64,000 nucleotides of DNA from Pontibacter sp. G13 (GTDB lineage Bacteria; Bacteroidota; Bacteroidia; J057). The position numbers and the translations under genes are program-made. The stretch lies in contig NZ_CP134696.1 in assembly GCF_031851795.1 (NCBI RefSeq), positions 4,422,501 through 4,486,500 on the forward strand. Reading direction: 5' to 3'. Numbering within the stretch: position 1 is the first letter of the stretch; each line of letters opens with the position of its first letter. Of this stretch, positions 1 through 64,000 are shown piece by piece. The notes under the pieces are model-generated. The model made no database searches. It saw only the letters and a program-made list of their open reading frames with translations, and was not told the origin of the DNA.

Positions 1-2178
1 GGATGCCGCGATGATATATTGTTTGGCATCCTGATGTTTGCGGACGGTGAAAATGATTCGAGGGTCTCCCACAGGGTGATTGGTAATGGGAAGTCCCGCT
101 TCATCGGTCAACAAATCTCCATTGCGAAGAATATCCTCATAATGACTCGTAACGGCCTGTGCATAGGCAGGCAGAGCTACTTGCCAGATATAATCAGCTG
201 GATCTGCCTTCGCGTTATAATGGAAGGTATAGAAGAATTCTGCTCCTGTCGCTCCGAGATTCTTCAACAACCCCAACCACTGACTAGGTCTAACATTTTC
301 AGTGGGATCAGTTGCCCATCCAGCACCGATAAATGGCGCATAGAGCTTGTCTCCGAGGGGAATTTCCACCTTTCGGCAGATGTCGATCCACTCCCAGCCT
401 CGCCATGCTCCTTTCCACTTTCGCCAGTTACCGGGCCATCTTGGATAGAAATCTGGAGTTGAATAGTATTGACCATTGATGGGGCGTTGAATGTACCTAC
501 TTTCTTTCCATTCGAAGCGATCTACCGGGCCTCCATCGACTCCATACCATCCAAACTGAGCTTCCTTGAGTTCGGGGAATTCCATGAAGGCATCACGGTA
601 CGCAGTCCTGAATCTGAGTTTCTGCTTGGCTTGGTATTCCTCCCAAGTGTTGTACCCATTCTGGTTGAAGTCGGCGACAATGCGAGGGGAAGTCTCTAAT
701 GCTTTCTGCGTGTATGGATAAGGAGGGACCTCCCCGTTTTCTGCTACCATATTCACCGGCCTTGTGAGGCGATCCAGTAATTCTCGGAAGTAAAAGGCCT
801 GAGTTTTTCCATCCTCTAAGAAAGCATCGGTATGAGCGGCCATGCTGATTTGTCCATTTTTGATCTTCTTGCCGCTTCTATTGATGTGATTGCCATGCGC
901 ATCCGTCAATATATCTTCCTTGGGTAACTGACTCCAATTGACGATGAAAGCCCGTTTGGAAGGTGCACCGATGTCTTTTGGGATGAGCTGTCTCCAATAA
1001 GAGGTCATGGCAAGGGGCCATTCTGGGTGTTGGTTGGCGAGTTTGATCAATGCTCCAAGCTGCTGGTTTTCATCGAGTAGCTTTGAATTGACTGCCTGCT
1101 TGGTATTTTGAATCGTCAGATAGTAATGCCAATTTTTGGCCATCTCCTCCTGAAATTGAGTAGCCAGAATGACAGTTTCTGGCTTGAACATGCCTTTCTG
1201 GTTTTTGTCGGCAATCTGATTGATATTCAGCCAGTTGTATAATGGAAGGAGATTGTGTCCCTCTTTATATCGTGGCAATGGAAATGTCCGGAGTTGATCG
1301 ATAGCGGAAAGGGAAGGCGTTGGGTGACCAATCACATATTCCAGATCCACTTGAGCAGCCTCGGCAGTCATCTCTGTTTGAGCTTCCATTGTAGGAGCCG
1401 AAACCACAAGCTTGCGGTCTTTTTGGAAGGTGTAATGATCCCCAGCATGAGCCTGGTTGGCATGCTGTCTGATCAAGTCCTCGGAGAGCCATTGATCATA
1501 AACGGCTATTTCATCTATATCCCCGATGAAATCCAGATTCTGCTTGGGATTGGCACTGATGGAAAACAGCAGTTTGCAGGGGCTTTCCACACACAGGCTG
1601 CCTTCCGTCGGAACTTGTTTTGAAAAAGTTTCAGGACTAACCCCATCTATCCAAATACGTTTTTCTCCGGTAGTGGAATTGTATTGCGCCACCATATGAA
1701 TCCAATTCCCACTAGCGTAATAGCTAAAACTTGATTGGTTATTGCCAATCAATGGAACAGCTAAAAGATCCTGAATTACCTCGCCTCCTTGATTCTGCCG
1801 GGTCCGAAACAGGAGCCTTTTGGTGTTAAGGTCTACGGAGTTTCCCCTTACTTCACAGATACGGAAATTGTCGTGATAGCCAGATGTCGGCAGGCGAAAC
1901 AATAGTTCTATCGTGAAAACATCTTCGATTTCAACCCTCGTCATCAGGACCCCTCTGTTTGCCTCCGCTAATCGAATAAATCTTCCTACCTTGCCACTGC
2001 TAGCCAAAATGTTTGCTTCATACAATTTGGGTTGAAATTCTAACGAGCCAATGGTTGGTTTGTGCCAAGTATCTTGCTCAAATTGCCAATATGCTAGTGG
2101 CTGCTGGGCTTGTAGCTGAGCCCAGAATAGCGTGAATCCTATGAGGACTACCGAAACCTTTTTTTGGAAAAACTGCAT
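1..2178 (-). CDS. Secreted LamG-domain protein, 3' end outside window
   Basis: The minus-strand frame is open from an ATG at 2178 to position 1 (726 codons, no stop), so the protein continues past the window edge. It starts with a signal peptide (MQFFQKKVSVVLIGF..., cleavage likely near AQA-QQ, residues 23-25). Residues about 26-220 look like a concanavalin/LamG jelly roll: an AYWQFEQDTW start, then a GRFIRL...GVLMT strand pair and later an IGDIDEIAVYDQWLS segment typical of LamG ends. The remaining 500 residues are rich in Trp and Tyr (for example RWPGNWRKWKGAWRGWEWID) and could be a TIM-barrel glycosidase-like domain, but I do not recognise the family. It is divergent from the glycosyltransferase at 2328. 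The exact enzymatic role is unknown. Confidence 0.8.
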   Translation of the reverse strand, partial: MQFFQKKVSVVLIGFTLFWAQLQAQQPLAYWQFEQDTWHKPTIGSLEFQPKLYEANILASSGKVGRFIRLAEANRGVLMTRVEIEDVFTIELLFRLPTSGYHDNFRICEVRGNSVDLNTKRLLFRTRQNQGGEVIQDLLAVPLIGNNQSSFSYYASGNWIHMVAQYNSTTGEKRIWIDGVSPETFSKQVPTEGSLCVESPCKLLFSISANPKQNLDFIGDIDEIAVYDQWLSEDLIRQHANQAHAGDHYTFQKDRKLVVSAPTMEAQTEMTAEAAQVDLEYVIGHPTPSLSAIDQLRTFPLPRYKEGHNLLPLYNWLNINQIADKNQKGMFKPETVILATQFQEEMAKNWHYYLTIQNTKQAVNSKLLDENQQLGALIKLANQHPEWPLAMTSYWRQLIPKDIGAPSKRAFIVNWSQLPKEDILTDAHGNHINRSGKKIKNGQISMAAHTDAFLEDGKTQAFYFRELLDRLTRPVNMVAENGEVPPYPYTQKALETSPRIVADFNQNGYNTWEEYQAKQKLRFRTAYRDAFMEFPELKEAQFGWYGVDGGPVDRFEWKESRYIQRPINGQYYSTPDFYPRWPGNWRKWKGAWRGWEWIDICRKVEIPLGDKLYAPFIGAGWATDPTENVRPSQWLGLLKNLGATGAEFFYTFHYNAKADPADYIWQVALPAYAQAVTSHYEDILRNGDLLTDEAGLPITNHPVGDPRIIFTVRKHQDAKQYIIAAS

Positions 2179-2327
2179 GGAGCAGGTTGATTTGGAGATT
2201 TAGATAACTTGATGCATTTGGTGGTTTTAAAATTCGATGCGATCCAGGATAGGAATCAGATTCCTTTCATTCCCATTTACAGCTTGAATCATTTAACCAT
2301 ACCTCAAATACAAATTTTTTTTTCGTC

Positions 2328-3530
2328 ATGCCCAAGGACATTCTCATCCTTTACACGAAAGATACGCAGGAACTCCGCAATCGTAGATCTGCTCTGGGGT
2401 CCTACATCGCCTCTCTTGCTAAACTGTTGCAAAAGGATGGACATCGTGTCAGGATCAACGATATTCTCTTCAACGATCTTGTCAGTATGGGTGCCGATGT
2501 GATGTCCCCAGCCTATTCCCAAAGTGGGTTGAAGGCGCAGGTGATGAAATTTGTTCCCAAGTATTTGAAACAATGGGTCAAGGACAAGATGATGATTCGT
2601 CGTGCTGATGAATTCATACAGCTGATCCAGAATCAAGATCCAGCTGATATCATCTTGGACTTCTATACCTTCGGATCTCGGACTGGGCAGGCTTTGGCCA
2701 CAAAGTGGAATTGCCCGCATTATGTTGTGTATGACGGTCCTGTTTTGGAGGAATATGCATTCTTTCAAGGCATAGAAGCTCCGATGGCCAAGCAAGCCCA
2801 AGCACGTCAAAAGGATGCGCTGAGTCAGGCGAATGGAGTAGTGGTATATTCGCAGGCAATGGCAGACTATGTTCAATCCTTGGCTGAGTTGTCAGATCAA
2901 CGCACCCTGCATCTTCATCAAAATGTGGATTTCTCCAGATTCGAATTCTGCGATGAGAAGCCCACTCCCAACCCTATTGAGATTGGTTTTATTGGCTCAT
3001 TTTTGCCTTGGCATCGGGTGGATCTCCTAGTTGCGGCTTTTGAAAGGCTGAGGGAAGCCGGACATTCAGTCAAATTGAATTTGATTGGCTATGGAATGAA
3101 ATGGGAAAATATTCAGCAACATGTGGAAAATAGTCCATTTAAGGCTGATATTTCTATGCCCGGCTTCAAGGATAAAGAAGAATTATTTCAGCTCAAGAAA
3201 CAGATGCATATCGGGGTAGTTCCCAGTGCCATTTGGTACCAAGCCCCCAACAAACTCTTCGAATACGGGGCTATGCGCATTGCTTGCGTCGCTCCTCCCA
3301 CCCCAACTATTTCCTTCCTGTATGAGGAAAATGTCGAGATCACCTTTTTTGAAAACAATGATCTTGATTCTCTGTATCAAGCGCTAGAATCTCTGGTGAC
3401 CAATCCAGACCATCTCATGAGCATGGGCAAGGCCATTCAATCCAAAATCAAAGAAGACTATGGTCCTGAAAAAACCTTAGCCTTTTACCAAATGCTTTTG
3501 GGATTGGAAAGAGAGCCAGCTAACCTTTGA
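2328..3530 (+). CDS. Glycosyltransferase, GT4-like (GT-B fold)
   Basis: This 400-residue cytoplasmic protein has two Rossmann-like halves. The N-terminal half opens with a beta strand (DILILYTKDTQE). The C-terminal half opens near residue 222 (GFIGSFLPWHRVDLL) and carries the family-4 signature APNKLFEYGAMRIACVAP near residues 305-322, where the Glu and small residues bind the nucleotide-sugar phosphate. GT4 enzymes are retaining transferases that build polysaccharides, lipopolysaccharide or glycolipids; donor and acceptor cannot be read from sequence. It is close to a sulfotransferase and an SGNH hydrolase on the other strand, which suggests a surface-glycan setting. The start at 2328 is the first in-frame ATG and has no competing upstream start. 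Confidence 0.87.
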   Translation: MPKDILILYTKDTQELRNRRSALGSYIASLAKLLQKDGHRVRINDILFNDLVSMGADVMSPAYSQSGLKAQVMKFVPKYLKQWVKDKMMIRRADEFIQLIQNQDPADIILDFYTFGSRTGQALATKWNCPHYVVYDGPVLEEYAFFQGIEAPMAKQAQARQKDALSQANGVVVYSQAMADYVQSLAELSDQRTLHLHQNVDFSRFEFCDEKPTPNPIEIGFIGSFLPWHRVDLLVAAFERLREAGHSVKLNLIGYGMKWENIQQHVENSPFKADISMPGFKDKEELFQLKKQMHIGVVPSAIWYQAPNKLFEYGAMRIACVAPPTPTISFLYEENVEITFFENNDLDSLYQALESLVTNPDHLMSMGKAIQSKIKEDYGPEKTLAFYQMLLGLEREPANL

Positions 3531-3743
3531 TGCTATCCAGTCAACAAGGTTTGTTAGGGAAGACCAAAAGGAATTGGACCTGATGGTTGGGCCTTTTGGA
3601 AACCTCTCTAGTCTTTAACGGGCGCCTATTCCCACAAAAGGAGAAGGTTTCTAGCGTGTGCTGGTGGGGGCGGATACCACCTTCTTCCAAGCCACTTGCA
3701 GGCGTAATTCACCAGCAAAGGGTATGGTACTTGATAACACTGC

Positions 3744-4649
3744 CTAGGAAGCCGGATAATACTTTCTGATCCACGGTCCAAACTGTCGTTTGAGCCCGAG
3801 GTAGAGGTCTTGTAGAAGGTTGTCCGGAAGCCTAATTCCTTTGGAATGTTCATCAAAAGACTTGTACCCCAACTCTTCTGCTTCCTCTCCACATACCCAG
3901 TGATACCTGGCCTTTAGGCGATCTGGCCATGCAGCCCATCGCTGAGTCGGTTTAAAGGATTCTGTTTTCTGTTCAGGTACCCAATTCAGCTTCTCGGTTT
4001 TTCCACGATAGGTAGAAGAACCAAATACCGGCAACTCAGCAGCCTTGGAATAATCAAATAATGCCTCGTCTAGTCCGCAGTGTTTGAGAAGCTCAGGCAG
4101 GGTAGAGGAAAGCTCGTTCAGTAAATCCTCATATTTGACAACCATCAACTGCTGCGAATTGGGATTGGCTTCCTTAAAGGCTCTGATCCGTTGGGCGCTT
4201 TGTTTCCATTCTTGAAAGCACACTTCATGTGGCCAGAACCCACTTCGAAAACCAGATTCGGCAACATCCCGGCCATCTCTGGTGATGATGATCAATTTAG
4301 CGTCCGGAAAAAAGGTCGGAAATAGATGAAGATTCTCCGTGCTCGGCGTTTTCGTGAGCAATATTTTGGCATCCTCCTCCAAAGCGCCGTCTGGAGCGAG
4401 GTAGTCGATCATTCCCCTACTCAACGAATCTTTTAATTCTAGGGACTTTTGGGCGGAGTCTCCCCACCTATCGTTCCAGCGATTCACAAGCGCTTGGTCG
4501 AAAGATTCAAGATGAGGTAGATACGCTACCAAAAAGTCCTCGCCCGGGTGCTTGGGAAACACCACGTCGGGATGGAGGCCAAGGAGCTGAAACAGGAAGT
4601 TTGTCCCGCTTCTGCCATGGATGCCCAATATGAATACCGGCTGGATCAT
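3744..4649 (-). CDS. Sulfotransferase family protein
   Basis: This is a 301-residue PAPS-dependent sulfotransferase-like enzyme. The 5'-phosphosulfate-binding loop is visible at the N-terminus (FILGIHGRSGTNFLFQLLG), and the 3'-phosphate-binding strand and helix follow at about residues 120-135 (LIIITRDGRDVAESG). The family transfers sulfate from PAPS to hydroxyls or amines of glycans or other acceptors; the acceptor here is unknown. The frame is open further upstream, but the upstream candidate at 4664 is TTG, so I chose the ATG at 4649, which starts five residues before the first core strand. It lies about 90 bp downstream of the SGNH hydrolase gene on the same strand and may be cotranscribed. 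It is one of three sulfotransferases in the window. Confidence 0.85.
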   Translation of the reverse strand: MIQPVFILGIHGRSGTNFLFQLLGLHPDVVFPKHPGEDFLVAYLPHLESFDQALVNRWNDRWGDSAQKSLELKDSLSRGMIDYLAPDGALEEDAKILLTKTPSTENLHLFPTFFPDAKLIIITRDGRDVAESGFRSGFWPHEVCFQEWKQSAQRIRAFKEANPNSQQLMVVKYEDLLNELSSTLPELLKHCGLDEALFDYSKAAELPVFGSSTYRGKTEKLNWVPEQKTESFKPTQRWAAWPDRLKARYHWVCGEEAEELGYKSFDEHSKGIRLPDNLLQDLYLGLKRQFGPWIRKYYPAS

Positions 4650-4739
4650 GCTGGCTAAATACAAAGAATTTTGGATTGAAACAATGTCCCAACTCTGTGA
4701 TAATCGGGGATGATTCGTCGATTAGTGAGACTGAATGGA

Positions 4740-5696
4740 TTATTCCACAGCTAATGGAATGTCTTTCACGGGAGGCTCAAGAAGTCCCGCTTCGATAACG
4801 GGTGCCAATTGGTCTGCCAGAAATTGCTGGCCTAAATCATTGAAGTGAATATCGTCAATGAAGTGCTTGGGCTTGACTCCCAAGTCGAGTTCATCCATCA
4901 ATTTCAGGTTTCTCAAAGCTGCGAATTCCTTGATCTCTTCCCGACCGGTTTCGCTTTTTTTCTTTTTGATCTCCTTGGTGGTAGCGTGAAGATACAGGAC
5001 GACGGGAATCCCAGCCGACTCTCCCATTGCCACCAAATCCGCTAATCCTTGATTGAAGACTTTACCTTCAGAAATTCCCAAATTTTGCTGACGCTGTTTT
5101 TGGGCTTGCTTTCCCTTCTTGGCAGGCTGGAATTGTTGCATTCCTCGCTCAATGATCTTCATCCAAGCCAAAGGAGCCTGCTTGGAAGGATATTGAGGAT
5201 GGATTCCTACCACCGGCTTGAAAGTCATATTGTCGAATGCATCATGACTGCTGTAGACCATGACCATCATATCCGCACCAAACATTCCGTGCTCATTTAG
5301 GTACGCCGCTCCATTGTCTGGCCCCCAAGATCCTGCAGAGATGTTGAGGACTCGGACAGGCTGTCCCATTTTTGCAGAAAGCAAGATTTCCAACTTGGTA
5401 CTAGCTAGACTATCCTGATCGGTTCGGTTGCCGCCATTGATCACAGAATCCCCGATCAATAGGACGACTGTAGTGTCCTGTTCGGTGTCGATCGGCAGAC
5501 TGCGCATGGAATATGAATTCGTGGCAAATCGATTTCCGTAAATCCTCACCGCTTGATTGGGAGCATGAATATATTCGTATTGCTCGCTCGCAGAATAAAG
5601 CGGATAAGTGCAAAGACCGAAATACCTCCCGATTCCTTCTCCCACGAGGAAAACGAGTAGCACTAAACTTCCGATGGCGATGAAGATCTTTTTCAT
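4740..5696 (-). CDS. SGNH/GDSL-type hydrolase, membrane-anchored
   Basis: The 318-residue protein begins with an N-terminal membrane segment or uncleaved signal (FIAIGSLVLLVFLVGEGIG). The block I motif LIGDSVINGG puts the nucleophile at Ser84, and block V DDIHFNDLG gives Asp281-x-x-His284, so the catalytic Ser-Asp-His of an SGNH hydrolase is complete. Such proteins deacetylate or esterify glycans at the cell surface; the substrate is unknown. A lysine-rich stretch (residues about 195-210, PAKKGKQAQKQRQ) sits in the middle. It is upstream of the sulfotransferase gene on the same strand and divergent from the COG0523 gene, with 267 bp between the two starts. Confidence 0.82.
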   Translation of the reverse strand: MKKIFIAIGSLVLLVFLVGEGIGRYFGLCTYPLYSASEQYEYIHAPNQAVRIYGNRFATNSYSMRSLPIDTEQDTTVVLLIGDSVINGGNRTDQDSLASTKLEILLSAKMGQPVRVLNISAGSWGPDNGAAYLNEHGMFGADMMVMVYSSHDAFDNMTFKPVVGIHPQYPSKQAPLAWMKIIERGMQQFQPAKKGKQAQKQRQQNLGISEGKVFNQGLADLVAMGESAGIPVVLYLHATTKEIKKKKSETGREEIKEFAALRNLKLMDELDLGVKPKHFIDDIHFNDLGQQFLADQLAPVIEAGLLEPPVKDIPLAVE

Positions 5697-5951
5697 GCGG
5701 CTAAAATATGATGATTTCCGACGGTTGGGGTAGTTTCTAAAAATAAATTATCGGAATTCTCCCGGAATGTTTTTCGGAAAAATGACTTGGCCATTTGCCT
5801 GATTTTGACCAATGATCGAAGGGAATTGTAGGCTTCGAGGTAGGTGGACGAATCGTTTTTGGGGAAGGATCAGGGATGGAAAAGTCCCTCTTTCAAGGTG
5901 GTTATTCATTCTGTATACAAGTCCAAGGCACGAAAAATGGGGAGAGCTCCT

Positions 5952-5959
5952 TAACTTTG
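5952..5959 (+). promoter_or_regulatory. -7 element TAACTTTG, near-leaderless start
   Basis: TAACTTTG matches the Bacteroidota -7 consensus TAnnTTTG. It ends only 4 bp before the ATG at 5964, which would make the transcript leaderless or nearly so and supports that start. No clear TTTG -33 box is present at the usual spacing. Confidence 0.45.
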
Positions 5960-5963
5960 CGTC

Positions 5964-6950
5964 ATGGAGTTTTCACCAGTCCCCGTGACCATCATCACCG
6001 GATATCTTGGCGCCGGGAAGACCACATTGTTGAATCACTTGCTCACTCAACCCGATCGGAGATGGGCAGTGGTAGTGAATGAATTTGGTCAAATCGGTAT
6101 TGATAACGCGTTGGTATTAGGCGTGGAGGAAGATCTCGTGTCGTTGAACAATGGGTGCCTTTGCTGTCAGATCAGGGATGATCTTGTCGGTACGCTGATG
6201 GAATTGATCAGTAGAAGGGCAGAGTTTGATGGGATTATCGTGGAAACATCCGGAATCGCCAATCCTGCACCTATTCTTCACACGCTATTGACACATCCGT
6301 TTCTCAATAGAAGCTATCAATTGGATGGAGTCATCACTGTCGTAGATTCGATTCACCTCGACCAAGTGCTGCAAGAAGAAGAGGGAAGAACGCAAATTGC
6401 ACTTGCGGATGTACTGATCGCCAACAAGGCAGATTTGCTTTCCGCCCAAGAAATGGAGCAAATCCAACACCGCATTCAATCACTCAATGCTGATGCGCCC
6501 GTCTTTTCGGCCATAAAAGGCCAAGTGGATGATCGCGTCTGGACCCAACGCCGAAGCTATGACATTCAATCAGCGGCTTGGGAGGCAATCGGACATGATT
6601 CTCATCATCATCACGACCACGAGCATGACCACGAGCATGATCATTCTGTAACTTCCCACAGTTTCAAATTGGATGGGACCATCTCTCCAGAGTCGTTCCA
6701 GCAATGGATGGGACGACTGATGGCTCAGGAAGACATGCGAATATATCGGATGAAAGGAATTCTCAATTTGGAGCGTGAGGATCACCGAATCGTTTTTCAC
6801 GGTGTGCATCAATGGTTTGACAGTGCATCTGGACCTGTTTGGAAACCCGAAGAGCGGCGAACCAATCAATTCGTCTTTATCGGCAAAGATCTCAAACCTA
6901 CCCTCCTTGAGATGGCCATGTCCTCCTCCCTAACTCGTTCAGGTAGATAG
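5964..6950 (+). CDS. CobW/COG0523 family GTPase (metallochaperone)
   Basis: This is a 328-residue G3E-class P-loop GTPase. Walker A is GYLGAGKTT (residues 13-21), the metal-binding CxCC motif is C65-L-C67-C68, and the base-specificity motif is NKAD (154-157). A His-rich linker (about residues 211-227, alternating His/Asp/Glu) leads into the CobW C-terminal domain (about 230-328). Members of this family load or buffer zinc, and others serve cobalt or nickel; CxCC plus a His-rich stretch fits the zinc group. It is 57 bp upstream of dnaG on the same strand, so the two are probably cotranscribed. That is notable because this DnaG lacks zinc ligands. I see no Zur-like palindrome upstream, so regulation is open. 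Confidence 0.9.
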   Translation: MEFSPVPVTIITGYLGAGKTTLLNHLLTQPDRRWAVVVNEFGQIGIDNALVLGVEEDLVSLNNGCLCCQIRDDLVGTLMELISRRAEFDGIIVETSGIANPAPILHTLLTHPFLNRSYQLDGVITVVDSIHLDQVLQEEEGRTQIALADVLIANKADLLSAQEMEQIQHRIQSLNADAPVFSAIKGQVDDRVWTQRRSYDIQSAAWEAIGHDSHHHHDHEHDHEHDHSVTSHSFKLDGTISPESFQQWMGRLMAQEDMRIYRMKGILNLEREDHRIVFHGVHQWFDSASGPVWKPEERRTNQFVFIGKDLKPTLLEMAMSSSLTRSGR

Positions 6951-7007
6951 ATCCATTTTCGACAAGTGGGGAAATCTTCGGATATTTGAGGCCAACAAGG
7001 TGCCAAC

Positions 7008-9080
7008 ATGGGTCGGATTCCTCCGCAGATCGTCGATCAAATCTACAATGCCCTCGATATTCTCGAGATTGTCCAAGATTATCTTCCCCTGAAAAAACGG
7101 GGAGCCAATCACTGGGCCAATTCTCCGTGGACCAATGAGAAGACCCCTTCTTTTGCTGTCAATCCCGTCAAGGGAATCTATAAGGACTTTTCGTCCGGCA
7201 AAGGAGGAAATGCCATCAATTTCCTCATGGAAATGGAAGGCTACACCTACGTGGAAGCACTCAAGCACGTAGCTCGGAAGTACAATATCGAGATCGAGGA
7301 AGAAGAGGAAACCGCCGAAGCCAAGGAAGCACGGGACAAGCGGCAATCTCTCGGGATCGTCAATGAATGGACCGCTCGCTGGTTTCAAACTCAACTCACC
7401 GAAACCCCAGAAGGCAAAACCATCGGCCTCTCCTACTTCAAGGAACGAGGGATTCTGGATTCGACCATCGAAACCTTCCAGCTGGGATACTCGCCAGATG
7501 CATGGGAAACTTATGCTCAGGCGGCGGTAGCTGCTCAGTTCAAACCCGAATATCTGGTAGAATTGGGGTTGGTGAGCAAGTCCGAGAAAACCGGGAAGCT
7601 CCTCGATCGATTTCGCGGGCGAGTGATGTTTCCCATCTCCAATGCGGTCGGCAAAGTAGTGGGATTTGGTGGCCGGATCTTGGGCAATCGTAAGGATGTA
7701 GGAAAATACATCAACTCGCCCGAGTCAGAGGTGTACCATAAAAGCGAGGTCCTCTACGGATTGCACCTTTCCAAGAAGGCTATTCGAGATCAAGATCTAT
7801 GTATCCTCACCGAGGGATATATGGATGTGATTTTGCTCCACCAATATGGCATCCAGAATGTCGTTGCCTCCAGTGGTACTGCTCTCACACCTGAGCAAAT
7901 CCGCCTGATCCGTCGATTCACCAAGAATGTCTTGATGATCTATGACGGAGATGCCGCAGGGATCAAGGCTGCCAAAAGAGGGATCGATCTGCTCATCAAG
8001 GCAGAGATGAACGCCAAGGTGCTGGTACTTCCTGATAAGCACGACCCTGATTCGTACGTGAGATTGGTTGGAGCCAAAGGATTTCAGGATACGATCGAGC
8101 AGCAGGCGCTCAGCTTCATTGACTTTAAGCTGCAAGTGCTCCGCAATGAGCAAGACCCCAATGATCCTGCCGGCCAAACTGCCATCATCAAATCTTTGGC
8201 GGAAACGCTTGCCTACATTCCGGACATGGTTTCCCGCCAGATGTACGTCCGGAAAGTCGCGCAACAGGTAGACATCACCGAGGCGCTCATGACGCATGCA
8301 GTCGATGAGGCCAGGCGTGAACACGCCAAAATCGAGGCGAGAGAGCGGAAACGCCGAGAAGCTCGATCCCAGCAGCAACCTCAGCATTTTGAGCCGGGGC
8401 AGATGATGATGCCTCCGCCCATGGACCCCATGGAGGTTCCTGTGGACACACCGGTTCGCGAGTTGCGGGGATTCGAACAGCTAGAACTTGCTGCCCAAGA
8501 GCGGGAGCTGCTTCGAATTTTGGTGAATCATGCAGAGGAGGAAGTGCCTGAGATTCCCGAGGGAGGAGCCCTTGAGGATGAGAATGGGGAAGCGATTGAG
8601 TATCCCAAGTTTCCGTTGGTGGATTACTTCATGGATGAATTGGAGGGATTCACCTTTGAGAATGGGACGTTTGAGACGTTGAAGAATCGGATTTTTGAGG
8701 AATTTGATCAGACGGGTAAGGTGGATATCAGTCGCTATCTCACCGATCAGATGGATGACATCCGGCGGATTGTTTCGGAACTCCTGATCAATCCTCACGA
8801 GATTAGCCCCAACTGGAAGAAGATCAATGCATTTGTGACGGACTTTGACGATGACTTAGCAGCCGTCATGAAAGGGGCTATCTCCCACTATAAATTCAGG
8901 AGAGTGGACCGATTGATCGTTGAATGCCAAGAAAAGATCCAAAAGGCAGAGGACGAAGATGACATGGAAAACCTAGACAAATTCATGGATACCTTCATTT
9001 ACCTCAGCAAGCTCCGCAAGGACATTCATGGCAAAATCGGCATCGACGGCGCTATTCGTGGCAATGATGCCCATCTCTAG
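7008..9080 (+). CDS. dnaG: DNA primase DnaG lacking zinc ligands
   Basis: DNA primase makes RNA primers at the replication fork. The 690-residue protein has the N-terminal zinc-ribbon fold (residues 1-100), with the family motif EKTPSFAVNP intact. The four positions that normally carry Cys/His/Cys/Cys are Ser39, Thr42, Asp60 and Ser63, so no zinc can be held there. The catalytic core and TOPRIM domain follow, with TEGYMD (Glu near 269) and IYDGDAAG (Asp near 313-315). The C-terminal helicase-interaction region is long and acidic. From memory, flavobacterial DnaG proteins show the same loss, so it is probably a lineage trait and not damage. The 3' end overlaps the convergent small membrane-protein gene by 4 bp. 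Confidence 0.95.
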   Translation: MGRIPPQIVDQIYNALDILEIVQDYLPLKKRGANHWANSPWTNEKTPSFAVNPVKGIYKDFSSGKGGNAINFLMEMEGYTYVEALKHVARKYNIEIEEEEETAEAKEARDKRQSLGIVNEWTARWFQTQLTETPEGKTIGLSYFKERGILDSTIETFQLGYSPDAWETYAQAAVAAQFKPEYLVELGLVSKSEKTGKLLDRFRGRVMFPISNAVGKVVGFGGRILGNRKDVGKYINSPESEVYHKSEVLYGLHLSKKAIRDQDLCILTEGYMDVILLHQYGIQNVVASSGTALTPEQIRLIRRFTKNVLMIYDGDAAGIKAAKRGIDLLIKAEMNAKVLVLPDKHDPDSYVRLVGAKGFQDTIEQQALSFIDFKLQVLRNEQDPNDPAGQTAIIKSLAETLAYIPDMVSRQMYVRKVAQQVDITEALMTHAVDEARREHAKIEARERKRREARSQQQPQHFEPGQMMMPPPMDPMEVPVDTPVRELRGFEQLELAAQERELLRILVNHAEEEVPEIPEGGALEDENGEAIEYPKFPLVDYFMDELEGFTFENGTFETLKNRIFEEFDQTGKVDISRYLTDQMDDIRRIVSELLINPHEISPNWKKINAFVTDFDDDLAAVMKGAISHYKFRRVDRLIVECQEKIQKAEDEDDMENLDKFMDTFIYLSKLRKDIHGKIGIDGAIRGNDAHL

Positions 9081-9307
9081 ACCTCAGATCCTTCGGAGGA
9101 GGAACGGGCGCGATCATTCACCCAGTCCTGAACGATTCCTCCCAAAAGCCCGCCCATCAATGCACCATAGGGGACCATGCGCTCCCAATTGGATGTGATG
9201 CTGCAGGTGCCGGACAGACATCCCACATAGTTCCAATACAGAAATCCTCCCACGGCTCCAACGAGGGCTCCGATAAAGTAGAATCGATATTTCATCCAGA
9301 AGTTCAT
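9077..9307 (-). CDS. Small membrane protein, DUF6132-like
   Basis: This 76-residue protein has two predicted membrane helices (FYFIGALVGAVGGFLYWNYV and GALMGGLLGGIVQDWV) around a short loop with a Cys-x4-Cys pair (GCLSGTCSITSN). It resembles the DUF6132 family of small Bacteroidota membrane proteins often found with YgaP/DUF2892-like proteins and sulfur metabolism; function is unknown. Its start overlaps the stop of the gene at 9304-9552 by 4 bp (ATGA), a translational-coupling arrangement, and its stop overlaps the convergent dnaG stop. Confidence 0.65.
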   Translation of the reverse strand: MNFWMKYRFYFIGALVGAVGGFLYWNYVGCLSGTCSITSNWERMVPYGALMGGLLGGIVQDWVNDRARSSSEGSEV

Positions 9308-9552
9308 ATCTCAGAAGATTGTGTATCAGTGGATTTTTGGACCATTTTCGCCGCATGCGTACTGCAAGCCCCAGATGCGCAGGTGTCTCCACAGCCAAAA
9401 TTGAGTAATCCCGTGCCGATCAAGGCCCCGCCCAAGGCTACCACAGCCATCTCTCCTGTATTCCATCCTGACCCCAAAATCGCCGCTCCGACGACGAGAC
9501 GGAGGATTCTTTGGAGATTCCAATGGTGCATCAACCGATGTGTCCAATTCAT
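9304..9552 (-). CDS. DUF2892/YgaP-like membrane protein
   Basis: The 82-residue protein resembles the DUF2892 inner-membrane family, which includes the transmembrane part of the rhodanese YgaP. Visible features are an N-terminal NLQRILRLVVGAAILGSGW helix, a second helix (MAVVALGGALIGTGLLNFG) and a Cys-rich tail with three cysteines (CGDTCASGAC). It forms a two-gene operon with the DUF6132-like gene through a 4-bp overlap. Such pairs often go with sulfur or persulfide handling, but nothing here proves a substrate. A separate rhodanese lipoprotein lies 4 kb away at 13354. Confidence 0.7.
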   Translation of the reverse strand: MNWTHRLMHHWNLQRILRLVVGAAILGSGWNTGEMAVVALGGALIGTGLLNFGCGDTCASGACSTHAAKMVQKSTDTQSSEI

Positions 9553-9807
9553 ATCCTAAAGCTCGGAAATCTTTTTCAAAAAAAATGTCACAAAAGTTAC
9601 ATCCAAGAGTGACCTCCCAATGGGTCGCCAGTCTAAAATATTGAAGGCACAAAAAAAGATGTCTTGACGGAAGAAAATAATCGACCCGAAAGACAAATTC
9701 TGCTCACTGGTCCCTAGGTCCTAGGACCTTTACGGGGAGCTCAGAGGGGAGAGGCGACTCTCCCCCACCCCCTCCCCAACCAGAAAAATACAAATCACCG
9801 AAGGAGG

Positions 9808-9846
9808 GCGTCTGGTCTCATCAATGATGAGAGCGGGCGTTTTTTT
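9808..9846 (+). terminator. Strong intrinsic terminator with no obvious upstream gene
   Basis: A 14- to 15-bp stem (9808-9822 with 9826-9840, one G-G mismatch, some G-U pairs, 3-nt loop AAT) is followed by seven Ts (9840-9846). It points rightward. The nearest plus-strand gene upstream is dnaG, 730 bp away, with two minus-strand genes between. It may therefore end a small RNA or act as a leader attenuator for the glucosidase gene at 9936. Confidence 0.75.
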
Positions 9847-9935
9847 ATATTGAAAGTGAAAACGAACGTGGGATCTGACTGGTTAGCGGGGAGGACCGAT
9901 CCCGATATCATGCTCAACTCGAACTACTTTCATAC

Positions 9936-12575
9936 ATGGCCACGACCGAACATCAAAAGCTTGCTGCTGCCAAAGCTGGCACTGAACCCTGGAAAAAGTG
10001 GGGCCCCTATGTTTCCGAACGTCAATGGGGAACCGTGAGAGAAGATTACAGCGGGGATGGAAATGCCTGGGACTTTCTGCCACATGATCTGGCTCGCTCC
10101 AAGTCGTATCGCTGGGGGGAAGACGGGATTGCGGGGATTTCCGATGAACACCAATATCTATGCATCGGATGGGCATTCTGGAATGGGGTCGATCCCATCC
10201 TCAAAGAGCGTTTGTTCGGATTGTCTGGACCCGAGGGAAACCACGGTGAGGATGTCAAGGAGATTTACTACTACCTAGACAATTCTCCCTCCCACAGCTA
10301 CATGAAGTACCTGTACAAATACCCGCAACAACCTTATCCATATTCAGACCTCGTGGATGAAAATGGCCGGCGTGGGCGATTGGACGCAGAATATGAGCTG
10401 ATGGATACGGGGGTTTTTGATGAAGATCGGTACTTCGATCTATTCATCGAATATGCCAAGGTTGGACCCTCTGACATTCTGATCCAATTGGAAGTGTGCA
10501 ATCGGGGGCCGGAAGATGCCGCGATTCACATGCTGCCAACGGCTTGGTTCCGTAATCGATGGCAATACAAGGAGGATGGCTATCGCCCAGAAATGGAATT
10601 GGATGCCAATGGTCATCTCAAAATAGACCATCGGAGACTCAAGCGATTGAGATTGTACGCGGAGGAGGTTGACGAATGGCTCTTCTGTGAAAATGAATCC
10701 AATCCCGAACGGATTGGCGATACGCACCACAACTACGAGTTCTACAAAGATGGCTTCCATGAGCATATCATTCATGGAAAGCCTACCGTCAATCCTCGGC
10801 AACTTGGCACCAAGGCCGCGGCATGGCTCAACCGCACCATTCCCGCCAATAGCTCCCAAAAATTTCGCTTTAGGTTGAGTCCGGCTGAGTTGGAGCAGCC
10901 TTTTCAGGATTTTGAGCAGAATCTGAATACCTGCAAATCTGATGCGGATGAATTCTACGAATGGCTTCAACGGGACCTCGAAGATCCAGAACTCAAGATG
11001 ATTCAACGGCAAGCACTTGCCGGAATGCTGTGGACCAAGCAGTATTATGGATTCGATGTACGCCAATGGCTGGGGGGGGACAATCATCGACCTGATCCTC
11101 CTCAACATCGTCAACACGGCCGAAATGCTCACTGGCAGCATCTCAACAATTCGGATATTATCTCCATGCCCGACAAATGGGAGTATCCTTGGTATGCTGC
11201 TTGGGACTTGGCTTTTCACTGCGTGTCTCTGGCTTTGGTAGATCCGGATTTCGCCAAATCTCAGCTCCAGCTTTTGACGACAGAATGGTACATGCATCCC
11301 AACGGCCAGTTCCCCGCTTACGAATGGAATTTCTCCGATGTGAATCCTCCCGTTCAGGCGTGGGCCGCTTGGCAAGTATTTGTCCTCGAGCATGAAGTCC
11401 ATGGAAGAGACCTCGACTGGGATTTTCTGGAATCGGTATTCCATCGGTACCTGATGAATTTTACCTGGTGGGTGAATCGCAAGGATACCAGTGGAAACAA
11501 CATATTCGAAGGCGGTTTCTTGGGATTGGACAATATCGGCGTATTCGACCGTAGCTCGGAACTCCCTACAGGCGGCCACCTCGAACAGAGCGATGGCACG
11601 AGCTGGATGGCCATGTATTCGCTGAATCTCATGCGAATGGCATTGGCACTTTCTACCCGAAACAAGACTTATGAACCCCTCGGGACGAAATTCTTCGAAC
11701 ATTTCCTTTACATCGCCGGGGCCATGGTCAGTATCGGGCAGGAGCGTTCTAGTTTGTGGGATGATGCCGACAAATTCTTTTATGATGTACTCCAAATGCC
11801 GGAGGGTCAGGAAATTTCTCTGAAGGTGAGGTCCGCCGTAGGATTGATTCCGCTCTTTGCAGTGGAGGTTCTGACTCCCAGAGTCTTCGATTTGGCGCCT
11901 CAATTCATGGCGAGACTTCAATGGTTTTTGGACTATCGGCCAGATCTGGCAGGGTTGGTTTCTAGATGGTATGAAGAAGGGGAGGGGCAGAGCCATTTGC
12001 TTTCTCTCCTGCGCGGACATCGGATGAAAAAACTCCTATTGCGGATGTTGGATAGCGATGAGTTTTTGTCCCCCTATGGCGTTCGAGGACTTTCAAAGGC
12101 ACATGAGGATGAGCCATATAGTTTCTATGTGGGAGATGAGGAATACCGAGTCGCCTATACACCCGGAGAGTCCGATTCAGGGATGTTCGGTGGCAATAGC
12201 AATTGGAGAGGGCCAGTTTGGTTCCCGCTCAACTATCTCTGGATTGAATCGATCCGGAAATTCTACGATTACTACGGCCCCGATTTTCTGGTGGAATATC
12301 CGACCGGCTCCGGCAAGAAGATTCCGCTCAATGAGATTGCGGATGCACTATCCATGCGACTGATTGATCTTTTCCGAAGAAACAAGGATGGCAAGCGACC
12401 CGCTTTCGGTCCCCATGAGAAGTTTCAAACTGACCCACATTTCCGTGATTACCTGTTGTTTTATGAGTATTTTCATGGAGATACCGGAGCAGGTCTCGGT
12501 GCCTCCCATCAAACGGGGTGGTCAGGGTTGGTCGCCAATCTGATCTATCAAGTGGGCAAGGCCAAGGGAGTCTGA
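9936..12575 (+). CDS. GH63-like / MGH1-like glucosidase
   Basis: This 879-residue protein matches the large bacterial glucosidase group with an (alpha/alpha)6 catalytic domain related to GH63 and mannosylglycerate hydrolase. Recognisable stretches are the N-terminal REDYSGDGNAWDFLPHDLA, the acid-rich FEGGFLGLDNIGVFDRS in the catalytic barrel (about residues 525-545) and GGNSNWRGPVWFPLNYLW (about 745-765). No signal peptide is present, so it is probably cytoplasmic. The family removes glucose or related sugars from glycosides, including compatible solutes. The next gene, 34 bp downstream, encodes a glycerol-type aquaporin, so a glycosylglycerol or glycosylglycerate substrate is possible (inference only). 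Confidence 0.8.
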   Translation: MATTEHQKLAAAKAGTEPWKKWGPYVSERQWGTVREDYSGDGNAWDFLPHDLARSKSYRWGEDGIAGISDEHQYLCIGWAFWNGVDPILKERLFGLSGPEGNHGEDVKEIYYYLDNSPSHSYMKYLYKYPQQPYPYSDLVDENGRRGRLDAEYELMDTGVFDEDRYFDLFIEYAKVGPSDILIQLEVCNRGPEDAAIHMLPTAWFRNRWQYKEDGYRPEMELDANGHLKIDHRRLKRLRLYAEEVDEWLFCENESNPERIGDTHHNYEFYKDGFHEHIIHGKPTVNPRQLGTKAAAWLNRTIPANSSQKFRFRLSPAELEQPFQDFEQNLNTCKSDADEFYEWLQRDLEDPELKMIQRQALAGMLWTKQYYGFDVRQWLGGDNHRPDPPQHRQHGRNAHWQHLNNSDIISMPDKWEYPWYAAWDLAFHCVSLALVDPDFAKSQLQLLTTEWYMHPNGQFPAYEWNFSDVNPPVQAWAAWQVFVLEHEVHGRDLDWDFLESVFHRYLMNFTWWVNRKDTSGNNIFEGGFLGLDNIGVFDRSSELPTGGHLEQSDGTSWMAMYSLNLMRMALALSTRNKTYEPLGTKFFEHFLYIAGAMVSIGQERSSLWDDADKFFYDVLQMPEGQEISLKVRSAVGLIPLFAVEVLTPRVFDLAPQFMARLQWFLDYRPDLAGLVSRWYEEGEGQSHLLSLLRGHRMKKLLLRMLDSDEFLSPYGVRGLSKAHEDEPYSFYVGDEEYRVAYTPGESDSGMFGGNSNWRGPVWFPLNYLWIESIRKFYDYYGPDFLVEYPTGSGKKIPLNEIADALSMRLIDLFRRNKDGKRPAFGPHEKFQTDPHFRDYLLFYEYFHGDTGAGLGASHQTGWSGLVANLIYQVGKAKGV

Positions 12576-12609
12576 TCCGGGCGGTTCAAACTTCCCAAAC
12601 CTACTCGCT

Positions 12610-13344
12610 ATGTCTCCATTTATGGCCGAGCTGATCGGCACCATGCTGCTCATCCTCTTGGGCAACGGCGTTGTCGCCAATGTTGTCCTCCGCAATACCA
12701 AAGGCAATGACTCCGGCTGGATCGTGATTACGGCCGGCTGGGCCATGGCCGTTTTCGTCGGGGTGCTCGTGAGCCAAGATTACAGCGGCGCTCATCTCAA
12801 TCCGGCTGTTACCCTTGGATTGGCCGCGGCAGGTTCCTTTCCCTTGGTGGAAGTGGTTCCGTATATCTTGGCCCAAGCTGCAGGTGCGGCGATTGGTCAG
12901 ACGTTGGTTTGGTTGAGCTACCATCGGCATTTCGATGCGACAGACGACCGGGACGCCAAACTAGCCACTTTTTGTACCGCACCAGCTATCCGCAATCCCT
13001 TTTCCAATCTCACGACTGAAATCATCGGGACCTTCGTGCTGGTATTTACAGCGATGTCCATGGCCGCACCCTCCATTGAAATTGAGGGCATTGAATCTGC
13101 GCGTGTGGGATTGGGGGCGATTGGTGCCTTGCCCGTCGGGTTATTGGTGTTTGGGATTGGCCTTTCGCTAGGAGGCCCTACGGGCTATGCGATCAATCCT
13201 GCTCGCGATCTGGTTCCAAGGATCATGCACATGATCTTGCCCATTCGGGACAAGCGCGACTCGGACTGGGGGTACTCATGGGTCCCGGTGATCGGTCCGA
13301 TTCTGGGCGGTTTCTTGGCAGCATCTGTGTATCTTGCTGTATAA
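12610..13344 (+). CDS. MIP-family aquaglyceroporin (GlpF-like)
   Basis: This 244-residue inner-membrane channel has both pore motifs: NPA at 64-66 (SGAHLNPAVTLGL) and NPA at 196-198 (GYAINPARDLVPR). The Asp after the pore Arg (R199-D200) is typical of glycerol facilitators, whereas strict water channels usually have Ser or Thr there. Glycerol or small polyol passage is therefore more likely than water alone. It sits between the glucosidase (34 bp) and the rhodanese lipoprotein (9 bp), consistent with one operon. Length and hydrophobicity pattern are normal for the family. Confidence 0.9.
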   Translation: MSPFMAELIGTMLLILLGNGVVANVVLRNTKGNDSGWIVITAGWAMAVFVGVLVSQDYSGAHLNPAVTLGLAAAGSFPLVEVVPYILAQAAGAAIGQTLVWLSYHRHFDATDDRDAKLATFCTAPAIRNPFSNLTTEIIGTFVLVFTAMSMAAPSIEIEGIESARVGLGAIGALPVGLLVFGIGLSLGGPTGYAINPARDLVPRIMHMILPIRDKRDSDWGYSWVPVIGPILGGFLAASVYLAV

Positions 13345-13353
13345 CACGCCATC

Positions 13354-13884
13354 ATGATTCCTTTTTCGTTCCAGATGCGCCTTCTGTGGGCTACGATTTC
13401 ATTCCTGATCATCATGCATACTTCCGGTTGCGCCCAGTCCGATTCTTCCGCTTTTGATGTCATGGTGGAGGGATTGCTGGATCATTCTGTGCCAGAGTTC
13501 ACGGTGGAGGCGTTCAAAAATGCCGATCAAGCTTCCTTCCTCATCCTCGATGCACGAGAACCCCGAGAGTTTGAGGTCTCGCATCTCCCCAATGCCCGGT
13601 GCGTCGGCTATGATGAGCTGGACCTCTCAGCAGTTGAACATCTGGACAAGACCCAGCCCATTTTGGTGTATTGCTCAGTTGGATATCGAAGCGAGAAAGT
13701 AGCCGAGAAATTGAAAGCTGCGGGTTTTCAAGCCGTCTACAACTTGTATGGTGGCATTTTTGATTGGACCAATCAAGGCTTGAAAGTAGTAGACAGTTCC
13801 GGACAGATGACCGAGCGAGTTCATGGATTCAGCCCCGCTTGGGGAATTTGGGTCCAGCATGGCGAGGTGGTGTACGATCCTTGA
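13354..13884 (+). CDS. Rhodanese-domain lipoprotein
   Basis: The 176-residue protein has a lipoprotein-type signal (LLWATISFLIIMHTSGC, Cys26 as the likely lipidated residue) and a single rhodanese domain (about 50-145). The active-site loop is CSVGYRS with catalytic Cys107, preceded by the DAREPREFEVSHLPNA CH2-type motif. Rhodaneses transfer sulfane sulfur to thiols or cyanide; the periplasmic acceptor is unknown. It is the last gene of the glucosidase-aquaporin-rhodanese run, only 9 bp after the aquaporin stop. No intrinsic terminator is evident before the repeat element at 13897. Confidence 0.87.
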   Translation: MIPFSFQMRLLWATISFLIIMHTSGCAQSDSSAFDVMVEGLLDHSVPEFTVEAFKNADQASFLILDAREPREFEVSHLPNARCVGYDELDLSAVEHLDKTQPILVYCSVGYRSEKVAEKLKAAGFQAVYNLYGGIFDWTNQGLKVVDSSGQMTERVHGFSPAWGIWVQHGEVVYDP

Positions 13885-13896
13885 TGACAGCAATAG

Positions 13897-14114
13897 TTGG
13901 GCGTGTCCCGGTGAGCTTGGGATAGCTGCTTTTCCTTGTACGGGATGCACCGGGTCAGAGCCTTCCGTGCTCGCTGGTCGCTCGGTCGGTGGGACATCGC
14001 TCCTGATGATCGAGTTTAAAGATAGGCTTGCTAGGATGGGCGACTCCTAGATTGGGTGTCTTTCCCACCGACTGAACACTTCAGACTCTTCACGCCACAC
14101 GGGCCATCCGCACA
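13897..14114. repeat. Dispersed GGGCGTG...CACGCC intergenic element, copy 1
   Basis: The element begins TTGGGCGTGTCCC, has a core CCTTCCGTGCTCGCTGG and CGCTCGGTCGGTG, and ends TCACGCCACACGGGCC plus ATCCGCAC. The ends are inverted (GGCGTG and CACGCC). The same landmarks occur at 26231-26458, 58011-58222 and partly at 42376-42457, always just downstream of a gene. The rest of the gap to 14461 is noncoding; apart from a short palindrome at 14401 I see nothing there. Confidence 0.7.
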
Positions 14115-14400
14115 TCGAGATGATGCCTATGTCCATTTCTTGATGAGTTAGGGCCAGCATTCCTGAAATCCCTTGACCATCCATCCACAAAATCCCACCA
14201 ATTTTCCACTGAAATGTGAGAAATTTCCCCAGATCCTTTTTCCGAATCTAGAATTATTCCATCTTCAGTTCCCTTTGAGCAGCAGGGTAAGTCATCCTGT
14301 TGTTTCGCCCGAAATCGCCCGAGATCCTTGGTTTCAACACCTCGGATATTTTTCAGTTTATTTTGCATTTCTGGACGGGAAATTTCTTCTTGTACATTGA

Positions 14401-14412
14401 TATGCATGCATA
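14401..14412. promoter_or_regulatory. Perfect 12-bp palindrome upstream of KAS III gene
   Basis: TATGCATGCATA is a perfect palindrome 50 bp before the start at 14462. It could be an operator, but a 12-bp palindrome can also occur by chance and no second copy is nearby. Confidence 0.25.
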
Positions 14413-14461
14413 CTATTAGCCTCTCGCCCCCGGAGAAATTAGGTATCCAACGCATACTCAG

Positions 14462-15556
14462 ATGACATCTCAACCATTCCAATCCGTGATCGTCGGCTCG
14501 GGCAGTTATCTTCCGACCCAGCGATTGAGCAACCAGGATTTTGCCGGAAACACCTTCCTAGATGAAGATGGCAATCCATTTGACAAGACAGGAGCGGAGA
14601 TTGCCGGTAGATTCGGACAGATCACAGACATCCACGAACGTCGATACGTCAAGGATTCGATGATGAGTTCGGACATGGCTACCCTAGCGGCCGAAAATGC
14701 GCTTTCCTCAAGCGGTATTGATCCTGAAACGTTGGATTATCTGATTGTGGCCCAGAACTGGGGAGATGTACGTCATGACAATCCGCAAGCTGATCAGGTG
14801 CCCAATATTGCCGCTCGTATCAAGCACAATCTCGGAATCGAAAATCCATTTTGTGTGGCCTACGATATCGCTTTCGGGTGTCCGGGATGGGTACAGGCCG
14901 TCATTCAGGCCAATTATTACCTCAAGTCCGGTGATGCCAAGCGTATCATGGTGATCGGTTCAGAAACCCTTTCTAGAGTCATTGATCCACACGATCGCGA
15001 TTGCATGCTTTATGCAGATGGAGCTGGAGCGGTGATCTTGGAGCGACAGGATGCGCAGGAGGAACCCGCAGGAATCATGACTCACGTGGCTAGATCCGAT
15101 ACCAAAGAATACGCATGGATGCTCTGGCAACAGGAGTCATTCAACAAGGACTACGGCAAAAAGGATCTGTTCCTCAAGATGCACGGACGCAAATTGTACA
15201 AGTATGCACTTCGTCATGTCCCAGAGGCATTGAAGGCCTGTATCGAAAAATCGGGTCTACACCTCAAGGATATCGACAAGCTGCTCATCCACCAAGCCAA
15301 CGCCAAAATGGACGAAGCGATCTTGGATCGCCTATTCAAGCTGTATGACATGGAAGGGCAAGCCAAACCCTGCATGATGCCTCTGACGGTAAAGTTTTTG
15401 GGGAATAGCTCGGTGGCGACAGTTCCTACCGTTTACGACCTGATGGTCAAAGGTAAGCTCGATGGCCAATCCATCAAGCCCGGCCAAACCCTCCTGTTTG
15501 CCAGTGTCGGAGCAGGGATGCACATCAACGCATTCACCTACAAGGTGCCCTCCTGA
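14462..15556 (+). CDS. 3-oxoacyl-ACP synthase III (KAS III / FabH-like)
   Basis: This 364-residue thiolase-fold enzyme has the full Cys-His-Asn triad: Cys140 in AFGCPGW, His277 in LIHQAN and Asn315 in FLGNSS. KAS III enzymes condense acyl-CoA with malonyl-ACP to start fatty acid or related chains. It is about 35 residues longer than housekeeping FabH, so it may be the second, longer KAS III type found in Bacteroidota, with a lipid or secondary-metabolite role. It stands alone, without fab neighbours, and is closed by a strong hairpin at 15583-15621 that it shares with the convergent sulfotransferase gene. Confidence 0.88.
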   Translation: MTSQPFQSVIVGSGSYLPTQRLSNQDFAGNTFLDEDGNPFDKTGAEIAGRFGQITDIHERRYVKDSMMSSDMATLAAENALSSSGIDPETLDYLIVAQNWGDVRHDNPQADQVPNIAARIKHNLGIENPFCVAYDIAFGCPGWVQAVIQANYYLKSGDAKRIMVIGSETLSRVIDPHDRDCMLYADGAGAVILERQDAQEEPAGIMTHVARSDTKEYAWMLWQQESFNKDYGKKDLFLKMHGRKLYKYALRHVPEALKACIEKSGLHLKDIDKLLIHQANAKMDEAILDRLFKLYDMEGQAKPCMMPLTVKFLGNSSVATVPTVYDLMVKGKLDGQSIKPGQTLLFASVGAGMHINAFTYKVPS

Positions 15557-15582
15557 TGGAGCTAAACACTGATTTTTTCATG

Positions 15583-15621
15583 CAACACCCTGATATTTTC
15601 ATTGAAAATATCAGGGTGTTG
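15583..15621. terminator. Perfect 18-bp hairpin between convergent genes
   Basis: CAACACCCTGATATTTTC and its exact reverse complement are separated by ATT. It lies between the stops of the KAS III gene and the sulfotransferase gene, as expected for a bidirectional terminator. There is no long T run immediately downstream in either direction. Confidence 0.7.
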
Positions 15622-15631
15622 TCCTTTGGAA

Positions 15632-16459
15632 TTATGGATTGGCAGGCTTTGCAAAGAACCTTCTCCGAATGGTCAGCACTCTGAAATAGATTCCCAAAAG
15701 CAGTCTTCGGATAGGATAAAGTGCATCTGCAACCGAGTTTACCCAATTCCCTCCCGACGAATTTTCAATTCCCTCAAAGTCCCGAAGCATAAGCTTGGAG
15801 TAATATTTGGAAAAATCCCCTACTACTCCTTTTCGGAAAAATTGCTTCCCGTGAACGACAGATTCACCATCACTCTTGGAGCGCATTGAATTGAAGGAGG
15901 TCGCCTGTTGGAGCTCGGAAATCTGATCATCTGACAACTCTATATCAAGGATCTTAGCGGCCATTCTGACTTCCTTGGCAAAATCCTTTTTCAGTCCCTC
16001 ATAGCTTAGTTCGACTGCATCCAATGGGTGCGCTTTCAGGATTTCGGCAAATGCGACATTCTTCTCCTTGACATCTTTGTGGAGTTTTCTGCCTTGAAAC
16101 CAGTAGTATGCCCAAAAGTGCTCATAGGGAAGCCCCTCTCGGATAGCATGGAAATAAGCTGAAACCACAACATCTCTATAATCCCTAGTGATATTGAAGA
16201 TCTTGAAATTGGCGCCTAGATAGGGGGGGCATTTTTGAAGATCGGAGATGCTGAGGTGATTCTTGGAAAGAATATCCGTTTGTTCATAGATCCCAGAAGC
16301 CAAAAACTGATTCAGAGAGTCTCCGGGCTTCAAAGAGGGTTTTTTCCATTTTGGATTCCGGAAAGGTTCAGGCGGTGCGGAACCATCGGTCAAATGATTC
16401 AAAATATGAAACAGCCAAGTTGAGCCGCTTTTGTACGCTCCATTTGAGATGATCAGCAT
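15632..16459 (-). CDS. Sulfotransferase domain protein
   Basis: A 275-residue sulfotransferase. The PAPS phosphosulfate loop is at the N-terminus (SNGAYKSGSTWLFHIL), and the 3'-phosphate motif follows at about residue 90 (FNITRDYRDVVVSAYFHA). KSGSTWL is the classical P-loop-like signature of cytosolic and Golgi-type sulfotransferases, so assignment to the family is firm, while the acceptor is unknown. It is the third gene of a leftward run (18256 to 15632) with a fucosyltransferase-like gene and another sulfotransferase. The natural reading is a locus for a sulfated, possibly fucosylated, surface glycan. Confidence 0.85.
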   Translation of the reverse strand: MLIISNGAYKSGSTWLFHILNHLTDGSAPPEPFRNPKWKKPSLKPGDSLNQFLASGIYEQTDILSKNHLSISDLQKCPPYLGANFKIFNITRDYRDVVVSAYFHAIREGLPYEHFWAYYWFQGRKLHKDVKEKNVAFAEILKAHPLDAVELSYEGLKKDFAKEVRMAAKILDIELSDDQISELQQATSFNSMRSKSDGESVVHGKQFFRKGVVGDFSKYYSKLMLRDFEGIENSSGGNWVNSVADALYPIRRLLLGIYFRVLTIRRRFFAKPANP

Positions 16460-16527
16460 AGTATGGGCTTTAATTTGCTTGTGAGTAGATCTCGTATCGT
16501 TTTGAGGTGGGAAGAAGATTAATCTCT

Positions 16528-17514
16528 CTATTCATCCCAATTCGTGGCATTTTTCTTCGAACCCATCAACGTCACCGCTAGCCTCGAAAAACTCGAATTA
16601 CCCTGATAGTAGAGTTTCGGACATTTGCTGAGTAGCCACATATCTCGAATGCTTTCCAGCAAAACGGTCTGTTTGGTAGGAGCAGCTACTTGATCCTTGC
16701 CATGATAGGACACCCATTTGTGGAGTCCGCCATCTACCTGGTCTTCAGGGAGAAATTTGTCCGTCAGGATCACTTGCTCAAAATGCACCTTGAATAACTC
16801 CTGTGAAGGTTGGTGATCTGTCGCCAGAAATATGGGTGCCTGAGCAGTATGAGTCTCCTTAAGCCGATGGATCAAGGAGATGAGGCTGTTTTTGGGCTTC
16901 ATATCGGTATTCCGAACGTGGACCCCGATGACGTCTGAATCAAAATGATCGGAAGCAAAATCATCGATGATAGACTGAATCTTTGGTGCCAATCGGATAT
17001 GCTGATGGATGGTGTCCGCAAGCATCGGCGGAGTATAATCCGCAAAAATGACTACTTCTGACTCCAAGCTTTTGGAGAGGGTGCTCCCTGAGGGCAAAAA
17101 ATCTTTGTATGCCGCTTGATGCCCAAGAAGCCACACCATCAATCCATCCCACCAATTCCATGATTCTTTCAGTTCCGTGAGCATCCAACCCTTGGCAAGA
17201 TTCCACCGACTTCCAGGCTTTGTACGGTAGAATTCATAAATATTCTTGTCTAGATTTCCCTTGAATACTTTGGGAAATACCTCAACTGATTCCTCCTTCA
17301 GATGGGGGGGTAGGGTAGGCGCCCAATTCACATCTTCCAAGGTGAAAAATTCAAGGAAGACATTCTCCTCCGGGGCATTGTACATCCCATCTGTCCAGTC
17401 TACATGAAGAATTCTATCGGTTGCTTTGGCATACTCTATCGCGTGGGCAAGTGCCAACAACCTATTGCCTAGTCCTGCACATCCTTTCAGGATGAGGTAT
17501 TTATTGGATTTCAT
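16528..17514 (-). CDS. Fucosyltransferase-like glycosyltransferase (NodZ/O-FucT type)
   Basis: The 328-residue protein opens with LILKGCAGLGNRLLALAHAI followed by a WTDGMYN segment, the pattern of alpha-1,6-fucosyltransferase/NodZ-like and O-fucosyltransferase-like enzymes, whose GLGNR loop lies at the N-terminus. Near residue 198 IGVHVRNTDMK corresponds to the donor-binding H-x-R motif of that superfamily. The donor is therefore probably GDP-fucose or a similar GDP-sugar, but this is family inference. Its start overlaps the upstream sulfotransferase stop by 14 bp, so the two are cotranscribed and probably act on the same glycan. Confidence 0.68.
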   Translation of the reverse strand: MKSNKYLILKGCAGLGNRLLALAHAIEYAKATDRILHVDWTDGMYNAPEENVFLEFFTLEDVNWAPTLPPHLKEESVEVFPKVFKGNLDKNIYEFYRTKPGSRWNLAKGWMLTELKESWNWWDGLMVWLLGHQAAYKDFLPSGSTLSKSLESEVVIFADYTPPMLADTIHQHIRLAPKIQSIIDDFASDHFDSDVIGVHVRNTDMKPKNSLISLIHRLKETHTAQAPIFLATDHQPSQELFKVHFEQVILTDKFLPEDQVDGGLHKWVSYHGKDQVAAPTKQTVLLESIRDMWLLSKCPKLYYQGNSSFSRLAVTLMGSKKNATNWDE

Positions 17515-18256
17515 GGCGGGCTATAGCTGCTGAAATTTTCTGAAGATATGGCGCAACTTCTTCCTGTAGTTGAGCGAAGAACTTTTCATCATAATGGATA
17601 AAATCGTTCAGCGCTTTTGAAGGTCTTACCGAATACCCCTCCAAAATTTGGGAAATCAGTGCGTCATTGGTTGAACCCTCGGGATTCATGAAAGACACCA
17701 CTTGGGTGAGTGCTTGATGCGGATCAGTGACTAGATGATCATAGTCGAGGATCATGCGTTCCGCAGAAATATCTGAGAGTACCCATTTATCCACAAAACC
17801 CTTCCAATAATCCAGTTTAAGTCGGGCAAATCCCTCCCATGCCTTTTTAGGTTTCCCTTGATGAAACATGTTGAAATAGGACGTCAAGGAGTAAAGAGGA
17901 CTTCGGAATTGGATGAGGTAGCGGAATTTCTGTGAAATCGGTACTGTCAGGTCAAAGTCGTGGTTTTTCTGGAAGTTGGCCCTAGGATCAATGCATCCTA
18001 CCTGGCCGCAATGTATGTGATATTCGCAGTATCGCAATTCACCTGCAATGATGTGTTGCTTGCATACTTCCGATACTGTACTACCATTGGTTCGTGGGAA
18101 GTTTGTATCACCAGAATAATACTGTAGAAGCAAATTGAGCAACAGATGATGCCCACTTCTAGGATAGGTGATACACTGAACCAAAGGGAGTGGCTGCTTT
18201 GAAAACATCCCGATGGCCTGATATTTCCACCTTGCGAGATCAGATTTACCTATCAT
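17501..18256 (-). CDS. Sulfotransferase domain protein
   Basis: This is the first gene of the three-gene leftward operon. The 251-residue protein carries a P-loop-like motif CITYPRSGHHLLLNLLLQYY (residues about 29-48) and a 3'-phosphate-binding segment (FRYLIQFRSPLYSLTSYFN). PRSG-x2-LL is common in bacterial sulfotransferases acting on carbohydrates or lipids. Its stop overlaps the start of the fucosyltransferase-like gene. Having two different sulfotransferases around one glycosyltransferase suggests sulfation at two positions or on two sugars. The acceptor cannot be deduced. Confidence 0.8.
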   Translation of the reverse strand: MIGKSDLARWKYQAIGMFSKQPLPLVQCITYPRSGHHLLLNLLLQYYSGDTNFPRTNGSTVSEVCKQHIIAGELRYCEYHIHCGQVGCIDPRANFQKNHDFDLTVPISQKFRYLIQFRSPLYSLTSYFNMFHQGKPKKAWEGFARLKLDYWKGFVDKWVLSDISAERMILDYDHLVTDPHQALTQVVSFMNPEGSTNDALISQILEGYSVRPSKALNDFIHYDEKFFAQLQEEVAPYLQKISAAIARHEIQ

Positions 18257-18324
18257 TGGTGCAGATAATATGCGACTAAGCTAGGGATTATCGTACTAGG
18301 ATTGAAATCATTTGATCAAGCATA

Positions 18325-18352
18325 TAAAAAAACAGCTCCTGAATGAAGCTGT
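18325..18352 (-). terminator. Intrinsic terminator after porin gene
   Basis: Read on the minus strand, ACAGCT and AGCTGT form a stem around a 9-nt loop and are followed by a run of seven Ts (18325-18331). It lies 80 bp beyond the porin stop at 18432. Confidence 0.65.
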
Positions 18353-18431
18353 CGCGTAAGCCAAGATTATTTGACGGCCGAGCACTCATCACCCTACTTC
18401 TCAAGAAAGGGCTCCTAGTCCCTTCCCTTCC

Positions 18432-19817
18432 TTAAAACTTCCACTGCACCGCCCCAGAAGCAAAGAAGATCGGCTTGCCCGCCCCAGTCTCTCGGATATA
18501 ATTTCCCGGAGTCAAATATGAAATGAAGCTTATGAATGCCCAGTGTGGATTGGGCAGATAGAAGAGGTCTAAAGCATATTGATGGCCGCCCCCCAACGCC
18601 TGACTTTCCGCATCAGGAGTAGGGCGAACTTGCATCATGCTGGGCGCATAAGTCCCGTCATGAATGCTGGTCCGACCGAGCCAATAGTAGCGAGCGTTGA
18701 TGAACAGGCTTGGCAAAGGCTGGATTCCCACCATGGGATTGATGTGCGAGATATTGCTGGGACCTTGTGGAGCTGCCAGTCCATACACGGGTTTTGGGTA
18801 AAGCGGATCGAACGTATTGAGCATGCCATCATTGGGTTGTAAATCGCCTGAAACATAGCTGGCCCCCATTCCGACCATCGGAGCCCAAAATTGATCCCGA
18901 AAAATGTAGCGCAGTTCTCCCGTCACATTGAATGCAGCAATCCATTCATCCAAAAATTGCCCCGTCTGCGCCATACCTTCTACATCATAGTACCAGTATT
19001 TCCCGTGGTTCCAGACTCTACTGCCGATCGTATGGCGATGCTGAGTACCCGGACGGAATTGATAAGCTCGACGCGCTGAATACATGCCGAAATAATAGGC
19101 GTCCAAATGAGTCGCCTGCTTCAATCTCCATTGCCCATAGGCTCCCCAAATCCATTCTTCAACATGTTGATTATCGAACACGCCGGGCTGATTGATCACT
19201 GGGGTCGCTGCCAATAGGTGGATCATACGCGCTGGACTTCGAATCAAGAAGGATATTCCGTCAAATGACAAGCGATTGTTGGGGCCTTCCCGTGAGGAAA
19301 TGAGCATTTCATTGCCAAAGCTTAGCTCCTGCCTACCGATCCGCAGCGTATGCCTTCCCGATTTGTCGCTGAAATCCAGGAAGAGCTGGTGAATCCCAAA
19401 TTGATCGTAGGCAATCTCCGGAACGGGCGGATTGGGCGATCCCCATTCCCAATTGCTGTGAATCTGGCCAAATACCCGGATTCGATTCCCAGTTTCATAG
19501 TTGGCGTGAAGCATGCTGCGCTGCTGAAATTGGCCATTAGGATCTGACTTCATACCGGGAGGAAGGTCGCCAAAATTGGCATGGATGCGCGTATCCCACC
19601 AGATCCGGTATTCTCCGCCAATCGACAGACGACCCTTCTCGCCGACTTGGATCAGCTTAAGACGGTCCAACCCGCGCTTGGGCATCGTGTCTGCCTCAAG
19701 GTGGCTGAAATTATCTTGATATCTCAAATGCTTGATTGGACCGGGCTGAGCAAACAGACTTGCAAAGCCTGTCATGATCACAAGCAGAGCAAGGCTGATG
19801 GATGGGGACAAATTCAT
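18432..19817 (-). CDS. Outer-membrane porin, alginate-export-like
   Basis: A 461-residue beta-barrel protein. I chose the ATG at 19817, because from there a clean signal peptide follows (MNLSPSISLALLVIMTGFAS, cleavage after LFAQ); the longer frame to 19853 would put 12 extra residues before it. The N-terminal region GRLSIGGEYRIWWDTR, the repeated aromatic-ending strands and the FGNEMLISSREGPNNRLSFDG stretch match the Alginate_exp/OprD-like porin group. Such porins pass sugars or small anions across the outer membrane; specificity here is unknown. The C-terminus ends in FASGAVQWKF, with the terminal aromatic expected of a BAM substrate. It is followed by an intrinsic terminator. Confidence 0.78.
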   Translation of the reverse strand: MNLSPSISLALLVIMTGFASLFAQPGPIKHLRYQDNFSHLEADTMPKRGLDRLKLIQVGEKGRLSIGGEYRIWWDTRIHANFGDLPPGMKSDPNGQFQQRSMLHANYETGNRIRVFGQIHSNWEWGSPNPPVPEIAYDQFGIHQLFLDFSDKSGRHTLRIGRQELSFGNEMLISSREGPNNRLSFDGISFLIRSPARMIHLLAATPVINQPGVFDNQHVEEWIWGAYGQWRLKQATHLDAYYFGMYSARRAYQFRPGTQHRHTIGSRVWNHGKYWYYDVEGMAQTGQFLDEWIAAFNVTGELRYIFRDQFWAPMVGMGASYVSGDLQPNDGMLNTFDPLYPKPVYGLAAPQGPSNISHINPMVGIQPLPSLFINARYYWLGRTSIHDGTYAPSMMQVRPTPDAESQALGGGHQYALDLFYLPNPHWAFISFISYLTPGNYIRETGAGKPIFFASGAVQWKF

Positions 19818-19892
19818 GGGAATAAAATGTTTGGGAAAGGAATCCTCCCACATGCCGAGCGGTTGTCAAAGCATGTGGGAGGGGATGGATGA

Positions 19893-20639
19893 TTAGTATT
19901 TGCCTGCGAATGGGTAGAAGTGCTCTTTCATGATTCCGACGAAACCGCCTTCGATTTCCTCATCCTGCATGGCTTTTGGATGGGTGTAGGCACGAAGAAT
20001 CTCTGCGCCTGCGCCCTCCCAAGTGAAAGGAATGGCACCTGCTTGAACCATCCGGTCGATCGCACGATTGTGGGCATCGGTAGTGGCATCGCCCATGAGA
20101 TCCGTCAAGATGTAGACCTCATACCCATCCTGAAGCGCGTCCAGTGCCGTGTAGGTGGGGCAACCGGAAGTCCATAGGCCCGTGATCAGCACCTTTTTGC
20201 GTCCTGTCGCCGCGACTGCATCCACGACTGCTTGATTCTGCCAAGCGTTGAGAGAGATCCGGTCGATGTTTTCGACATCTGAAGGGATGAACTCCTTGAT
20301 GTTCGATACCGTGGGTTGATTGGCTCCTAGCTCGACTCCGATGGTGGATTCGATCACGGGAATATCGAATACATCCGCAGTTTTGATCATCGCTTGGATA
20401 TTGTTGGTCAAAACTTCCCGATCCATGTTGCGGACCATGCCCAGCATTTCTTCCTGCCAGTCGATTACCAACAACACGGTATTTTCGGACGTGAGGAGAT
20501 TGTCGGTCTTGGGATCTTTGGGTACGAAGTGTGCGCCCGGACCCTTGGCCTCAGTTGGAGTGGAGCGAGTCGTGAAATTGAAGGTTGCCAGTGCGATGGC
20601 TACGGCAAATACCGTAAATACGATGGTTGACTTTTTCAT
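19893..20639 (-). CDS. Isochorismatase-family cysteine hydrolase, exported
   Basis: The 248-residue protein has an N-terminal signal or anchor segment (IVFTVFAVAIALATFNF) and then an isochorismatase-like hydrolase domain. Asp60 (VIDWQEEML) and Cys160 (LWTSGCPTYTALDAL) are in the expected positions, and the ending segment VYILTDLMGDATTD is typical of YcaC-type members. These enzymes hydrolyse amides or related bonds; the substrate is unknown and export is unusual for the family. It is 76 bp upstream of the porin gene on the same strand, so cotranscription with the porin is possible. Confidence 0.82.
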   Translation of the reverse strand: MKKSTIVFTVFAVAIALATFNFTTRSTPTEAKGPGAHFVPKDPKTDNLLTSENTVLLVIDWQEEMLGMVRNMDREVLTNNIQAMIKTADVFDIPVIESTIGVELGANQPTVSNIKEFIPSDVENIDRISLNAWQNQAVVDAVAATGRKKVLITGLWTSGCPTYTALDALQDGYEVYILTDLMGDATTDAHNRAIDRMVQAGAIPFTWEGAGAEILRAYTHPKAMQDEEIEGGFVGIMKEHFYPFAGKY

Positions 20640-21053
20640 TGCTATTGGGGTTAAAAGTATGCCACAAAGAAACAGCCCGATGGCAGGCCCCGACAGGTGT
20701 GAATGGTGATATAGATGGTAAAAATTGGAATATTTGTCTCTTTTATTAGGATAATGAGGTAATTGTATGGTTTTAATTGGAGGAGTGTTTTTGAGAAATT
20801 CATATGCAAGTGGCTTTTCCGGTCAATTACTATGAGTCAGAAATTGAGAATCAAATGAAGTACCCGCGTTTACCGATAATGTAGATTTGTGAATAAATTA
20901 TTTATGTATTGTTAAAAATTCCCCCAAATAATGTTAGATTGATAACAGGTTGCCACTTTCTATATTGATTTTTGAAAAATTGCCAAAGTCATTGGATGAT
21001 TTAATCCGACAAATTCACCATTGGAATCGGCAGAATCACACAACACTATTTAC
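20640..21053. other. 414-bp AT-rich intergenic region
   Basis: This separates the divergent isochorismatase and truncated-hemoglobin genes. It is clearly more AT-rich than its surroundings, especially 20720-20960, and should hold both promoters. I could not identify a consensus TAnnTTTG element, a repeat or an RNA gene in it. Confidence 0.4.
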
Positions 21054-21434
21054 ATGGAGTCAGCTTCTCTCTTTGATCGTTTGGGCGGCATGGCAGCCGT
21101 CAATGCAGCTGTAGACATCTTTTACCAAAAGGTATTGGCAGATGAAACCGTCAACGGATTTTTTGCCAATATCGAAATGGGTGCCCAGTCAGGTAAACTC
21201 AAGATGTTTCTCGCCTACGCTTTCGGAGCGCCTATGCCTTATTCAGGCAAGAACATGCGCGAAGCCCACGCCCACATGAAATTGACCGAAGCCCACTTCG
21301 GAGCGGTTGCCGGCCATTTGGTCGCCACCCTTCAGGAGTTGGAGGTTCCTCAAGAATTGATTGATGAAGTGGTCGCCATTGCATTGACCACAAAAGACGA
21401 CGTCTTGAACGTGCCTGTTCAGACTGAGTCGTGA
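21054..21434 (+). CDS. Truncated hemoglobin, group I-like
   Basis: A 126-residue 2-on-2 globin. The family start SLFDRLGGMAAVNAAVDIFYQKVLAD is clear, and the proximal heme His lies in the AHAHMKLTEAHFGAVAGHL helix. These proteins bind oxygen or nitric oxide and usually serve in NO or redox defence. The frame could be extended to a TTG at 21021, but the ATG at 21054 starts directly at the conserved N-terminus and is preferred. It is monocistronic and is closed by a strong terminator at 21467. Confidence 0.9.
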   Translation: MESASLFDRLGGMAAVNAAVDIFYQKVLADETVNGFFANIEMGAQSGKLKMFLAYAFGAPMPYSGKNMREAHAHMKLTEAHFGAVAGHLVATLQELEVPQELIDEVVAIALTTKDDVLNVPVQTES

Positions 21435-21466
21435 GTGATTGGATGATTTACCCCTCAACTTGCTGG

Positions 21467-21495
21467 AACGGGTCCCGATGCGGGACCCGTTTTTT
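21467..21495 (+). terminator. Intrinsic terminator of truncated-hemoglobin gene
   Basis: AACGGGTCCC and GGGACCCGTT form a perfect 10-bp stem around the loop GATGC, followed by a T run. Confidence 0.9.
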
Positions 21496-21535
21496 GTTTT
21501 GGCTAATTGGAAAAGCTGCCAATTTGGTAAGGATA

Positions 21536-23182
21536 TTACTGCAAAAAAGAACTCAGGAGGATGGGTAAAGTATGCATGGTAGCCGGTTCAATTTTGGTTT
21601 CTAGACTTACTGTGCCGTTTTCGAGGAAAAACAATCTGCCTTGAAGAAAATTATTTCCCACGTAGGAGCGGAATTCTGAATGCTGGTCCACCAGAAGATT
21701 GGGAAAATCCTCGGTAATCTGCAGGGCTTTTATTTTTTGTCTAGTGGTTCGTATATCTGATGCTGCAAGCACGCAATACAAGGGCACACTTAAGGTAGAG
21801 GTATCCAGCTGGATGAAATATTCAAGCATTTCATTTAGGCATCCTTTGCAGCCCAAGTCTACCGGGATAAAGAGCACTGCACACTTTTGGGAAGTAATAC
21901 CCATTTCAGATTTTAGATACGCATCCCAACCACCGGGTTTTCGTCGAGGGGCTTTCACGATTGCCTGTTCATGAAATTCCTCAAGGGGGACTTCCTCAAA
22001 TTGGTATTCGAAAATCCGAATCTTCCATTCCATAGATGAAGAGTTGCGATTTCGCATATCAAACATGGCGATTCCCCGAGGAAGGAATCCCGCCATGAAG
22101 TGCCTTTCAGGATATATAGATTGGCCAATAGGGTTGAGCTCACGGTCGAAAATGATTGAGCCAGCTCTATTTCTCGTAGCCATATACTCCTCGCCAACCC
22201 CCTGAATAGGAAAGGAAGATCCTCTTAAAATATATTGTCGATATGGGTCATAGATCAATGATTTATACCTTCCGTACTGAGGCTCAATATCCCGATCCCA
22301 AGGCATCATCCATGTTCCCGACAAATGGGGAACCGTATCAAAGACATAAGACCGTAAATAAGCCGTGTCCCAATTACCAGAATGAAGGTCCTGTCGATAC
22401 ACCTCTGGGCGATTCATTGTGGCGAAGTATGCGTAGTGAAAGGAATCGTCATGCACATATGAGATCCTTTTGAAGTCTCTGGGATAGTATTCTCCGATGC
22501 GATGATGGACTGGAACTGGGGCAAATTCAAAACTGGGAGGATCTGCGGATAGATCAAAATACCCTACTCCGTAACCTTCTGGGGTGCCGAAGAGGGTATC
22601 TCCAGGGCCATAGTTGAACCGCTCGATATTGGTTACAATCTTGCCACTGAAATATCTGAGCAGAACCAGACTCCCTGTGATCAGATAGACAGAGTCCTTG
22701 GAAAGATGTGTTTGTCGGGAGGTCCAGAGGGGAGCGGCGGAAAGGTCATAGGATTTGAGGATTTCCCCTGAAGCATTCAAAAGAAATAAGGTCGAATCAT
22801 GGGAAAACCCCGGATTTTTGGAGGAATTATTGAGGAAAAATATGGAATCGTCATTCACGTAATAGAAATCACGCGCTTCATCTCTGACATTATGGAAAAT
22901 GTGAACCGGAATCTCTTTCCTGAGGGAACCATCTCCCAAATCATATTCTAGCAGGCGATCCTTCAGGTGGTCATAGGTGATTATTCCTGGATCTGGATTT
23001 TCAACATATTGACTCCTAAATGGCATCCAATGCTGATCGGGCATAAGTGGGATTGTCAGGCTGTCAATTGGGACGTATTTGATTTGGGTGATCCTTTGAG
23101 AAGGAGACTGACATGAAGAAAGTACGCCTATTGAAAAAAGCATGAATATCCAGCACGCCCTTGCAGATTTCGAATTTTTCAT
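21536..23182 (-). CDS. Lipoprotein with beta-propeller-like body and thioredoxin-like tail
   Basis: I use the ATG at 23182, which gives a lipoprotein signal (WIFMLFSIGVLSSC, Cys24); the frame is open to 23254. The 548-residue product has a central region of repeated beta strands with aromatic and Asp residues, resembling DUF4221 or 6-bladed propeller lipoproteins of Bacteroidota. The last 130 residues look like a thioredoxin-fold domain with a CxxC-type motif (DLGCKGCLNEML). A role in periplasmic redox or peptide handling is possible. It lies 107 bp downstream of a Cys-rich small lipoprotein gene on the same strand, and the two are likely partners. The family call is tentative. Confidence 0.6.
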   Translation of the reverse strand: MKNSKSARACWIFMLFSIGVLSSCQSPSQRITQIKYVPIDSLTIPLMPDQHWMPFRSQYVENPDPGIITYDHLKDRLLEYDLGDGSLRKEIPVHIFHNVRDEARDFYYVNDDSIFFLNNSSKNPGFSHDSTLFLLNASGEILKSYDLSAAPLWTSRQTHLSKDSVYLITGSLVLLRYFSGKIVTNIERFNYGPGDTLFGTPEGYGVGYFDLSADPPSFEFAPVPVHHRIGEYYPRDFKRISYVHDDSFHYAYFATMNRPEVYRQDLHSGNWDTAYLRSYVFDTVPHLSGTWMMPWDRDIEPQYGRYKSLIYDPYRQYILRGSSFPIQGVGEEYMATRNRAGSIIFDRELNPIGQSIYPERHFMAGFLPRGIAMFDMRNRNSSSMEWKIRIFEYQFEEVPLEEFHEQAIVKAPRRKPGGWDAYLKSEMGITSQKCAVLFIPVDLGCKGCLNEMLEYFIQLDTSTLSVPLYCVLAASDIRTTRQKIKALQITEDFPNLLVDQHSEFRSYVGNNFLQGRLFFLENGTVSLETKIEPATMHTLPILLSSFLQ

Positions 23183-23289
23183 GAGTGTGTTACAAATTCC
23201 CCCCTCCGTAGTTATTTCCTTCGGAAGGGGGAGGCTAAGAGGAAAAATTTTCATTATTAGGGTTCAAGCATTGCCACAATGGGGCCCTT

Positions 23290-23769
23290 TCATTTTGTGC
23301 ATTTGACGATGGTATATACTGGGAAAATGTTAGCTGGATGCTCCTTCCAGTAGCAAGTACTTCCCGCGTCCTTGCAAGTGTCATATTCTTCGCAAGTGTC
23401 TTCATTCATCGCCTTCCCCAATTCTTGAGTACAGTTGTTTACCAGTTTATGCGTGCTCGGCAATGGATTCACTGGATCTAGTGCATATACTTCGAACACC
23501 AGTTGATGAAGCGTGAACAAATAGACATCTCCGTATCCTCCACTCACAATATCTGGATGGGATAAAATAAACCCCTCTGGCACCGGAGTCAGATTGCCTT
23601 CCGGGTGATTCTGAAAAAAGCTCAAATGTAGGGAGGGTTCAGAAACAGCAGAAACTGGAGATTCAACTGCGGAGGAAGATGCCGCTACAATTTCTTGAGA
23701 AATTTGATCTTCACAGCCTAAGCTGAAGATCAAGATAGCACATGCTAGGAAGGAAAAAATGGTTTTCAT
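23290..23769 (-). CDS. Small Cys-rich lipoprotein, unknown function
   Basis: The 159-residue protein has a lipoprotein signal (FLACAILIFSLGC, Cys19). A low-complexity Ser/Glu/Val linker follows. The C-terminal 50 residues hold six cysteines (NNCTQEL, EDTCEEYDTCKDAGSTCYW, VKC), a pattern expected for disulfide bonds. I do not recognise the family. The downstream gene encodes a lipoprotein with a CxxC thioredoxin-like tail, which could act on these cysteines (inference). Small secreted Cys-rich or NVEALA-like peptides next to propeller proteins are known in Bacteroidota, but I see no NVEALA motif. Confidence 0.6.
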   Translation of the reverse strand: MKTIFSFLACAILIFSLGCEDQISQEIVAASSSAVESPVSAVSEPSLHLSFFQNHPEGNLTPVPEGFILSHPDIVSGGYGDVYLFTLHQLVFEVYALDPVNPLPSTHKLVNNCTQELGKAMNEDTCEEYDTCKDAGSTCYWKEHPANIFPVYTIVKCTK

Positions 23770-23889
23770 TTTTAGTGAATTAGATTGTAACTGAATGGGT
23801 TGGAGAACTGTAAATTTCTTTCAGCGCTCCATCTCCACATTTAATCTACCGAAAAAATCCTTTTTATAATTCATTTAGGTAAAATATTT

Positions 23890-23905
23890 TACTTTGTATA
23901 AAGTA
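23890..23905. promoter_or_regulatory. Palindrome TACTTT-GTAT-AAAGTA
   Basis: This perfect inverted repeat lies 121 bp upstream of the Cys-rich lipoprotein start at 23769 and could be an operator. The area around it (23770-24049) is AT-rich and otherwise empty as far as I can see. Confidence 0.3.
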
Positions 23906-24049
23906 TGGTTTATGTCATGAAAATAAAATCTGCCTATTTACCTGTATACCAAAGCTGAATGGGTTAATAACTGGAACCGAAATTGGCCATGTGTAGCTTT
24001 TCCATTGTTGAATCGCTAATCGTGGCTTTGTTCAGAAAACTCCCACCCA

Positions 24050-24084
24050 AAAAAATAGGGCCCACCTCAAATGAGACGAGCCCT
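24050..24084 (-). terminator. Intrinsic terminator after AhpD-like gene
   Basis: On the minus strand, AGGGCTCGTCTCA pairs imperfectly with TGAGGTGGGCCCT and is followed by ATTTTTTT. It lies 20 bp beyond the stop at 24107. Confidence 0.75.
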
Positions 24085-24106
24085 GCTTTGCACCGCACGT
24101 GCATCG

Positions 24107-24469
24107 CTATGCTTCGGAAGCTTCGGCCGATGAGCCGAGTACTTCATCCATGTATTCGTAAGCGCGGCGAAGATGGGGAATCACAATCGTACCGCCTACC
24201 AAGGTGGCAATCTCGAAAACCTCGATCAACTCCGCTTCGGTGGCTCCTGCTTCGATGGCTGAGCCGATATGATATTTGATGCAATCATCGCAGCGAAGTA
24301 CCATAGAAGCTGATAATCCCGCCAACTCCTTGGTCTTGCTTGGTAACGCACCCGCCTTGAAAGTATTGGTGTCTAAGTTGAAAATGCGCTTTAGGATCTT
24401 ACTCTCTGATCCCAAAATCCGGTCATTCATCCGGCTGCGGTAGTCATTGAAGGACTCAACCTTGCTCAT
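24107..24469 (-). CDS. Carboxymuconolactone decarboxylase / AhpD-like protein
   Basis: This 120-residue all-helical protein carries the AhpD-type motif CDDCIKYHIGSAIEAGAT (CxxC followed by His four residues later), the peroxidase-type active site of the CMD/AhpD superfamily. AhpD-like proteins reduce peroxiredoxin partners or act as small thiol peroxidases; no partner is encoded nearby. It is a single-gene unit with its own terminator. The region between it and pgk (24470-24806) contains no gene I can support. Confidence 0.85.
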   Translation of the reverse strand: MSKVESFNDYRSRMNDRILGSESKILKRIFNLDTNTFKAGALPSKTKELAGLSASMVLRCDDCIKYHIGSAIEAGATEAELIEVFEIATLVGGTIVIPHLRRAYEYMDEVLGSSAEASEA

Positions 24470-24806
24470 GGGGAAAAAGTGTTTGAGAATGGGTGATTTT
24501 CTTAAAGCTGTTTAAGGTGTTTATGTTTGGACGCGAAAGCCACCAGATTTATATCCTCAAATCGCCAAATTGGATGCCCAAAGAGAATTGAGCAACACTG
24601 TGGACCATTCAAGAATCCTGGGCTTGGACCTTTGCAGCCGAAAAAAGGAACCCTTAAACTACTTACTTAACAAAATGAAAGATGAAACCGATTTCCATCT
24701 ACTGCTTGTCAGGAAAAAGGCCCAGCAAGTTGCAACATTATCAATAATTCGCCAATAGTCGCTGGAAATTTGGTATTTTCGCACCCAAATCAAACCCTGT
24801 ACTCCT

Positions 24807-25991
24807 ATGAAGTTCATTACTGACGCTCCAGTAGCAGGAAGACGCGCATTGATCCGGGTGGATTTCAACGTGCCTTTGAACCAAGACCTCGAGGTGACGG
24901 ATGACCGCCGCGTTCGCGAAGCGATTCCTACAATCAAACATATTCTCGAAAATGGCGGCTCCTGTGTCCTCATGTCCCACTTGGGAAGACCCAAAGATGG
25001 ACCAGAAGACAAGTTCTCCCTTCGCCATGTGATTTCCACCTTGCAGAAGTACGTCGATGCAGAAGTGAAATTCGCCGATGACTGCGTAGGTGCAGAAGCC
25101 CTCGAATTGGCCACCAACCTTCAGCCGGGACAGATCCTACTCCTGGAAAACCTCCGATTCTACAAGGAAGAGAAGAAAGGCGATGCAGAATTCGCGATGA
25201 AGCTGGCCAAATACGGCGACTACTACGTGAATGATGCATTTGGTACGGCTCACCGTGCGCACGCTTCTACCTACACCGTAGCCAAACTCTTTGAAGAGAA
25301 ATACTGCGGATTGTTGCTCAAGAAGGAGATCGAAAACGCCGACAAGGTGATGAACTCCGACGCTCGTCCAGTATGTGCGATCATGGGAGGTGCCAAGGTA
25401 TCCGACAAGATCATGATCATCGAAAGCCTCATGGACAAGGTGGATTACATCCTCATCGGTGGAGGAATGGCCTACACCTTCTTGCGCGCCAAAGGCTACA
25501 AAGTCGGCAAATCCCTCATGGAGGAAGACAAGATCACGGTAGCCGCTCAGCTCCTCAAAACAGCTGTTGCCAAAAATACCAAGATCCTGACTCCAGTAGA
25601 TTCTGTCTGCTCTGACGTATTCGGCGAGGATGGCAAAGTGGCCGTCGTTCGCAACGAAGAATTCCCAGACGATATGATGGGATTGGACATCGGACCCGAG
25701 ACTTTCCAGTACTATTACGACACCATCATGGATTCCAAGGTTATCCTGTGGAACGGACCGATGGGTGTATTTGAAATGGAAAAATTCTCCAAAGGAACCC
25801 AAGCTGTCGGCGAAGCGATTGTAGACGCGACCAAAAAAGGCGCATTCTCCCTGATTGGTGGTGGTGACTCTGCTGCTGCTGTCGCCAAATTCGGCATGGA
25901 AGACGACGTATCCTACGTCTCTACCGGTGGCGGTGCCCTCCTCGAATACCTCGAAGGAAAGGTTCTCCCAGGCATCGAAGCCCTCGGCTAG
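24807..25991 (+). CDS. pgk: Phosphoglycerate kinase
   Basis: Phosphoglycerate kinase interconverts 1,3-bisphosphoglycerate and 3-phosphoglycerate with ADP/ATP in glycolysis and gluconeogenesis. At 394 residues it has the normal family length. The substrate-binding N-terminal motifs RVDFNVPLN and MSHLGRP, the hinge GGAKVSDK and the C-terminal nucleotide motif GGGDSAAAV are all present. Codon use is strongly biased, as expected for a highly expressed gene. A near-consensus -7 element (TATTTTCG) ends about 25 bp before the ATG. It is monocistronic and ends in an intrinsic terminator at 26113. Confidence 0.97.
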   Translation: MKFITDAPVAGRRALIRVDFNVPLNQDLEVTDDRRVREAIPTIKHILENGGSCVLMSHLGRPKDGPEDKFSLRHVISTLQKYVDAEVKFADDCVGAEALELATNLQPGQILLLENLRFYKEEKKGDAEFAMKLAKYGDYYVNDAFGTAHRAHASTYTVAKLFEEKYCGLLLKKEIENADKVMNSDARPVCAIMGGAKVSDKIMIIESLMDKVDYILIGGGMAYTFLRAKGYKVGKSLMEEDKITVAAQLLKTAVAKNTKILTPVDSVCSDVFGEDGKVAVVRNEEFPDDMMGLDIGPETFQYYYDTIMDSKVILWNGPMGVFEMEKFSKGTQAVGEAIVDATKKGAFSLIGGGDSAAAVAKFGMEDDVSYVSTGGGALLEYLEGKVLPGIEALG

Positions 25992-26112
25992 GCAGGGTGC
26001 GACCCCTTGTGGACGCCAAAAATCGAACAAGTGTCCCTTCCGGACTCACCGTATAATTAGACTTCGAATCAAACCATCGACGCTGTAAAGCGCAACACCT
26101 GTGAAATGTGGA

Positions 26113-26146
26113 GGCTGCCCCAAATTTGGGGTGGCCTTGTTTTTTG
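26113..26146 (+). terminator. Intrinsic terminator downstream of pgk
   Basis: GGCTGCCCCAAA pairs with TTTGGGGTGGCC (two G-U pairs), followed by TTGTTTTTT. It is 120 bp after the pgk stop. Confidence 0.7.
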
Positions 26147-26230
26147 GGAAGAGATTAGTTTCCCTTGAATCAGGCGCACATGAGAGGATTTCTCTGTTAT
26201 TATCATCTGGAGATAGAAGATGATGGGGAT

Positions 26231-26458
26231 TTGGGCGTGCCCCCGCGATCAGGGAATCTTGGATGGCGCTCGGCAAAATAGGCGCGGGGTCGTGTGCTGC
26301 ATGGGTCCGCTTCGCTTCCGTCCTCGGACATAAGATAGCACGTGAATCGAGGATTCCACCTGGCCTGAACGGGGATGGGAAATGGAGGCAGTTTTCCTCG
26401 GACCGCACCTAGGGGTGCGCCATTACGCCCACTCACGCCACACCAGCCAGCCGCACCT
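26231..26458. repeat. Dispersed GGGCGTG...CACGCC intergenic element, copy 2
   Basis: It begins TTGGGCGTGCCCCCGCG, contains GGCGCGGGGTCG and ends ACTCACGCCACACCAG and CCGCAC. The middle is diverged from copies 1 and 3. It occupies the gap between the convergent pgk and E1 genes; no gene is visible in this gap. Confidence 0.6.
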
Positions 26459-26459
26459 A

Positions 26460-26497
26460 AAAAGAAATATGCCCGGACAACCACTGGGTTGCCGGGC
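26460..26497 (-). terminator. Intrinsic terminator of E1 gene
   Basis: GCCCGG...CCGGGC (26471-26497) forms a stem extended by the inner pairing CAACC/GGTTG, and on the minus strand is followed by the T-rich ATATTTCTTTTT. Confidence 0.75.
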
Positions 26498-26555
26498 ACT
26501 GGGCGAAGGTTTGTAACATCAACCTGAACACATCGACCAAAGCCGACATGACTCT

Positions 26556-28652
26556 TTACCAATCCAACAGTTCTGTCAACTTGGCTTGTACTTTATCTGC
26601 ATTTGGAAGCATGGTCGCCTCCAACAATGAATTCAATGGAATGGCAGGCATACTTTCAGCCCCCATGATCTGTACAGGTGCATCCAGCTGAGTGAAGCAC
26701 TGAGAGGAGATCCGTCCTGCAAGCGATTCCACGAAGGAGTTCTGCTCACATTCCTCGGTCAGTACCAATACTTTGTTATGCTTTTCAACGCCTGCTACGA
26801 TAGCATCCCAATCCAGCGGCTCAAGTGTCCGGAGGTCCAAGACTTCCACACGGCCACCAAGTGATTTACTGGCATTCGTAGCCCAATGCACGCCCATGCC
26901 ATACGTGATCACGAGGCAGGATTCGCCATTTTCAACCGCTTCCTGACTGGCATGTTGGTGGATTCGCGCCTTACCGAGTGGGATCACATAGTCATCGCTA
27001 GGTTCAAGGCTACGTGCTCCTTTGGAACCGGGGACCTTGCTCCAGTACAGGCCTTTGTGCTCGAACATCACCACGGGGTTCGGATCGAGAAAAGCTGCAC
27101 GCATCAAGCCTTTCATATCCGCCGCGTTGGATGGGTACACGACTTTGACGCCTCGGATGGTCAAGATGGCCGATTCCACACTGGAAGAGTGGAAAGGACC
27201 GCCACTGCCATACGCACCGATCGGAACTCTGATCAGGGATTGGACAGGCCATTTGCCATTGGAGAGATAGTAGGAGCGGGAAACCTCGGCGTACAATTGA
27301 TTGACGCCCGGCCAGATGTAGTCCGCAAACTGAATCTCCACGATGGGTTTGCATCCTACCGCAGACATTCCGACCGTAGATCCGATGATGTAGCCTTCCT
27401 GAATTGGGGTGTTGAATACACGCTGATCCCCATATTTTTTTGCCAACAAAGCTGCTTCACGGAATACACCGCCCAACTCTCCGCCAACATCTTGTCCATA
27501 GAGGAGTGCTTCGGGATATTCTTTCAGGATGGTATCCACCGCATGGAGCGCAGCATCCACCATGACGACTTCTTGAGCGCCTTCGGGGGTACGTTCTCCG
27601 GCTTCCTCCTCAACTGGAGTCGGCGCAAACATATAGGTGTAAAGATCTTCGGGGCGAGGATCTTCTGCTTCGAATGCACGCTGGAGATCGGCTTCCACTT
27701 CTTCTCTGGCATGATCCGCGATGGTCTTGAGTTCATCTTCCTTGAATCCCTTGGCCAGCATCAGAGCGTGCATTCGCACAAAAGGGTCTTGAGTCTGATG
27801 GGCTTCCAAGTCATGGCGATACCACTCCTTGCGGACGCCAGAAGTATGGTGATTCAACAAAGGGACTTTCGCATGGATCAGGAACGGACGACGCTCCTTC
27901 CGCATGAGGTCCAGTACCTCCTTGACCGTTTGGTAGCACTGCACGAAATCCGTCCCATCGATGGTGCGGGTTTCGATACCTTTGAATCCTTGGGCGAATT
28001 CTGCGGCATTTTGTGCATACATTTCCTTGCCTTCCGCGGAGATACCCCAGCCATTGTCCTGCACAAACATCAGGAGCGGGAATTGGTGGAGGGCTGCCAT
28101 CTGGAGGGCTTCCGATACTTCCCCTTCGGTCATTGCGCCGTCACCGATGGAGCAGACGGAAATCGGAGGAAGATACTCGGCATTGAAGGAATCCAATCCC
28201 TGCTTCTCCCGATACTGCATCCCTTGGGCAACGCCCGTAGCTGGGATGGCCTGCATACCGGTAGAAGAGGATTGGTGGGGGATTTTGGGCATATCATCCC
28301 GGCGTAGGCTGGGATGACTGTAATAGGTGCGTCCGCCAGAAAAGGGATCATCCCGCTTGGCGAAGACCTGTAGCATCAGTTCATAAGGTTCCATGCCGAT
28401 GCCCAACAACAATGAATCATCCCGGTAATAGGGAGAAACAAAATCTTGTGGGAGCAATTGCAGGCCAAGGGCCAACTGAATGGCCTCATGACCACGGGAG
28501 GTGGCATGGACATATTTGGCAGTGATCTCCTTCCGTTCTTCGAACAGGCGGGCCATCTCGCCAGCTGTACACATCAACCGATAGGCTTTGCGCAACACCT
28601 CGGCACTCACCTGGGTGTCCGCATGTTGTGAATCCTGTATGGTCGTTTGCAT
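26556..28652 (-). CDS. 2-oxoacid dehydrogenase E1, alpha-beta fusion
   Basis: This 698-residue protein joins the alpha subunit (residues 1 to about 340) and the beta subunit (from about 362) of thiamine-diphosphate E1 in one chain. The TPP motif is GDGAMTEGEVSEAL at 170-183 ending at Asn200 (MFVQDN). The beta half has GQDVGGELGGVFREA and FADYIWPGVNQL. The enzyme decarboxylates a 2-oxoacid and acylates the E2 lipoyl domain. Fused E1 of this kind in Bacteroidota is usually annotated as branched-chain 2-oxoisovalerate dehydrogenase or a pyruvate dehydrogenase-like E1; sequence alone does not decide the substrate. No E2 or E3 gene is in the window. Confidence 0.9.
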   Translation of the reverse strand: MQTTIQDSQHADTQVSAEVLRKAYRLMCTAGEMARLFEERKEITAKYVHATSRGHEAIQLALGLQLLPQDFVSPYYRDDSLLLGIGMEPYELMLQVFAKRDDPFSGGRTYYSHPSLRRDDMPKIPHQSSSTGMQAIPATGVAQGMQYREKQGLDSFNAEYLPPISVCSIGDGAMTEGEVSEALQMAALHQFPLLMFVQDNGWGISAEGKEMYAQNAAEFAQGFKGIETRTIDGTDFVQCYQTVKEVLDLMRKERRPFLIHAKVPLLNHHTSGVRKEWYRHDLEAHQTQDPFVRMHALMLAKGFKEDELKTIADHAREEVEADLQRAFEAEDPRPEDLYTYMFAPTPVEEEAGERTPEGAQEVVMVDAALHAVDTILKEYPEALLYGQDVGGELGGVFREAALLAKKYGDQRVFNTPIQEGYIIGSTVGMSAVGCKPIVEIQFADYIWPGVNQLYAEVSRSYYLSNGKWPVQSLIRVPIGAYGSGGPFHSSSVESAILTIRGVKVVYPSNAADMKGLMRAAFLDPNPVVMFEHKGLYWSKVPGSKGARSLEPSDDYVIPLGKARIHQHASQEAVENGESCLVITYGMGVHWATNASKSLGGRVEVLDLRTLEPLDWDAIVAGVEKHNKVLVLTEECEQNSFVESLAGRISSQCFTQLDAPVQIMGAESMPAIPLNSLLEATMLPNADKVQAKLTELLDW

Positions 28653-28897
28653 AGGTTATTCTCTTGGGGGCTCAACCCGAAAGTTAGGAAGAATTCAGTA
28701 GACTAACTAATGAATGTTAGCCTCTTTGTTTTCGCCTACTTTCTGGAGTGATAGTTTACCAGTAAACTCTGGATCTTCTAGTGGGTTTTGGTGCCAGAAT
28801 CGGTCATGGAGATTGGAATGCGATGATTTAAACCACTCATTGGAAATTTTAATTCGAAAAATGCTAGCACCCTTTCGTTGAATATCAAACTTTTGTG

Positions 28898-28905
28898 TAC
28901 TTTCG
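28898..28905 (+). promoter_or_regulatory. -7 element TACTTTCG fixing the DinB start
   Basis: TACTTTCG differs at one base from TAnnTTTG. It lies inside the longest open frame (which reaches 28878) and 11 bp before the ATG at 28917, so the true start should be at or after 28917. Confidence 0.4.
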
Positions 28906-28916
28906 TTTTGGAAGTA

Positions 28917-29492
28917 ATGCCAAATGGAATGGAAAACTCACCTTCTCTCATACAGGTAAAGTCCCAAATCATCACATCTGCAGGCGCGATTTGGGGAGAT
29001 GTCAGTCGGTTTATCGAATCTGTACCGGATGGCCCATTCGTCGCATCATGGGATGGGACCTGGTCGATCGGCCAAGAATTGGAGCACCTGAATCTCTCTT
29101 CACGGCCTGTATCGAGCGCATTGCGCATTCCTTCCATGACCAAAGCTTCGCTCAAGGTATTCGGAAGCCCAAGTCATCCCTCCCGAAGCTATGACCAAGT
29201 TGTCGCACGCTATCAGGAAAAACTCAATTCCGGCGGCAAGGCGACAGGTCCCTACGTTCCCAAAGTGATAGATGCCTCAGATCGCACCAAACTCCTCGAC
29301 ACCTGGAAGACTATCGGCCGCAAATTTGTGGCCCGCGTCGACAAATGGTCCGAAGAGGATCTCGATGGATATCTGATCCCCCACCCACTCCTCGGCAAGA
29401 TCACCCTCCGTGAGATGTTGTTTTTCACCATTTACCACGCCGAGCACCACCTCAATTCCATGCAGCAGAAGTTGGAAGCTGCGTCTAAATAG
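28917..29492 (+). CDS. DinB-fold (DinB_2) protein
   Basis: The 191-residue protein matches the DinB/YfiT-like four-helix bundle family. The three metal-binding His positions are plausible at QELEHLNLS and at the C-terminal FFTIYHAEHHLNSM. DinB-like proteins are often thiol-dependent transferases or have unknown roles. The frame extends upstream to 28878, but a -7 promoter element inside that extension favours 28917 (or the ATG at 28929). It is the last ordinary gene before the repeat-rich island. Confidence 0.78.
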   Translation: MPNGMENSPSLIQVKSQIITSAGAIWGDVSRFIESVPDGPFVASWDGTWSIGQELEHLNLSSRPVSSALRIPSMTKASLKVFGSPSHPSRSYDQVVARYQEKLNSGGKATGPYVPKVIDASDRTKLLDTWKTIGRKFVARVDKWSEEDLDGYLIPHPLLGKITLREMLFFTIYHAEHHLNSMQQKLEAASK

Positions 29493-29523
29493 CCGATTTT
29501 TTCTCATCCACCGCCATCATGTC

Positions 29524-29574
29524 ATCCTGAACGTCCATCGCCGAGGCCCATTGCGATGGTAGGCGATTCAGGAT
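29524..29574. repeat. REP-like hairpin ATCCTGAA...TTCAGGAT
   Basis: A nested inverted repeat: outer arms ATCCTGAA and TTCAGGAT, inner arms CCATCG and CGATGG. It resembles the common GTCATCCTGAAC-type hairpins of Bacteroidota genomes (from memory) and marks the left edge of the repeat island. Confidence 0.65.
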
Positions 29575-29606
29575 CTCTTGGGGCGCTGGGCATTCATCCC
29601 TCCCAA

Positions 29607-30018
29607 GATTCTGAATAAATCACTGGCACACAGGTCTGCGCTTCAGATTTTCCAGAATGACACAAGAGCTTCGTTTAGCATCTGTTTAATTCCCCCATCC
29701 CGTCATTCCAGCCTGCCATCAGCCATGGCCTGCACGGCGGCGGCAGAGGTGGAATCTGCTGAGCCGTATTTCGGCAATTGCACCGGCCCGTGGGTAATCC
29801 GGCTCCTGCTCGCAGGGCATCCAAGGAAAATCGCCAAGTGGACCTGTGGGGTGGGCTTCTTTTTCAGTAAAGGAGCCCGCAAGAAGCTCCTATACTGAAA
29901 AAGGCATTCATGCTTGTGCTTGGCAAAAGACTAGCCTTGGCATGCACGTAGCGTGAGATCCCGCATAAATTTCCCGGCCCACAGGTGCCATCGCATCGAA
30001 ATTTTGCGGGATGAGGGA
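29607..30018. repeat. Composite repeat element (B-S-hairpin-R), 412 bp
   Basis: Modules in order: hairpin B (GATTCTGAATAAATC...CAGATTTTCCAGAAT, 29607-29662); a linker shared with 37199-37292; palindrome S (29758-29806); a hairpin TTTTTCAGTA...AAAAA partly decayed; and module R ending GCGGGATGAGGGA. The same modules recur at 32856-33227, 36166-36436, 36705-37076 and 37142-37375. Translations of this stretch look protein-like only because it is repeated. Confidence 0.85.
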
Positions 30019-30065
30019 GATTTTTGGGAGTGGTTTTGGCATAGCACTTTCTGTCATCAATCTTC

Positions 30066-30165
30066 TACCTCATCCCTGAAAATCCCGTGGTGGCCAGTGT
30101 GCGAGGCGGGATTTATCAGGGATCTCGCGTCCCTGCAACGGGAGCCGCAGGTTGGGCGCCCGTAG
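30066..30165. repeat. L half-element
   Basis: This copy of module L starts TACCTCATCCCTG and includes the stem CCCTGAAAATCCC/GGGATTTATCAGGG and the tail GTTGGGCGCCCGTAGGG. It is 47 bp from the R end of the preceding composite and abuts the gene remnant that follows. Confidence 0.85.
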
Positions 30166-30763
30166 GGGGGGATTCCGTAATTATCCACCTGGCAAAATAT
30201 CAGATTTATCAGACACCCATTACCCGACCGATATAAAGTTGGGGAATTTTCTTCCATACGAAAATCTTGACTATGTGGGATTGGGAGCAGGGGTCATCGT
30301 AGGCTGTGGTCCAGCTGGAGGTAAAACTTGGTCAGCGGGATATCTGAAGGGGATGGGATACACAGTTTCTTCCTCAACTGAAATAGGAGCAGCTATAGGG
30401 GCAGGAGGTTCAATTGAACTGGCGATGCTTGTATTCTATGGAAATACTGTAGCGACCGTTGAAAATTTTGAAGGAGAGGGGTTTATTGCGGGCGCAAGCT
30501 GGAAATATATTACCGCAAGCTACTTCAGAAGTGCAGATAATAGATGGAGAGGGTTCTCTGGGGGAATTGGTGTCGATGTTGCTGATATAGTAACTCCATT
30601 TGATTTATTGAGGGTGACCCCTCACCTGCTCTATACAAGATCTAAAGCTACCTTCCCCGAACGCATAAATCTCCAATATCAATTGCGGGAAAAGGACTGG
30701 AATACAAACTTGATAAAAAAACCAACTACCTTCAAAAAGTTTCGACTCTACCATCGACACTAG
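30152..30763 (+). pseudogene. Gene remnant, Gly-rich C-terminal fragment (possibly Rhs/polymorphic-toxin tip)
   Basis: The frame is open for 203 codons but has no ATG before about codon 67; the only early start is a TTG inside the repeat tail, so the 5' part of the original gene seems to be missing. The visible part is glycine-rich with beta-strand spacing (LGAGVIVGCGPAGGKTW, SSSTEIGAAIGAGGSIELAM, ENFEGEGFIAGASW). It reminds me of the C-terminal ends of Rhs/YD-repeat proteins in Bacteroidota, but this is recognition from memory and is uncertain. It is followed 14 bp later by a TonB-like gene. It may be a displaced 3' end left by repeat-mediated recombination. Confidence 0.45.
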
Positions 30764-30777
30764 TTAAAAAATGACTT

Positions 30778-31278
30778 ATGATTCCCTTTGAATTTTTCCA
30801 CTACCGACTCCCTAACCCTCTGGTCCTTATTGTGTTGTTTATTTTTCAGTTCCCGCTTATATCGTTCGGGCAGGAGGATAGGAAAAATCCTGAGATTATG
30901 GTTAGCCCAGAACCTCTTTTTGATACCACCTGGGCAAATGGGCGGATAATTGCAATTACAGCACTCAAGAAAATTGAAAAAACTGCACCGTACTGGGGTA
31001 ACGGAGAGGACGATTTTCTCTATTTTGTTGGAAGCAACCTTGCCTATCCGGAAGATGCCAAGCTCAACGGGATTGAAGGTGGCGTTACCGTAGTCCTGAC
31101 GGTTCATGAGGATGGGAGCACATCAATATTTGATGTCTTTGATATAGGATTTGGAACCAAAGAGGAAGCAATACGACTTATTGAATTGTCAGGCTGTTGG
31201 AATCCGGCCATTAACAAAGAAACCGGACTTCCCATTCAATCCACGATTTTGGTCCCTATCCCATTCAAATTGAATTGA
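30778..31278 (+). CDS. TonB C-terminal-domain protein, exported
   Basis: The 166-residue protein begins with a signal or anchor segment (PLVLIVLFIFQFPLISFG). The last 80 residues match the TonB_C fold: LAYPEDAKLNGIEGGVTVVL, a polar VHEDGSTSIFDVF strand and WNPAINKETGLPIQSTILVP. There is no proline-rich spanning region, so it is not a classical energy transducer and may be a periplasmic TonB-like stand-alone domain. Small proteins of this type are frequent in Bacteroidota accessory regions. It follows the Gly-rich remnant and is followed by a bidirectional terminator at 31447. Confidence 0.7.
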   Translation: MIPFEFFHYRLPNPLVLIVLFIFQFPLISFGQEDRKNPEIMVSPEPLFDTTWANGRIIAITALKKIEKTAPYWGNGEDDFLYFVGSNLAYPEDAKLNGIEGGVTVVLTVHEDGSTSIFDVFDIGFGTKEEAIRLIELSGCWNPAINKETGLPIQSTILVPIPFKLN

Positions 31279-31446
31279 ATAGGCGTATGCTTGAATCCAC
31301 CGAATTCTCATGAAGTTTATTCGTAGTTGCTCTGTGATTTCAAGACCTTTTTCCGTTTCATGTAATGTTGGAACATTTCGACTAATCACTTAACCTGCTC
31401 TTCAAATCGAGACTTGAAACTTGGCTCCATCGATAGCGCCCTTCCT

Positions 31447-31492
31447 AAAAAGCCCGGATCTGATCCCCATCGAAACCAAATCCGGGCTTTTC
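31447..31492. terminator. Bidirectional intrinsic terminator
   Basis: AAAAGCCCGGAT and its exact complement ATCCGGGCTTTT enclose a 20-nt loop, with T runs on both sides. It separates the rightward TonB-like gene from the leftward DUF4143 ATPase gene. Confidence 0.8.
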
Positions 31493-31567
31493 TATGTAGC
31501 ATGATCGGGCATTGGAAATAGCGGTCTATGATCTGTCGTCCTTACAGGACTTGTCTCTAGCTAGGCG

Positions 31568-31617
31568 GGAGCTGGATTACCCACGGGCTGGCGCACTGGC
31601 CGAAATCCGGCTCAGCC
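31568..31617. repeat. REP-like palindrome S (inverted orientation)
   Basis: GGAGCTGGATTACCCACGGG...CCGAAATCCGGCTCAGCC. The GGCTGA on the minus strand provides the stop codon of the ATPase gene at 31612, so the palindrome sits exactly at that gene's end. Confidence 0.8.
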
Positions 31618-32742
31618 ATTTGGTCCTTCCATGACGAACTCCCCGAAATTGTCTCTGTGAATAACCTGCGTTTCTGCGTGATAAGTCTCGCGAAATGATT
31701 TGGGGAACTTGGTCGTCCGCTTGGGACTCCACTTGAATTCGTAGCCGGATATTTGGCCGTCTCGCTCTTCCACGAGATCTACTTCTTGGCCCTGTTTGGT
31801 GCGCCAAAAATACATATTGGTGAAGGTGCGGTGGTATTGATGGTATTTGAAGCGCTCGGCCATGAGGAAGTTTTCCCACAAAGCGCCGATGTCCTGCCGA
31901 TTGATCAAAGGAGCGAAATTCCCGATGAGCGTATTCCGGATGCCATTGTCGAAAAAGTAGATCTTTTGGCTGGTCTTGAGCTCGTTTCGCAGATTTCGGC
32001 TGAAGCCGCCCAGCCTGAAAATGACAAATCCATCACAGAGAATATCCACATATCGAATGACCGTTTTGACGTCGATTCCAGCCAATTGCGATAATTCATT
32101 GTAGCTGATCTTGTTTCCGACCTGAAAAGCCAGCGCACGGACGAGCTTCTCCAGCGCGTCAGGGCGTTTGATCGAGGAAAGTGAGAGGATGTCCCGATAC
32201 AGATAGCTGTCAGCAAGCGTCGTGAGAATTTCGCGTTCATTTCCGGTATGATTGAGAACATCGGGATAGCTTCCAAATATCAATCTTTCCTCAAGGGTTT
32301 GGATGGCCCGGAGATAGCCGATAGAATGCTCGTATTCTTCCCAAGAGATTGGAAAAAGCTGAAATTCCCATTTTCTGCCAGTCAGTGGCTCATTGATTTG
32401 GTGGGCGATATCGAAAGAGGAGGAACCCGAGGCAAACAATTGTACCTCCTGAAATTGGTCGGTGATGAGTTTCATCGTGATGCCAATCTCGGGAATCCGC
32501 TGTGCCTCGTCGATGAATACATAGCGGTGGTTACCGATCAGTCTGGCAAGTTGGGTGGTGGAGATGCCCGTCAGTTGCCTCCGGATGGCGGGATCATCTC
32601 CATTGAGGAATAGGTATGGGCTATCTCTCAAGATCTTTTTGAGCAGCGTCGTCTTGCCCACTTGGCGAGGGCCTGTCAAGATGATCGCTTTTCCTTTGGA
32701 TATCCGGTGCTGAATTTCGGACTCAATTGTGCGAAGGAACAT
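31612..32742 (-). CDS. AAA_14/DUF4143 ATP-binding protein
   Basis: This 376-residue protein of the common bacterial ATPase-plus-DUF4143 family starts with an AAA domain with Walker A TGPRQVGKTTLL (about residues 23-34) and Walker B YVFIDEAQRIPE (about 72-83). A DUF4143 region then carries a nuclease-like core (GQEVDLVEERDGQISGYEFKW), similar to restriction-endonuclease folds with the D...ExK pattern. Its role is unknown; members are frequent in accessory DNA and vary between strains. The stop codon lies inside a REP-like palindrome, but the C-terminus has the expected family length, so the protein looks complete. Confidence 0.85.
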   Translation of the reverse strand: MFLRTIESEIQHRISKGKAIILTGPRQVGKTTLLKKILRDSPYLFLNGDDPAIRRQLTGISTTQLARLIGNHRYVFIDEAQRIPEIGITMKLITDQFQEVQLFASGSSSFDIAHQINEPLTGRKWEFQLFPISWEEYEHSIGYLRAIQTLEERLIFGSYPDVLNHTGNEREILTTLADSYLYRDILSLSSIKRPDALEKLVRALAFQVGNKISYNELSQLAGIDVKTVIRYVDILCDGFVIFRLGGFSRNLRNELKTSQKIYFFDNGIRNTLIGNFAPLINRQDIGALWENFLMAERFKYHQYHRTFTNMYFWRTKQGQEVDLVEERDGQISGYEFKWSPKRTTKFPKSFRETYHAETQVIHRDNFGEFVMEGPNG

Positions 32743-32855
32743 GACCTTTATGGAGTTGATTCCGTATAAGTTATGACTTTTGTGGAATTAGTTCCGCGAA
32801 AGTTTGAAAAATGATTGGGTATTCGCTGGTATAGCCTTTTATGTTTCCTATCTTT

Positions 32856-33227
32856 TGCCTCATCCCTGAAAATCCTGCGGCGGATACGTGCGCAGGAGGA
32901 TTTATCAGGGATCTCGCGTCCCTGCAACGGGAGCCGCAGATTGGGCGCCCGCAGGGCAGGATGGATGCTGAGCCGTATTTCGGCAAGTGCTCCGGCCCGT
33001 GGGTAATCCGGCTCCTGCTCGCAGGGCATCTAGTGGGGATCGCCGAGGGGGCCTGTGGGGTGGGCTTCTTTTTCAGTAGAGGAGCCCACAAGAAGCTCCT
33101 CTACTGAAAAAGGCATTCATGCTTGTGCTTGGCAAAAGACTAGCCCCGGCATGCACGTAGCATGAGATCCCGCATAAATTTCCCGGCCCACAGGTGCCAT
33201 CGCTTCGAAATTTTGCGGGATGAGGGA
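32856..33227. repeat. 372-bp modular element with terminal inverted repeats, copy 1
   Basis: Ends: TGCCTCATCCC on the left and GGGATGAGGGA on the right (inverted, one mismatch). Internal order: stem CCTGAAAATCC/GGATTTATCAGG; tail TTGGGCGCCCGCAGGG; palindrome S (32967-33015); a perfect 17-bp hairpin (33069-33085 with 33095-33111, TTTTTCAGTAGAGGAGC); and module R with GATCCCGCATAAATTT pairing with AAATTTTGCGGGAT. The copy at 36705-37076 has exactly the same length. It contains no transposase and is MITE- or BIME-like. Confidence 0.9.
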
Positions 33228-33308
33228 GTTTTGGTATAACATCTTATTCTTTATTGGGCTGTCGTTGAATCAGTCGACTCTAGAGAATCAGTTGTTTAAT
33301 TTCCAATA

Positions 33309-33758
33309 ATGATGGGAGAAAGAATTCTAAAAGCTTTACTATTCGGAATTGTTTGCCTAGTAGTATCCTGCTCAACTAAACTTGAAAATATATTGGAGGG
33401 CGGATGGACTGTCCAAAAACTCATCTATAAGGGGGAATCGTATATGCCGATTCTTATGTCTAATGTGCTTGTTTTCAATGATAATGGAAGCGTGATGTGC
33501 TTTAGGGTAAGTGAGGTTGAGAGTTACAGGGGTTCCTACCAAATTATTCATGACAATGGGTTGGAACATATTCGTTTATGCATCCCGGACAATCCATTTG
33601 ATGACATGTATGAAATCAGCTTTCATCTTGATCAAGAAAAGCAATTATTGATCATGCATCTTGAAAATGAAAATTCCCAAATAGATGCTTCAAAGATGCT
33701 TTTCAATTTTGGCAAAGATTTACATCAGGTCCCATCACATTTAATTAATAGGCGCTGA
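33309..33758 (+). CDS. Lipocalin-like lipoprotein
   Basis: The 149-residue protein has a lipoprotein signal (LLFGIVCLVVSC, Cys21) followed by an all-beta body. GGWTVQKLIYKGE at the start and alternating strands (VLVFNDNGSVMCFRV, YRGSYQIIHDNG) match the lipocalin-like DUF families common in Bacteroidota. Ligand and role are unknown. It is framed by repeat elements on both sides (32856-33227 and 33770-33990) and its DNA is more AT-rich than the core genome here, so it may be accessory or acquired. Confidence 0.65.
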   Translation: MMGERILKALLFGIVCLVVSCSTKLENILEGGWTVQKLIYKGESYMPILMSNVLVFNDNGSVMCFRVSEVESYRGSYQIIHDNGLEHIRLCIPDNPFDDMYEISFHLDQEKQLLIMHLENENSQIDASKMLFNFGKDLHQVPSHLINRR

Positions 33759-33815
33759 TTTAGAAATGTGTGCCATCGCTTCGAAATTTTGCGGGATGAG
33801 GGAGTTCATTGATCG

Positions 33816-33967
33816 GGAGCCGGATTATCCACGGGCCCGTCCTTCCGGACGAAATTCGGCGCAGCCAAGAGGGGCCTTTGGCATAGCATCTTATGCTCCA
33901 TGTTTTCGTCTCATCCCTGAATCTTGTGCTGGAGCCGGATTACCCTCCAACCGAAATCGGGCTTCAC
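33816..33967. repeat. Two S palindromes and R fragment
   Basis: Two copies of the REP-like palindrome (33816-33866 and 33931-33967) follow a 3' remnant of module R (33767-33802, GAAATTTTGCGGGATGAGGG). Between them is the linker TTTGGCATAGCATCTT that also follows R elsewhere, then a stub of L. Confidence 0.75.
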
Positions 33968-34022
33968 AGGAACGCAAGATTTTTATGATTCACAACCCCC
34001 TTTTATTATTTTGAAGATCAGT

Positions 34023-34619
34023 ATGAAAGATCTAATAGTATTTATGAAGAAGGAAATTTTTCCTTTATGTATGGTATGTTCTGTGGTAAATCATTGGAGA
34101 GCGTTCATCCCTTTTTTTCTCGGCCTAATTCTTTTGGGTTCGGGGTGTCAAAGAAATGATGCTGAAATAGGTGCATTCCGTCTTCTAGAATCTCTGAATA
34201 AAAAGGAGATTTCCCTTGTGGGATTTGAAAAGGTGACTCATCAAATGGAATGGGAAGGCAGTGAGTATGACTGGTATTTTCGAAAAATAGACATTGGAGA
34301 TACAACGATCCAGATCTTCACCCAAAATTCTGGCGAGCTGTCCAATGTACTGATATACATTCCTTGCAATAGCATAGCAAACTGTAAGGATGTGGTGACA
34401 TCGTGGCTGGGAGATCGTTTGACGATGAGTCTTGACACCTTGGACTTTCAGAAACTATCTATAGCTTCTGTCGGGGAATTCAGGTTTCCGGATTCTGAAA
34501 TAGTTTATAAGACTTTTCTTCATCATCACGACAATATCTATGAAAGTGGATACGGCATTCGGATGTCTACTCGGATTAGGACTCCGGATCAAGGTTGGAC
34601 GCGTATGTTTGACAAATAG
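34023..34619 (+). CDS. Hypothetical lipoprotein
   Basis: The 198-residue product has a lipoprotein signal ending FFLGLILLGSGC. Three ATGs are possible (34023, 34044, 34071); 34071 gives the shortest signal (26 residues). The mature part is mixed alpha/beta, with SLNKKEISLVGFEKV early on and no motif I recognise. It shares a faint opening pattern, LLESLNKKEIS, with the lipoprotein at 35538 (LIESLKQEEVS), so the two may be diverged relatives. It lies in the repeat island and its DNA is AT-rich. Confidence 0.55.
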   Translation: MKDLIVFMKKEIFPLCMVCSVVNHWRAFIPFFLGLILLGSGCQRNDAEIGAFRLLESLNKKEISLVGFEKVTHQMEWEGSEYDWYFRKIDIGDTTIQIFTQNSGELSNVLIYIPCNSIANCKDVVTSWLGDRLTMSLDTLDFQKLSIASVGEFRFPDSEIVYKTFLHHHDNIYESGYGIRMSTRIRTPDQGWTRMFDK

Positions 34620-34786
34620 AGGTATTAAGCTTTTTAACGAATGCAGTCAGTAGGGCTGGATTACCTAGAGGGCGACGTAGGGAACAAAATCTGTCTTAGC
34701 TAGCGTGCATGGACTTTATCGGAGAGCTGGACAATCGCGATTTTAGGTAATAGATCAACTCCTGTTATTTTCGAAAAAATTGCTTC

Positions 34787-35323
34787 ATGGAACAGAATGA
34801 ATTAGAAAGGGGATTCTTTCCGCAAAATCCTTGTTCAGAAGTAAAAGCGATATTGAAGGAAGCATTCTTTTGGGAAACTGTGAATGAAACTTCTCCATTT
34901 GGGAGTGAGTATGGGGCTGATACTTTGATAGGATTTGTTGAGTGGCGAGCTAAAAATCCCCAAGGGAAAGTCTTAGAATTTGCCTTTTTGGAGATCGAGT
35001 CTTTTGGTTTTGAGCATACACACCTTAAGGTGTTAGATGAAAACAAGGTTAGAAATTTAGTCTCTCAATATCAGTTAGACCCGTTTGCTCAGGATTGGAT
35101 AGTAATTGCCGCTGCATTTGCACAGTATGTTTGGGAAGGAAACATAGATTCTGCATTGCTTTCTCAAGCTGTTATTTCCACCAGAAGGCAGAAAACGGCC
35201 TTTATTTTAGAATACTGGAACCCTTCCGTGAGGGAAGAGAGGGCGGAGAAGCTAGAAGTGATGTTGAGATCCCTGGAGGTAATTAAGCGTAACTCTTCGA
35301 ATATAAATCTGGAAGAACCCTAA
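34787..35323 (+). CDS. Hypothetical cytoplasmic protein, immunity-protein-like
   Basis: The 178-residue soluble protein has no signal peptide. The N-terminal part is acidic and aromatic (FFWETVNETSPFGSEYGADTLIGF) and the C-terminal half is helical and charged. Small stand-alone proteins of this kind often accompany polymorphic toxins as immunity proteins in Bacteroidota, and the Gly-rich remnant at 30152 could be a toxin-gene fragment, but no specific family match is claimed. The gene is intact, begins ATG, and sits between a degraded S fragment (34650-34675) and palindrome S at 35363. Confidence 0.5.
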   Translation: MEQNELERGFFPQNPCSEVKAILKEAFFWETVNETSPFGSEYGADTLIGFVEWRAKNPQGKVLEFAFLEIESFGFEHTHLKVLDENKVRNLVSQYQLDPFAQDWIVIAAAFAQYVWEGNIDSALLSQAVISTRRQKTAFILEYWNPSVREERAEKLEVMLRSLEVIKRNSSNINLEEP

Positions 35324-35362
35324 TAGGTAGCCCCTGCTCGGGCGGGAGAAGGCTTTTCTCTT

Positions 35363-35410
35363 GCGCCGGATTACCCACGGGCCGTCCTGCTGGCCGTAAT
35401 TCGTTGCAGG
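35363..35410. repeat. REP-like palindrome S, diverged copy
   Basis: GCGCCGGATTACCCACGGGCC...GGCCGTAATTCG, in the inverted orientation relative to the 372-bp elements. Between it and 35538 a short frame (35457-35559) ends in the start region of the next gene and could be the tail of a lost gene; I cannot prove it. Confidence 0.65.
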
Positions 35411-35537
35411 CAGTAGGGAAGATATTAGAGCATAAACAAATGGTGATTTAATTTTTTGGGCGGGACTGCAAGAGCAGCTATTATGTTGGCAGCAACTACC
35501 GCAAATAATACTTATTCAGGAAGTAAAACAGGAAACC

Positions 35538-36014
35538 ATGGAAAAACTGAAAAAGACTAGAAAGTGCTTAAGCATGAGATTATTAGTGGCCTCTTTTATG
35601 GTTCTATTTGTCTCTTGTAAAAAGAGCCCAGACCATAGAAGTCAATTGATTTTTGACTTGATAGAATCGTTGAAACAGGAAGAAGTGTCGGTAGGTATGG
35701 TGCAGTCTAAATATTTCTTTGAAGAGGAAATTGCGGAATCAGAAGATAAGTATGGGCTCTATTTATTGATATTGTCTTCATTCAGGGATGAAATCAATAA
35801 AAGCTCCGAAGCTGAAGTTTTGCTTTATCAGGAGGCAATAGATCAAGAAATAGATGTTTACCGAATTGATGGTAATGCCGAAGACATTTATGTGATACTT
35901 CTGAAAGATAAAGAAGGTGAAATTTTCAATAAAACCTACTGTCTGATGAGTGAGGGCAAAATACAGTCATTATCAGTTTTACGAAAAGGCCAAACGGTTA
36001 TTGGTTGGAACTGA
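35538..36014 (+). CDS. Hypothetical small lipoprotein
   Basis: The 158-residue protein has a lipoprotein signal (LLVASFMVLFVSC, Cys27) and an acidic mixed alpha/beta mature part (EEEIAESEDKYGLYLLIL, IYVILLKDKEGE). No known motif. Its opening LIESLKQEEVS resembles the lipoprotein at 34023. It is AT-rich and bounded by repeat modules, as are the other small genes of this island. Confidence 0.55.
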   Translation: MEKLKKTRKCLSMRLLVASFMVLFVSCKKSPDHRSQLIFDLIESLKQEEVSVGMVQSKYFFEEEIAESEDKYGLYLLILSSFRDEINKSSEAEVLLYQEAIDQEIDVYRIDGNAEDIYVILLKDKEGEIFNKTYCLMSEGKIQSLSVLRKGQTVIGWN

Positions 36015-36165
36015 TTGGGAGTGTGGGTGAGTGTTCAGAGAGAGTTAGACTATCTGCGTCAACTGCCTAATTGTCCCATGCATCAGATCTTGAGCTAGAC
36101 ATAGGACCTTCCCTCACCGGAAGGTCCTGTTCTTTTGGCGGCTTGGGGAATGATGGCAGTTCTGG

Positions 36166-36436
36166 TTGGGCGCCCGCAGGGCAGGATGGATGCTGAGCCG
36201 GATTTCTGCAAGTGCTCCTGCCCGTGGGTAATCCGGCTCCTGCTCAGATCGCCAAGGGGGCCTGTGGGGTGGGCTTCTTTTTCAGTAGAGGAGCCCATAA
36301 AAGGCTCCTCTACTATAAAAGGCATTCATGCTTGTGCTTGGCAAAAGACTAGCCTTGGCATGCACGTAGCGTGAGATCCCGCATAAATTTCCCGGCCCAC
36401 AGGTGCCATCGCTTCGAAATTTTGTGGGATGAGGGA
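36166..36436. repeat. 5'-truncated copy of 372-bp element
   Basis: Starts within module L at TTGGGCGCCCGCAGGG, contains palindrome S (36192-36240), lacks about 20 bp after S, keeps the hairpin (AGAGGAGCC...GGCTCCTCT) and ends with R, GTGGGATGAGGGA. Right after it comes the constant linker with TTTGGCATAGCG. Confidence 0.85.
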
Positions 36437-36501
36437 GATTTTTTTGAGGTGGCTTTGGCATAGCGTTTTCTGAGACATCTCTTTTGCCTCATCCCTCCCA
36501 A

Positions 36502-36558
36502 GATTCTGAATAAATCCCCCGGCGCACTGGCCTGTGCTTCAGATTTTCCAGAATGACA
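36502..36558. repeat. Hairpin module B
   Basis: GATTCTGAATAAATCC...CAGATTTTCCAGAATGACAC, a diverged reverse relative of hairpin L, also at 29607 and 37142. The stretch from here to 36704 is unique and I see no gene in it. Confidence 0.75.
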
Positions 36559-36704
36559 CAGGAGGAGTGGACTTGGAATTCATGCACGAGCTCAGGAGAT
36601 CCCCGATCGGCGCCGACGCTGGGGCCATGGCTATGGCCGCCGAGGATGACGTGTGGGGCTTGGAGTTTGGGATCGAAAGATCAGCCAATCCCTTCAAAAC
36701 ATAT

Positions 36705-37076
36705 TGCCTCATCCCTGAAAATCCTGCGGCGGATACGTGCGCAGGAGGATTTATCAGGGATCTCGCGTCCCTGCAACGGGAGTCGCAGATTGGGCGCCCG
36801 CAGGGCAGGATGGATGCTGAGCCGTATTTCGGCAAGTGCTCCGGCCCGTGGGTAATCCGGCTCCTGCTCGCATTACATCCAGTGGGAATCGCCAAGGGGG
36901 CCTGCGGGGTGGGCTTCTTTTTCAGTAGAGGAGCCCACAAGAAGCTCCTCTACTGAAAAAGGCATTCATGCTTGTGCTTGGCAAAAGACTAGCCTTGGCA
37001 TGCACGTAGCGTGAGATCCCGCATAAATTTCCCGGCCCACAGGTGCCATCGCTTCGAAATTTTGCGGGATGAGGGA
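36705..37076. repeat. 372-bp modular element with terminal inverted repeats, copy 2
   Basis: Same length and module order as 32856-33227: TGCCTCATCCC left end, L stem, palindrome S (36816-36864), hairpin, R, GGGATGAGGGA right end. Sequence differs by few substitutions, so the copies are recent or kept similar by conversion. Confidence 0.9.
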
Positions 37077-37141
37077 GATTTTTTTGAGGTGGCTTTGGCA
37101 TAGCGTTTTCTGAGACATCTCTTTTGCCTCATCCCTCCCAA

Positions 37142-37375
37142 GATTCTGAATAAATCCCCGGCGCACAGGTCTGCGCTTCAGATTTTCCAGAATGACACAA
37201 AAGCTTCGTTTAGCATCTGTTTAATTCCCCCATCCCGTCATTCCAGCCTGCCATCGGCCAAGGCCTGAGCGTTGGCGGCAGAGGTGGAATCTGCTGAGCC
37301 GTATTTCGGCAATTGCACCAGCCCCCGTGGGTAATCCGGCTCCTGCTCAGATCGCCAAGGGGGCCTGTGGGGTGG
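37142..37375. repeat. B-S composite, 3'-truncated
   Basis: Hairpin B, the linker seen at 29663-29757 and palindrome S (37293-37343) in order, then GATCGCCAAGGGGGCC before it stops at GTGGGGTGG. Sequence 37376-37578 is unique; a short frame through it (ending 37479) is too small to call. Confidence 0.8.
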
Positions 37376-37578
37376 AAACAAATGTCAACGTGCGGATGAC
37401 CTGCGGCGGCGATAAGGATGGTAAGGACGAGCCGGTAGGCGAGGTCCGAGGGCTCCCGCCTATGATCTGGGAGAACTGAAACCTGGATTTATTGTCATCT
37501 GCCAAGCGTCAAATTCCGAGGACGGGAGCGCCAGCGTACTCCTGAACAGCCTGACCCCGCGACGATGATGCCGGGAGT

Positions 37579-37627
37579 GGAGCCGGATTACCCATTGGCT
37601 CACCCACAGGCCGAAATCTGGCTCAGC
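37579..37627. repeat. REP-like palindrome S (inverted), right edge of island
   Basis: GGAGCCGGATTACCCATTGG...CCGAAATCTGGCTCAGCC, 56 bp beyond the stop of the oxyR gene. It marks the right edge of the repeat island. Confidence 0.8.
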
Positions 37628-37682
37628 CAAAAGAGCGGGGGATCGCCCAAATGATCATGCATATTCAAGTTCTCTGCATCTG

Positions 37683-38618
37683 CTAAATGGGTTCGATCAC
37701 TTCGCGCTCGCTGGGCAATTCTGCGATGAGTGGACCGACGTGATTCATGATCTCTTGGCGGAGTCGGTCGAGCATGACGCGCTTGACGAAATGTCGATGG
37801 GTGATCAGGCCAATGGTCCGGGCTGGTACGGGAGCCTGAAATGGTCGGATGTAATTGCGCTCTCCCTCGGGAAGGTCCAAGGTTGCGAGATAGGGGAGGA
37901 GGGTGGTGCCTCGGTTTCTCCGGACGAATTTCATCAGGGTGTCGATGGTGCCAGAACGGTACTCGAGATTGGCCTCGGGGAGTTTCTGCTTGCTGAGGTC
38001 GCAGATTTTGACGGCCTGGGTACGCATGCAATGGCCTTCCTCCAGCAGCCAGAGTCTCGCCAGATCGATTTCGCCTACAGCGTAAGTTCCCTCGTGAAGC
38101 CCGCCGGCCTGATCGTACAGGTAAAAAGGCTCCTCGTACAGTTCGGTTTCGACGAGATCGGGATGATTGATGGGCGTGGACAGGATGCCTATGTCCAATT
38201 CGCGGGTGAGGAGCTTACCGATGATCTTTTCGGTGGTCATCTCGGAGATCACGACCTTGACCTTGGGCAGATGCTGGACGAGATCCTGCACAAACAGCGG
38301 CAAGAGGTATGGCGCCACAGTCGGAATGACCCCGATGCTGAGGGAACCGGCGAGTTCACCTTTGAGGGATTGGACCACCTCCTGGAGTGTATCGATCTCG
38401 CGGGAAATGATCCTGAGCTGACGGATGATCTCGTGACCTTCTTGTGTGATGGAGATCGGCTTGGTCTTCCGGTCGAAGATGGTCACGCCGATCTCCTCCT
38501 CAAATCTCCCCACCATGGTGCTGAGCGTGGACTGGGTGATGTGGCATTTTTCGGCCGCCTGTCCAAAACTCTTGAGTTCACCTACGGCTATGACGTACTC
38601 GACTTGCTGGATGTTCAT
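37683..38618 (-). CDS. oxyR: OxyR-type LysR regulator, redox cysteines present
   Basis: This 311-residue LysR-family activator has the N-terminal winged helix (MNIQQVEYVIAVGELKSFGQ) and a periplasmic-binding-like effector domain. It has both redox-sensing cysteines of OxyR with the exact E. coli spacing: Cys197 (EGHCMRTQ) and Cys206 (KICDL), nine residues apart. OxyR senses hydrogen peroxide by disulfide formation and activates peroxidase and iron-storage genes. No catalase or Dps gene is in the window. It is divergent from a MarR-type regulator gene 384 bp away; whether it controls that gene is unknown. Confidence 0.92.
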   Translation of the reverse strand: MNIQQVEYVIAVGELKSFGQAAEKCHITQSTLSTMVGRFEEEIGVTIFDRKTKPISITQEGHEIIRQLRIISREIDTLQEVVQSLKGELAGSLSIGVIPTVAPYLLPLFVQDLVQHLPKVKVVISEMTTEKIIGKLLTRELDIGILSTPINHPDLVETELYEEPFYLYDQAGGLHEGTYAVGEIDLARLWLLEEGHCMRTQAVKICDLSKQKLPEANLEYRSGTIDTLMKFVRRNRGTTLLPYLATLDLPEGERNYIRPFQAPVPARTIGLITHRHFVKRVMLDRLRQEIMNHVGPLIAELPSEREVIEPI

Positions 38619-38978
38619 CTATTTGATAGATCAAAAATGTGCAGGTATCTACCTTGTCAATGCAATATCCGTATTCGAGGGGCGGGAAGCAAATGGGGGT
38701 AGCGGACATATTCATAGCGGAAAGCTAGAGGGGCTCCTAGTCGATTGATCCTAAAAAGTCTTTGATCATAGATTCATTCACCCCACAAAAACATCCATTC
38801 TCCCGCAATCATTCAGAAAATTGACGAATGATGCATTAATTGCAGAACGCCTTGGTGATAATATTGCGAACTTATCCTGAGAAGGGGTGTTGGGCTTGGC
38901 GGTTTGGTGCATGTGGGTGAGCTTCTTGGCTCGATATGCCTGTCATTGTTCCAAGCTGACCACAAATTACCGCTTCCT
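38619..38978. other. Intergenic region between oxyR and MarR-type gene
   Basis: About 360 bp without a gene. It should hold the oxyR promoter. I see no repeat from the neighbouring island, no convincing LysR-type T-N11-A operator and no terminator. Confidence 0.4.
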
Positions 38979-38986
38979 TAACTTTG
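38979..38986 (+). promoter_or_regulatory. -7 element TAACTTTG
   Basis: Matches TAnnTTTG and is identical to the element before the COG0523 gene. It ends 16 bp before the ATG at 39003. Confidence 0.5.
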
Positions 38987-39002
38987 TTGTCCAACCTTGT
39001 TT

Positions 39003-39509
39003 ATGACTGATCCGAGACGATCTTCGCTGGGATATATGTCCAGACTCCTCAACCAACGACTGAGAGAGCGGTCTGAGCTGTATTTCAAGCAGAATGGCCT
39101 TCCGCTAGACATTCCCAAATACATTGTGGTGTACAAGTTGAGTCAGCAATCTCCGCTGACGGTTGCGCAAATCGCCGATTGGGAAGATACTTCCCCCGCA
39201 TTTGTGTGGATGCAGGTAGCGAATTTGTTGGAGGATGGATATGTGAAAGTGGAGAATCCCGGAGAGGAATTAGCGCTTCGGAGGTTGGTCCTGACAGATC
39301 TCGCTCAGGAACAGATGCTTGCCATCATGTCCTGCCCAATGATGGCTTTGCAGGACGCATTTGGGGATTGGGAGGAAGAAAAGAAGCATGAGATGGTTGC
39401 CAAGCTCAATGAGCTTGTCGGTAATCTGGAACAATCAGCCCCACCTGCCTCCCTTCCTTCATCCGATCATCTGCCAGAAGATCATCCCGCCAAGGACACG
39501 GGAGAATGA
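39003..39509 (+). CDS. MarR-family transcriptional regulator
   Basis: This 168-residue regulator has the MarR winged-helix arrangement: helices from LGYMSRLLNQRLRERSE, then LTVAQIADWEDTSPAFVWMQVANLLEDGYV as the recognition region and LRRLVLTDLAQEQML as the wing. The frame extends two codons to a TTG at 38997; the ATG at 39003 is preferred and lies 16 bp downstream of a consensus -7 element. The target and ligand are unknown. It ends 4 bp before the convergent membrane-anchored protein gene. Confidence 0.82.
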   Translation: MTDPRRSSLGYMSRLLNQRLRERSELYFKQNGLPLDIPKYIVVYKLSQQSPLTVAQIADWEDTSPAFVWMQVANLLEDGYVKVENPGEELALRRLVLTDLAQEQMLAIMSCPMMALQDAFGDWEEEKKHEMVAKLNELVGNLEQSAPPASLPSSDHLPEDHPAKDTGE

Positions 39510-39513
39510 GGGG

Positions 39514-39906
39514 TTACTTCAACTGCTGGCCGATCGCCTGCCACAACGGATCCCGCGTGAGGACAGGGTTCATCGCTACCAAATAGTTGTATTGGGCGGT
39601 AAGCTTGGACTGATGGTTGGGAAGTTGATCCTGAATCATGGAGAGGGTCATCTCTTGTAGGTATGATTCGAAATCCAGATCCTTTCCCGCTTGTACATGG
39701 GCAGTCAGCGCTTCCATGGTTTTGATCTCTGCCTCCACCATGAGGGATTCCAAATGAATTTCCTCCAAGATGAAGTCCTGTTCTACAGGCTGAGGGGCTG
39801 GCACTGTTGCTGCAGGGCGATGGCCGGAGAGGGTGACATATAGGATGGCACTTGCAAACAGCGTTACTCCGGTAATAGCGAAAGCAGCAGCTTTCTGTCG
39901 GTTCAT
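39514..39906 (-). CDS. Membrane-anchored hypothetical protein
   Basis: The 130-residue protein has one N-terminal membrane helix (AFAITGVTLFASAILYVTL), a Pro-rich linker (PAATVPAPQPVE) and an acidic helical domain exposed to the periplasm. No family recognised. It is convergent with the MarR-type gene and divergent from the GDCCVxC gene. Confidence 0.6.
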   Translation of the reverse strand: MNRQKAAAFAITGVTLFASAILYVTLSGHRPAATVPAPQPVEQDFILEEIHLESLMVEAEIKTMEALTAHVQAGKDLDFESYLQEMTLSMIQDQLPNHQSKLTAQYNYLVAMNPVLTRDPLWQAIGQQLK

Positions 39907-40039
39907 GGGGGTAGAACGTTTTGGTTATCAGATATTCTAGGCCTGATGGCTCCAAGATAATGATTTCTTGGTAAACAACCTACCAAACCGAACTTTCCAC
40001 AATTCGGATGCCCCACCGGAGAATATTGCCTTCTTTTCG

Positions 40040-40047
40040 TAGGTTTG
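40040..40047 (+). promoter_or_regulatory. -7 element TAGGTTTG
   Basis: A consensus TAnnTTTG match 20 bp before the ATG at 40068, supporting that start over the upstream one at 40008. Confidence 0.45.
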
Positions 40048-40067
40048 TTTCATCAAAACGATCGGAT

Positions 40068-40292
40068 ATGGAATCTTCCGTAATATTGGAATCCACCATC
40101 ACCTGCCCCCACTGCCAGCACAAATCCAAGGAGGTCATGCCGCTCCGTGCTTGTCAGTATTTCTATGAATGCCCCAGCTGTCACACGCGTATCAAGGCTC
40201 AGCCAGGCGACTGTTGCGTGTATTGCTCCTATGGGGACATTCCCTGTCCGCCCATTCAGCAATCGAGCAAGGATGGATGCTGCGGGGTATAG
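40068..40292 (+). CDS. GDCCVxC-domain cysteine-rich protein
   Basis: The 74-residue protein has two CxxC pairs (C13-C16 and C35-C38) and the family hallmark GDCCVYCSYG (C49, C50, C53) followed by CPPIQ (C60), plus a terminal Cys-Cys (C71-C72). This matches the GDCCVxC family of small (seleno)proteins, which is associated with metal or mercury handling in databases; the biochemical role is not settled. Here Cys, not Sec, is encoded throughout. The start at 40068 is chosen because of the -7 element at 40040; the frame reaches 40008. Confidence 0.75.
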   Translation: MESSVILESTITCPHCQHKSKEVMPLRACQYFYECPSCHTRIKAQPGDCCVYCSYGDIPCPPIQQSSKDGCCGV

Positions 40293-40588
40293 CTTGATCG
40301 GGTTTTGCAAATTCCTGTTGGCCATTGGAAGGCTTTCTGTGAGGGTTCCCAATCCGCCCCGTCATGTTAATCCGCCTGAGACCGAGGCTTCCATGTTGGA
40401 GGCAGAAGTGGAATCTCCCTGAACTCGTTGGGCATTCATGCGCTCCCCGATCTGCGATTGGGGCATCTTTCGGGCATCAAGGTTTTCCGTTGAGAAACGA
40501 CCGTTTGGCTTCCCCGCATGAAAACAGGCGTTCCATTCCCCCCACCCATCGCCATCGTACCAAGTTAGGATCGTTTCCCCCCCTGTCG

Positions 40589-40596
40589 TACCTTTG
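40589..40596 (+). promoter_or_regulatory. -7 element TACCTTTG
   Basis: Consensus TAnnTTTG, 21 bp before the scpB ATG at 40618. The preceding 295 bp (40293-40588) hold no gene; a short part (40355-40425) resembles the linker of the composite repeats. Confidence 0.5.
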
Positions 40597-40617
40597 TCTC
40601 GACAACGGACCTTGTGT

Positions 40618-41388
40618 ATGGAATTGAGCAACATCGTGGAATCGCTGCTGTTTGTCGCGGATCAGCCCGTGCAGCCCAGCTTTATCTTGAAAGTCCTGAA
40701 TCCCCAGAAATCTCAGGCCCCCAAGGAGCCCGAGAACGGGGAATCCGAATCTGGCGAGGAAGTACGCCTCCCCGAGTCGGAGATGCCGATCCCCAAAGCT
40801 GGTGAAGTGGAGATTTCCGCCCAGCAATTGGAGGAGGTGCTTGATGGATTGCTCACCAAATACCAAGATTCCAAGTACCCATTTGAAATCAGAAAAGTAG
40901 CGGAAGGTTACCAGTTCTATACCAAGAAAGCCTACTATCCTTTTGTCCGGAAAGCTTCGGTCAATCGCAATCAAAAACGATTGTCCAAAGCCGCTATGGA
41001 GACTTTGTCCATCATTGCCTATCGCCAACCGATCACCAAAACCGAGATGGAATTCATCCGGGGAGTCAGCTGCGACTATGCCGTCCAGAAACTCCTTGAG
41101 AAGAAATTGGTTTCTATCCTCGGGAGATCCGACGCGCCCGGTAGACCCTTGTTGTATGGGACCAGCCCCTTCTTCATGGAATACTTCGGTCTCGCCGATA
41201 TGTCCGATATGCCCAAGTTGAAGGAGTTTGAGGAGTTGGAAGAGGATCACCTGGAAATGTTCCGCCAGCATCAGCTAGAGAAGCAAGGAGAAGATCATGA
41301 CAAACAAGCGAAAGTCGAATCAGCCGTTTTGGAAGGGAACGCAGCGGGAAGTGGACCGGACGCGGAGAGCCAAGAAGAAATCAGTTAG
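40618..41388 (+). CDS. scpB: Segregation and condensation protein ScpB
   Basis: ScpB is the kite subunit of the SMC-ScpAB condensin used in chromosome segregation. The 256-residue protein has two winged-helix domains: the first begins ELSNIVESLLFVADQPV, and the second carries RLSKAAMETLSIIAYRQPITKTEMEFIRG, the most conserved stretch of the family. An acidic insertion lies at residues about 28-60 and an acidic tail at the C-terminus. The last 92 bp overlap the rluB gene in another frame. The start is the ATG at 40618, 21 bp after a -7 element; the frame is open to 40594. Confidence 0.92.
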   Translation: MELSNIVESLLFVADQPVQPSFILKVLNPQKSQAPKEPENGESESGEEVRLPESEMPIPKAGEVEISAQQLEEVLDGLLTKYQDSKYPFEIRKVAEGYQFYTKKAYYPFVRKASVNRNQKRLSKAAMETLSIIAYRQPITKTEMEFIRGVSCDYAVQKLLEKKLVSILGRSDAPGRPLLYGTSPFFMEYFGLADMSDMPKLKEFEELEEDHLEMFRQHQLEKQGEDHDKQAKVESAVLEGNAAGSGPDAESQEEIS

Positions 41389-42313
41389 ATGGGAGGAGCC
41401 ACCTGAGCCCACCATCGAAACCGGTAGCGGCAAGTCCTATCGCCTCGATGAGCGCGAAGACCGTCGTCCCAATAAATTTGATAAGCGAAATCCCCGAGGC
41501 AATGACCGACGTGGATCGGAGCAGCGTGGCAATGGCCCCAAGAAGTTCGGCAATGAACCCGAAAAGCAGGAGCCACAAAAACCCAAGTTGCCAGATCCCA
41601 ATGAACCGGTACGCCTCAATCGCTTCATCGCGCAAGCGGGCGTTTGCTCGCGTCGAGAGGCGGACAACCTCATCAAAATGGGCAAAATCACCGTCAATGG
41701 AGAGGTTGCCACGGAAATGGGGATGAAGATCACGCCCAACAAGGACGAGGTCAAGCACAATGGCAAATTGCTGAAGGCGGAAAAATTCGTCTACATTTTG
41801 CTCAATAAGCCCAAAAATATGATCACCACCACGGATGATCCACAGGGCCGCAAGATTGTTCTCGACGCGATTCACAAGGCGACTCAGCATCGGGTATTCC
41901 CCGTCGGCCGCCTCGACCGCAACACTACAGGCCTATTGCTGCTCACCAATGACGGCGATATGGCCAAGCGCCTCACGCATCCTTCCTACAAGGTCAAGAA
42001 GATCTACAAGGTCAAGCTCGACAATCCATTCTCGCAGGAGGACATGGAGAAATTGATCGAAGGGATCACCTTGGAGGACGGCCCCGTCAAAGTCGATGGC
42101 ATCGATTATGTCGCCAATGCCGGCCCTGACGAAGTGGGAGTCACCATCAGCATGGGCAAAAACCGCATCGTACGCCGCATGTTCGCCCATCTGGGGTATG
42201 AGGTCATCGGCCTCGATCGAGTGATGTTCGGGAGCCTCACCAAGAAAAATTTGCCACGTGGCAAATGGCGCGAACTCAACCAAAAGGAAATCAACTTCCT
42301 CAAAATGTCCTAG
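41297..42313 (+). CDS. rluB: rRNA pseudouridine synthase RluB-like, basic N-terminal extension
   Basis: This pseudouridine synthase of the RsuA/RluB group modifies uridines in rRNA. The 338-residue protein has a basic low-complexity N-terminus (residues 1-95, Lys/Arg/Asn/Gly), an S4 RNA-binding domain (VRLNRFIAQAGVCSRREADNLI, about 102-150) and the catalytic domain with VGRLDRNTTGLLLLTNDGD; the Asp in GRLDRNT is the catalytic residue. RluB or RsuA cannot be told apart with certainty. The first 92 bp overlap the end of scpB, so the basic extension is encoded on the same DNA as the acidic ScpB tail. Confidence 0.88.
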   Translation: MTNKRKSNQPFWKGTQREVDRTRRAKKKSVRWEEPPEPTIETGSGKSYRLDEREDRRPNKFDKRNPRGNDRRGSEQRGNGPKKFGNEPEKQEPQKPKLPDPNEPVRLNRFIAQAGVCSRREADNLIKMGKITVNGEVATEMGMKITPNKDEVKHNGKLLKAEKFVYILLNKPKNMITTTDDPQGRKIVLDAIHKATQHRVFPVGRLDRNTTGLLLLTNDGDMAKRLTHPSYKVKKIYKVKLDNPFSQEDMEKLIEGITLEDGPVKVDGIDYVANAGPDEVGVTISMGKNRIVRRMFAHLGYEVIGLDRVMFGSLTKKNLPRGKWRELNQKEINFLKMS

Positions 42314-42337
42314 CGCGTCTTTAGGATCAAAATATAC

Positions 42338-42368
42338 AGCGGCTGTCCAGAGATGGATGGCCGCTTTG
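42338..42368 (+). terminator. Intrinsic terminator downstream of rluB
   Basis: AGCGGCTGTCCA pairs with TGGATGGCCGCT (two G-U pairs) around GAGA, followed by TTGGGTTTATTT. Confidence 0.65.
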
Positions 42369-42375
42369 GGTTTAT

Positions 42376-42457
42376 TTGGGCGTGCCCCAGCGTGCTTGGC
42401 AGCTCAGCATAGGGTTGGAAACCCTTTACTGAACTATGCCGCACCTACAGTGCTTGC
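42376..42457. repeat. Dispersed GGGCGTG element, 3'-truncated copy
   Basis: Begins TTGGGCGTGCCCCAGCGTGC like the copies at 26231 and 58011, but the right half is missing or replaced. It lies between the rluB terminator and the repeat array. Confidence 0.45.
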
Positions 42458-42478
42458 ACATATACCCAACAATCATTT

Positions 42479-42608
42479 TGCCTCATCCCTGAAAATCCCT
42501 GCGCTGGCATCCGCGCTCGGTGGGATTTATCAGGGATCCCATGTCCCTACAACGGGAGTCGCAGATTGGGCGCCCGTAGGGCAGTGAAAATGCCCCCCCA
42601 CCACCTTT
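42479..42608. repeat. 130-bp L half-element
   Basis: Starts TGCCTCATCCCTGAAAATCC; stem CCCTGAAAATCCC with GGGATTTATCAGGG; tail GGGCGCCCGTAGGGCA, then a spacer GTGAAAATGCCCCCCCACCA. First unit of the array. Confidence 0.9.
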
Positions 42609-42852
42609 TGCCTCATCCCTGAAAATCCCTGCGCTGGCATCCGCGCTCGGCGGGATTTATCAGGGATCCCACGTCCCTACAACGGGAGTCGCAGATTGGG
42701 CGCCCATAGGGCAGGATGTATGCCTAGCGAGGAAAATTCCGATCATTTCTCTCCCGGCAAAAGACAAGCCCTAGCATGCACGAAGCGTGAGATCCCACAT
42801 AAATTTCTCATCCCACAGGAGCCATCGCATCGAAATTTTGCGGGATGAGGCA
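42609..42852. repeat. 244-bp element with 11-bp perfect terminal inverted repeats, array copy 1
   Basis: Left end TGCCTCATCCC and right end GGGATGAGGCA are exact inverted repeats. It contains hairpin L and module R (GATCCCACATAAATTT...GAAATTTTGCGGGAT) but lacks palindrome S and the 17-bp hairpin of the 372-bp form. Confidence 0.92.
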
Positions 42853-42866
42853 GATGTTTATTGTAT

Positions 42867-43165
42867 TTAAGATTTATGGAAAATATCATCATAGAGGGCA
42901 TTCCACTCCCAATTCTCTTTTTCAATTAATTCCTCCTTCCAAGCCCGTTTCCATCGTTCCAGTTTTTTTCAAAGTCAAAAGCGTCGGTGAGGTCATGAAA
43001 GCCTCTATAGAAAACCAATTTATGTATCCGGTACTTTTGCACATGAGAAGAGCCTTCCCCAGACTTATGTTGATGGATACGATTAGGAAGGTCTTTTGTA
43101 ACTCCTACATAGAGGGCTGTATGGGAGGAGTTTGTCATCATGTACACATATGCCTCATGCTCCAT
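42867..43165 (-). pseudogene. Frameshifted GIY-YIG nuclease gene (copy A)
   Basis: This is nearly identical to the intact copy at 43720-44019. The N-terminal 56 residues are the same, but one T is missing from the T run near 42968 (seven here, eight in copy B). The reading frame therefore shifts after DAFDFEK and ends early, losing the charged C-terminal helix. It is on the minus strand between the right end of one 244-bp element and the left end of a 130-bp unit, as is copy B. It is probably inactive unless slippage on the homopolymer restores the frame. Confidence 0.85.
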
Positions 43166-43201
43166 GGTAGATGGATAATTTATTGATTTCACATAAAATA
43201 A

Positions 43202-43461
43202 TGCCTCATCCCTGAAAATCCCTGCGCTGGCATCCGCGCTCGGCGGGATTTATCAGGGATCCCATGTCCCTACAACGGGAGTCGCAGATTGGGCGCCCGT
43301 AGGGCAGTGAAAATGCCCCCCCACCACCTTTTGCCTCATCCCTGAAAATCCCTGCGCTGGCATCCGCGCTCGGCGGGATTTATCAGGGATCCCACGTCCC
43401 TACAACGGGAGTCGCAGATTGGGCGCCCGTAGGGCAGTGAAAATGCCCCCCCACCACCTTT
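43202..43461. repeat. Two tandem 130-bp L half-elements
   Basis: Units at 43202-43331 and 43332-43461, both beginning TGCCTCATCCCTG and both followed by the GTGAAAATGCCCCCCCACCA spacer. The exact 130-bp period points to tandem duplication. Confidence 0.92.
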
Positions 43462-43705
43462 TGCCTCATCCCTGAAAATCCCTGCGCTGGCATCCGCGCT
43501 CGGCGGGATTTATCAGGGATCCCACGTCCCTACAACGGGAGTCGCAGGTTGGGCGCCCGCAGGGCAGGATGTATGCCTAGCGAGGAAAATTCCGATCATT
43601 TCTCTCCCCGCAAAAGACAAGCCCTAGCATGCACGAAGCGTGAGATCCCGCATAAATTTCCCATCCCACAGGAGCCATCGCATCGAAATTTTGCGGGATG
43701 AGGCA
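43462..43705. repeat. 244-bp element with 11-bp terminal inverted repeats, array copy 2
   Basis: Same length and ends as 42609-42852. The distance between the two starts (853 bp) is the period of the larger duplication that carries the GIY-YIG gene. Confidence 0.92.
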
Positions 43706-43719
43706 GATGTTTATTGTAT

Positions 43720-44019
43720 TTAAGATTTATGGAAAATATCATCATACAGGTCATTCCACTCCCAATTCTCTTTTTCAATTAATTCCTCCTTCCAAGCCCG
43801 TTTCCATCGTTTCAGTTTTTTTTCAAAGTCAAAAGCGTCGGTGAGGTCATGAAAGCCTCTATAGAAAACCAATTTATGTATCCGGTACTTTTGCACATGA
43901 GAAGAGCCTTCCCCAGACTTATGTTGATGGATACGATTAGGAAGGTCTTTTGTAACTCCTACATAGAGGGCTGTATGGGAGGAGTTTGTCATCATGTACA
44001 CATATGCCTCATGCTCCAT
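43720..44019 (-). CDS. GIY-YIG family nuclease (copy B, intact)
   Basis: A 99-residue single-domain GIY-YIG protein. The two signature strands are AYVYMM and ALYVGVT (GIY and YIG positions), the conserved Arg is in LPNRIHQHKSG, and a Glu-rich helix (EELIEKENWEW) can supply the metal-binding Glu. Members of this size are common in Bacteroidota and are annotated as UvrC-like or homing-type endonucleases, but no function is proven. The ATG at 44019 is chosen; the frame extends to a GTG at 44046. It is bounded by GGGATGAGGCA on one side and TGCCTCATCCC on the other, so the gene sits in the linker between repeat elements. Confidence 0.82.
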   Translation of the reverse strand: MEHEAYVYMMTNSSHTALYVGVTKDLPNRIHQHKSGEGSSHVQKYRIHKLVFYRGFHDLTDAFDFEKKLKRWKRAWKEELIEKENWEWNDLYDDIFHKS

Positions 44020-44054
44020 GGTAGATGGATAATTTATTGATTTCACATAAAATA

Positions 44055-44185
44055 ATGCCTCATCCCTGAAAATCCCTGCGCTGGCATCCGCGCTCGGCGG
44101 GATTTATCAGGGATCCCATGTCCCTACAACGGGAGTCGCAGATTGGGCGCCCGTAGGGCAGTGAAAATGCCCCCCCACCACCTTT
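44055..44185. repeat. 131-bp L half-element
   Basis: Same as the 130-bp units with one extra base. It lies directly behind the GIY-YIG copy B start. Confidence 0.88.
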
Positions 44186-44429
44186 TGCCTCATCCCTGAA
44201 AATCCCTGCGCTGGCATCCGCGCTCGGCGGGATTTATCAGGGATCCCACGTCCTTACAACGGGAGTCGCAGATTGGGCGCCCATAGGGCAGGATGTATGC
44301 CTAGCGAGGAAAATTTCGATCATTTCTCTCCCGGCAAAAGACAAGCCCTAGCATGCACGAAGCGTGAGATCCCGCATAAATTTCTCATCCCACAGGAGCC
44401 ATCGCATCGAAATTTTGCGGGATGAGGCA
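44186..44429. repeat. 244-bp element with 11-bp terminal inverted repeats, array copy 3
   Basis: Last unit of the array; same length and ends (TGCCTCATCCC, GGGATGAGGCA) as copies 1 and 2. No GIY-YIG gene follows; unique sequence leads to the DUF1573 gene. Confidence 0.9.
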
Positions 44430-44487
44430 GATTGTAGAGGATTTGGACATATTTCTTTCCAATTCCTCATCCCCTCAATTCCCCCCC

Positions 44488-44535
44488 CAAAAAAAAACGC
44501 AGAAGGGAAGCCCGCGCTGGACTCCCCTTCCATAG
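44488..44535 (-). terminator. Possible terminator of DUF1573 gene
   Basis: On the minus strand a short stem CGC...GCG is followed by nine Ts. The stem is weak, so the call rests mainly on the T run 65 bp after the stop. Confidence 0.35.
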
Positions 44536-44599
44536 ATTGAATGTTGTGGCTACGAATGATCCATCGGCGATTCATGCATGTCAGAACCGCATCCCGGAT

Positions 44600-45010
44600 T
44601 TACTTGACCTCCCCGCGGATTTTGAGGATGGTCGCTTGGTCGTCTACATTCGTCAGCACAGTGATCGTTTTGGAAAACACACCCATTTTCTGGGCATTGT
44701 AGGTGGCTTCAACCTCCCCGGACTCGCCCGGAGCGATCTCAGTCTTGGTGTAGTTGGCAACGGTACAACCACAGCTAGGCTTGACTTTGGTCAAAATCAG
44801 TGGCTCCGTTCCCGAATTGGTCACGGTAAACACATGCTTGGCAGGGGTGCCTTGCTCGATTTCTCCAAATTCGTGAATCAGGGTCTCCCAAGTAGCAGCG
44901 GGAGATAGGGCAGGACTCGTCACATAATTCGTGAACTTGGTGGACAATTGGGCTTGTGCCAAAATCGCGATGCAGCCAACGAATGCTGCGAGTGTGAAGA
45001 AGCGTTTCAT
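44600..45010 (-). CDS. DUF1573 secreted protein
   Basis: The 136-residue protein has a signal peptide (FFTLAAFVGCIAILAQAQ) and a single DUF1573 immunoglobulin-like domain, with HEFGEIEQGTPAKHVFTVTNSG and PSCGCTVANYTKTEIAPG as its hallmarks. DUF1573 proteins are very common in Bacteroidota and have no settled function; the conserved CGC may bind metal. It is divergent from the HYC_CC_PP/CusA operon across a 143-bp region with two palindromic operators, so it may belong to the same copper regulon. Confidence 0.85.
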   Translation of the reverse strand: MKRFFTLAAFVGCIAILAQAQLSTKFTNYVTSPALSPAATWETLIHEFGEIEQGTPAKHVFTVTNSGTEPLILTKVKPSCGCTVANYTKTEIAPGESGEVEATYNAQKMGVFSKTITVLTNVDDQATILKIRGEVK

Positions 45011-45048
45011 AACAATAATGAATTAAGAATCTGTTGATGATTCAATAC

Positions 45049-45064
45049 AACTAAATCTTTAGTT
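45049..45064. promoter_or_regulatory. Operator-like palindrome 1, AACTAA-N4-TTAGTT
   Basis: AACTAAATCTTTAGTT is a perfect palindrome. A second site with the same arms lies at 45071-45088, 23 bp away centre to centre (about two helical turns). The shape resembles BlaI/MecI/CopY-family operators, so a copper-responsive repressor of that class is a candidate; none is encoded in the window. Confidence 0.6.
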
Positions 45065-45070
45065 AAAAAC

Positions 45071-45088
45071 CAACTAATATTTTAGTTG
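45071..45088. promoter_or_regulatory. Operator-like palindrome 2, CAACTAA-N4-TTAGTTG
   Basis: CAACTAATATTTTAGTTG extends the shared AACTAA-N4-TTAGTT arms by one pair. Together with 45049-45064 it lies midway between the divergent starts at 45010 and 45154. Confidence 0.6.
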
Positions 45089-45153
45089 ATGTCAAAAAAT
45101 TTGAACAGATCTCTCTCTTTCCTATTTTTAATGAGTAATTGGGATCTACCCTC

Positions 45154-45537
45154 ATGAAAAGATGGATACATATCGGTATGCTCTCGTGGTTGATGATGAT
45201 CACCACAGGGTTCTCCGTGCAGCAACACTACTGCATGGGGATGCTGCATACCAGTACCATTTTATTGGGAGACCTCACGGATTGTGGAAACTGCGAGAAA
45301 GAAATGGGCATGGGCTGCTGCAGCAATGTCATCACCCATTTCGAACTGGACAGCGATATGCAGGCCCCGGTATGGACGACCTTACCTGCGGTTATGCTGT
45401 TGGCTTGCCCGATCCCTGAATGGGAATTTCCGGCAGATTTCTTCACCGTCGAATTTACCCCTACCCAATGGGCGATACCACCGCCCAATAGGATCTGGCC
45501 CAGCGTAATCATCTGGGTACAGAATTTCCGCCTCTGA
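45154..45537 (+). CDS. HYC_CC_PP family protein, first gene of copper-type operon
   Basis: The 127-residue protein has an N-terminal hydrophobic segment (IGMLSWLMMITTGFSV) and the family marks in order: HYC (residues 25-27), a C-x2-C pair (DCGNC, 44 and 47), adjacent CC (55-56) and a PPP near residue 109. The pattern defines the HYC_CC_PP family of Bacteroidota, usually found beside Cu/Ag efflux genes, and suggests periplasmic metal binding. The ATG at 45154 is chosen over a TTG at 45139. CusA follows about 70 bp downstream. Confidence 0.75.
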   Translation: MKRWIHIGMLSWLMMITTGFSVQQHYCMGMLHTSTILLGDLTDCGNCEKEMGMGCCSNVITHFELDSDMQAPVWTTLPAVMLLACPIPEWEFPADFFTVEFTPTQWAIPPPNRIWPSVIIWVQNFRL

Positions 45538-45610
45538 ATGATACCTCCATTTAGCATCCCCCGGCTTCCCAGAAGTGCGGGATATCATGGATTTATCATT
45601 CTCCTTTTTT

Positions 45611-48600
45611 ATGCTTAGAACCATCATACGGTTTTTCCTCCAATACAAGCTCGTCGCTTGGTTGATCCTCATTGGATTGATTGGCGGAGGCTTGGCGACT
45701 GCTCCTTTCGATTGGGAGATCCCCGGACTCCCGCGCGATCCGGTGGCTGTGGACGCCATTCCCGATTTGGGGGAAAACCAACAGATCATATTCACAGAAT
45801 GGGCAGGAAGATCTCCTCAAGACATCGAGGACCAGATCACCTATCCTCTATCTACCACGCTTCAGGGAATCCCCGGTGTCAAGGCCATTCGCGCATCCTC
45901 CATGCTAGGGTTTTCGAGTATCTACCTGATTTTTGATGAATCCACCGATTTCTATTGGAGCCGTTCTCGGATTCTCGAAAAACTCAATGCATTGCCGCAA
46001 GGACTTTTGCCTGATGGCGTTGTACCGCAACTTGGGCCAGATGCTACCGCTCTCGGGCAAATTTTCTGGTATACGCTCGAAGGACGAGATGTAGATGGCA
46101 ATCCGGTGGGCGGCTGGAGTCTTGACGAATTGCGGACCATTCAGGATGATCAAGTCAGATATGCACTCGCAGCTACTGAAGGCGTTTCTGAAGTCGCCTC
46201 GGTGGGAGGGTTCGTTGAGGAATATCAGGTCGAGGTCGATCCCGGTGCCTTGGATGGCTTTGGTTTGTCATTGGCACAAGTCGGAAACGCCATTCGCCAG
46301 AACAATCGCGATGCCGGTGCCCGGACAATGGAGATCAATCAGGTCGAATATCTGGTCCGGGGAATCGGCTATATCCAATCCATCCAAGATCTCGAGCAGA
46401 CGGTCATCACCACGCGCCAAGGTGTTCCTATCCGAATCGGAGATGTCGCACACGTCCAGATGGGTCCTGCGGATCGCCGCGGTATCCTCGACAAGTCCGG
46501 TGCCGAGGCTGTCGGTGGGGTAGTGGTCGCCCGCTATGGAAGCAATCCCATGGAGGTCATCCAATCTGTCAAGCAATCCATTCAACAAGTAAGCCCCGGC
46601 TTACCAGTCAAAACCTTGACGGATGGGGCGATTTCCAAAGTGACCATCGTTCCCTTTTATGACCGGACTCAACTGATTCGAGAGACGCTCGGTACATTGG
46701 AAGAGGCGCTCACCCTCGAATTGCTGATTACCTTTTTGGTGGTGATCCTCATGCTCGCCAATCTACGTGCGGCTTCATTGGTTTCGCTCATGCTTCCACT
46801 AGCGGTCTTGACGACATTCATCGCGATGCGACTCCTGCATGTCGACGCCAACATCGTCGCCCTGTCGGGAATTGCCATTGCCATCGGAACCATGGTGGAT
46901 ATCGGGATCATTTTTTCCGAAAATCTACTCCGCAATCGAGACGAAAAATCGATCTGGTTTAGCGAGCAAATGGAGCAATCCCTGATGCAGGTAGCGCCTG
47001 CTGTCTTGACCGCGGTATTGACGACCGTCGTAAGTTTCTTCCCGGTATTCACGCTGGAAGGTGCGGAAGGCAAACTCTTTCGGCCGCTGGCTTGGACCAA
47101 AACATTCTCCCTAGTTTCAGCCTTGTTGGTGTCCTTCATTGTGATGCCAGCCTGTGCCCATTGGCTCTTCAAGAAGTCTTCCGAACGTCGGGAGCTCTGG
47201 TGGAACGGTGCCTCGACTCTTTTGGGAACATGCTTGGTAGTCTTCGGACTATCGAATGGACGACCCTTTTTCTGGCAGGCGGGACTTGTCATGTTGTTAC
47301 TCAGTGCCCTTCGAGTTCTGCAGATTCTCGTGCCGAAGGTTCCTGCCAAAATCTTCCAATTCGCTTCTCTGGGGATTGTGGCCTTGTTTTTAACCAATTG
47401 GTTGGCGCGTGAATGGCTTCCCCTCGGAGCCGAAACCAACGGATTCATCCAATGGTTGTGGGTCGCGTTCTGGGTATTTGGACTCTTGGGAATCGCTTGG
47501 TTGATCCTTCGAAGCTATCCCAAGATTCTCGGCTGGTGCTTGGCAAACAAACGACAGTTTTTTGCGATCCCACTGATCTTTCTGCTCTGGGGATTGCTTG
47601 CTTGGATGGGGTGGAATGGGATGATGACGCCCATCCAATGGAGTTTTTCCAAAATGGGTATGCAGCCTACGCAGTGGAGTTTTTGGCAGCGAATGGATCA
47701 TACTTTCCCGGGAATGGGAAGGGAATTTATGCCTAATCTCGATGAGGGCGACTTCCTGCTTATGCCTTCTTCCATGCCACATGCTGGGGTCGAGCAAAAC
47801 CGTGAAATGTTGGCCTATCTCGATCTGGCAGTTTCAGCGATTCCGGAGGTCGAATGGGTTGTAGGCAAGGCAGGTCGAGTCGAATCTGCACTGGATCCTG
47901 CTCCGCTTTCCATGTATGAAAATGTCATCCACTATGTACCCGAGTACAAAACTGATGCTTCGGGAAATCGCCTTCGATTTCAGGTGGATGAATCCGGGGA
48001 GTTTAAGCGGGATGATCAAGGGGAATTGATGCCAGATCCGCGCGGCAGGTATTTCAGGCAGTGGCGAGATCACATCCAATCTCCCGATGACATCTGGAAC
48101 GAAATCTATCGAGTATCCCAATACCCCGGTTTGACTTCTGCACCCAAGCTCCAGCCGATCGAGACTCGATTGGTCATGTTGCAAACGGGCATGCGCGCGC
48201 CTATGGGAATCAAGATTACCGGCAATGATCTGGAAACCATTCAGACATTTGCCACAGAGGTGTCAGACTACCTGAAAGATGTGCCTGGAGTCAATCCGCC
48301 CACGGTATTTGCTGACCAGATGGTGGGGAAACCCTATCTCGAAGTGGAATTTGACCGCGAAGCCGCTGCTCGATTTGGCGTGAGCATTGACCTGCTTCAG
48401 CAGACCTTGCAAATGTCCATAGGTGGCATGGTCATGTCGGAGACAGTGGAGGGAAGGTCCCGGAAATCCATTAAGGTACGATATGCCAGAGATTTTCGGC
48501 AGCAACCATCATCCATCGGCCAAGTCTTGGTCAAAACTCCCAAAGGCGCTCAAATTCCGCTCGGTGAATTGGCGAAGATCGAATATGTCCAAGGCCCACA

Positions 48601-49393
48601 GGCGATCAAAAGCGAACAGACATTTCTGGTGGGATATGTCCTTTTCGACAAACTCCCCACATTCGCAGAGACGGATGTCGTGGAGGCTGCACAAGCTGAG
48701 CTTCAATCTCACATCGACAGTGGGAATCTGAAGGTACCCAACGGGATTCAATTTGCCTTCTCAGGAACTTATGAGCAACAAGTTCGGGCAGAGCAACGGC
48801 TAAGTGTCGTGATTCCGATCTGTCTGGCCATCATCTTGGTTTTGCTGTACCTACAGTTTGGCCAGTTGTCAACCGTCTGGATGGTCTTCTCCGGAATTGC
48901 TGTGGCATTCGCGGGTGGTTTCATCTTATTGTGGGCGTTCAGTCAGTCGGGATTCTTGGACTTCGGACTCTTGGGGGGCAATCTGGCTGAGATTTTTCAA
49001 GTAAAAACGATCAACCTCAGCGTAGCCGTCTGGGTGGGATTCATCGCCCTGTTTGGAATCGCGACTGATGATGGCGTGGTCATCGCGACCTACCTAGATC
49101 AACAGGTGAAGGGGAAGAAATTCTCGAGTAGGGAAGAAATTCGCCAAGCCATATTGAAGGCAGGAGGTCAACGTGTACGACCTGCATTGATGACGACTGC
49201 CACGACGTTGTTGGCACTGCTTCCCGTGCTCTCTTCCACAGGTCGTGGAGCGGGGATTCTGGTTCCGATGGCGATTCCCACGTTGGGAGGAATGACGATT
49301 GCATTGATCAATATGTATGTGGTTCCCGTGCTGTACGCATGGCATGCCGAACGAGCTTGGAGTGCTGACAACCATTCATCCGAAAGCACATGA
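45611..49393 (+). CDS. cusA: CusA/CzcA-type heavy-metal RND efflux pump
   Basis: This inner-membrane RND pump of the heavy-metal group drives Cu(I)/Ag(I)-type export with the proton gradient. The N-terminal periplasmic porter region has VDAIPDLGENQQIIFTEWAG and ITYPLSTTLQGIPGVKAIR, typical of CusA. The transmembrane relay has GIAIAIGTMVDIGIIFSEN (about residues 418-437), and the second half has IALFGIATDDGVVIATY. At 1260 residues it is about 200 longer than CusA of E. coli. The extra length lies at about 520-690, with several added hydrophobic helices in the central cytoplasmic loop. I chose the ATG at 45611 (MLRTIIRFFLQYK); the frame is open to 45575. It overlaps the TolC-like gene by 4 bp. 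Confidence 0.9.
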   Translation: MLRTIIRFFLQYKLVAWLILIGLIGGGLATAPFDWEIPGLPRDPVAVDAIPDLGENQQIIFTEWAGRSPQDIEDQITYPLSTTLQGIPGVKAIRASSMLGFSSIYLIFDESTDFYWSRSRILEKLNALPQGLLPDGVVPQLGPDATALGQIFWYTLEGRDVDGNPVGGWSLDELRTIQDDQVRYALAATEGVSEVASVGGFVEEYQVEVDPGALDGFGLSLAQVGNAIRQNNRDAGARTMEINQVEYLVRGIGYIQSIQDLEQTVITTRQGVPIRIGDVAHVQMGPADRRGILDKSGAEAVGGVVVARYGSNPMEVIQSVKQSIQQVSPGLPVKTLTDGAISKVTIVPFYDRTQLIRETLGTLEEALTLELLITFLVVILMLANLRAASLVSLMLPLAVLTTFIAMRLLHVDANIVALSGIAIAIGTMVDIGIIFSENLLRNRDEKSIWFSEQMEQSLMQVAPAVLTAVLTTVVSFFPVFTLEGAEGKLFRPLAWTKTFSLVSALLVSFIVMPACAHWLFKKSSERRELWWNGASTLLGTCLVVFGLSNGRPFFWQAGLVMLLLSALRVLQILVPKVPAKIFQFASLGIVALFLTNWLAREWLPLGAETNGFIQWLWVAFWVFGLLGIAWLILRSYPKILGWCLANKRQFFAIPLIFLLWGLLAWMGWNGMMTPIQWSFSKMGMQPTQWSFWQRMDHTFPGMGREFMPNLDEGDFLLMPSSMPHAGVEQNREMLAYLDLAVSAIPEVEWVVGKAGRVESALDPAPLSMYENVIHYVPEYKTDASGNRLRFQVDESGEFKRDDQGELMPDPRGRYFRQWRDHIQSPDDIWNEIYRVSQYPGLTSAPKLQPIETRLVMLQTGMRAPMGIKITGNDLETIQTFATEVSDYLKDVPGVNPPTVFADQMVGKPYLEVEFDREAAARFGVSIDLLQQTLQMSIGGMVMSETVEGRSRKSIKVRYARDFRQQPSSIGQVLVKTPKGAQIPLGELAKIEYVQGPQAIKSEQTFLVGYVLFDKLPTFAETDVVEAAQAELQSHIDSGNLKVPNGIQFAFSGTYEQQVRAEQRLSVVIPICLAIILVLLYLQFGQLSTVWMVFSGIAVAFAGGFILLWAFSQSGFLDFGLLGGNLAEIFQVKTINLSVAVWVGFIALFGIATDDGVVIATYLDQQVKGKKFSSREEIRQAILKAGGQRVRPALMTTATTLLALLPVLSSTGRGAGILVPMAIPTLGGMTIALINMYVVPVLYAWHAERAWSADNHSSEST

Positions 49394-50628
49394 TGCGGAC
49401 TTTATTCATCCTGGCGCTAGGAATAAGTGCGCTGGGAGGTCAGAGGCTTTCTGCCCAGAACCTCGCCGATTATCTGGCCATCGGTCGGGATTCCTTTCCC
49501 GGCCTTCAGGCAATTCGTCAGCAGTTATCCGCTCAATCTCTATCGCCGGATCAGGTGACAGGCTGGAAAGATCCTTCGGTTTCGGTAGGCGTATTTCCGC
49601 TTCCCGTAGAAACCCGCTTAGGGCCGCAACAGGCGAAACTTTCGATACGCCAACAGTTCCCGTGGTTTGGACAACAACAAGCCGGGAAGGAAGTAGCCGA
49701 GAGCAAAATTGGACTAGCTACTCAGGCGGTTAATCTGGAAACCCTCGAATGGTCTGAGCAAGTCAAGATCCTTTGGTGGGAAATGATCGGAAATGCTGAA
49801 CTCGTGGCTATCCTGAATGCTCGACTAGACTGGCTCCATCAACTCGAAGAAGTGGCTACTCAACGCTTGGAGACTGGAAATGGCAGTTCTATCCGGGTGA
49901 TTGAAATCCAAATGGAGCAATCCAAACTGGACAAGAAATTAACGGATCAGCGAGCGCATCAAGTTCGACTCTCACAGCGATTCAATCTGCTGTTGGGGAG
50001 GAAGCTAGATGCGGAGATTGCATATTCAGACTCGCTTGCATTGCCTAGGGAGACTTTTTGGGAAAATGACTGGAGAGATTCCATGTACAGATCTCATCCC
50101 GGTGTGGCTTGGTTCGATGCCAGAATTCAGCAATTGGAAGCAGAGCGAAACTTGATAGATCGCCAGCGAAAGCCCCAACTATCGGCTGGGCTGGATTACC
50201 TGCTGATTGGAAATCGCACAGATGCAGATCCGCTCAACAATGGCCGTGATGCACTGATGCTTTCAGGAGGACTCCAGATTCCTGTCAGCGGAAAACAGTG
50301 GCGAGCGAAAATGGAGGAGAAAACCCTCATGGCCCGAGCCCAACATTTGGAGCAGCAAGCCTTGATTGACAACCTTCTGGGAGAGGCACTCAAATCGGTC
50401 GAAACGCTTAACACGCTTTGGCGTGATTGGGAATTGAACCTTTCGCTAGATCAGCAGGCACAGACGCTTGAATCCTTGATGTTGGATGCCTACACACGCG
50501 ACGGGGCGGAATTCGAAGACTTGCTGGACCTCGAAAATGACCGTCTTGAATATCAACTAAGGGCTTGGAATGCCCGCATCCTTTGGCACGCTCAACTTGC
50601 TCACCTAGAAAAGCTATTGGGATCATGA
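49390..50628 (+). CDS. TolC/CusC-type outer-membrane efflux protein
   Basis: The 412-residue outer-membrane factor has a signal peptide (TLFILALGISALGGQRLSAQ) and two helical-hairpin repeats of the OEP family (QARIKIL-type long helices with LQAIRQQLSAQ and TQRLETGNGSSIRVIEIQ). It makes the outer channel through which the CusA-CusB pump exports metal. The start overlaps cusA by ATGA, and the stop overlaps the CusB start in the same way, so translation is coupled. Confidence 0.87.
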   Translation: MMRTLFILALGISALGGQRLSAQNLADYLAIGRDSFPGLQAIRQQLSAQSLSPDQVTGWKDPSVSVGVFPLPVETRLGPQQAKLSIRQQFPWFGQQQAGKEVAESKIGLATQAVNLETLEWSEQVKILWWEMIGNAELVAILNARLDWLHQLEEVATQRLETGNGSSIRVIEIQMEQSKLDKKLTDQRAHQVRLSQRFNLLLGRKLDAEIAYSDSLALPRETFWENDWRDSMYRSHPGVAWFDARIQQLEAERNLIDRQRKPQLSAGLDYLLIGNRTDADPLNNGRDALMLSGGLQIPVSGKQWRAKMEEKTLMARAQHLEQQALIDNLLGEALKSVETLNTLWRDWELNLSLDQQAQTLESLMLDAYTRDGAEFEDLLDLENDRLEYQLRAWNARILWHAQLAHLEKLLGS

Positions 50629-52394
50629 AATCATTCTTTCAACATATACAGATCAAGCAGGTCCTCATTTCTGCCGTGATTGGCCTCGGATTGGGAGGGC
50701 TGATCTGGGGAGGCGGACATTCGTCTGATCCCCAATCACATGTCGGACATGATCATTCAACTGACGCTGAGGAGGTTTGGACATGCGCCATGCACCCACA
50801 GATTCGACAACATGAGCCGGGCACTTGTCCCATTTGTGGGATGGATCTGACACTTGCCAATGAATCTGCTGGAGGGGAAGCGAAACTGGAAATGACGCCT
50901 GAAGCGGTGGCATTGGCACAAATTGAGACATTCGAAATTGGCGCTCCCTCAGCACAAGGTCAAGGTACGCGCAAGCTCAATGGGGTGGTTGTGATCCCCG
51001 ACGATCAAGTGTTCAGCCAGACTACTCATATTGAAGGGGAAGTGCGGCGACTGCTGGTGAAATCCACAGGAATGCGCGTCCGGAAAGGGCAGAAGATCGC
51101 GGAATTATACTCCACGGATTATTTGGATGCCCAGCAAGAAGTTCTTCAAGCTGCGGCTCTAGCTCAGAAGATGCCTCAATTGCTGGAGGCTGCCAAAGCC
51201 AAAATGAAACACTGGAGGGTTTCGGATACCCAGATTGATCAATTGATTCAGTCTGGGAATGTGCAACCCATGCTCATGGTTTATGCCGATTATGCTGGAG
51301 TAGTGACTCGAATTTTGGCGGAGGAAGGTGCGCATTTGATGGAAGGGCAATCCTTTTACCAAATTGCTCAGCTCAATCCACTCTGGGTTGAATTTGAGGC
51401 ATACGAGCAGGATTTGGCTGGAATTCGTACAGGCCAAGAAATGGTGTTTCAGGTGGCTGGTAAATCATATCGTAGGCCCATCACCTACATTGATCCTACC
51501 CTGAATGCGCAAAGCCGAAGCGCAAGGGTCCGCGTCTCGCTGTCAAATTCCAATGGCCAACTCAAACCTGAGATGCTGGCTCAAGGTTCCATTTCCGGTG
51601 CATCCGCCCATGCCCCTGAGGAGACTCGCGTCATCGTTCCTCGATCGGCGGTTTTGTGGACAGGAACTCAGTCGTTTGTCTATGTCCAAGATTCAGAAAG
51701 CGAGGTTCCCCAATTTGAACTGCGAAAAGTGACTTTGGGCACTGGGCTTGGAGATCATCTTGAAATCACCGAGGGATTGGCTCTGGGCGAAAGGGTCGTG
51801 GTAAAAGGAACCTTTGTGGTGGATGCTGCAGCACAATTGGCTCAAAAGCCCAGTATGATGAATCGAGATATTGCCGTGAAGGGAGCCAAGGAAGAATCTC
51901 GCGGGCCGGCTATTGAACGTGTAGAATCCGTGGCGAGTGATTTTCAGCAAGCCCTGGCGGAAAACTATCGATTGTATTTGGCACTGAAAACTGCATTGGT
52001 AGGCAGCGATCAGGAAGCCGTTTCCAAAGCTGCTCAGGACTGGGAGAAGGCTTGGAAGGAAATAGATGATAGTTCCTTGAATGAGGAAGGTTCCACACAA
52101 TGGCAACCGCTGAAGCAAAGACTGGATGGGCAGATTGAGTCGCTGGCGCAATTGGAAGATCTTCCTGCGCAACGGAAACGATTTACGCATGTATCCAATG
52201 CCATGATCGAGTTGGCCGCGACCTTTGGATTCGGGGAAATGCCCATCTACGTCCAATTCTGTCCGATGGCCAATAATGACCGTGGAGGGTATTGGCTGAG
52301 CGATGAAGAGGAAGTCCTCAATCCGTATTTTGGAGATCAAATGCTGCACTGTGGCTGGGTGGATACAACCTATTTCCCTGCCTCAAATCCCTGA
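50625..52394 (+). CDS. cusB: CusB-type periplasmic adaptor with heavy-metal-binding and DUF3347 domains
   Basis: This is a membrane-fusion protein linking CusA to the outer channel. Domains in order: N-terminal membrane anchor (LISAVIGLGLGGLIWGG), a short His-rich linker, a heavy-metal-binding domain WTCAMHPQIRQHEPGTCPICGMD (Cys54, Met56, His57, Cys68, Cys71), the HlyD-like hairpin and barrel domains (about 90-425), and a C-terminal DUF3347 domain (about 440-589) with FCPMANNDRGGYWLS. Met/Cys ligands fit copper or silver. At 589 residues it is longer than E. coli CusB because of the two extra metal domains. Start ATG at 50625 overlaps the TolC-like stop. Confidence 0.9.
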   Translation: MKSFFQHIQIKQVLISAVIGLGLGGLIWGGGHSSDPQSHVGHDHSTDAEEVWTCAMHPQIRQHEPGTCPICGMDLTLANESAGGEAKLEMTPEAVALAQIETFEIGAPSAQGQGTRKLNGVVVIPDDQVFSQTTHIEGEVRRLLVKSTGMRVRKGQKIAELYSTDYLDAQQEVLQAAALAQKMPQLLEAAKAKMKHWRVSDTQIDQLIQSGNVQPMLMVYADYAGVVTRILAEEGAHLMEGQSFYQIAQLNPLWVEFEAYEQDLAGIRTGQEMVFQVAGKSYRRPITYIDPTLNAQSRSARVRVSLSNSNGQLKPEMLAQGSISGASAHAPEETRVIVPRSAVLWTGTQSFVYVQDSESEVPQFELRKVTLGTGLGDHLEITEGLALGERVVVKGTFVVDAAAQLAQKPSMMNRDIAVKGAKEESRGPAIERVESVASDFQQALAENYRLYLALKTALVGSDQEAVSKAAQDWEKAWKEIDDSSLNEEGSTQWQPLKQRLDGQIESLAQLEDLPAQRKRFTHVSNAMIELAATFGFGEMPIYVQFCPMANNDRGGYWLSDEEEVLNPYFGDQMLHCGWVDTTYFPASNP

Positions 52395-52424
52395 TTTTTC
52401 AACGAGTATTCAATTTTCTCAAAC

Positions 52425-52772
52425 ATGTATAGAAACCTAAATTTTTCTACCCTGTGCCTGATGGCCTTGATTTTTTCCATGACCACCTTCTTGGGTTGTG
52501 GATCTGCTGAATCCGAAAGTGGAGCAGCCGAAACTCATACGCATGAGCATGCTGAACCAGCTCCGGAAGCGGAAGCTGACCACGCAGAGGAGGCAAAAAC
52601 AGGCAAGGAGTACACTTCGGCCTATATCTGCCCTATGCACTGCGCGGGAAGTGGTAGTGATGAGCCGGGAACATGTCCCGTCTGTGGTATGGACTACGTA
52701 GCCAATGCAGAAATGCCTGCACAGGAAGGCCATGACCATGAAGGACACGATCACGACGATCATCAGCATTGA
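52425..52772 (+). CDS. Heavy-metal-binding-domain lipoprotein
   Basis: The 115-residue protein has a lipoprotein signal (LIFSMTTFLGC, Cys25), an acidic His-rich linker (THTHEHAEP), a heavy-metal-binding domain YICPMHCAGSGSDEPGTCPVCGMD (Cys69, Met71, His72, Cys84, Cys87) and a His/Asp-rich tail (HDHEGHDHDDHQH). It probably buffers or passes metal in the periplasm to the CusB adaptor, which carries the same domain. It is the last gene of the operon, 30 bp after cusB, and is followed by a terminator. Confidence 0.85.
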   Translation: MYRNLNFSTLCLMALIFSMTTFLGCGSAESESGAAETHTHEHAEPAPEAEADHAEEAKTGKEYTSAYICPMHCAGSGSDEPGTCPVCGMDYVANAEMPAQEGHDHEGHDHDDHQH

Positions 52773-52794
52773 TACCGACGTGTGTGAAAAAAGG

Positions 52795-52825
52795 CAGCCA
52801 GACTTCTTAAGAGGTCTGGCTGTTT
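52795..52825 (+). terminator. Intrinsic terminator of copper-type operon
   Basis: CAGCCAGAC pairs with GTCTGGCTG around a 10-nt loop, followed by TTT. It comes 20 bp after the lipoprotein stop; a second, unassigned stretch (52826-53031) follows without a gene. Confidence 0.75.
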
Positions 52826-53031
52826 GCCTTGAAATGGTGAGTTGTATATGGGAGCAACAAGAGGTTTGGAAGCAACAGGACGATCTGAAATGACCGCCAC
52901 AGAAAAATCAAGGTAAAGAGCAAAGGGCTAGTCGAATGGTGAACAGGTTGCCGAGTCTCCCATATATGTAATGTTTAAGCCGAAAAAAGCTTGACAAGTT
53001 TTTTGCCTTGCGAATAAACACTCTTCGATCT

Positions 53032-54045
53032 TCAATGGACAGATAAGCTGTCTGACTGGGGGAAGATAGTACGGGGTTGATTTTCAGGAGTATTCAAAAA
53101 GATAGATGCGTCCTGAGCTGTTAAGCTGCCCAATTCCTCCATAGGTACATGCCCCGCTTCATAGACCTTTAGCTCAGCGTGGGGCAGGGATTGCTGGAAG
53201 CTGTCTGCATGAGCCAATGGAACCCATCTATCCGTTTTTCCCCACATCAATAGAATCGGCATATACAATCGTTGAGGGTCCGGCTTGACCTTGGCCGTTT
53301 TGGGTGAATTCAACCGATCCACCAACGCTTTCCGATTTCCCTCCCGTAGAACCATGTCGTGATAGAGATCCACCAATTCATCCGTAATGAGACTGTCGTT
53401 TTGATACACGTCTTCAAGGCTATTGCGGATCATGAATCGTGGAGTCGCATACTTGAAGATTTCCTTGATCACCGGAATCTTGCCGAGGGAAAGCACGGTG
53501 AAAGTCGTATCTCCACGGTCAAATCCTACCGCATCTATCAAGATAAGCTGTGAGACTCGATCCGGGTGCGCTTGGCCCATGTGCCATGCAATCATGCCGC
53601 CGAGTGAATTACCTGCGATTGCTGCCTGATCGATCTTCAACGAATCCATCAAGGTAAATACTGCCTCGGAATAGTCCTCGATTCCATATTTACCCTCGGG
53701 ATGAGGCCCCGTCAACCCAAAGCCCGGAAGATCCAACGCCACTACCTCAAAGTCTTTGGATAGTGTATCCATCCATGTTTCCCAAGTGTGTAGGGAGGAG
53801 CTTGTGCCATGAATCAAAACTACCGAAGGACCGCTTCCCATCCGGCGATAATGAATTTTTGAATTTTTCCACGGCAAAAAGGCAGAATTGGCATAGCTGT
53901 GCTTTTTGATCACCTCCGATGCAGGAATGTCCCACCTGACTATACTCGCCAGTCCAATGATAATTACTCCAAGCAGCAGAAAAGTCGTCAGTTTTAGACG
54001 GTTTTTTTTACCGAAAAAATTTTTGGGTTTACTGGTCTTTTTCAT
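53032..54045 (-). CDS. Alpha/beta-fold hydrolase, membrane-anchored
   Basis: The 337-residue protein has one N-terminal membrane helix (LTTFLLLGVIIIGLASIV) and an alpha/beta hydrolase domain. The oxyanion-side HGTSSSLHTWETW, the nucleophile elbow GNSLGG and the final His in EAGHVPMEE are visible, so the Ser-Asp-His triad is complete. Substrate unknown; lipase, haloalkane or epoxide-type activities share this fold. The ATG at 54045 is preferred to the TTG at 54051. It is divergent from the T9SS-sorted protein gene. Confidence 0.85.
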   Translation of the reverse strand: MKKTSKPKNFFGKKNRLKLTTFLLLGVIIIGLASIVRWDIPASEVIKKHSYANSAFLPWKNSKIHYRRMGSGPSVVLIHGTSSSLHTWETWMDTLSKDFEVVALDLPGFGLTGPHPEGKYGIEDYSEAVFTLMDSLKIDQAAIAGNSLGGMIAWHMGQAHPDRVSQLILIDAVGFDRGDTTFTVLSLGKIPVIKEIFKYATPRFMIRNSLEDVYQNDSLITDELVDLYHDMVLREGNRKALVDRLNSPKTAKVKPDPQRLYMPILLMWGKTDRWVPLAHADSFQQSLPHAELKVYEAGHVPMEELGSLTAQDASIFLNTPENQPRTIFPQSDSLSVH

Positions 54046-54525
54046 GGACAAGTAGTGTCAACTGTACAAAACTTGGGGGGAGCTGTTGGTTTTTCTGGAC
54101 AATCTGTCCAATTGCGCAACAGCTGTGTGGCGATTAGGTCGCTTTGACAATGTGCGAAAAAATGTAAATCGAAGACAAGAAATTCTGGAGGAATAATCAG
54201 GGGGAACTTGTGGAAATTTAGAGGAGGTATATTGCGCTATTTTGGATTTATATATTTGACTATCAGGTGTTTATTGCTTATTTATTTATTGTGAAAATGC
54301 CGAATGTGCATTCATTTTAGGACACTGAATGACCTCAAATATAGGATGAAACGCTATCTAGAAGCTCTCGTATGTTTGGAACAATTGGGTAAAATAAATA
54401 TCATTGTGCAAGGATGATACCAAAAATGGCATTGTCCGTTGAACTTGAAAAAAAATCTTTTCGGGCACGATGATGCACCGTTCGTCCCAAAAAGACCGAT
54501 TTATTATACCGAGCGCGTATTTTTG
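54046..54525. other. Long AT-rich divergent intergenic region with -7 element
   Basis: About 510 bp separates the two divergent genes. Near the right side, TATTTTTG (54518-54525) matches the TAnnTTTG -7 consensus 29 bp before the ATG at 54555. The rest (54052-54510) contains no gene or repeat that I can support. Confidence 0.45.
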
Positions 54526-54554
54526 ATCAAGTCGTTCACTTAAATCCTGATCTG

Positions 54555-55826
54555 ATGAAACGCCTTCCATTCGTTCTTTTGTTCACAATTGTATACGCTA
54601 GTGTCTTTTCTCAGAACACTCTGTATACAACAGGTCTCGGAAACCAGTCATGGAGCGATCCCGCAAGCTGGACTTTGGATCCCCAAAATCCTGAACCGGC
54701 CGGTCCTCCTTCCGCCCAAGACCACCTTGTGATCAATCACCCCATCACCTACATCTTGGATGGAGATCATGTCCACACGGGCGATCTGCATGTCGGAGCG
54801 TATGGCAATTTGGAACTCATTTCCTTTTTCGGTTCTGGACACACCTTTGGATTTTCTGGTGAGGAAATGACGATCGAGGGTGAGCTGCTCGTTTCCGGAG
54901 ATTTGGAGATCGACGCGCAAAGCCCCTTTAGCCATTCGGTGTTGATGATCGAAAACCAAGGATTGGTCACCATCGGAGGAGATTTGAATTTGGATGGACA
55001 CGCCGGAGCCATGTTGGAAGGGTCGGTCTGCGGTGCAGTTCAGATTTTGGGGGACTTGAGATTGTTGAGTACCGCCAATTGGCTTTGCGGTACAGGTTCG
55101 ATGGTCGTTTCAGGAGATGTGGAGATGTGGGATCAACAGGTGTTGCTGGAATCTGAAATTGCCGAGATCTACCTCGCCGAAAGAATCTGCTCAGAGATCT
55201 ACATCTATCAGTCTATCGAGGATTGTGGCAAGCAAGCCAATCCGATCACAGGATATGCTCAATTTATGGAGCAACCCAACTGGGAGCAGCTGGATGTTCA
55301 GGTTCAGGATGCACAAGCTGAGATCTCTTGGGAGATGGAATTGAATCCACTTCAGGCGTATTTCCATCTGGAGCGATCCTCCAATGGCTTCGACTTCGAA
55401 CCAGTTGGAAGACTTCCGATTCTCGGTGGCGCTTCCAAGGCAGCTCGATATGAAATGACGGACGAGCTGATTGAGCAGCATACCTTATACTATAGAGTGG
55501 CATTGGTCCTTCGGAATGGAGACCGAATCTACTCAGATATTCACGAGGTGGCTACGCCATCTATTCATTCCCCACTCGTGGTTTATCCCAATCCTGCACC
55601 GCAAGATGGACGAGTTTCTATCGCTGCTGCTGGATGGAATGGCGATCAGGATGTCCACGTTCAAGTCACTTCTTTGACTGGACAGATGCTTTCCAATCAG
55701 GCATTCAGGACGGATACCGCAGGATTGCTCCATGTAGACTTCTCCCATGATCTGGCTGCCGGTGTGTATGTGATGGTGCTGAGCCAAGGGAATGATCGCA
55801 GAACAGAATTGCTTCGTGTTTTCTAG
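54555..55826 (+). CDS. T9SS-exported protein with G8-like beta-helix region
   Basis: The 423-residue protein has a signal peptide (LPFVLLFTIVYASVFSQ), a G8/beta-helix-like region with regular GDLHVGAYGNLEL, FSGEEMTIEGELLVSGDLEI and GGDLNLDG repeats (about residues 25-190), a domain like those preceding sorting signals, and a C-terminal type A sorting domain (VYPNPAPQDGRVSI...AAGVYVMVLSQGNDRRTELLRVF). The sorting domain directs secretion through the T9SS and attachment or release at the surface. Function of the body is unknown. It ends in an intrinsic terminator. Confidence 0.85.
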   Translation: MKRLPFVLLFTIVYASVFSQNTLYTTGLGNQSWSDPASWTLDPQNPEPAGPPSAQDHLVINHPITYILDGDHVHTGDLHVGAYGNLELISFFGSGHTFGFSGEEMTIEGELLVSGDLEIDAQSPFSHSVLMIENQGLVTIGGDLNLDGHAGAMLEGSVCGAVQILGDLRLLSTANWLCGTGSMVVSGDVEMWDQQVLLESEIAEIYLAERICSEIYIYQSIEDCGKQANPITGYAQFMEQPNWEQLDVQVQDAQAEISWEMELNPLQAYFHLERSSNGFDFEPVGRLPILGGASKAARYEMTDELIEQHTLYYRVALVLRNGDRIYSDIHEVATPSIHSPLVVYPNPAPQDGRVSIAAAGWNGDQDVHVQVTSLTGQMLSNQAFRTDTAGLLHVDFSHDLAAGVYVMVLSQGNDRRTELLRVF

Positions 55827-55859
55827 TATGCTTTTGCAGCATATACTTCCGCATAGTTG

Positions 55860-55882
55860 ACGCCCCGCTTTGGGGCGTTTTT
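55860..55882 (+). terminator. Intrinsic terminator
   Basis: ACGCCCC pairs with GGGGCGT around a five-base loop, followed by TTTTTC, 33 bp after the stop at 55826. Confidence 0.85.
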
Positions 55883-56260
55883 CTTTTTATCGCTGGACAA
55901 AAGACGGAGGGATAGGCAAGTGTGATCCATTTTTGTGAGTTTAGGTGATGACCGGACACCTACACCTTATATAGGAGGTTTCCAAAGGACGTCGATTGGA
56001 GCGTGATGGGTTCCTTACGAAGAAGAAGGTATAGCCACTCTGGAAGCGCCTTTTTGTGTCAGTTTGTCGTAATTTGTGATTTTTTAAATATCACACCTTT
56101 CGTTAAAATAGGGAAAGTGATCAAGGGTATACCAAAAGTGTGGATATCCATCCTGCTGATTGACAACTGCTGAAAGGAAAGTCCGTATCGCCATCTGACA
56201 AGAAACAGTCATTGCAGTGGGAATGTGGAACATAATATTGGAAGATTTTGGTCTCCCAGA
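55883..56260. other. Noncoding leader region upstream of nuoM
   Basis: About 380 bp without a gene I can support. No known riboswitch or nuoL end is visible; it would be a long 5' region if transcription began far upstream. Confidence 0.35.
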
Positions 56261-56290
56261 TTTGTTATACGCTTGGAAACCACTAATTTG
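56261..56290 (+). promoter_or_regulatory. Candidate promoter TTTG-N19-TAATTTG
   Basis: TTTG (56261-56264) and TAATTTG (56284-56290) are 19 bp apart, close to the Bacteroidota TTTG...TAnnTTTG pattern (one base short in the -7). It would start transcription about 40 bp before nuoM. Confidence 0.4.
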
Positions 56291-56338
56291 CGGCCTGTTT
56301 CTACATAGACGAAAATTTTACCAAACATAGGGGTACAT

Positions 56339-57940
56339 ATGAGCAACGATTTGATGCCGATTCTGCTGAATGCCACGCTGTTTGCACCATTGGTGGGCAT
56401 TATCTTCATCCTCTTGATGAAGAAGAACGTCGCCAAGGTAACTGCGCTTGGATTCTCTCTGATTCCCTTGTTCCTGTCTGCTTTGGCCATCTATTTCTAT
56501 GCCGGCAATCCTCAGTCTGGGGCTTACGGTAGCGATTTTGTGCTATTTAGCAGCAGCCCTTGGTTCAACCTCAACACGTTGGACATTAAGTATATGATCG
56601 GGATCGACGGGGTTTCGACCTTCATGATCCTGTTGACAAGTTTGATCTTTCCGATCTTGGTCTGGTATTCCTGGGGCAAGGTGGAAAAACAGGAAAAAAC
56701 CTACTACCTCATGCTCCTTTTGTTGGAGACGGGTATCCTTGGGTTCTTCCTTTCCCTCGACCTCATGATGTTCTATGTGTTCTTTGAGATGGTCTTGATC
56801 CCGACTACCTTCTTTATCGGTATCTGGGGTGGCAAAGAGCGCGAATTTGCATCCATGAAGTTCTTCCTGTACACCTTGGTGGGTTCCCTCCTCATGTTGG
56901 TGGGTATCATCTACCTCGGCCTGAATGTCAAGGAAGGGGTCCTGACTACCGATTACTTCGCCATCCGTGATGCCTTGGCTAGCGGTGCGATTTCCTCCGA
57001 AGTTCAGACTTGGTTGTTCCTCGCATTCACAGTGAGTTTCGCCATCAAGGTTCCATTGTTCCCATTGCATACTTGGCAGGCAGTTACCTACTCCGAGTCC
57101 AGCACTACAGGTTCTGTGATCTTGGCAGCTTTGCTTTCCAAAATGGGTGCGTTTGGTTTCATCCGCTTCGTATTGCCATTCTTCCCTGAAGCATCCATGA
57201 AGTTTGCTCCAGTGATCAGTGTACTGGCAGTCATCAGTATCGTGTATGGCGCGTACATGGCTATTGCCCAGACAGACCTCAAGCGTCTGATCGCATTCGC
57301 TTCCATGTCTCACTTGGGCTTCATCGTTTTGGGAATCTTCTCCATGACGCCAGAAGCATTGAGTGGAGCAGTGTACCAAATGGTCGCTCACGGTGTTTCC
57401 ACTGCTGCATTGTTCTTGATCGCTGGCCTCTTGTTCGAGCGCTACGAGTCTCGCAAGATTGCCGACTTCCAAGGCATTGCCAAGCAAGCACCTAAGTTTA
57501 CGCTGGTATTCATGGTCGCTGTTTTGGCTACCGTTGGACTTCCAGGATTGAGCGGATTCATCGGCGAGTTGATGATCCTCTTGGGTTCATTTAGCTCCTC
57601 CGCAGTATCTAGCACTTTCGCCGTCATCGCTGCCATCTCAGTAGTCTTGACTGCTGTTTATCTCCTGAATATGTTCCGCAAAACCATGTTCGGAGAAACC
57701 AACGAGAATGTAACGAAGCATGTATTTGACTTGACTGCTTCTGAATCTTGGATGATGGCTCCTTTGGTGATCTTGATGTTTGTGATGGGATTCTTTGCCC
57801 AGCCATTCCTCAATACCATCAACAAAGGAACTGACCGTGTAATCAACTTGGTTGACACGCGCACCCAGAACGTACAGCTCAGCAATGTCGAGCCTGTCAA
57901 GCTGGAAACTCCTTCCGAAACTGAAGCTGTGTACCAATAG
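56339..57940 (+). CDS. nuoM: NADH-quinone oxidoreductase subunit M, solitary
   Basis: This 533-residue antiporter-like membrane subunit of respiratory complex I helps couple quinone reduction to proton pumping. It has the conserved Glu150 (MMFYVFFEMVLIP), the Lys in FAIKVPLFPLHTW and the SESSTTGSVILAALLSKMG stretch typical of NuoM rather than NuoL or NuoN. Complex I genes usually form one operon, yet neither nuoL nor nuoN is next to it: a T9SS gene is 512 bp upstream and a repeat is downstream. It may be a separated complex I locus or a second copy. The gene ends with a terminator at 57964. Confidence 0.9.
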   Translation: MSNDLMPILLNATLFAPLVGIIFILLMKKNVAKVTALGFSLIPLFLSALAIYFYAGNPQSGAYGSDFVLFSSSPWFNLNTLDIKYMIGIDGVSTFMILLTSLIFPILVWYSWGKVEKQEKTYYLMLLLLETGILGFFLSLDLMMFYVFFEMVLIPTTFFIGIWGGKEREFASMKFFLYTLVGSLLMLVGIIYLGLNVKEGVLTTDYFAIRDALASGAISSEVQTWLFLAFTVSFAIKVPLFPLHTWQAVTYSESSTTGSVILAALLSKMGAFGFIRFVLPFFPEASMKFAPVISVLAVISIVYGAYMAIAQTDLKRLIAFASMSHLGFIVLGIFSMTPEALSGAVYQMVAHGVSTAALFLIAGLLFERYESRKIADFQGIAKQAPKFTLVFMVAVLATVGLPGLSGFIGELMILLGSFSSSAVSSTFAVIAAISVVLTAVYLLNMFRKTMFGETNENVTKHVFDLTASESWMMAPLVILMFVMGFFAQPFLNTINKGTDRVINLVDTRTQNVQLSNVEPVKLETPSETEAVYQ

Positions 57941-57963
57941 GACATAGCATCTTACAATCATAC

Positions 57964-57999
57964 AAAGGGTCATCTCCTCGTGAGGTGGCCCTTTTGCTT
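57964..57999 (+). terminator. Intrinsic terminator of nuoM
   Basis: AAAGGGTCATCTC pairs with GAGGTGGCCCTTT (two G-U pairs), loop CTCGT, then TTTGCTTTT. Confidence 0.8.
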
Positions 58000-58010
58000 T
58001 TGGAGGTTTT

Positions 58011-58222
58011 GGGCGTGCCCCCGCGTGCTTGAAATTTGTTCCTCGCTGAGCATGTCATACGCGGGGTCGGCACCTTCCGGGCTACGCTGGCGCTTCGGTC
58101 GGTGAGATTGAATGCGTATAACCTACCAATGAGCTGCAACAGGATGGCCACTACAGCGCCTAGTGACCGTCTCCACCGACTACCCCTTCAGTCGCCTCAC
58201 GCCACACGGGCCATCCGCACAT
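58011..58222. repeat. Dispersed GGGCGTG...CACGCC intergenic element, copy 3
   Basis: GGGCGTGCCCCCGCGTGC at the left, GCGGGGTCGGCACCTTCCGG and GCGCTTCGGTCGGTG inside, CACCGACT and TCACGCCACACGGGCC at the right. It is the best-preserved copy next to 13897-14114. From 58223 to 58630 there is no gene; the open frame at 58388 is unlikely to be real. Confidence 0.7.
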
Positions 58223-58630
58223 GATCATAATGGAAGTGCTTCTGGGATTGAATGGACGTTGGAACCGTGGCTGTGAGTCTACCAAGATGAACTCGTGGAG
58301 TGCCCAAGATCTCTTGTGCGGCTGACTGGTGTGGGGTGAGGGATGGGAATGGTGCGACGTCAGGAGCAGTCCGAGGCAGATCACTGATTGAACAAGATGT
58401 CTATTGGGGCTCATCAAGATAACCTGAGAGACTTACAGGCCGAGGACGGAGCTTCGCGACCCATGGACAAGCCCGACTCGGCGACTTCCATGTCTGGCCC
58501 TATCGCTTATGCCATGCTCGCCGAGGCACCCCCAAATGCCCTGCTTGAACCTTCTGCTTCTGAATCTTCCTCCATGTTTAGAAGCAAGAATTTGGGCTTA
58601 CCCCCGGACCTCGCATTGAGAATTGGTCAC

Positions 58631-58665
58631 AAAAAAGCCGACCCAAAAGATGAGTCGGCTTTTTC
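58631..58665. terminator. Terminator of S8 protease gene (bidirectional)
   Basis: GCCGAC (58637-58642) pairs with GTCGGC (58654-58659), extended by A and T runs on both sides. On the minus strand it ends in six Ts, 20 bp after the stop at 58685. Confidence 0.85.
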
Positions 58666-58684
58666 GATATAGGATCAATGACCG

Positions 58685-60850
58685 CTATCGAGCGATCATC
58701 AAAGTCTGGTTGAATTGGCGACCATCGGGCGTGCGCACTTGAACCATGTAGTATCCCGGCTTGAAATGCGAGACGTCGTAGTTCAATTCCGCCCAGTCGG
58801 ATTCCACGTCCATGTATCGGCGCTCCACAAGCTTGCCTTGCAGGTCTGAAATAGATACACGCACTGGATGAAGATCAACCGTGGTCACGTAGAATCTGAA
58901 GTGATCAGATGCAGGATTGGGGAAAATCTGAGAAATCACCGAAGCCGAATAGCGCACTTCTAGCGTCTCGGAGTAATCCACGGAGCCATCCAGATCGATC
59001 TGCTTGACGCGATAGGTATTGAGGCCCACGATCGGGTCTGTGTCATTGAATTCGTAGGTCTGCGGGAGTGGGGTAGTGCCGACCCCATCGACCGTGCCGA
59101 TGGTTTCAAACGCACCATTTTTCCAGCTTTGGATCTCGTAGCGATCATTGTTGAGTTCCCGACCGACCTTCCATTCGAGTTTCACAGCTCCTGCTTCGGA
59201 TTCACCTGCGATAGCTAGCCACTCTACGGGAAGTGTTGAGCCGACCATCATGAGCGCGGCTTGCATATCGAGTCGGCCATACCCATAAATGCTGTCTTGC
59301 CCAGCATCTCCCATATCCGTAGCGGAAGAGCGTAGGATGGTGTAGACATCGCTTGCAGTCAAGGTGCTGTCGAGGGACAGAATCAAAGCGGCAGTGCCCG
59401 AAACAGTCGCGCTCGAAACTGAGGTCCCCCCAAACCACTTGGAGTAGTTGACATCGGCGTGCTGCTCGTAGGTGATCGAGCTATTGTTGAAGCCCAAATT
59501 GCCCATGCGATCCAATATCGTGACACTCGCAGGGTCGTCTTGGGAGGTGGGAGATACGAGATCTAGTTTGGCCCCGAATCTAGCGTAGTTCGGTTTATTG
59601 CCAAATGGATTGATTGCACCTACCACAAAGGAGTTGGGTACTCCCGCAGGGTAGGAGATACAGTCTTCGATTTCGCTATTGCCAGAGGCAAACATCACCG
59701 GACAACCTTTGCCCTTGCGTCCCATCGTGAATGCATCGACGACTGCTTGCTCGATGGCTGGATGGGTACCGTCTGGTAGACATTCATCCAATCCCCAAGA
59801 GTTGTTGATTACATCGGCTCCATTTTGCCATGCCCAACTGATGGCATCGGCAAACTCGGCAATGGTAGCAGTTCCGTCGGTATAGACATGTACCGGAAGA
59901 ATCTTGCTGTTGGGTGCGACCCCTGCTACCCCGATGGTATTGTGGGAAGCAGCGATGATTCCGGCAACTCCCATCCCATGGGCATCATCCGCCACGAGCG
60001 GTGAGCCATCCCCATTGATCGTGTCTGTGGTCGTGTAACCCGGCAAGACTCTGCTTACGCCTGTATTGCCGATTTCGAGATCCTCGTGGAATTCCACACC
60101 ATCATCTACCACTGCTACCGTGATGAAGTCTTGTCCGAGGGTGATATTCCAGCCTTCTTCCGCTTTCACATCGACACCGGACTTGGCGACCACATACGGG
60201 TAAAACAGGGCATTGTAGCCCGGATTGTTGAGATAGAATTGATACTGGTAGAAAGTATCGGAAGGCACATAGTTGGACGCCTTGGAGGATACCACAAAGT
60301 CCGGCTGACACCATTCAAACATGCCTGACTCGTAGAGTGCGTTTGAGATGGATATAACCTCATCGATCTGATCGATCTCCAAGCCTTGAAGACCTCCCGG
60401 TGTTTGGAAGAACCGATGGCCAATCACCTCGGGAATCAAAGCCTCTACTTCTTCCCGGTCAAAAGAAGTATTGGGTTTGAAGAGGATTTTGTGGGTAGGC
60501 CACATGGTATGTGAAGCTCCGGGGATCAAGTACCCCTGCGCCAAACTCCGGATTTCGTGCTGAGGCACCTCCAGTTGGCGAGCTACGTGATCTAACTTTG
60601 CGCTTCGAATGTTTCCAGAAACCGTCCAGTGGCGATATGCTGCCTTGTCTCCATGAATCTCATGGGCTTGGCTGTTCCTGAGAGTGGGGGACAGAACTTG
60701 GGCATCATGGAAATGAACGCAGGTCCTATCTGGATCAGGTACAATGGAAATGGCCTTTCCGCCCATTCCATAGTAGAAGTTTTGGCCTTGAGCAGTCAAG
60801 GCCCAGCATAGGCAAAGGAGAAAACAGGTGGTTTTGGTATGGAACTTCAT
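58685..60850 (-). CDS. T9SS-exported subtilisin-like protease (S8)
   Basis: The 721-residue protein has a signal peptide (TKTTCFLLCLCWALTAQGQ), a propeptide-like region (25-225), and an S8 catalytic domain with Asp249 (VAVVDDGV), His291 (DAHGMGVAG) and Ser477 (GGTSVSSATVSG). The usual Pro after the catalytic Ser motif is replaced (SSAT), which is tolerated in the family. A fibronectin-like stretch (about 545-630) and a type A sorting domain (IFPNPASDHFRFY...GYYMVQVRTPDGRQFNQTLMIAR) follow. It is secreted by T9SS and degrades or processes extracellular protein. A -7 element is present upstream at 60896. Confidence 0.92.
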   Translation of the reverse strand: MKFHTKTTCFLLCLCWALTAQGQNFYYGMGGKAISIVPDPDRTCVHFHDAQVLSPTLRNSQAHEIHGDKAAYRHWTVSGNIRSAKLDHVARQLEVPQHEIRSLAQGYLIPGASHTMWPTHKILFKPNTSFDREEVEALIPEVIGHRFFQTPGGLQGLEIDQIDEVISISNALYESGMFEWCQPDFVVSSKASNYVPSDTFYQYQFYLNNPGYNALFYPYVVAKSGVDVKAEEGWNITLGQDFITVAVVDDGVEFHEDLEIGNTGVSRVLPGYTTTDTINGDGSPLVADDAHGMGVAGIIAASHNTIGVAGVAPNSKILPVHVYTDGTATIAEFADAISWAWQNGADVINNSWGLDECLPDGTHPAIEQAVVDAFTMGRKGKGCPVMFASGNSEIEDCISYPAGVPNSFVVGAINPFGNKPNYARFGAKLDLVSPTSQDDPASVTILDRMGNLGFNNSSITYEQHADVNYSKWFGGTSVSSATVSGTAALILSLDSTLTASDVYTILRSSATDMGDAGQDSIYGYGRLDMQAALMMVGSTLPVEWLAIAGESEAGAVKLEWKVGRELNNDRYEIQSWKNGAFETIGTVDGVGTTPLPQTYEFNDTDPIVGLNTYRVKQIDLDGSVDYSETLEVRYSASVISQIFPNPASDHFRFYVTTVDLHPVRVSISDLQGKLVERRYMDVESDWAELNYDVSHFKPGYYMVQVRTPDGRQFNQTLMIAR

Positions 60851-60895
60851 CGAGAAGGGAATGAGATGGTAGTCTAGTTAGGGAATCACGATTAA

Positions 60896-60903
60896 CAAAA
60901 ATA
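60896..60903 (-). promoter_or_regulatory. -7 element TATTTTTG
   Basis: On the minus strand TATTTTTG matches TAnnTTTG, with TTGG 21 bp upstream as a candidate -33. It is 45 bp before the ATG at 60850. The other T9SS gene (54555) has the same -7 sequence. Confidence 0.5.
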
Positions 60904-61099
60904 TCAGATTTTCAGCCACTTTATCCAATACATCTTGACGAATGGTCAAATCCATGGTATTACTGGAAAAACCGGACGGTGAGTAGTGAAATTTCCCCCT
61001 TCAATGGTAATTATATGGTGGCTGAAACAGGATCGGAATTGGCAAATTCCAATTCCGAATATTCCCTATATCTAAATGAAAGTTTTGGGCTCTGGATGT

Positions 61100-63031
61100 T
61101 TAGTCCAGATTTTCAGGGACTTTCAGTATTTGCTCTAGATGACGATCGTGGTACTTGATCCATGATGCGATTTGGGTCATGCCTTGACCTCGCCACGCAG
61201 GGTACTGATCAATGAGATTTTTTTGCTCCCGTGGATCAGCCTCCACGTCATACAAAAAGGATCTACCGTAGCCAGCATCGACCATAAATTTGAATTCGGC
61301 ATTTCTATAGCCAAAAAGGAACGACGAGAACGGAGCGAAAAAGTATACGTTGGGCTGGACTCTAGGCCCCAGCAGGCTACTTCCCTGCCACTGACTAGGG
61401 GAGGGAATGCCCAGAACATGTGTAACGGTCGGCGCGATATCGATCATGCCGACGGGCTCAGATCTCGATTCGCCCTGGAAGGTTTCTCCATGAATGAGCA
61501 GTAGAGGGATCTTGATATGATCCTCCAAGATATGTCCTGCATGACCAAATTGGCCTTGCTCTCCGAAAGCTTCACCGTGATCTCCAAGCACGACCACCAA
61601 AGTCTCGTCTAATAACGATCTGGATTTCAACCCCTCCATCAACTTCCCAAACATCTGGTCGCTTTCCCGCAACGCATTGAGGTAGCGATTGCGGAGGCGA
61701 TTGCTCGTATCTATGCTATCAAGCGGATCGGTCACGAGATAGGGATAGTGAGTCTGATTGGTCCAACATACCGCAAAGAAGGGTTCGTCCGGAGATTCTT
61801 GGACCCAATCCCAAAATGCGGGCTCCACACATCCGTCCTCGATTGTGTTCATGTACTTCCAATGCGTACTATGCGCTGATTCGTGAATCTGACTGCATGC
61901 AATCGAGCGATGATCTTGAATCTGACCAAACTTCTGCGCTTCCAAAAAAGTGCCGATTCGCTGAAATCTATTATCTGCAGAGGTGAAAAACCCTGTTCGG
62001 TACCCTTGGCGCTCCAGCACCGCCGGTAAGGCAGGAAGCTCCACTTCGGGGGATTGCTGCGTGACGCTATTGAAGTTGGGCAATGGATACGTGCTTGTCA
62101 GCAATGAGAAGAGTGCCTTGTTGGTGGAAGGAACATGGGTGTAGGCCGCATCGAATTGCAGGGCTTGATCTCGATATTGGGCGATGTGGGGCGTCACCTG
62201 AAAACTCGAATCATAAGTCTGTACATATCGTGCGGCAGTGGACTCCAACACCACAAACAGCACGTTTTTGATGGAAGCGTTGGGTTTTTCGAGCTGAAGG
62301 GGGTGATGCGTCTGGGATATTTGGGATTCCACCTCGGGATCGGTGGGCCAGTCATGCAAGGGCGCTGATTCGTGGAAAAGAGGCGTGGATGCCATAAATT
62401 GGATTAATGGGCTGATCTGATGGCTTTGCGGAACCGCCCAGATCGAAAGTACCCCAAAGCTGATCAGAAGATACAAGCCCCAAAGTGCTCCAAATACACC
62501 GAGCAATCTTTGCCGTCCGTACTTTTCTCCCAACTCCATCAGCCCTTTTTTGATGAAGAACTGTAGCGCGACATAGAGGGCAATCGCGATACAGATTCCC
62601 AGCAGACCCGTCCAAGAGAATTGGGCCATCACGGCGGATTGCGCATCTGGACTCATCATGAAATCCGAGTACCGGAGCCAGGGGTAGTTCAGTGGGCTGC
62701 CGGTAAGGGTCCAAAACCAGGCATAGAGGATGGAGACCAGCATAGTGAGTGTCCATATAGCCTGAGCCGAATACAGGAAGATTTTGCCCAATTTGGCAGG
62801 GTATCGAAGCTTCCATAGCAATACCCCAATGCCTGCCAAGAGCAGACCAGAAAGGAGAATGTCGGTATGTGCCGATGAGATCATCAGCACGGCATTCTTG
62901 GGGTGTTTGATCAGTTGAATTGGCTGGAAGCCGCAAATGACCGATCTCGCAGGGAGGAGGCAACACCAAAGGCAGATGATTCCGGAGAGCAAGGAGTAGA
63001 TAACGTCTCGATAGTGGGATGATCTCGCCAT
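61100..63031 (-). CDS. LtaS-like membrane sulfatase-fold enzyme
   Basis: The 643-residue protein has five N-terminal membrane helices (first at about 11-35) and a sulfatase/alkaline-phosphatase-fold domain from about 255: VLFVVLESTAARYV (Glu263 metal ligand), a nucleophile region VPSTNKALFSLLTS (Thr303 or Ser302), and LGDHGEAFGEQGQFGHAGH (Asp484, His485). There is no Cys/Ser-x-Pro-x-Arg, so it is not a formylglycine sulfatase. It is LtaS- or phosphoethanolamine-transferase-like and should move phospho-alcohol groups onto envelope glycans. Its start overlaps the upstream SGNH gene by 121 bp; the shorter start at 62884 would remove that overlap but also one helix. Confidence 0.82.
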   Translation of the reverse strand: MARSSHYRDVIYSLLSGIICLWCCLLPARSVICGFQPIQLIKHPKNAVLMISSAHTDILLSGLLLAGIGVLLWKLRYPAKLGKIFLYSAQAIWTLTMLVSILYAWFWTLTGSPLNYPWLRYSDFMMSPDAQSAVMAQFSWTGLLGICIAIALYVALQFFIKKGLMELGEKYGRQRLLGVFGALWGLYLLISFGVLSIWAVPQSHQISPLIQFMASTPLFHESAPLHDWPTDPEVESQISQTHHPLQLEKPNASIKNVLFVVLESTAARYVQTYDSSFQVTPHIAQYRDQALQFDAAYTHVPSTNKALFSLLTSTYPLPNFNSVTQQSPEVELPALPAVLERQGYRTGFFTSADNRFQRIGTFLEAQKFGQIQDHRSIACSQIHESAHSTHWKYMNTIEDGCVEPAFWDWVQESPDEPFFAVCWTNQTHYPYLVTDPLDSIDTSNRLRNRYLNALRESDQMFGKLMEGLKSRSLLDETLVVVLGDHGEAFGEQGQFGHAGHILEDHIKIPLLLIHGETFQGESRSEPVGMIDIAPTVTHVLGIPSPSQWQGSSLLGPRVQPNVYFFAPFSSFLFGYRNAEFKFMVDAGYGRSFLYDVEADPREQKNLIDQYPAWRGQGMTQIASWIKYHDRHLEQILKVPENLD

Positions 63032-63984
63032 TTCGCTTCGGTAAGCGGTTGGGAAGACCCGTTCATTTCCCCATGTTCCAGAGTGGCCCGGAAGATCTGG
63101 GTAAACTTGATAGCGCCTTGTGAACGAAGGTGGTTGGAATCGAAAAAGTCCTCGTCCGTGAAGCGTGGGTCTTCAGTAAAGTTGTAGTAGGCGATTGGTA
63201 GGGCTTGTGATAGAGAATCAGCCAATTCCTGCATACGCTGATATCGGGCAGGGTTGACTGTCGAAAGGTATGATTGATGCATGGGCATGGATACCAATAC
63301 AAGTTCCACGCCATGCTGATCGCAGGTTTCCGCCATTTCGACAATTCTATTGACATTTAGCGGAATAAGGGTTTCGTCGTAAAATTGATCGTGAAAAGTA
63401 CCGGCATTTTGACCATTCTTTTCTAGATCTCGCTGCTCCTCGGTCCAGTACCATCCATTTCTCCTAAATTCCACCAACGAATCCTTGCCCTGATAATAGG
63501 CGATGGAGCGATCCACAGATTTTTTGATGGTAAATAGATTGACAAGGCTATACCGTTTGGGAGACCAATTGCTGACGAATCCCTCTGATCCATAGAAATG
63601 AGCGTATTCGTAGCTTTTGTCATAATCGCCAATGTTCCGATCCGATTCTGAACCGAAAGTGGGATAGGAAACCGGGACGATCACCCTGCGGAGATTGGGG
63701 AGCTGATCGATGTATTTGTGAAGGAGGAAATGGTCAAAATAGAGGGTCTGTGCTGTCGCTCCCATGTTGAATGAGCGACCATCCAATAGGTCCGGCTGGA
63801 TCCCCAGATAGCTGTGGGAACTCCCCAGAATCCAGTTTTCCCATTGATCCAATCCCGCCTCAAATAGCTGGCGCTTGTGGGTATAATTGTTCGGTAGGAC
63901 GCGCTGAACGTATTCAAGCACTCCCAATGCAGCCATGATGGGCAGCAAAAACAAAAGGGTCTTTATGGAAAAGGTTCGGATCAA
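62911..63984 (-). CDS. SGNH/DltD-like acyltransferase-type protein
   Basis: The 357-residue protein has an N-terminal anchor (TLLFLLPIMAALGVLEYV), a GSSHSYLGIQPDLL motif in place of GDS (Ser at about 55 or 56) and a DSNHLRSQGAIKFT block with D-x-x-H near the end, so it resembles SGNH/DltD- or AlgX-like proteins that move acyl groups on envelope polymers. The visible start is TTG at 63984; the frame is open to the window end, so the real start may lie outside. The C-terminal 50 residues overlap the LtaS-like start in another frame and look non-conserved. Pairing with an LtaS-like enzyme fits an envelope-polymer function. Confidence 0.6.
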   Translation of the reverse strand: MIRTFSIKTLLFLLPIMAALGVLEYVQRVLPNNYTHKRQLFEAGLDQWENWILGSSHSYLGIQPDLLDGRSFNMGATAQTLYFDHFLLHKYIDQLPNLRRVIVPVSYPTFGSESDRNIGDYDKSYEYAHFYGSEGFVSNWSPKRYSLVNLFTIKKSVDRSIAYYQGKDSLVEFRRNGWYWTEEQRDLEKNGQNAGTFHDQFYDETLIPLNVNRIVEMAETCDQHGVELVLVSMPMHQSYLSTVNPARYQRMQELADSLSQALPIAYYNFTEDPRFTDEDFFDSNHLRSQGAIKFTQIFRATLEHGEMNGSSQPLTEAKWRDHPTIETLSTPCSPESSAFGVASSLRDRSFAASSQFN

Positions 63985-64000
63985 AACTGGAAATAGATAA

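Follow-up and report, generated by a model that had tools for sequence, protein, structure and literature searches.

Between positions 42479 and 44429 of the 64,000-nucleotide stretch of Pontibacter sp. G13 DNA that we analysed (the window), seven left and three right repeat modules are arrayed with two near-identical GIY-YIG nuclease genes in their linkers, which raises the question of whether the gene belongs to the repeats or lies among them by accident. Ten exact copies of the 11-mer TGCCTCATCCC mark the array, seven on the + strand (starting at 42479, 42609, 43202, 43332, 43462, 44056 and 44186) and three on the − strand (ending at 42852, 43705 and 44429); when up to one mismatch is allowed, the whole 64 kb holds 23 matches against 2.4 by chance. 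These positions bear out the original prediction of exact 11-bp inverted termini, of three 244-bp full elements and four half elements (130 bp each), and of a larger period of 853 bp, which we measured as 853–854 bp. Written as left (L) and right (R) modules, the order is L, L-R, gene, L, L, L-R, gene, L, L-R. The array opens with a half element, a left module on the + strand (42479-42608) that forms the tagged hairpin TGCCTC-ATCCCTGA...TCAGGGAT-C followed by a tail, and continues with the first full element (42609-42852), in which a left module is joined to an inverted right module. Beyond the first gene-bearing linker (42853-43201) lie two half elements (43202-43331 and 43332-43461, both left modules on the + strand) and the second full element (43462-43705); beyond the second linker (43706-44055) come another half element (44056-44185, left module, + strand) and the third full element (44186-44429).

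A GIY-YIG gene had been predicted in the linkers, and both do encode a PF01541 protein on the − strand (Pfam matches of 8.7e-16 and 2.4e-13), but only the second copy is intact (43720-44046, 108 aa). The first (42867-43192) has lost one T from a T-run, and the resulting frameshift leaves an 88-aa open reading frame (42926-43192) with the rest out of frame. Because the copies are so alike, the amplification of the array must be recent. Elsewhere in the window the same repeat family occurs without a GIY-YIG gene: as right and left modules at 29922-30167, where the linker of about 50 bp that had been noted is found at 30017-30067, as a dimer at 32856-33227, and as a right module plus a dimer at 36340-37076. 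GTCAT-tagged palindromes of other families are intermixed with the TGCCTCAT family across 29521-37290, between small, partly lipoprotein-like genes.

The elements were originally described as terminal-inverted-repeat elements; their inverted ends are real, but each full element is better read as two palindromes with outward tags. Compared as reverse complements, the left and right modules are 75% identical over 65 bp, and both take the same fold, in which an unpaired TGCCTC is followed by an 8-bp stem, one bulged base and a 7-bp stem. Since the modules are related and fold alike, the full elements are head-to-head dimers of one repetitive extragenic palindrome (REP). Rfam gave no match within the array and a single sub-threshold match, Acido-Lenti-1, just upstream of it, and we rejected a reading of the array as structured RNA.

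A superfamily of such repeats has been described. CGTC REPs carry an unpaired CGTC tag, often TGTC or CCTC, on an 8-bp outer stem that opens with a complementary AT and encloses a loop of 4–5 nt; they are mostly head-to-head dimers with the tags outside, dispersed between genes, and dRS3 of Neisseria and the RPE repeats of Rickettsia are counted among them (Di Nocera 2013, PMC3733652). A scan for tagged palindromes (GTC or CTC, then a stem starting with A) recovered the window modules as CTC-ATCCCTGA...TCAGGGAT and CTC-ATCCCGCA...TGCGGGAT. Their tag is TGCCTC followed by AT, where relatives carry GTC, and their outer stems, ATCCCTGA/TCAGGGAT and ATCCCGCA/TGCGGGAT, open with the complementary AT and measure 8 bp, within the 8–9 bp of the superfamily. 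They are also dispersed, with 85 matches at about 23 places in the 7.67-Mb genome, and the head-to-head arrangement recurs around homologous genes (31 of 45 loci; see below). The loop is where they depart, being 35–39 nt in the window and enclosing the second, 7-bp stem, against about 5 nt at most relatives' loci. The window repeats thus belong to the CGTC-tagged REP superfamily in its CCTC form, though only as a divergent relative with a long loop.

The protein of copy 2 retains the catalytic residues Y17, Y28, G30, R38, H42, E75 and N94, which are invariant or nearly so in an alignment of 39 sequences. For this protein, structure prediction (pLDDT 87.6) gives a lone GIY-YIG domain that ends in a short C-terminal helix and lacks any additional domain for DNA binding. 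The closest solved structures are UPF0213 BH0048, Slx1-Slx4 and the N-terminal domain of UvrC, the nearest being 1zg2 (UPF0213; E 2.4e-9 by profile and 1.3e-4 by fold). Branched or distorted DNA is the substrate of Slx1 and UvrC, and this kinship suggests that the enzyme would recognise a hairpin rather than a long sequence. Among pairs that were not nearly identical and had countable substitutions, dN was mostly a tenth of dS or less; judged from these substitutions, the gene is under purifying selection. A defence or phage role was considered and rejected, as neither PADLOC nor PHROGs contained a matching family.

Within its own genome, the gene has little to tie it to the elements: it is present at just one of the approximately 23 element loci, the array itself, and the exact window repeat is absent from 59 relatives. 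A third GIY-YIG gene of this genome (at 2025762; L085 2532-5047, G000:C1:2023531-2026047) adjoins ten tandem 216-bp repeats that contain CGTC-ATACCGGA...TCCGGTAT. We do not take these as proof of dispersal, since they form a local array and leave only weak traces elsewhere in the genome.

The count of elements in the genome and its relatives, which the original prediction had proposed as a check, therefore went against the link when confined to the exact repeat and pointed to an accident, but the flanks of homologous genes overturned that reading. Species-representative genomes were scanned, yielding 80 loci that hold this GIY-YIG clade and span Bacteroidota, several classes of Pseudomonadota, CPR lineages, Campylobacterota, Elusimicrobiota and others. 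Self-comparison of loci in relatives revealed repeats that hug the GIY-YIG gene and differ in sequence genome by genome; across the 80 loci, local repeats account for 37–41% of the sequence up to 100 bp from the gene, against about 1–8% beyond 400 bp. Had the genes of this clade mostly lacked such elements, the link would have been spurious, yet strict tagged palindromes flank the gene within 250 bp at 60 of the 80 loci, and on both sides at 45 of them, in a sample that was drawn as the top-scoring hits of a Bacteroidota query and is not phylogenetically independent. Three control tags were found at 9 of 80 loci each, a background that GTA/CTA tags do not exceed (9 of 80). Among the remaining 20 loci, nearly all show GTCAT/ATGAC or variants close to them, on stems that are imperfect. 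Homologues are almost always bracketed by genome-specific palindromes of the CGTC type.

A test free of any motif gave the same tags. GTCAT was the most enriched pentamer upstream of the gene, at 56 of 79 loci where 12.2 would be expected, and downstream this rank fell to ATGAC, at 65 of 77 loci against an expected 11.0. Palindrome density was 5.74 per kb beside the gene and 1.10 per kb in the rest of the intergenic DNA at these loci, where 16% of regions held a strict palindrome. With palindromes on both sides, the nearest pair most commonly has its tags outward (31 of 45 loci); the window gene sits between inward-facing tags, an arrangement found at 3 of the 45. The association fades as the GIY-YIG proteins diverge, from 15/15 through 66/93, 4/13 and 0/6 to 3/9. 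The two flanking stems of one locus resemble each other, differing by 1.58 mismatches against 3.10 between loci, a gap that none of 20,000 permutations reached, and stems grow apart along with the proteins (r = 0.29 between the two distances; 0 of 2,000), similarities that may derive partly from common descent of whole units and not from recognition. At four loci (L119, L162, L178 and L182) the GIY-YIG frame ends within the downstream REP and takes its TGA stop from ...CAGGATGAC or CAGGGTGAC there. On plasmid p1 of Planktothrix agardhii (L277) a GIY-YIG gene lies among GTCATTCTGAG repeats, between an MmeI-like restriction-modification gene and the DISARM gene drmA.

Three species of the published survey carry the same pairing. 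Azospirillum lipoferum 4B, Novosphingobium aromaticivorans and Sinorhizobium meliloti, all named as carriers (PMC3733652), each have a GIY-YIG gene bracketed by CGTC palindromes. On plasmid AZO_p3 of A. lipoferum 4B (L274 2486-2779) sufB and sufC enclose the unit, which has a dimer at either side, and its palindrome reads CGTC-ATCCCCGC-GAAG-GCGGGGAT-CCA. N. aromaticivorans has CGTC-GCCCCGTG-CTTGA-CACGGGGC on both sides of the gene, and S. meliloti has CGTC-ATCCTCGG...CCGAGGAT-CCA beside it.

Gene and repeat also co-occur across genomes. The canonical Bacteroidota form of the REP is present in 56 of 295 members of the class, in up to about 160 copies, and a reversed control pattern had no match in any of these 295 genomes. 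At a threshold of E ≤ 1e-10, the gene was found in 38 of the 56 genomes with the canonical REP and in 79 of the 239 without it (odds ratio 4.3, P = 3e-6). A more sensitive search of the 18 exceptions detected further genes in several, divergent or decayed (decayed in G069, G200 and G250), and found none in the REP-bearing genomes G021 and G219; G299, with 61 canonical REPs and 99% completeness, has only a weak GIY-YIG match inside a long open reading frame. REPs outlive their enzyme, as is known of REPs and RAYTs.

Taken together, these observations make it probable that a mobile CGTC REP unit has the GIY-YIG enzyme as its dedicated nuclease, in the way that GTAG REPs have RAYT. The main rival, which we regard as unlikely, is that the gene is a homing-like parasite, a selfish sequence that lands in pre-existing REP dimers, cuts them and is copied in without spreading the REPs. 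It draws on the fact that GIY-YIG is a classical homing nuclease fold, on the large excess of gene-less over gene-bearing dimers, and on the existence of some REP-rich genomes that lack the gene. It fits less well with the agreement between the two stems that flank a gene, and with what is seen, in a few examples, when sites are compared between related species. In the genus of G040, of which we compared 36 species, the GIY-YIG gene of G040 lies within a 375-bp unit that runs from GTC to GAC; G329 has the same insertion. The orthologous sites of the congeners G325 and G307 hold neither gene nor REP (identity of about 85%, too diverged for exact junctions or a target-site duplication to be read). 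Empty and filled sites, which the original prediction had proposed to compare in close strains, thus exist among congeners, and because the empty sites are free of REPs, it seems that the whole unit, and not just the gene, came in.

Homology between units at unrelated sites includes the REPs as well. Congeners of G040 hold five REP-GIY-REP units at other positions that share homology with its unit; in four of the five the left edge of that homology is no more than 2 nt from the left GTC, in the fifth (G316) it falls inside that hairpin, and the right edge lies 3–24 nt past the GAC tag. Shared homology that stops at or near the tags indicates that the unit, REPs included, changed places. Overall, left ends lay within 3 nt of GTC in 53 of 186 pairs and right ends within 3 nt of GAC in 84 of 186, against 6% at random, totals on which our argument does not rest. 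In family member G002 (G002:C5; L086 3858-5495), two identical GIY-YIG genes lie in a 599-bp tandem duplication together with their repeats, which is independent of the 853-bp repeat of the window and similar in kind. One genome (G145) holds eight matches of this GIY-YIG family and is a good candidate for ongoing mobility.

It is less likely still that the gene is a passenger, carried along in REP units whose movement is due to host repair or to a different enzyme, for instance an HUH transposase. Small genes caught in repeats can hitch-hike, and the Pontibacter genome does have two HUH Y1 transposase genes (G000:C1:1435526, L099; G000:C1:5488564, L100), one of them RAYT-like in length. Each is embedded in a different palindromic repeat family, however, and neither adjoins elements of the window type, so we rejected both as mobilisers of these elements; several repeat-plus-enzyme systems appear to run in parallel in this genome. 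The published survey likewise encountered no tyrosine transposase flanked by CGTC REPs, transposase genes alone having been monitored (PMC3733652). The absence of an HUH gene near the elements and the recurrence of one gene clade, under purifying selection, across many phyla both speak against a passenger role. An accidental local event, in which unequal crossing-over duplicated elements and gene that have no functional link, would suit the near identity of the 853-bp copies, the broken gene copy and the uniqueness of the place in its genome, but it explains the array and not the clade-wide bracketing by tagged palindromes, and on these comparative data it is already disfavoured and very improbable.

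We therefore return to the dedicated nuclease of a mobile REP unit; the confidence expressed above attaches to that description, and the chemistry of cutting is graded on its own. At the level of sequence comparison, the association of gene with REPs, the mobility of the units and the conservation of the enzyme are all supported, and the earlier guess of a REP-mobilising nuclease stands to the extent that the link is systematic and that units occur at different sites with ends at or near the tags. How such a nuclease might act is more tentative. By analogy with Slx1 and UvrC, the protein could recognise, in single-stranded or cruciform repeats, the hairpin together with its unpaired tag, and could cut at the tag, a proposal to which we give somewhat less than even weight. 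Repair of the resulting break or flap by copying would then spread REP-gene-REP units, gene-less dimers might be mobilised in trans, and unequal exchange would build tandem arrays such as the 853-bp repeat. For the locus itself, the best explanation is that a widespread mobile unit, made up of a small GIY-YIG gene and tagged palindromes of the CGTC type, has undergone a local amplification here. We put forward, slightly less guardedly than the proposed recognition and cutting but still short of an even chance, that REP-GIY-REP constitutes a new class of mobile element in many phyla, whose sole gene encodes a nuclease that would cut the end hairpins, move the unit and spread gene-less dimers in trans.

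The prediction of an undescribed nuclease-linked repeat system holds as far as the open-access literature shows: in PubMed Central we found no paper that pairs GIY-YIG with REPs or with CGTC, and nothing relevant when the search was broadened. If our reading is right, what is new is the pairing of known repeats with a known protein fold, and thus an unrelated enzyme in the REP-plus-enzyme scheme. The spread of CGTC REPs, present in many phyla with no transposase found, has long been puzzling, and a dedicated GIY-YIG nuclease would explain it. A large group of proteins that bear no annotation beyond 'GIY-YIG nuclease family protein' or 'excinuclease ABC subunit C' would gain a role as well.

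Several known systems share features with the unit. With the CGTC REP superfamily it has in common the tag with its CCTC and TGTC variants, the 8-bp outer stem starting with AT, head-to-head dimers and intergenic dispersal, and A. lipoferum, N. aromaticivorans and S. meliloti belong to both the published set and ours. It differs in the two-step stem of the window (8 bp, bulge, 7 bp) and its long loops in place of 4–5 nt, and in having a GIY-YIG gene bracketed by REPs that were published as ones that "apparently lack a dedicated transposase" (PMC3733652). UPF0213 proteins (YhbQ-YazA, COG2827) have the same single-domain GIY-YIG fold, but UPF0213-like relatives of the YILKCADGSYYTGST type in the same genomes are mostly without tagged palindromes. 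GIY-YIG homing endonucleases share the nuclease fold, the catalytic domain with its active-site residues and a mobile gene; the units described here, in contrast, are intergenic at varied places and end in hairpins, with no intron, intein, recognised conserved target gene or separate DNA-binding domain. In contrast to insertion sequences with a transposase of known class, the unit has no DDE, HUH, serine or tyrosine transposase; its sole open reading frame is the GIY-YIG gene. The closest parallel is with REPtrons, in which RAYT/TnpA_REP, an HUH enzyme, serves GTAG REPs. In both systems tagged hairpins flank a small nuclease gene and also occur, dispersed, on their own, both have outward tags in head-to-head dimers, and in both the enzyme is recurrently lost while the repeats persist. 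They differ in that the tag is CGTC/CCTC and not GTAG, and that the REP-flanked gene is PF01541, a hydrolytic GIY-YIG enzyme rather than an HUH Y1 (neither Y1 gene of this genome being near the elements), for which no covalent DNA-protein intermediate is expected. If true, the REP-GIY-REP unit would solve the problem that RAYTs solve a second time, and by a different chemistry.
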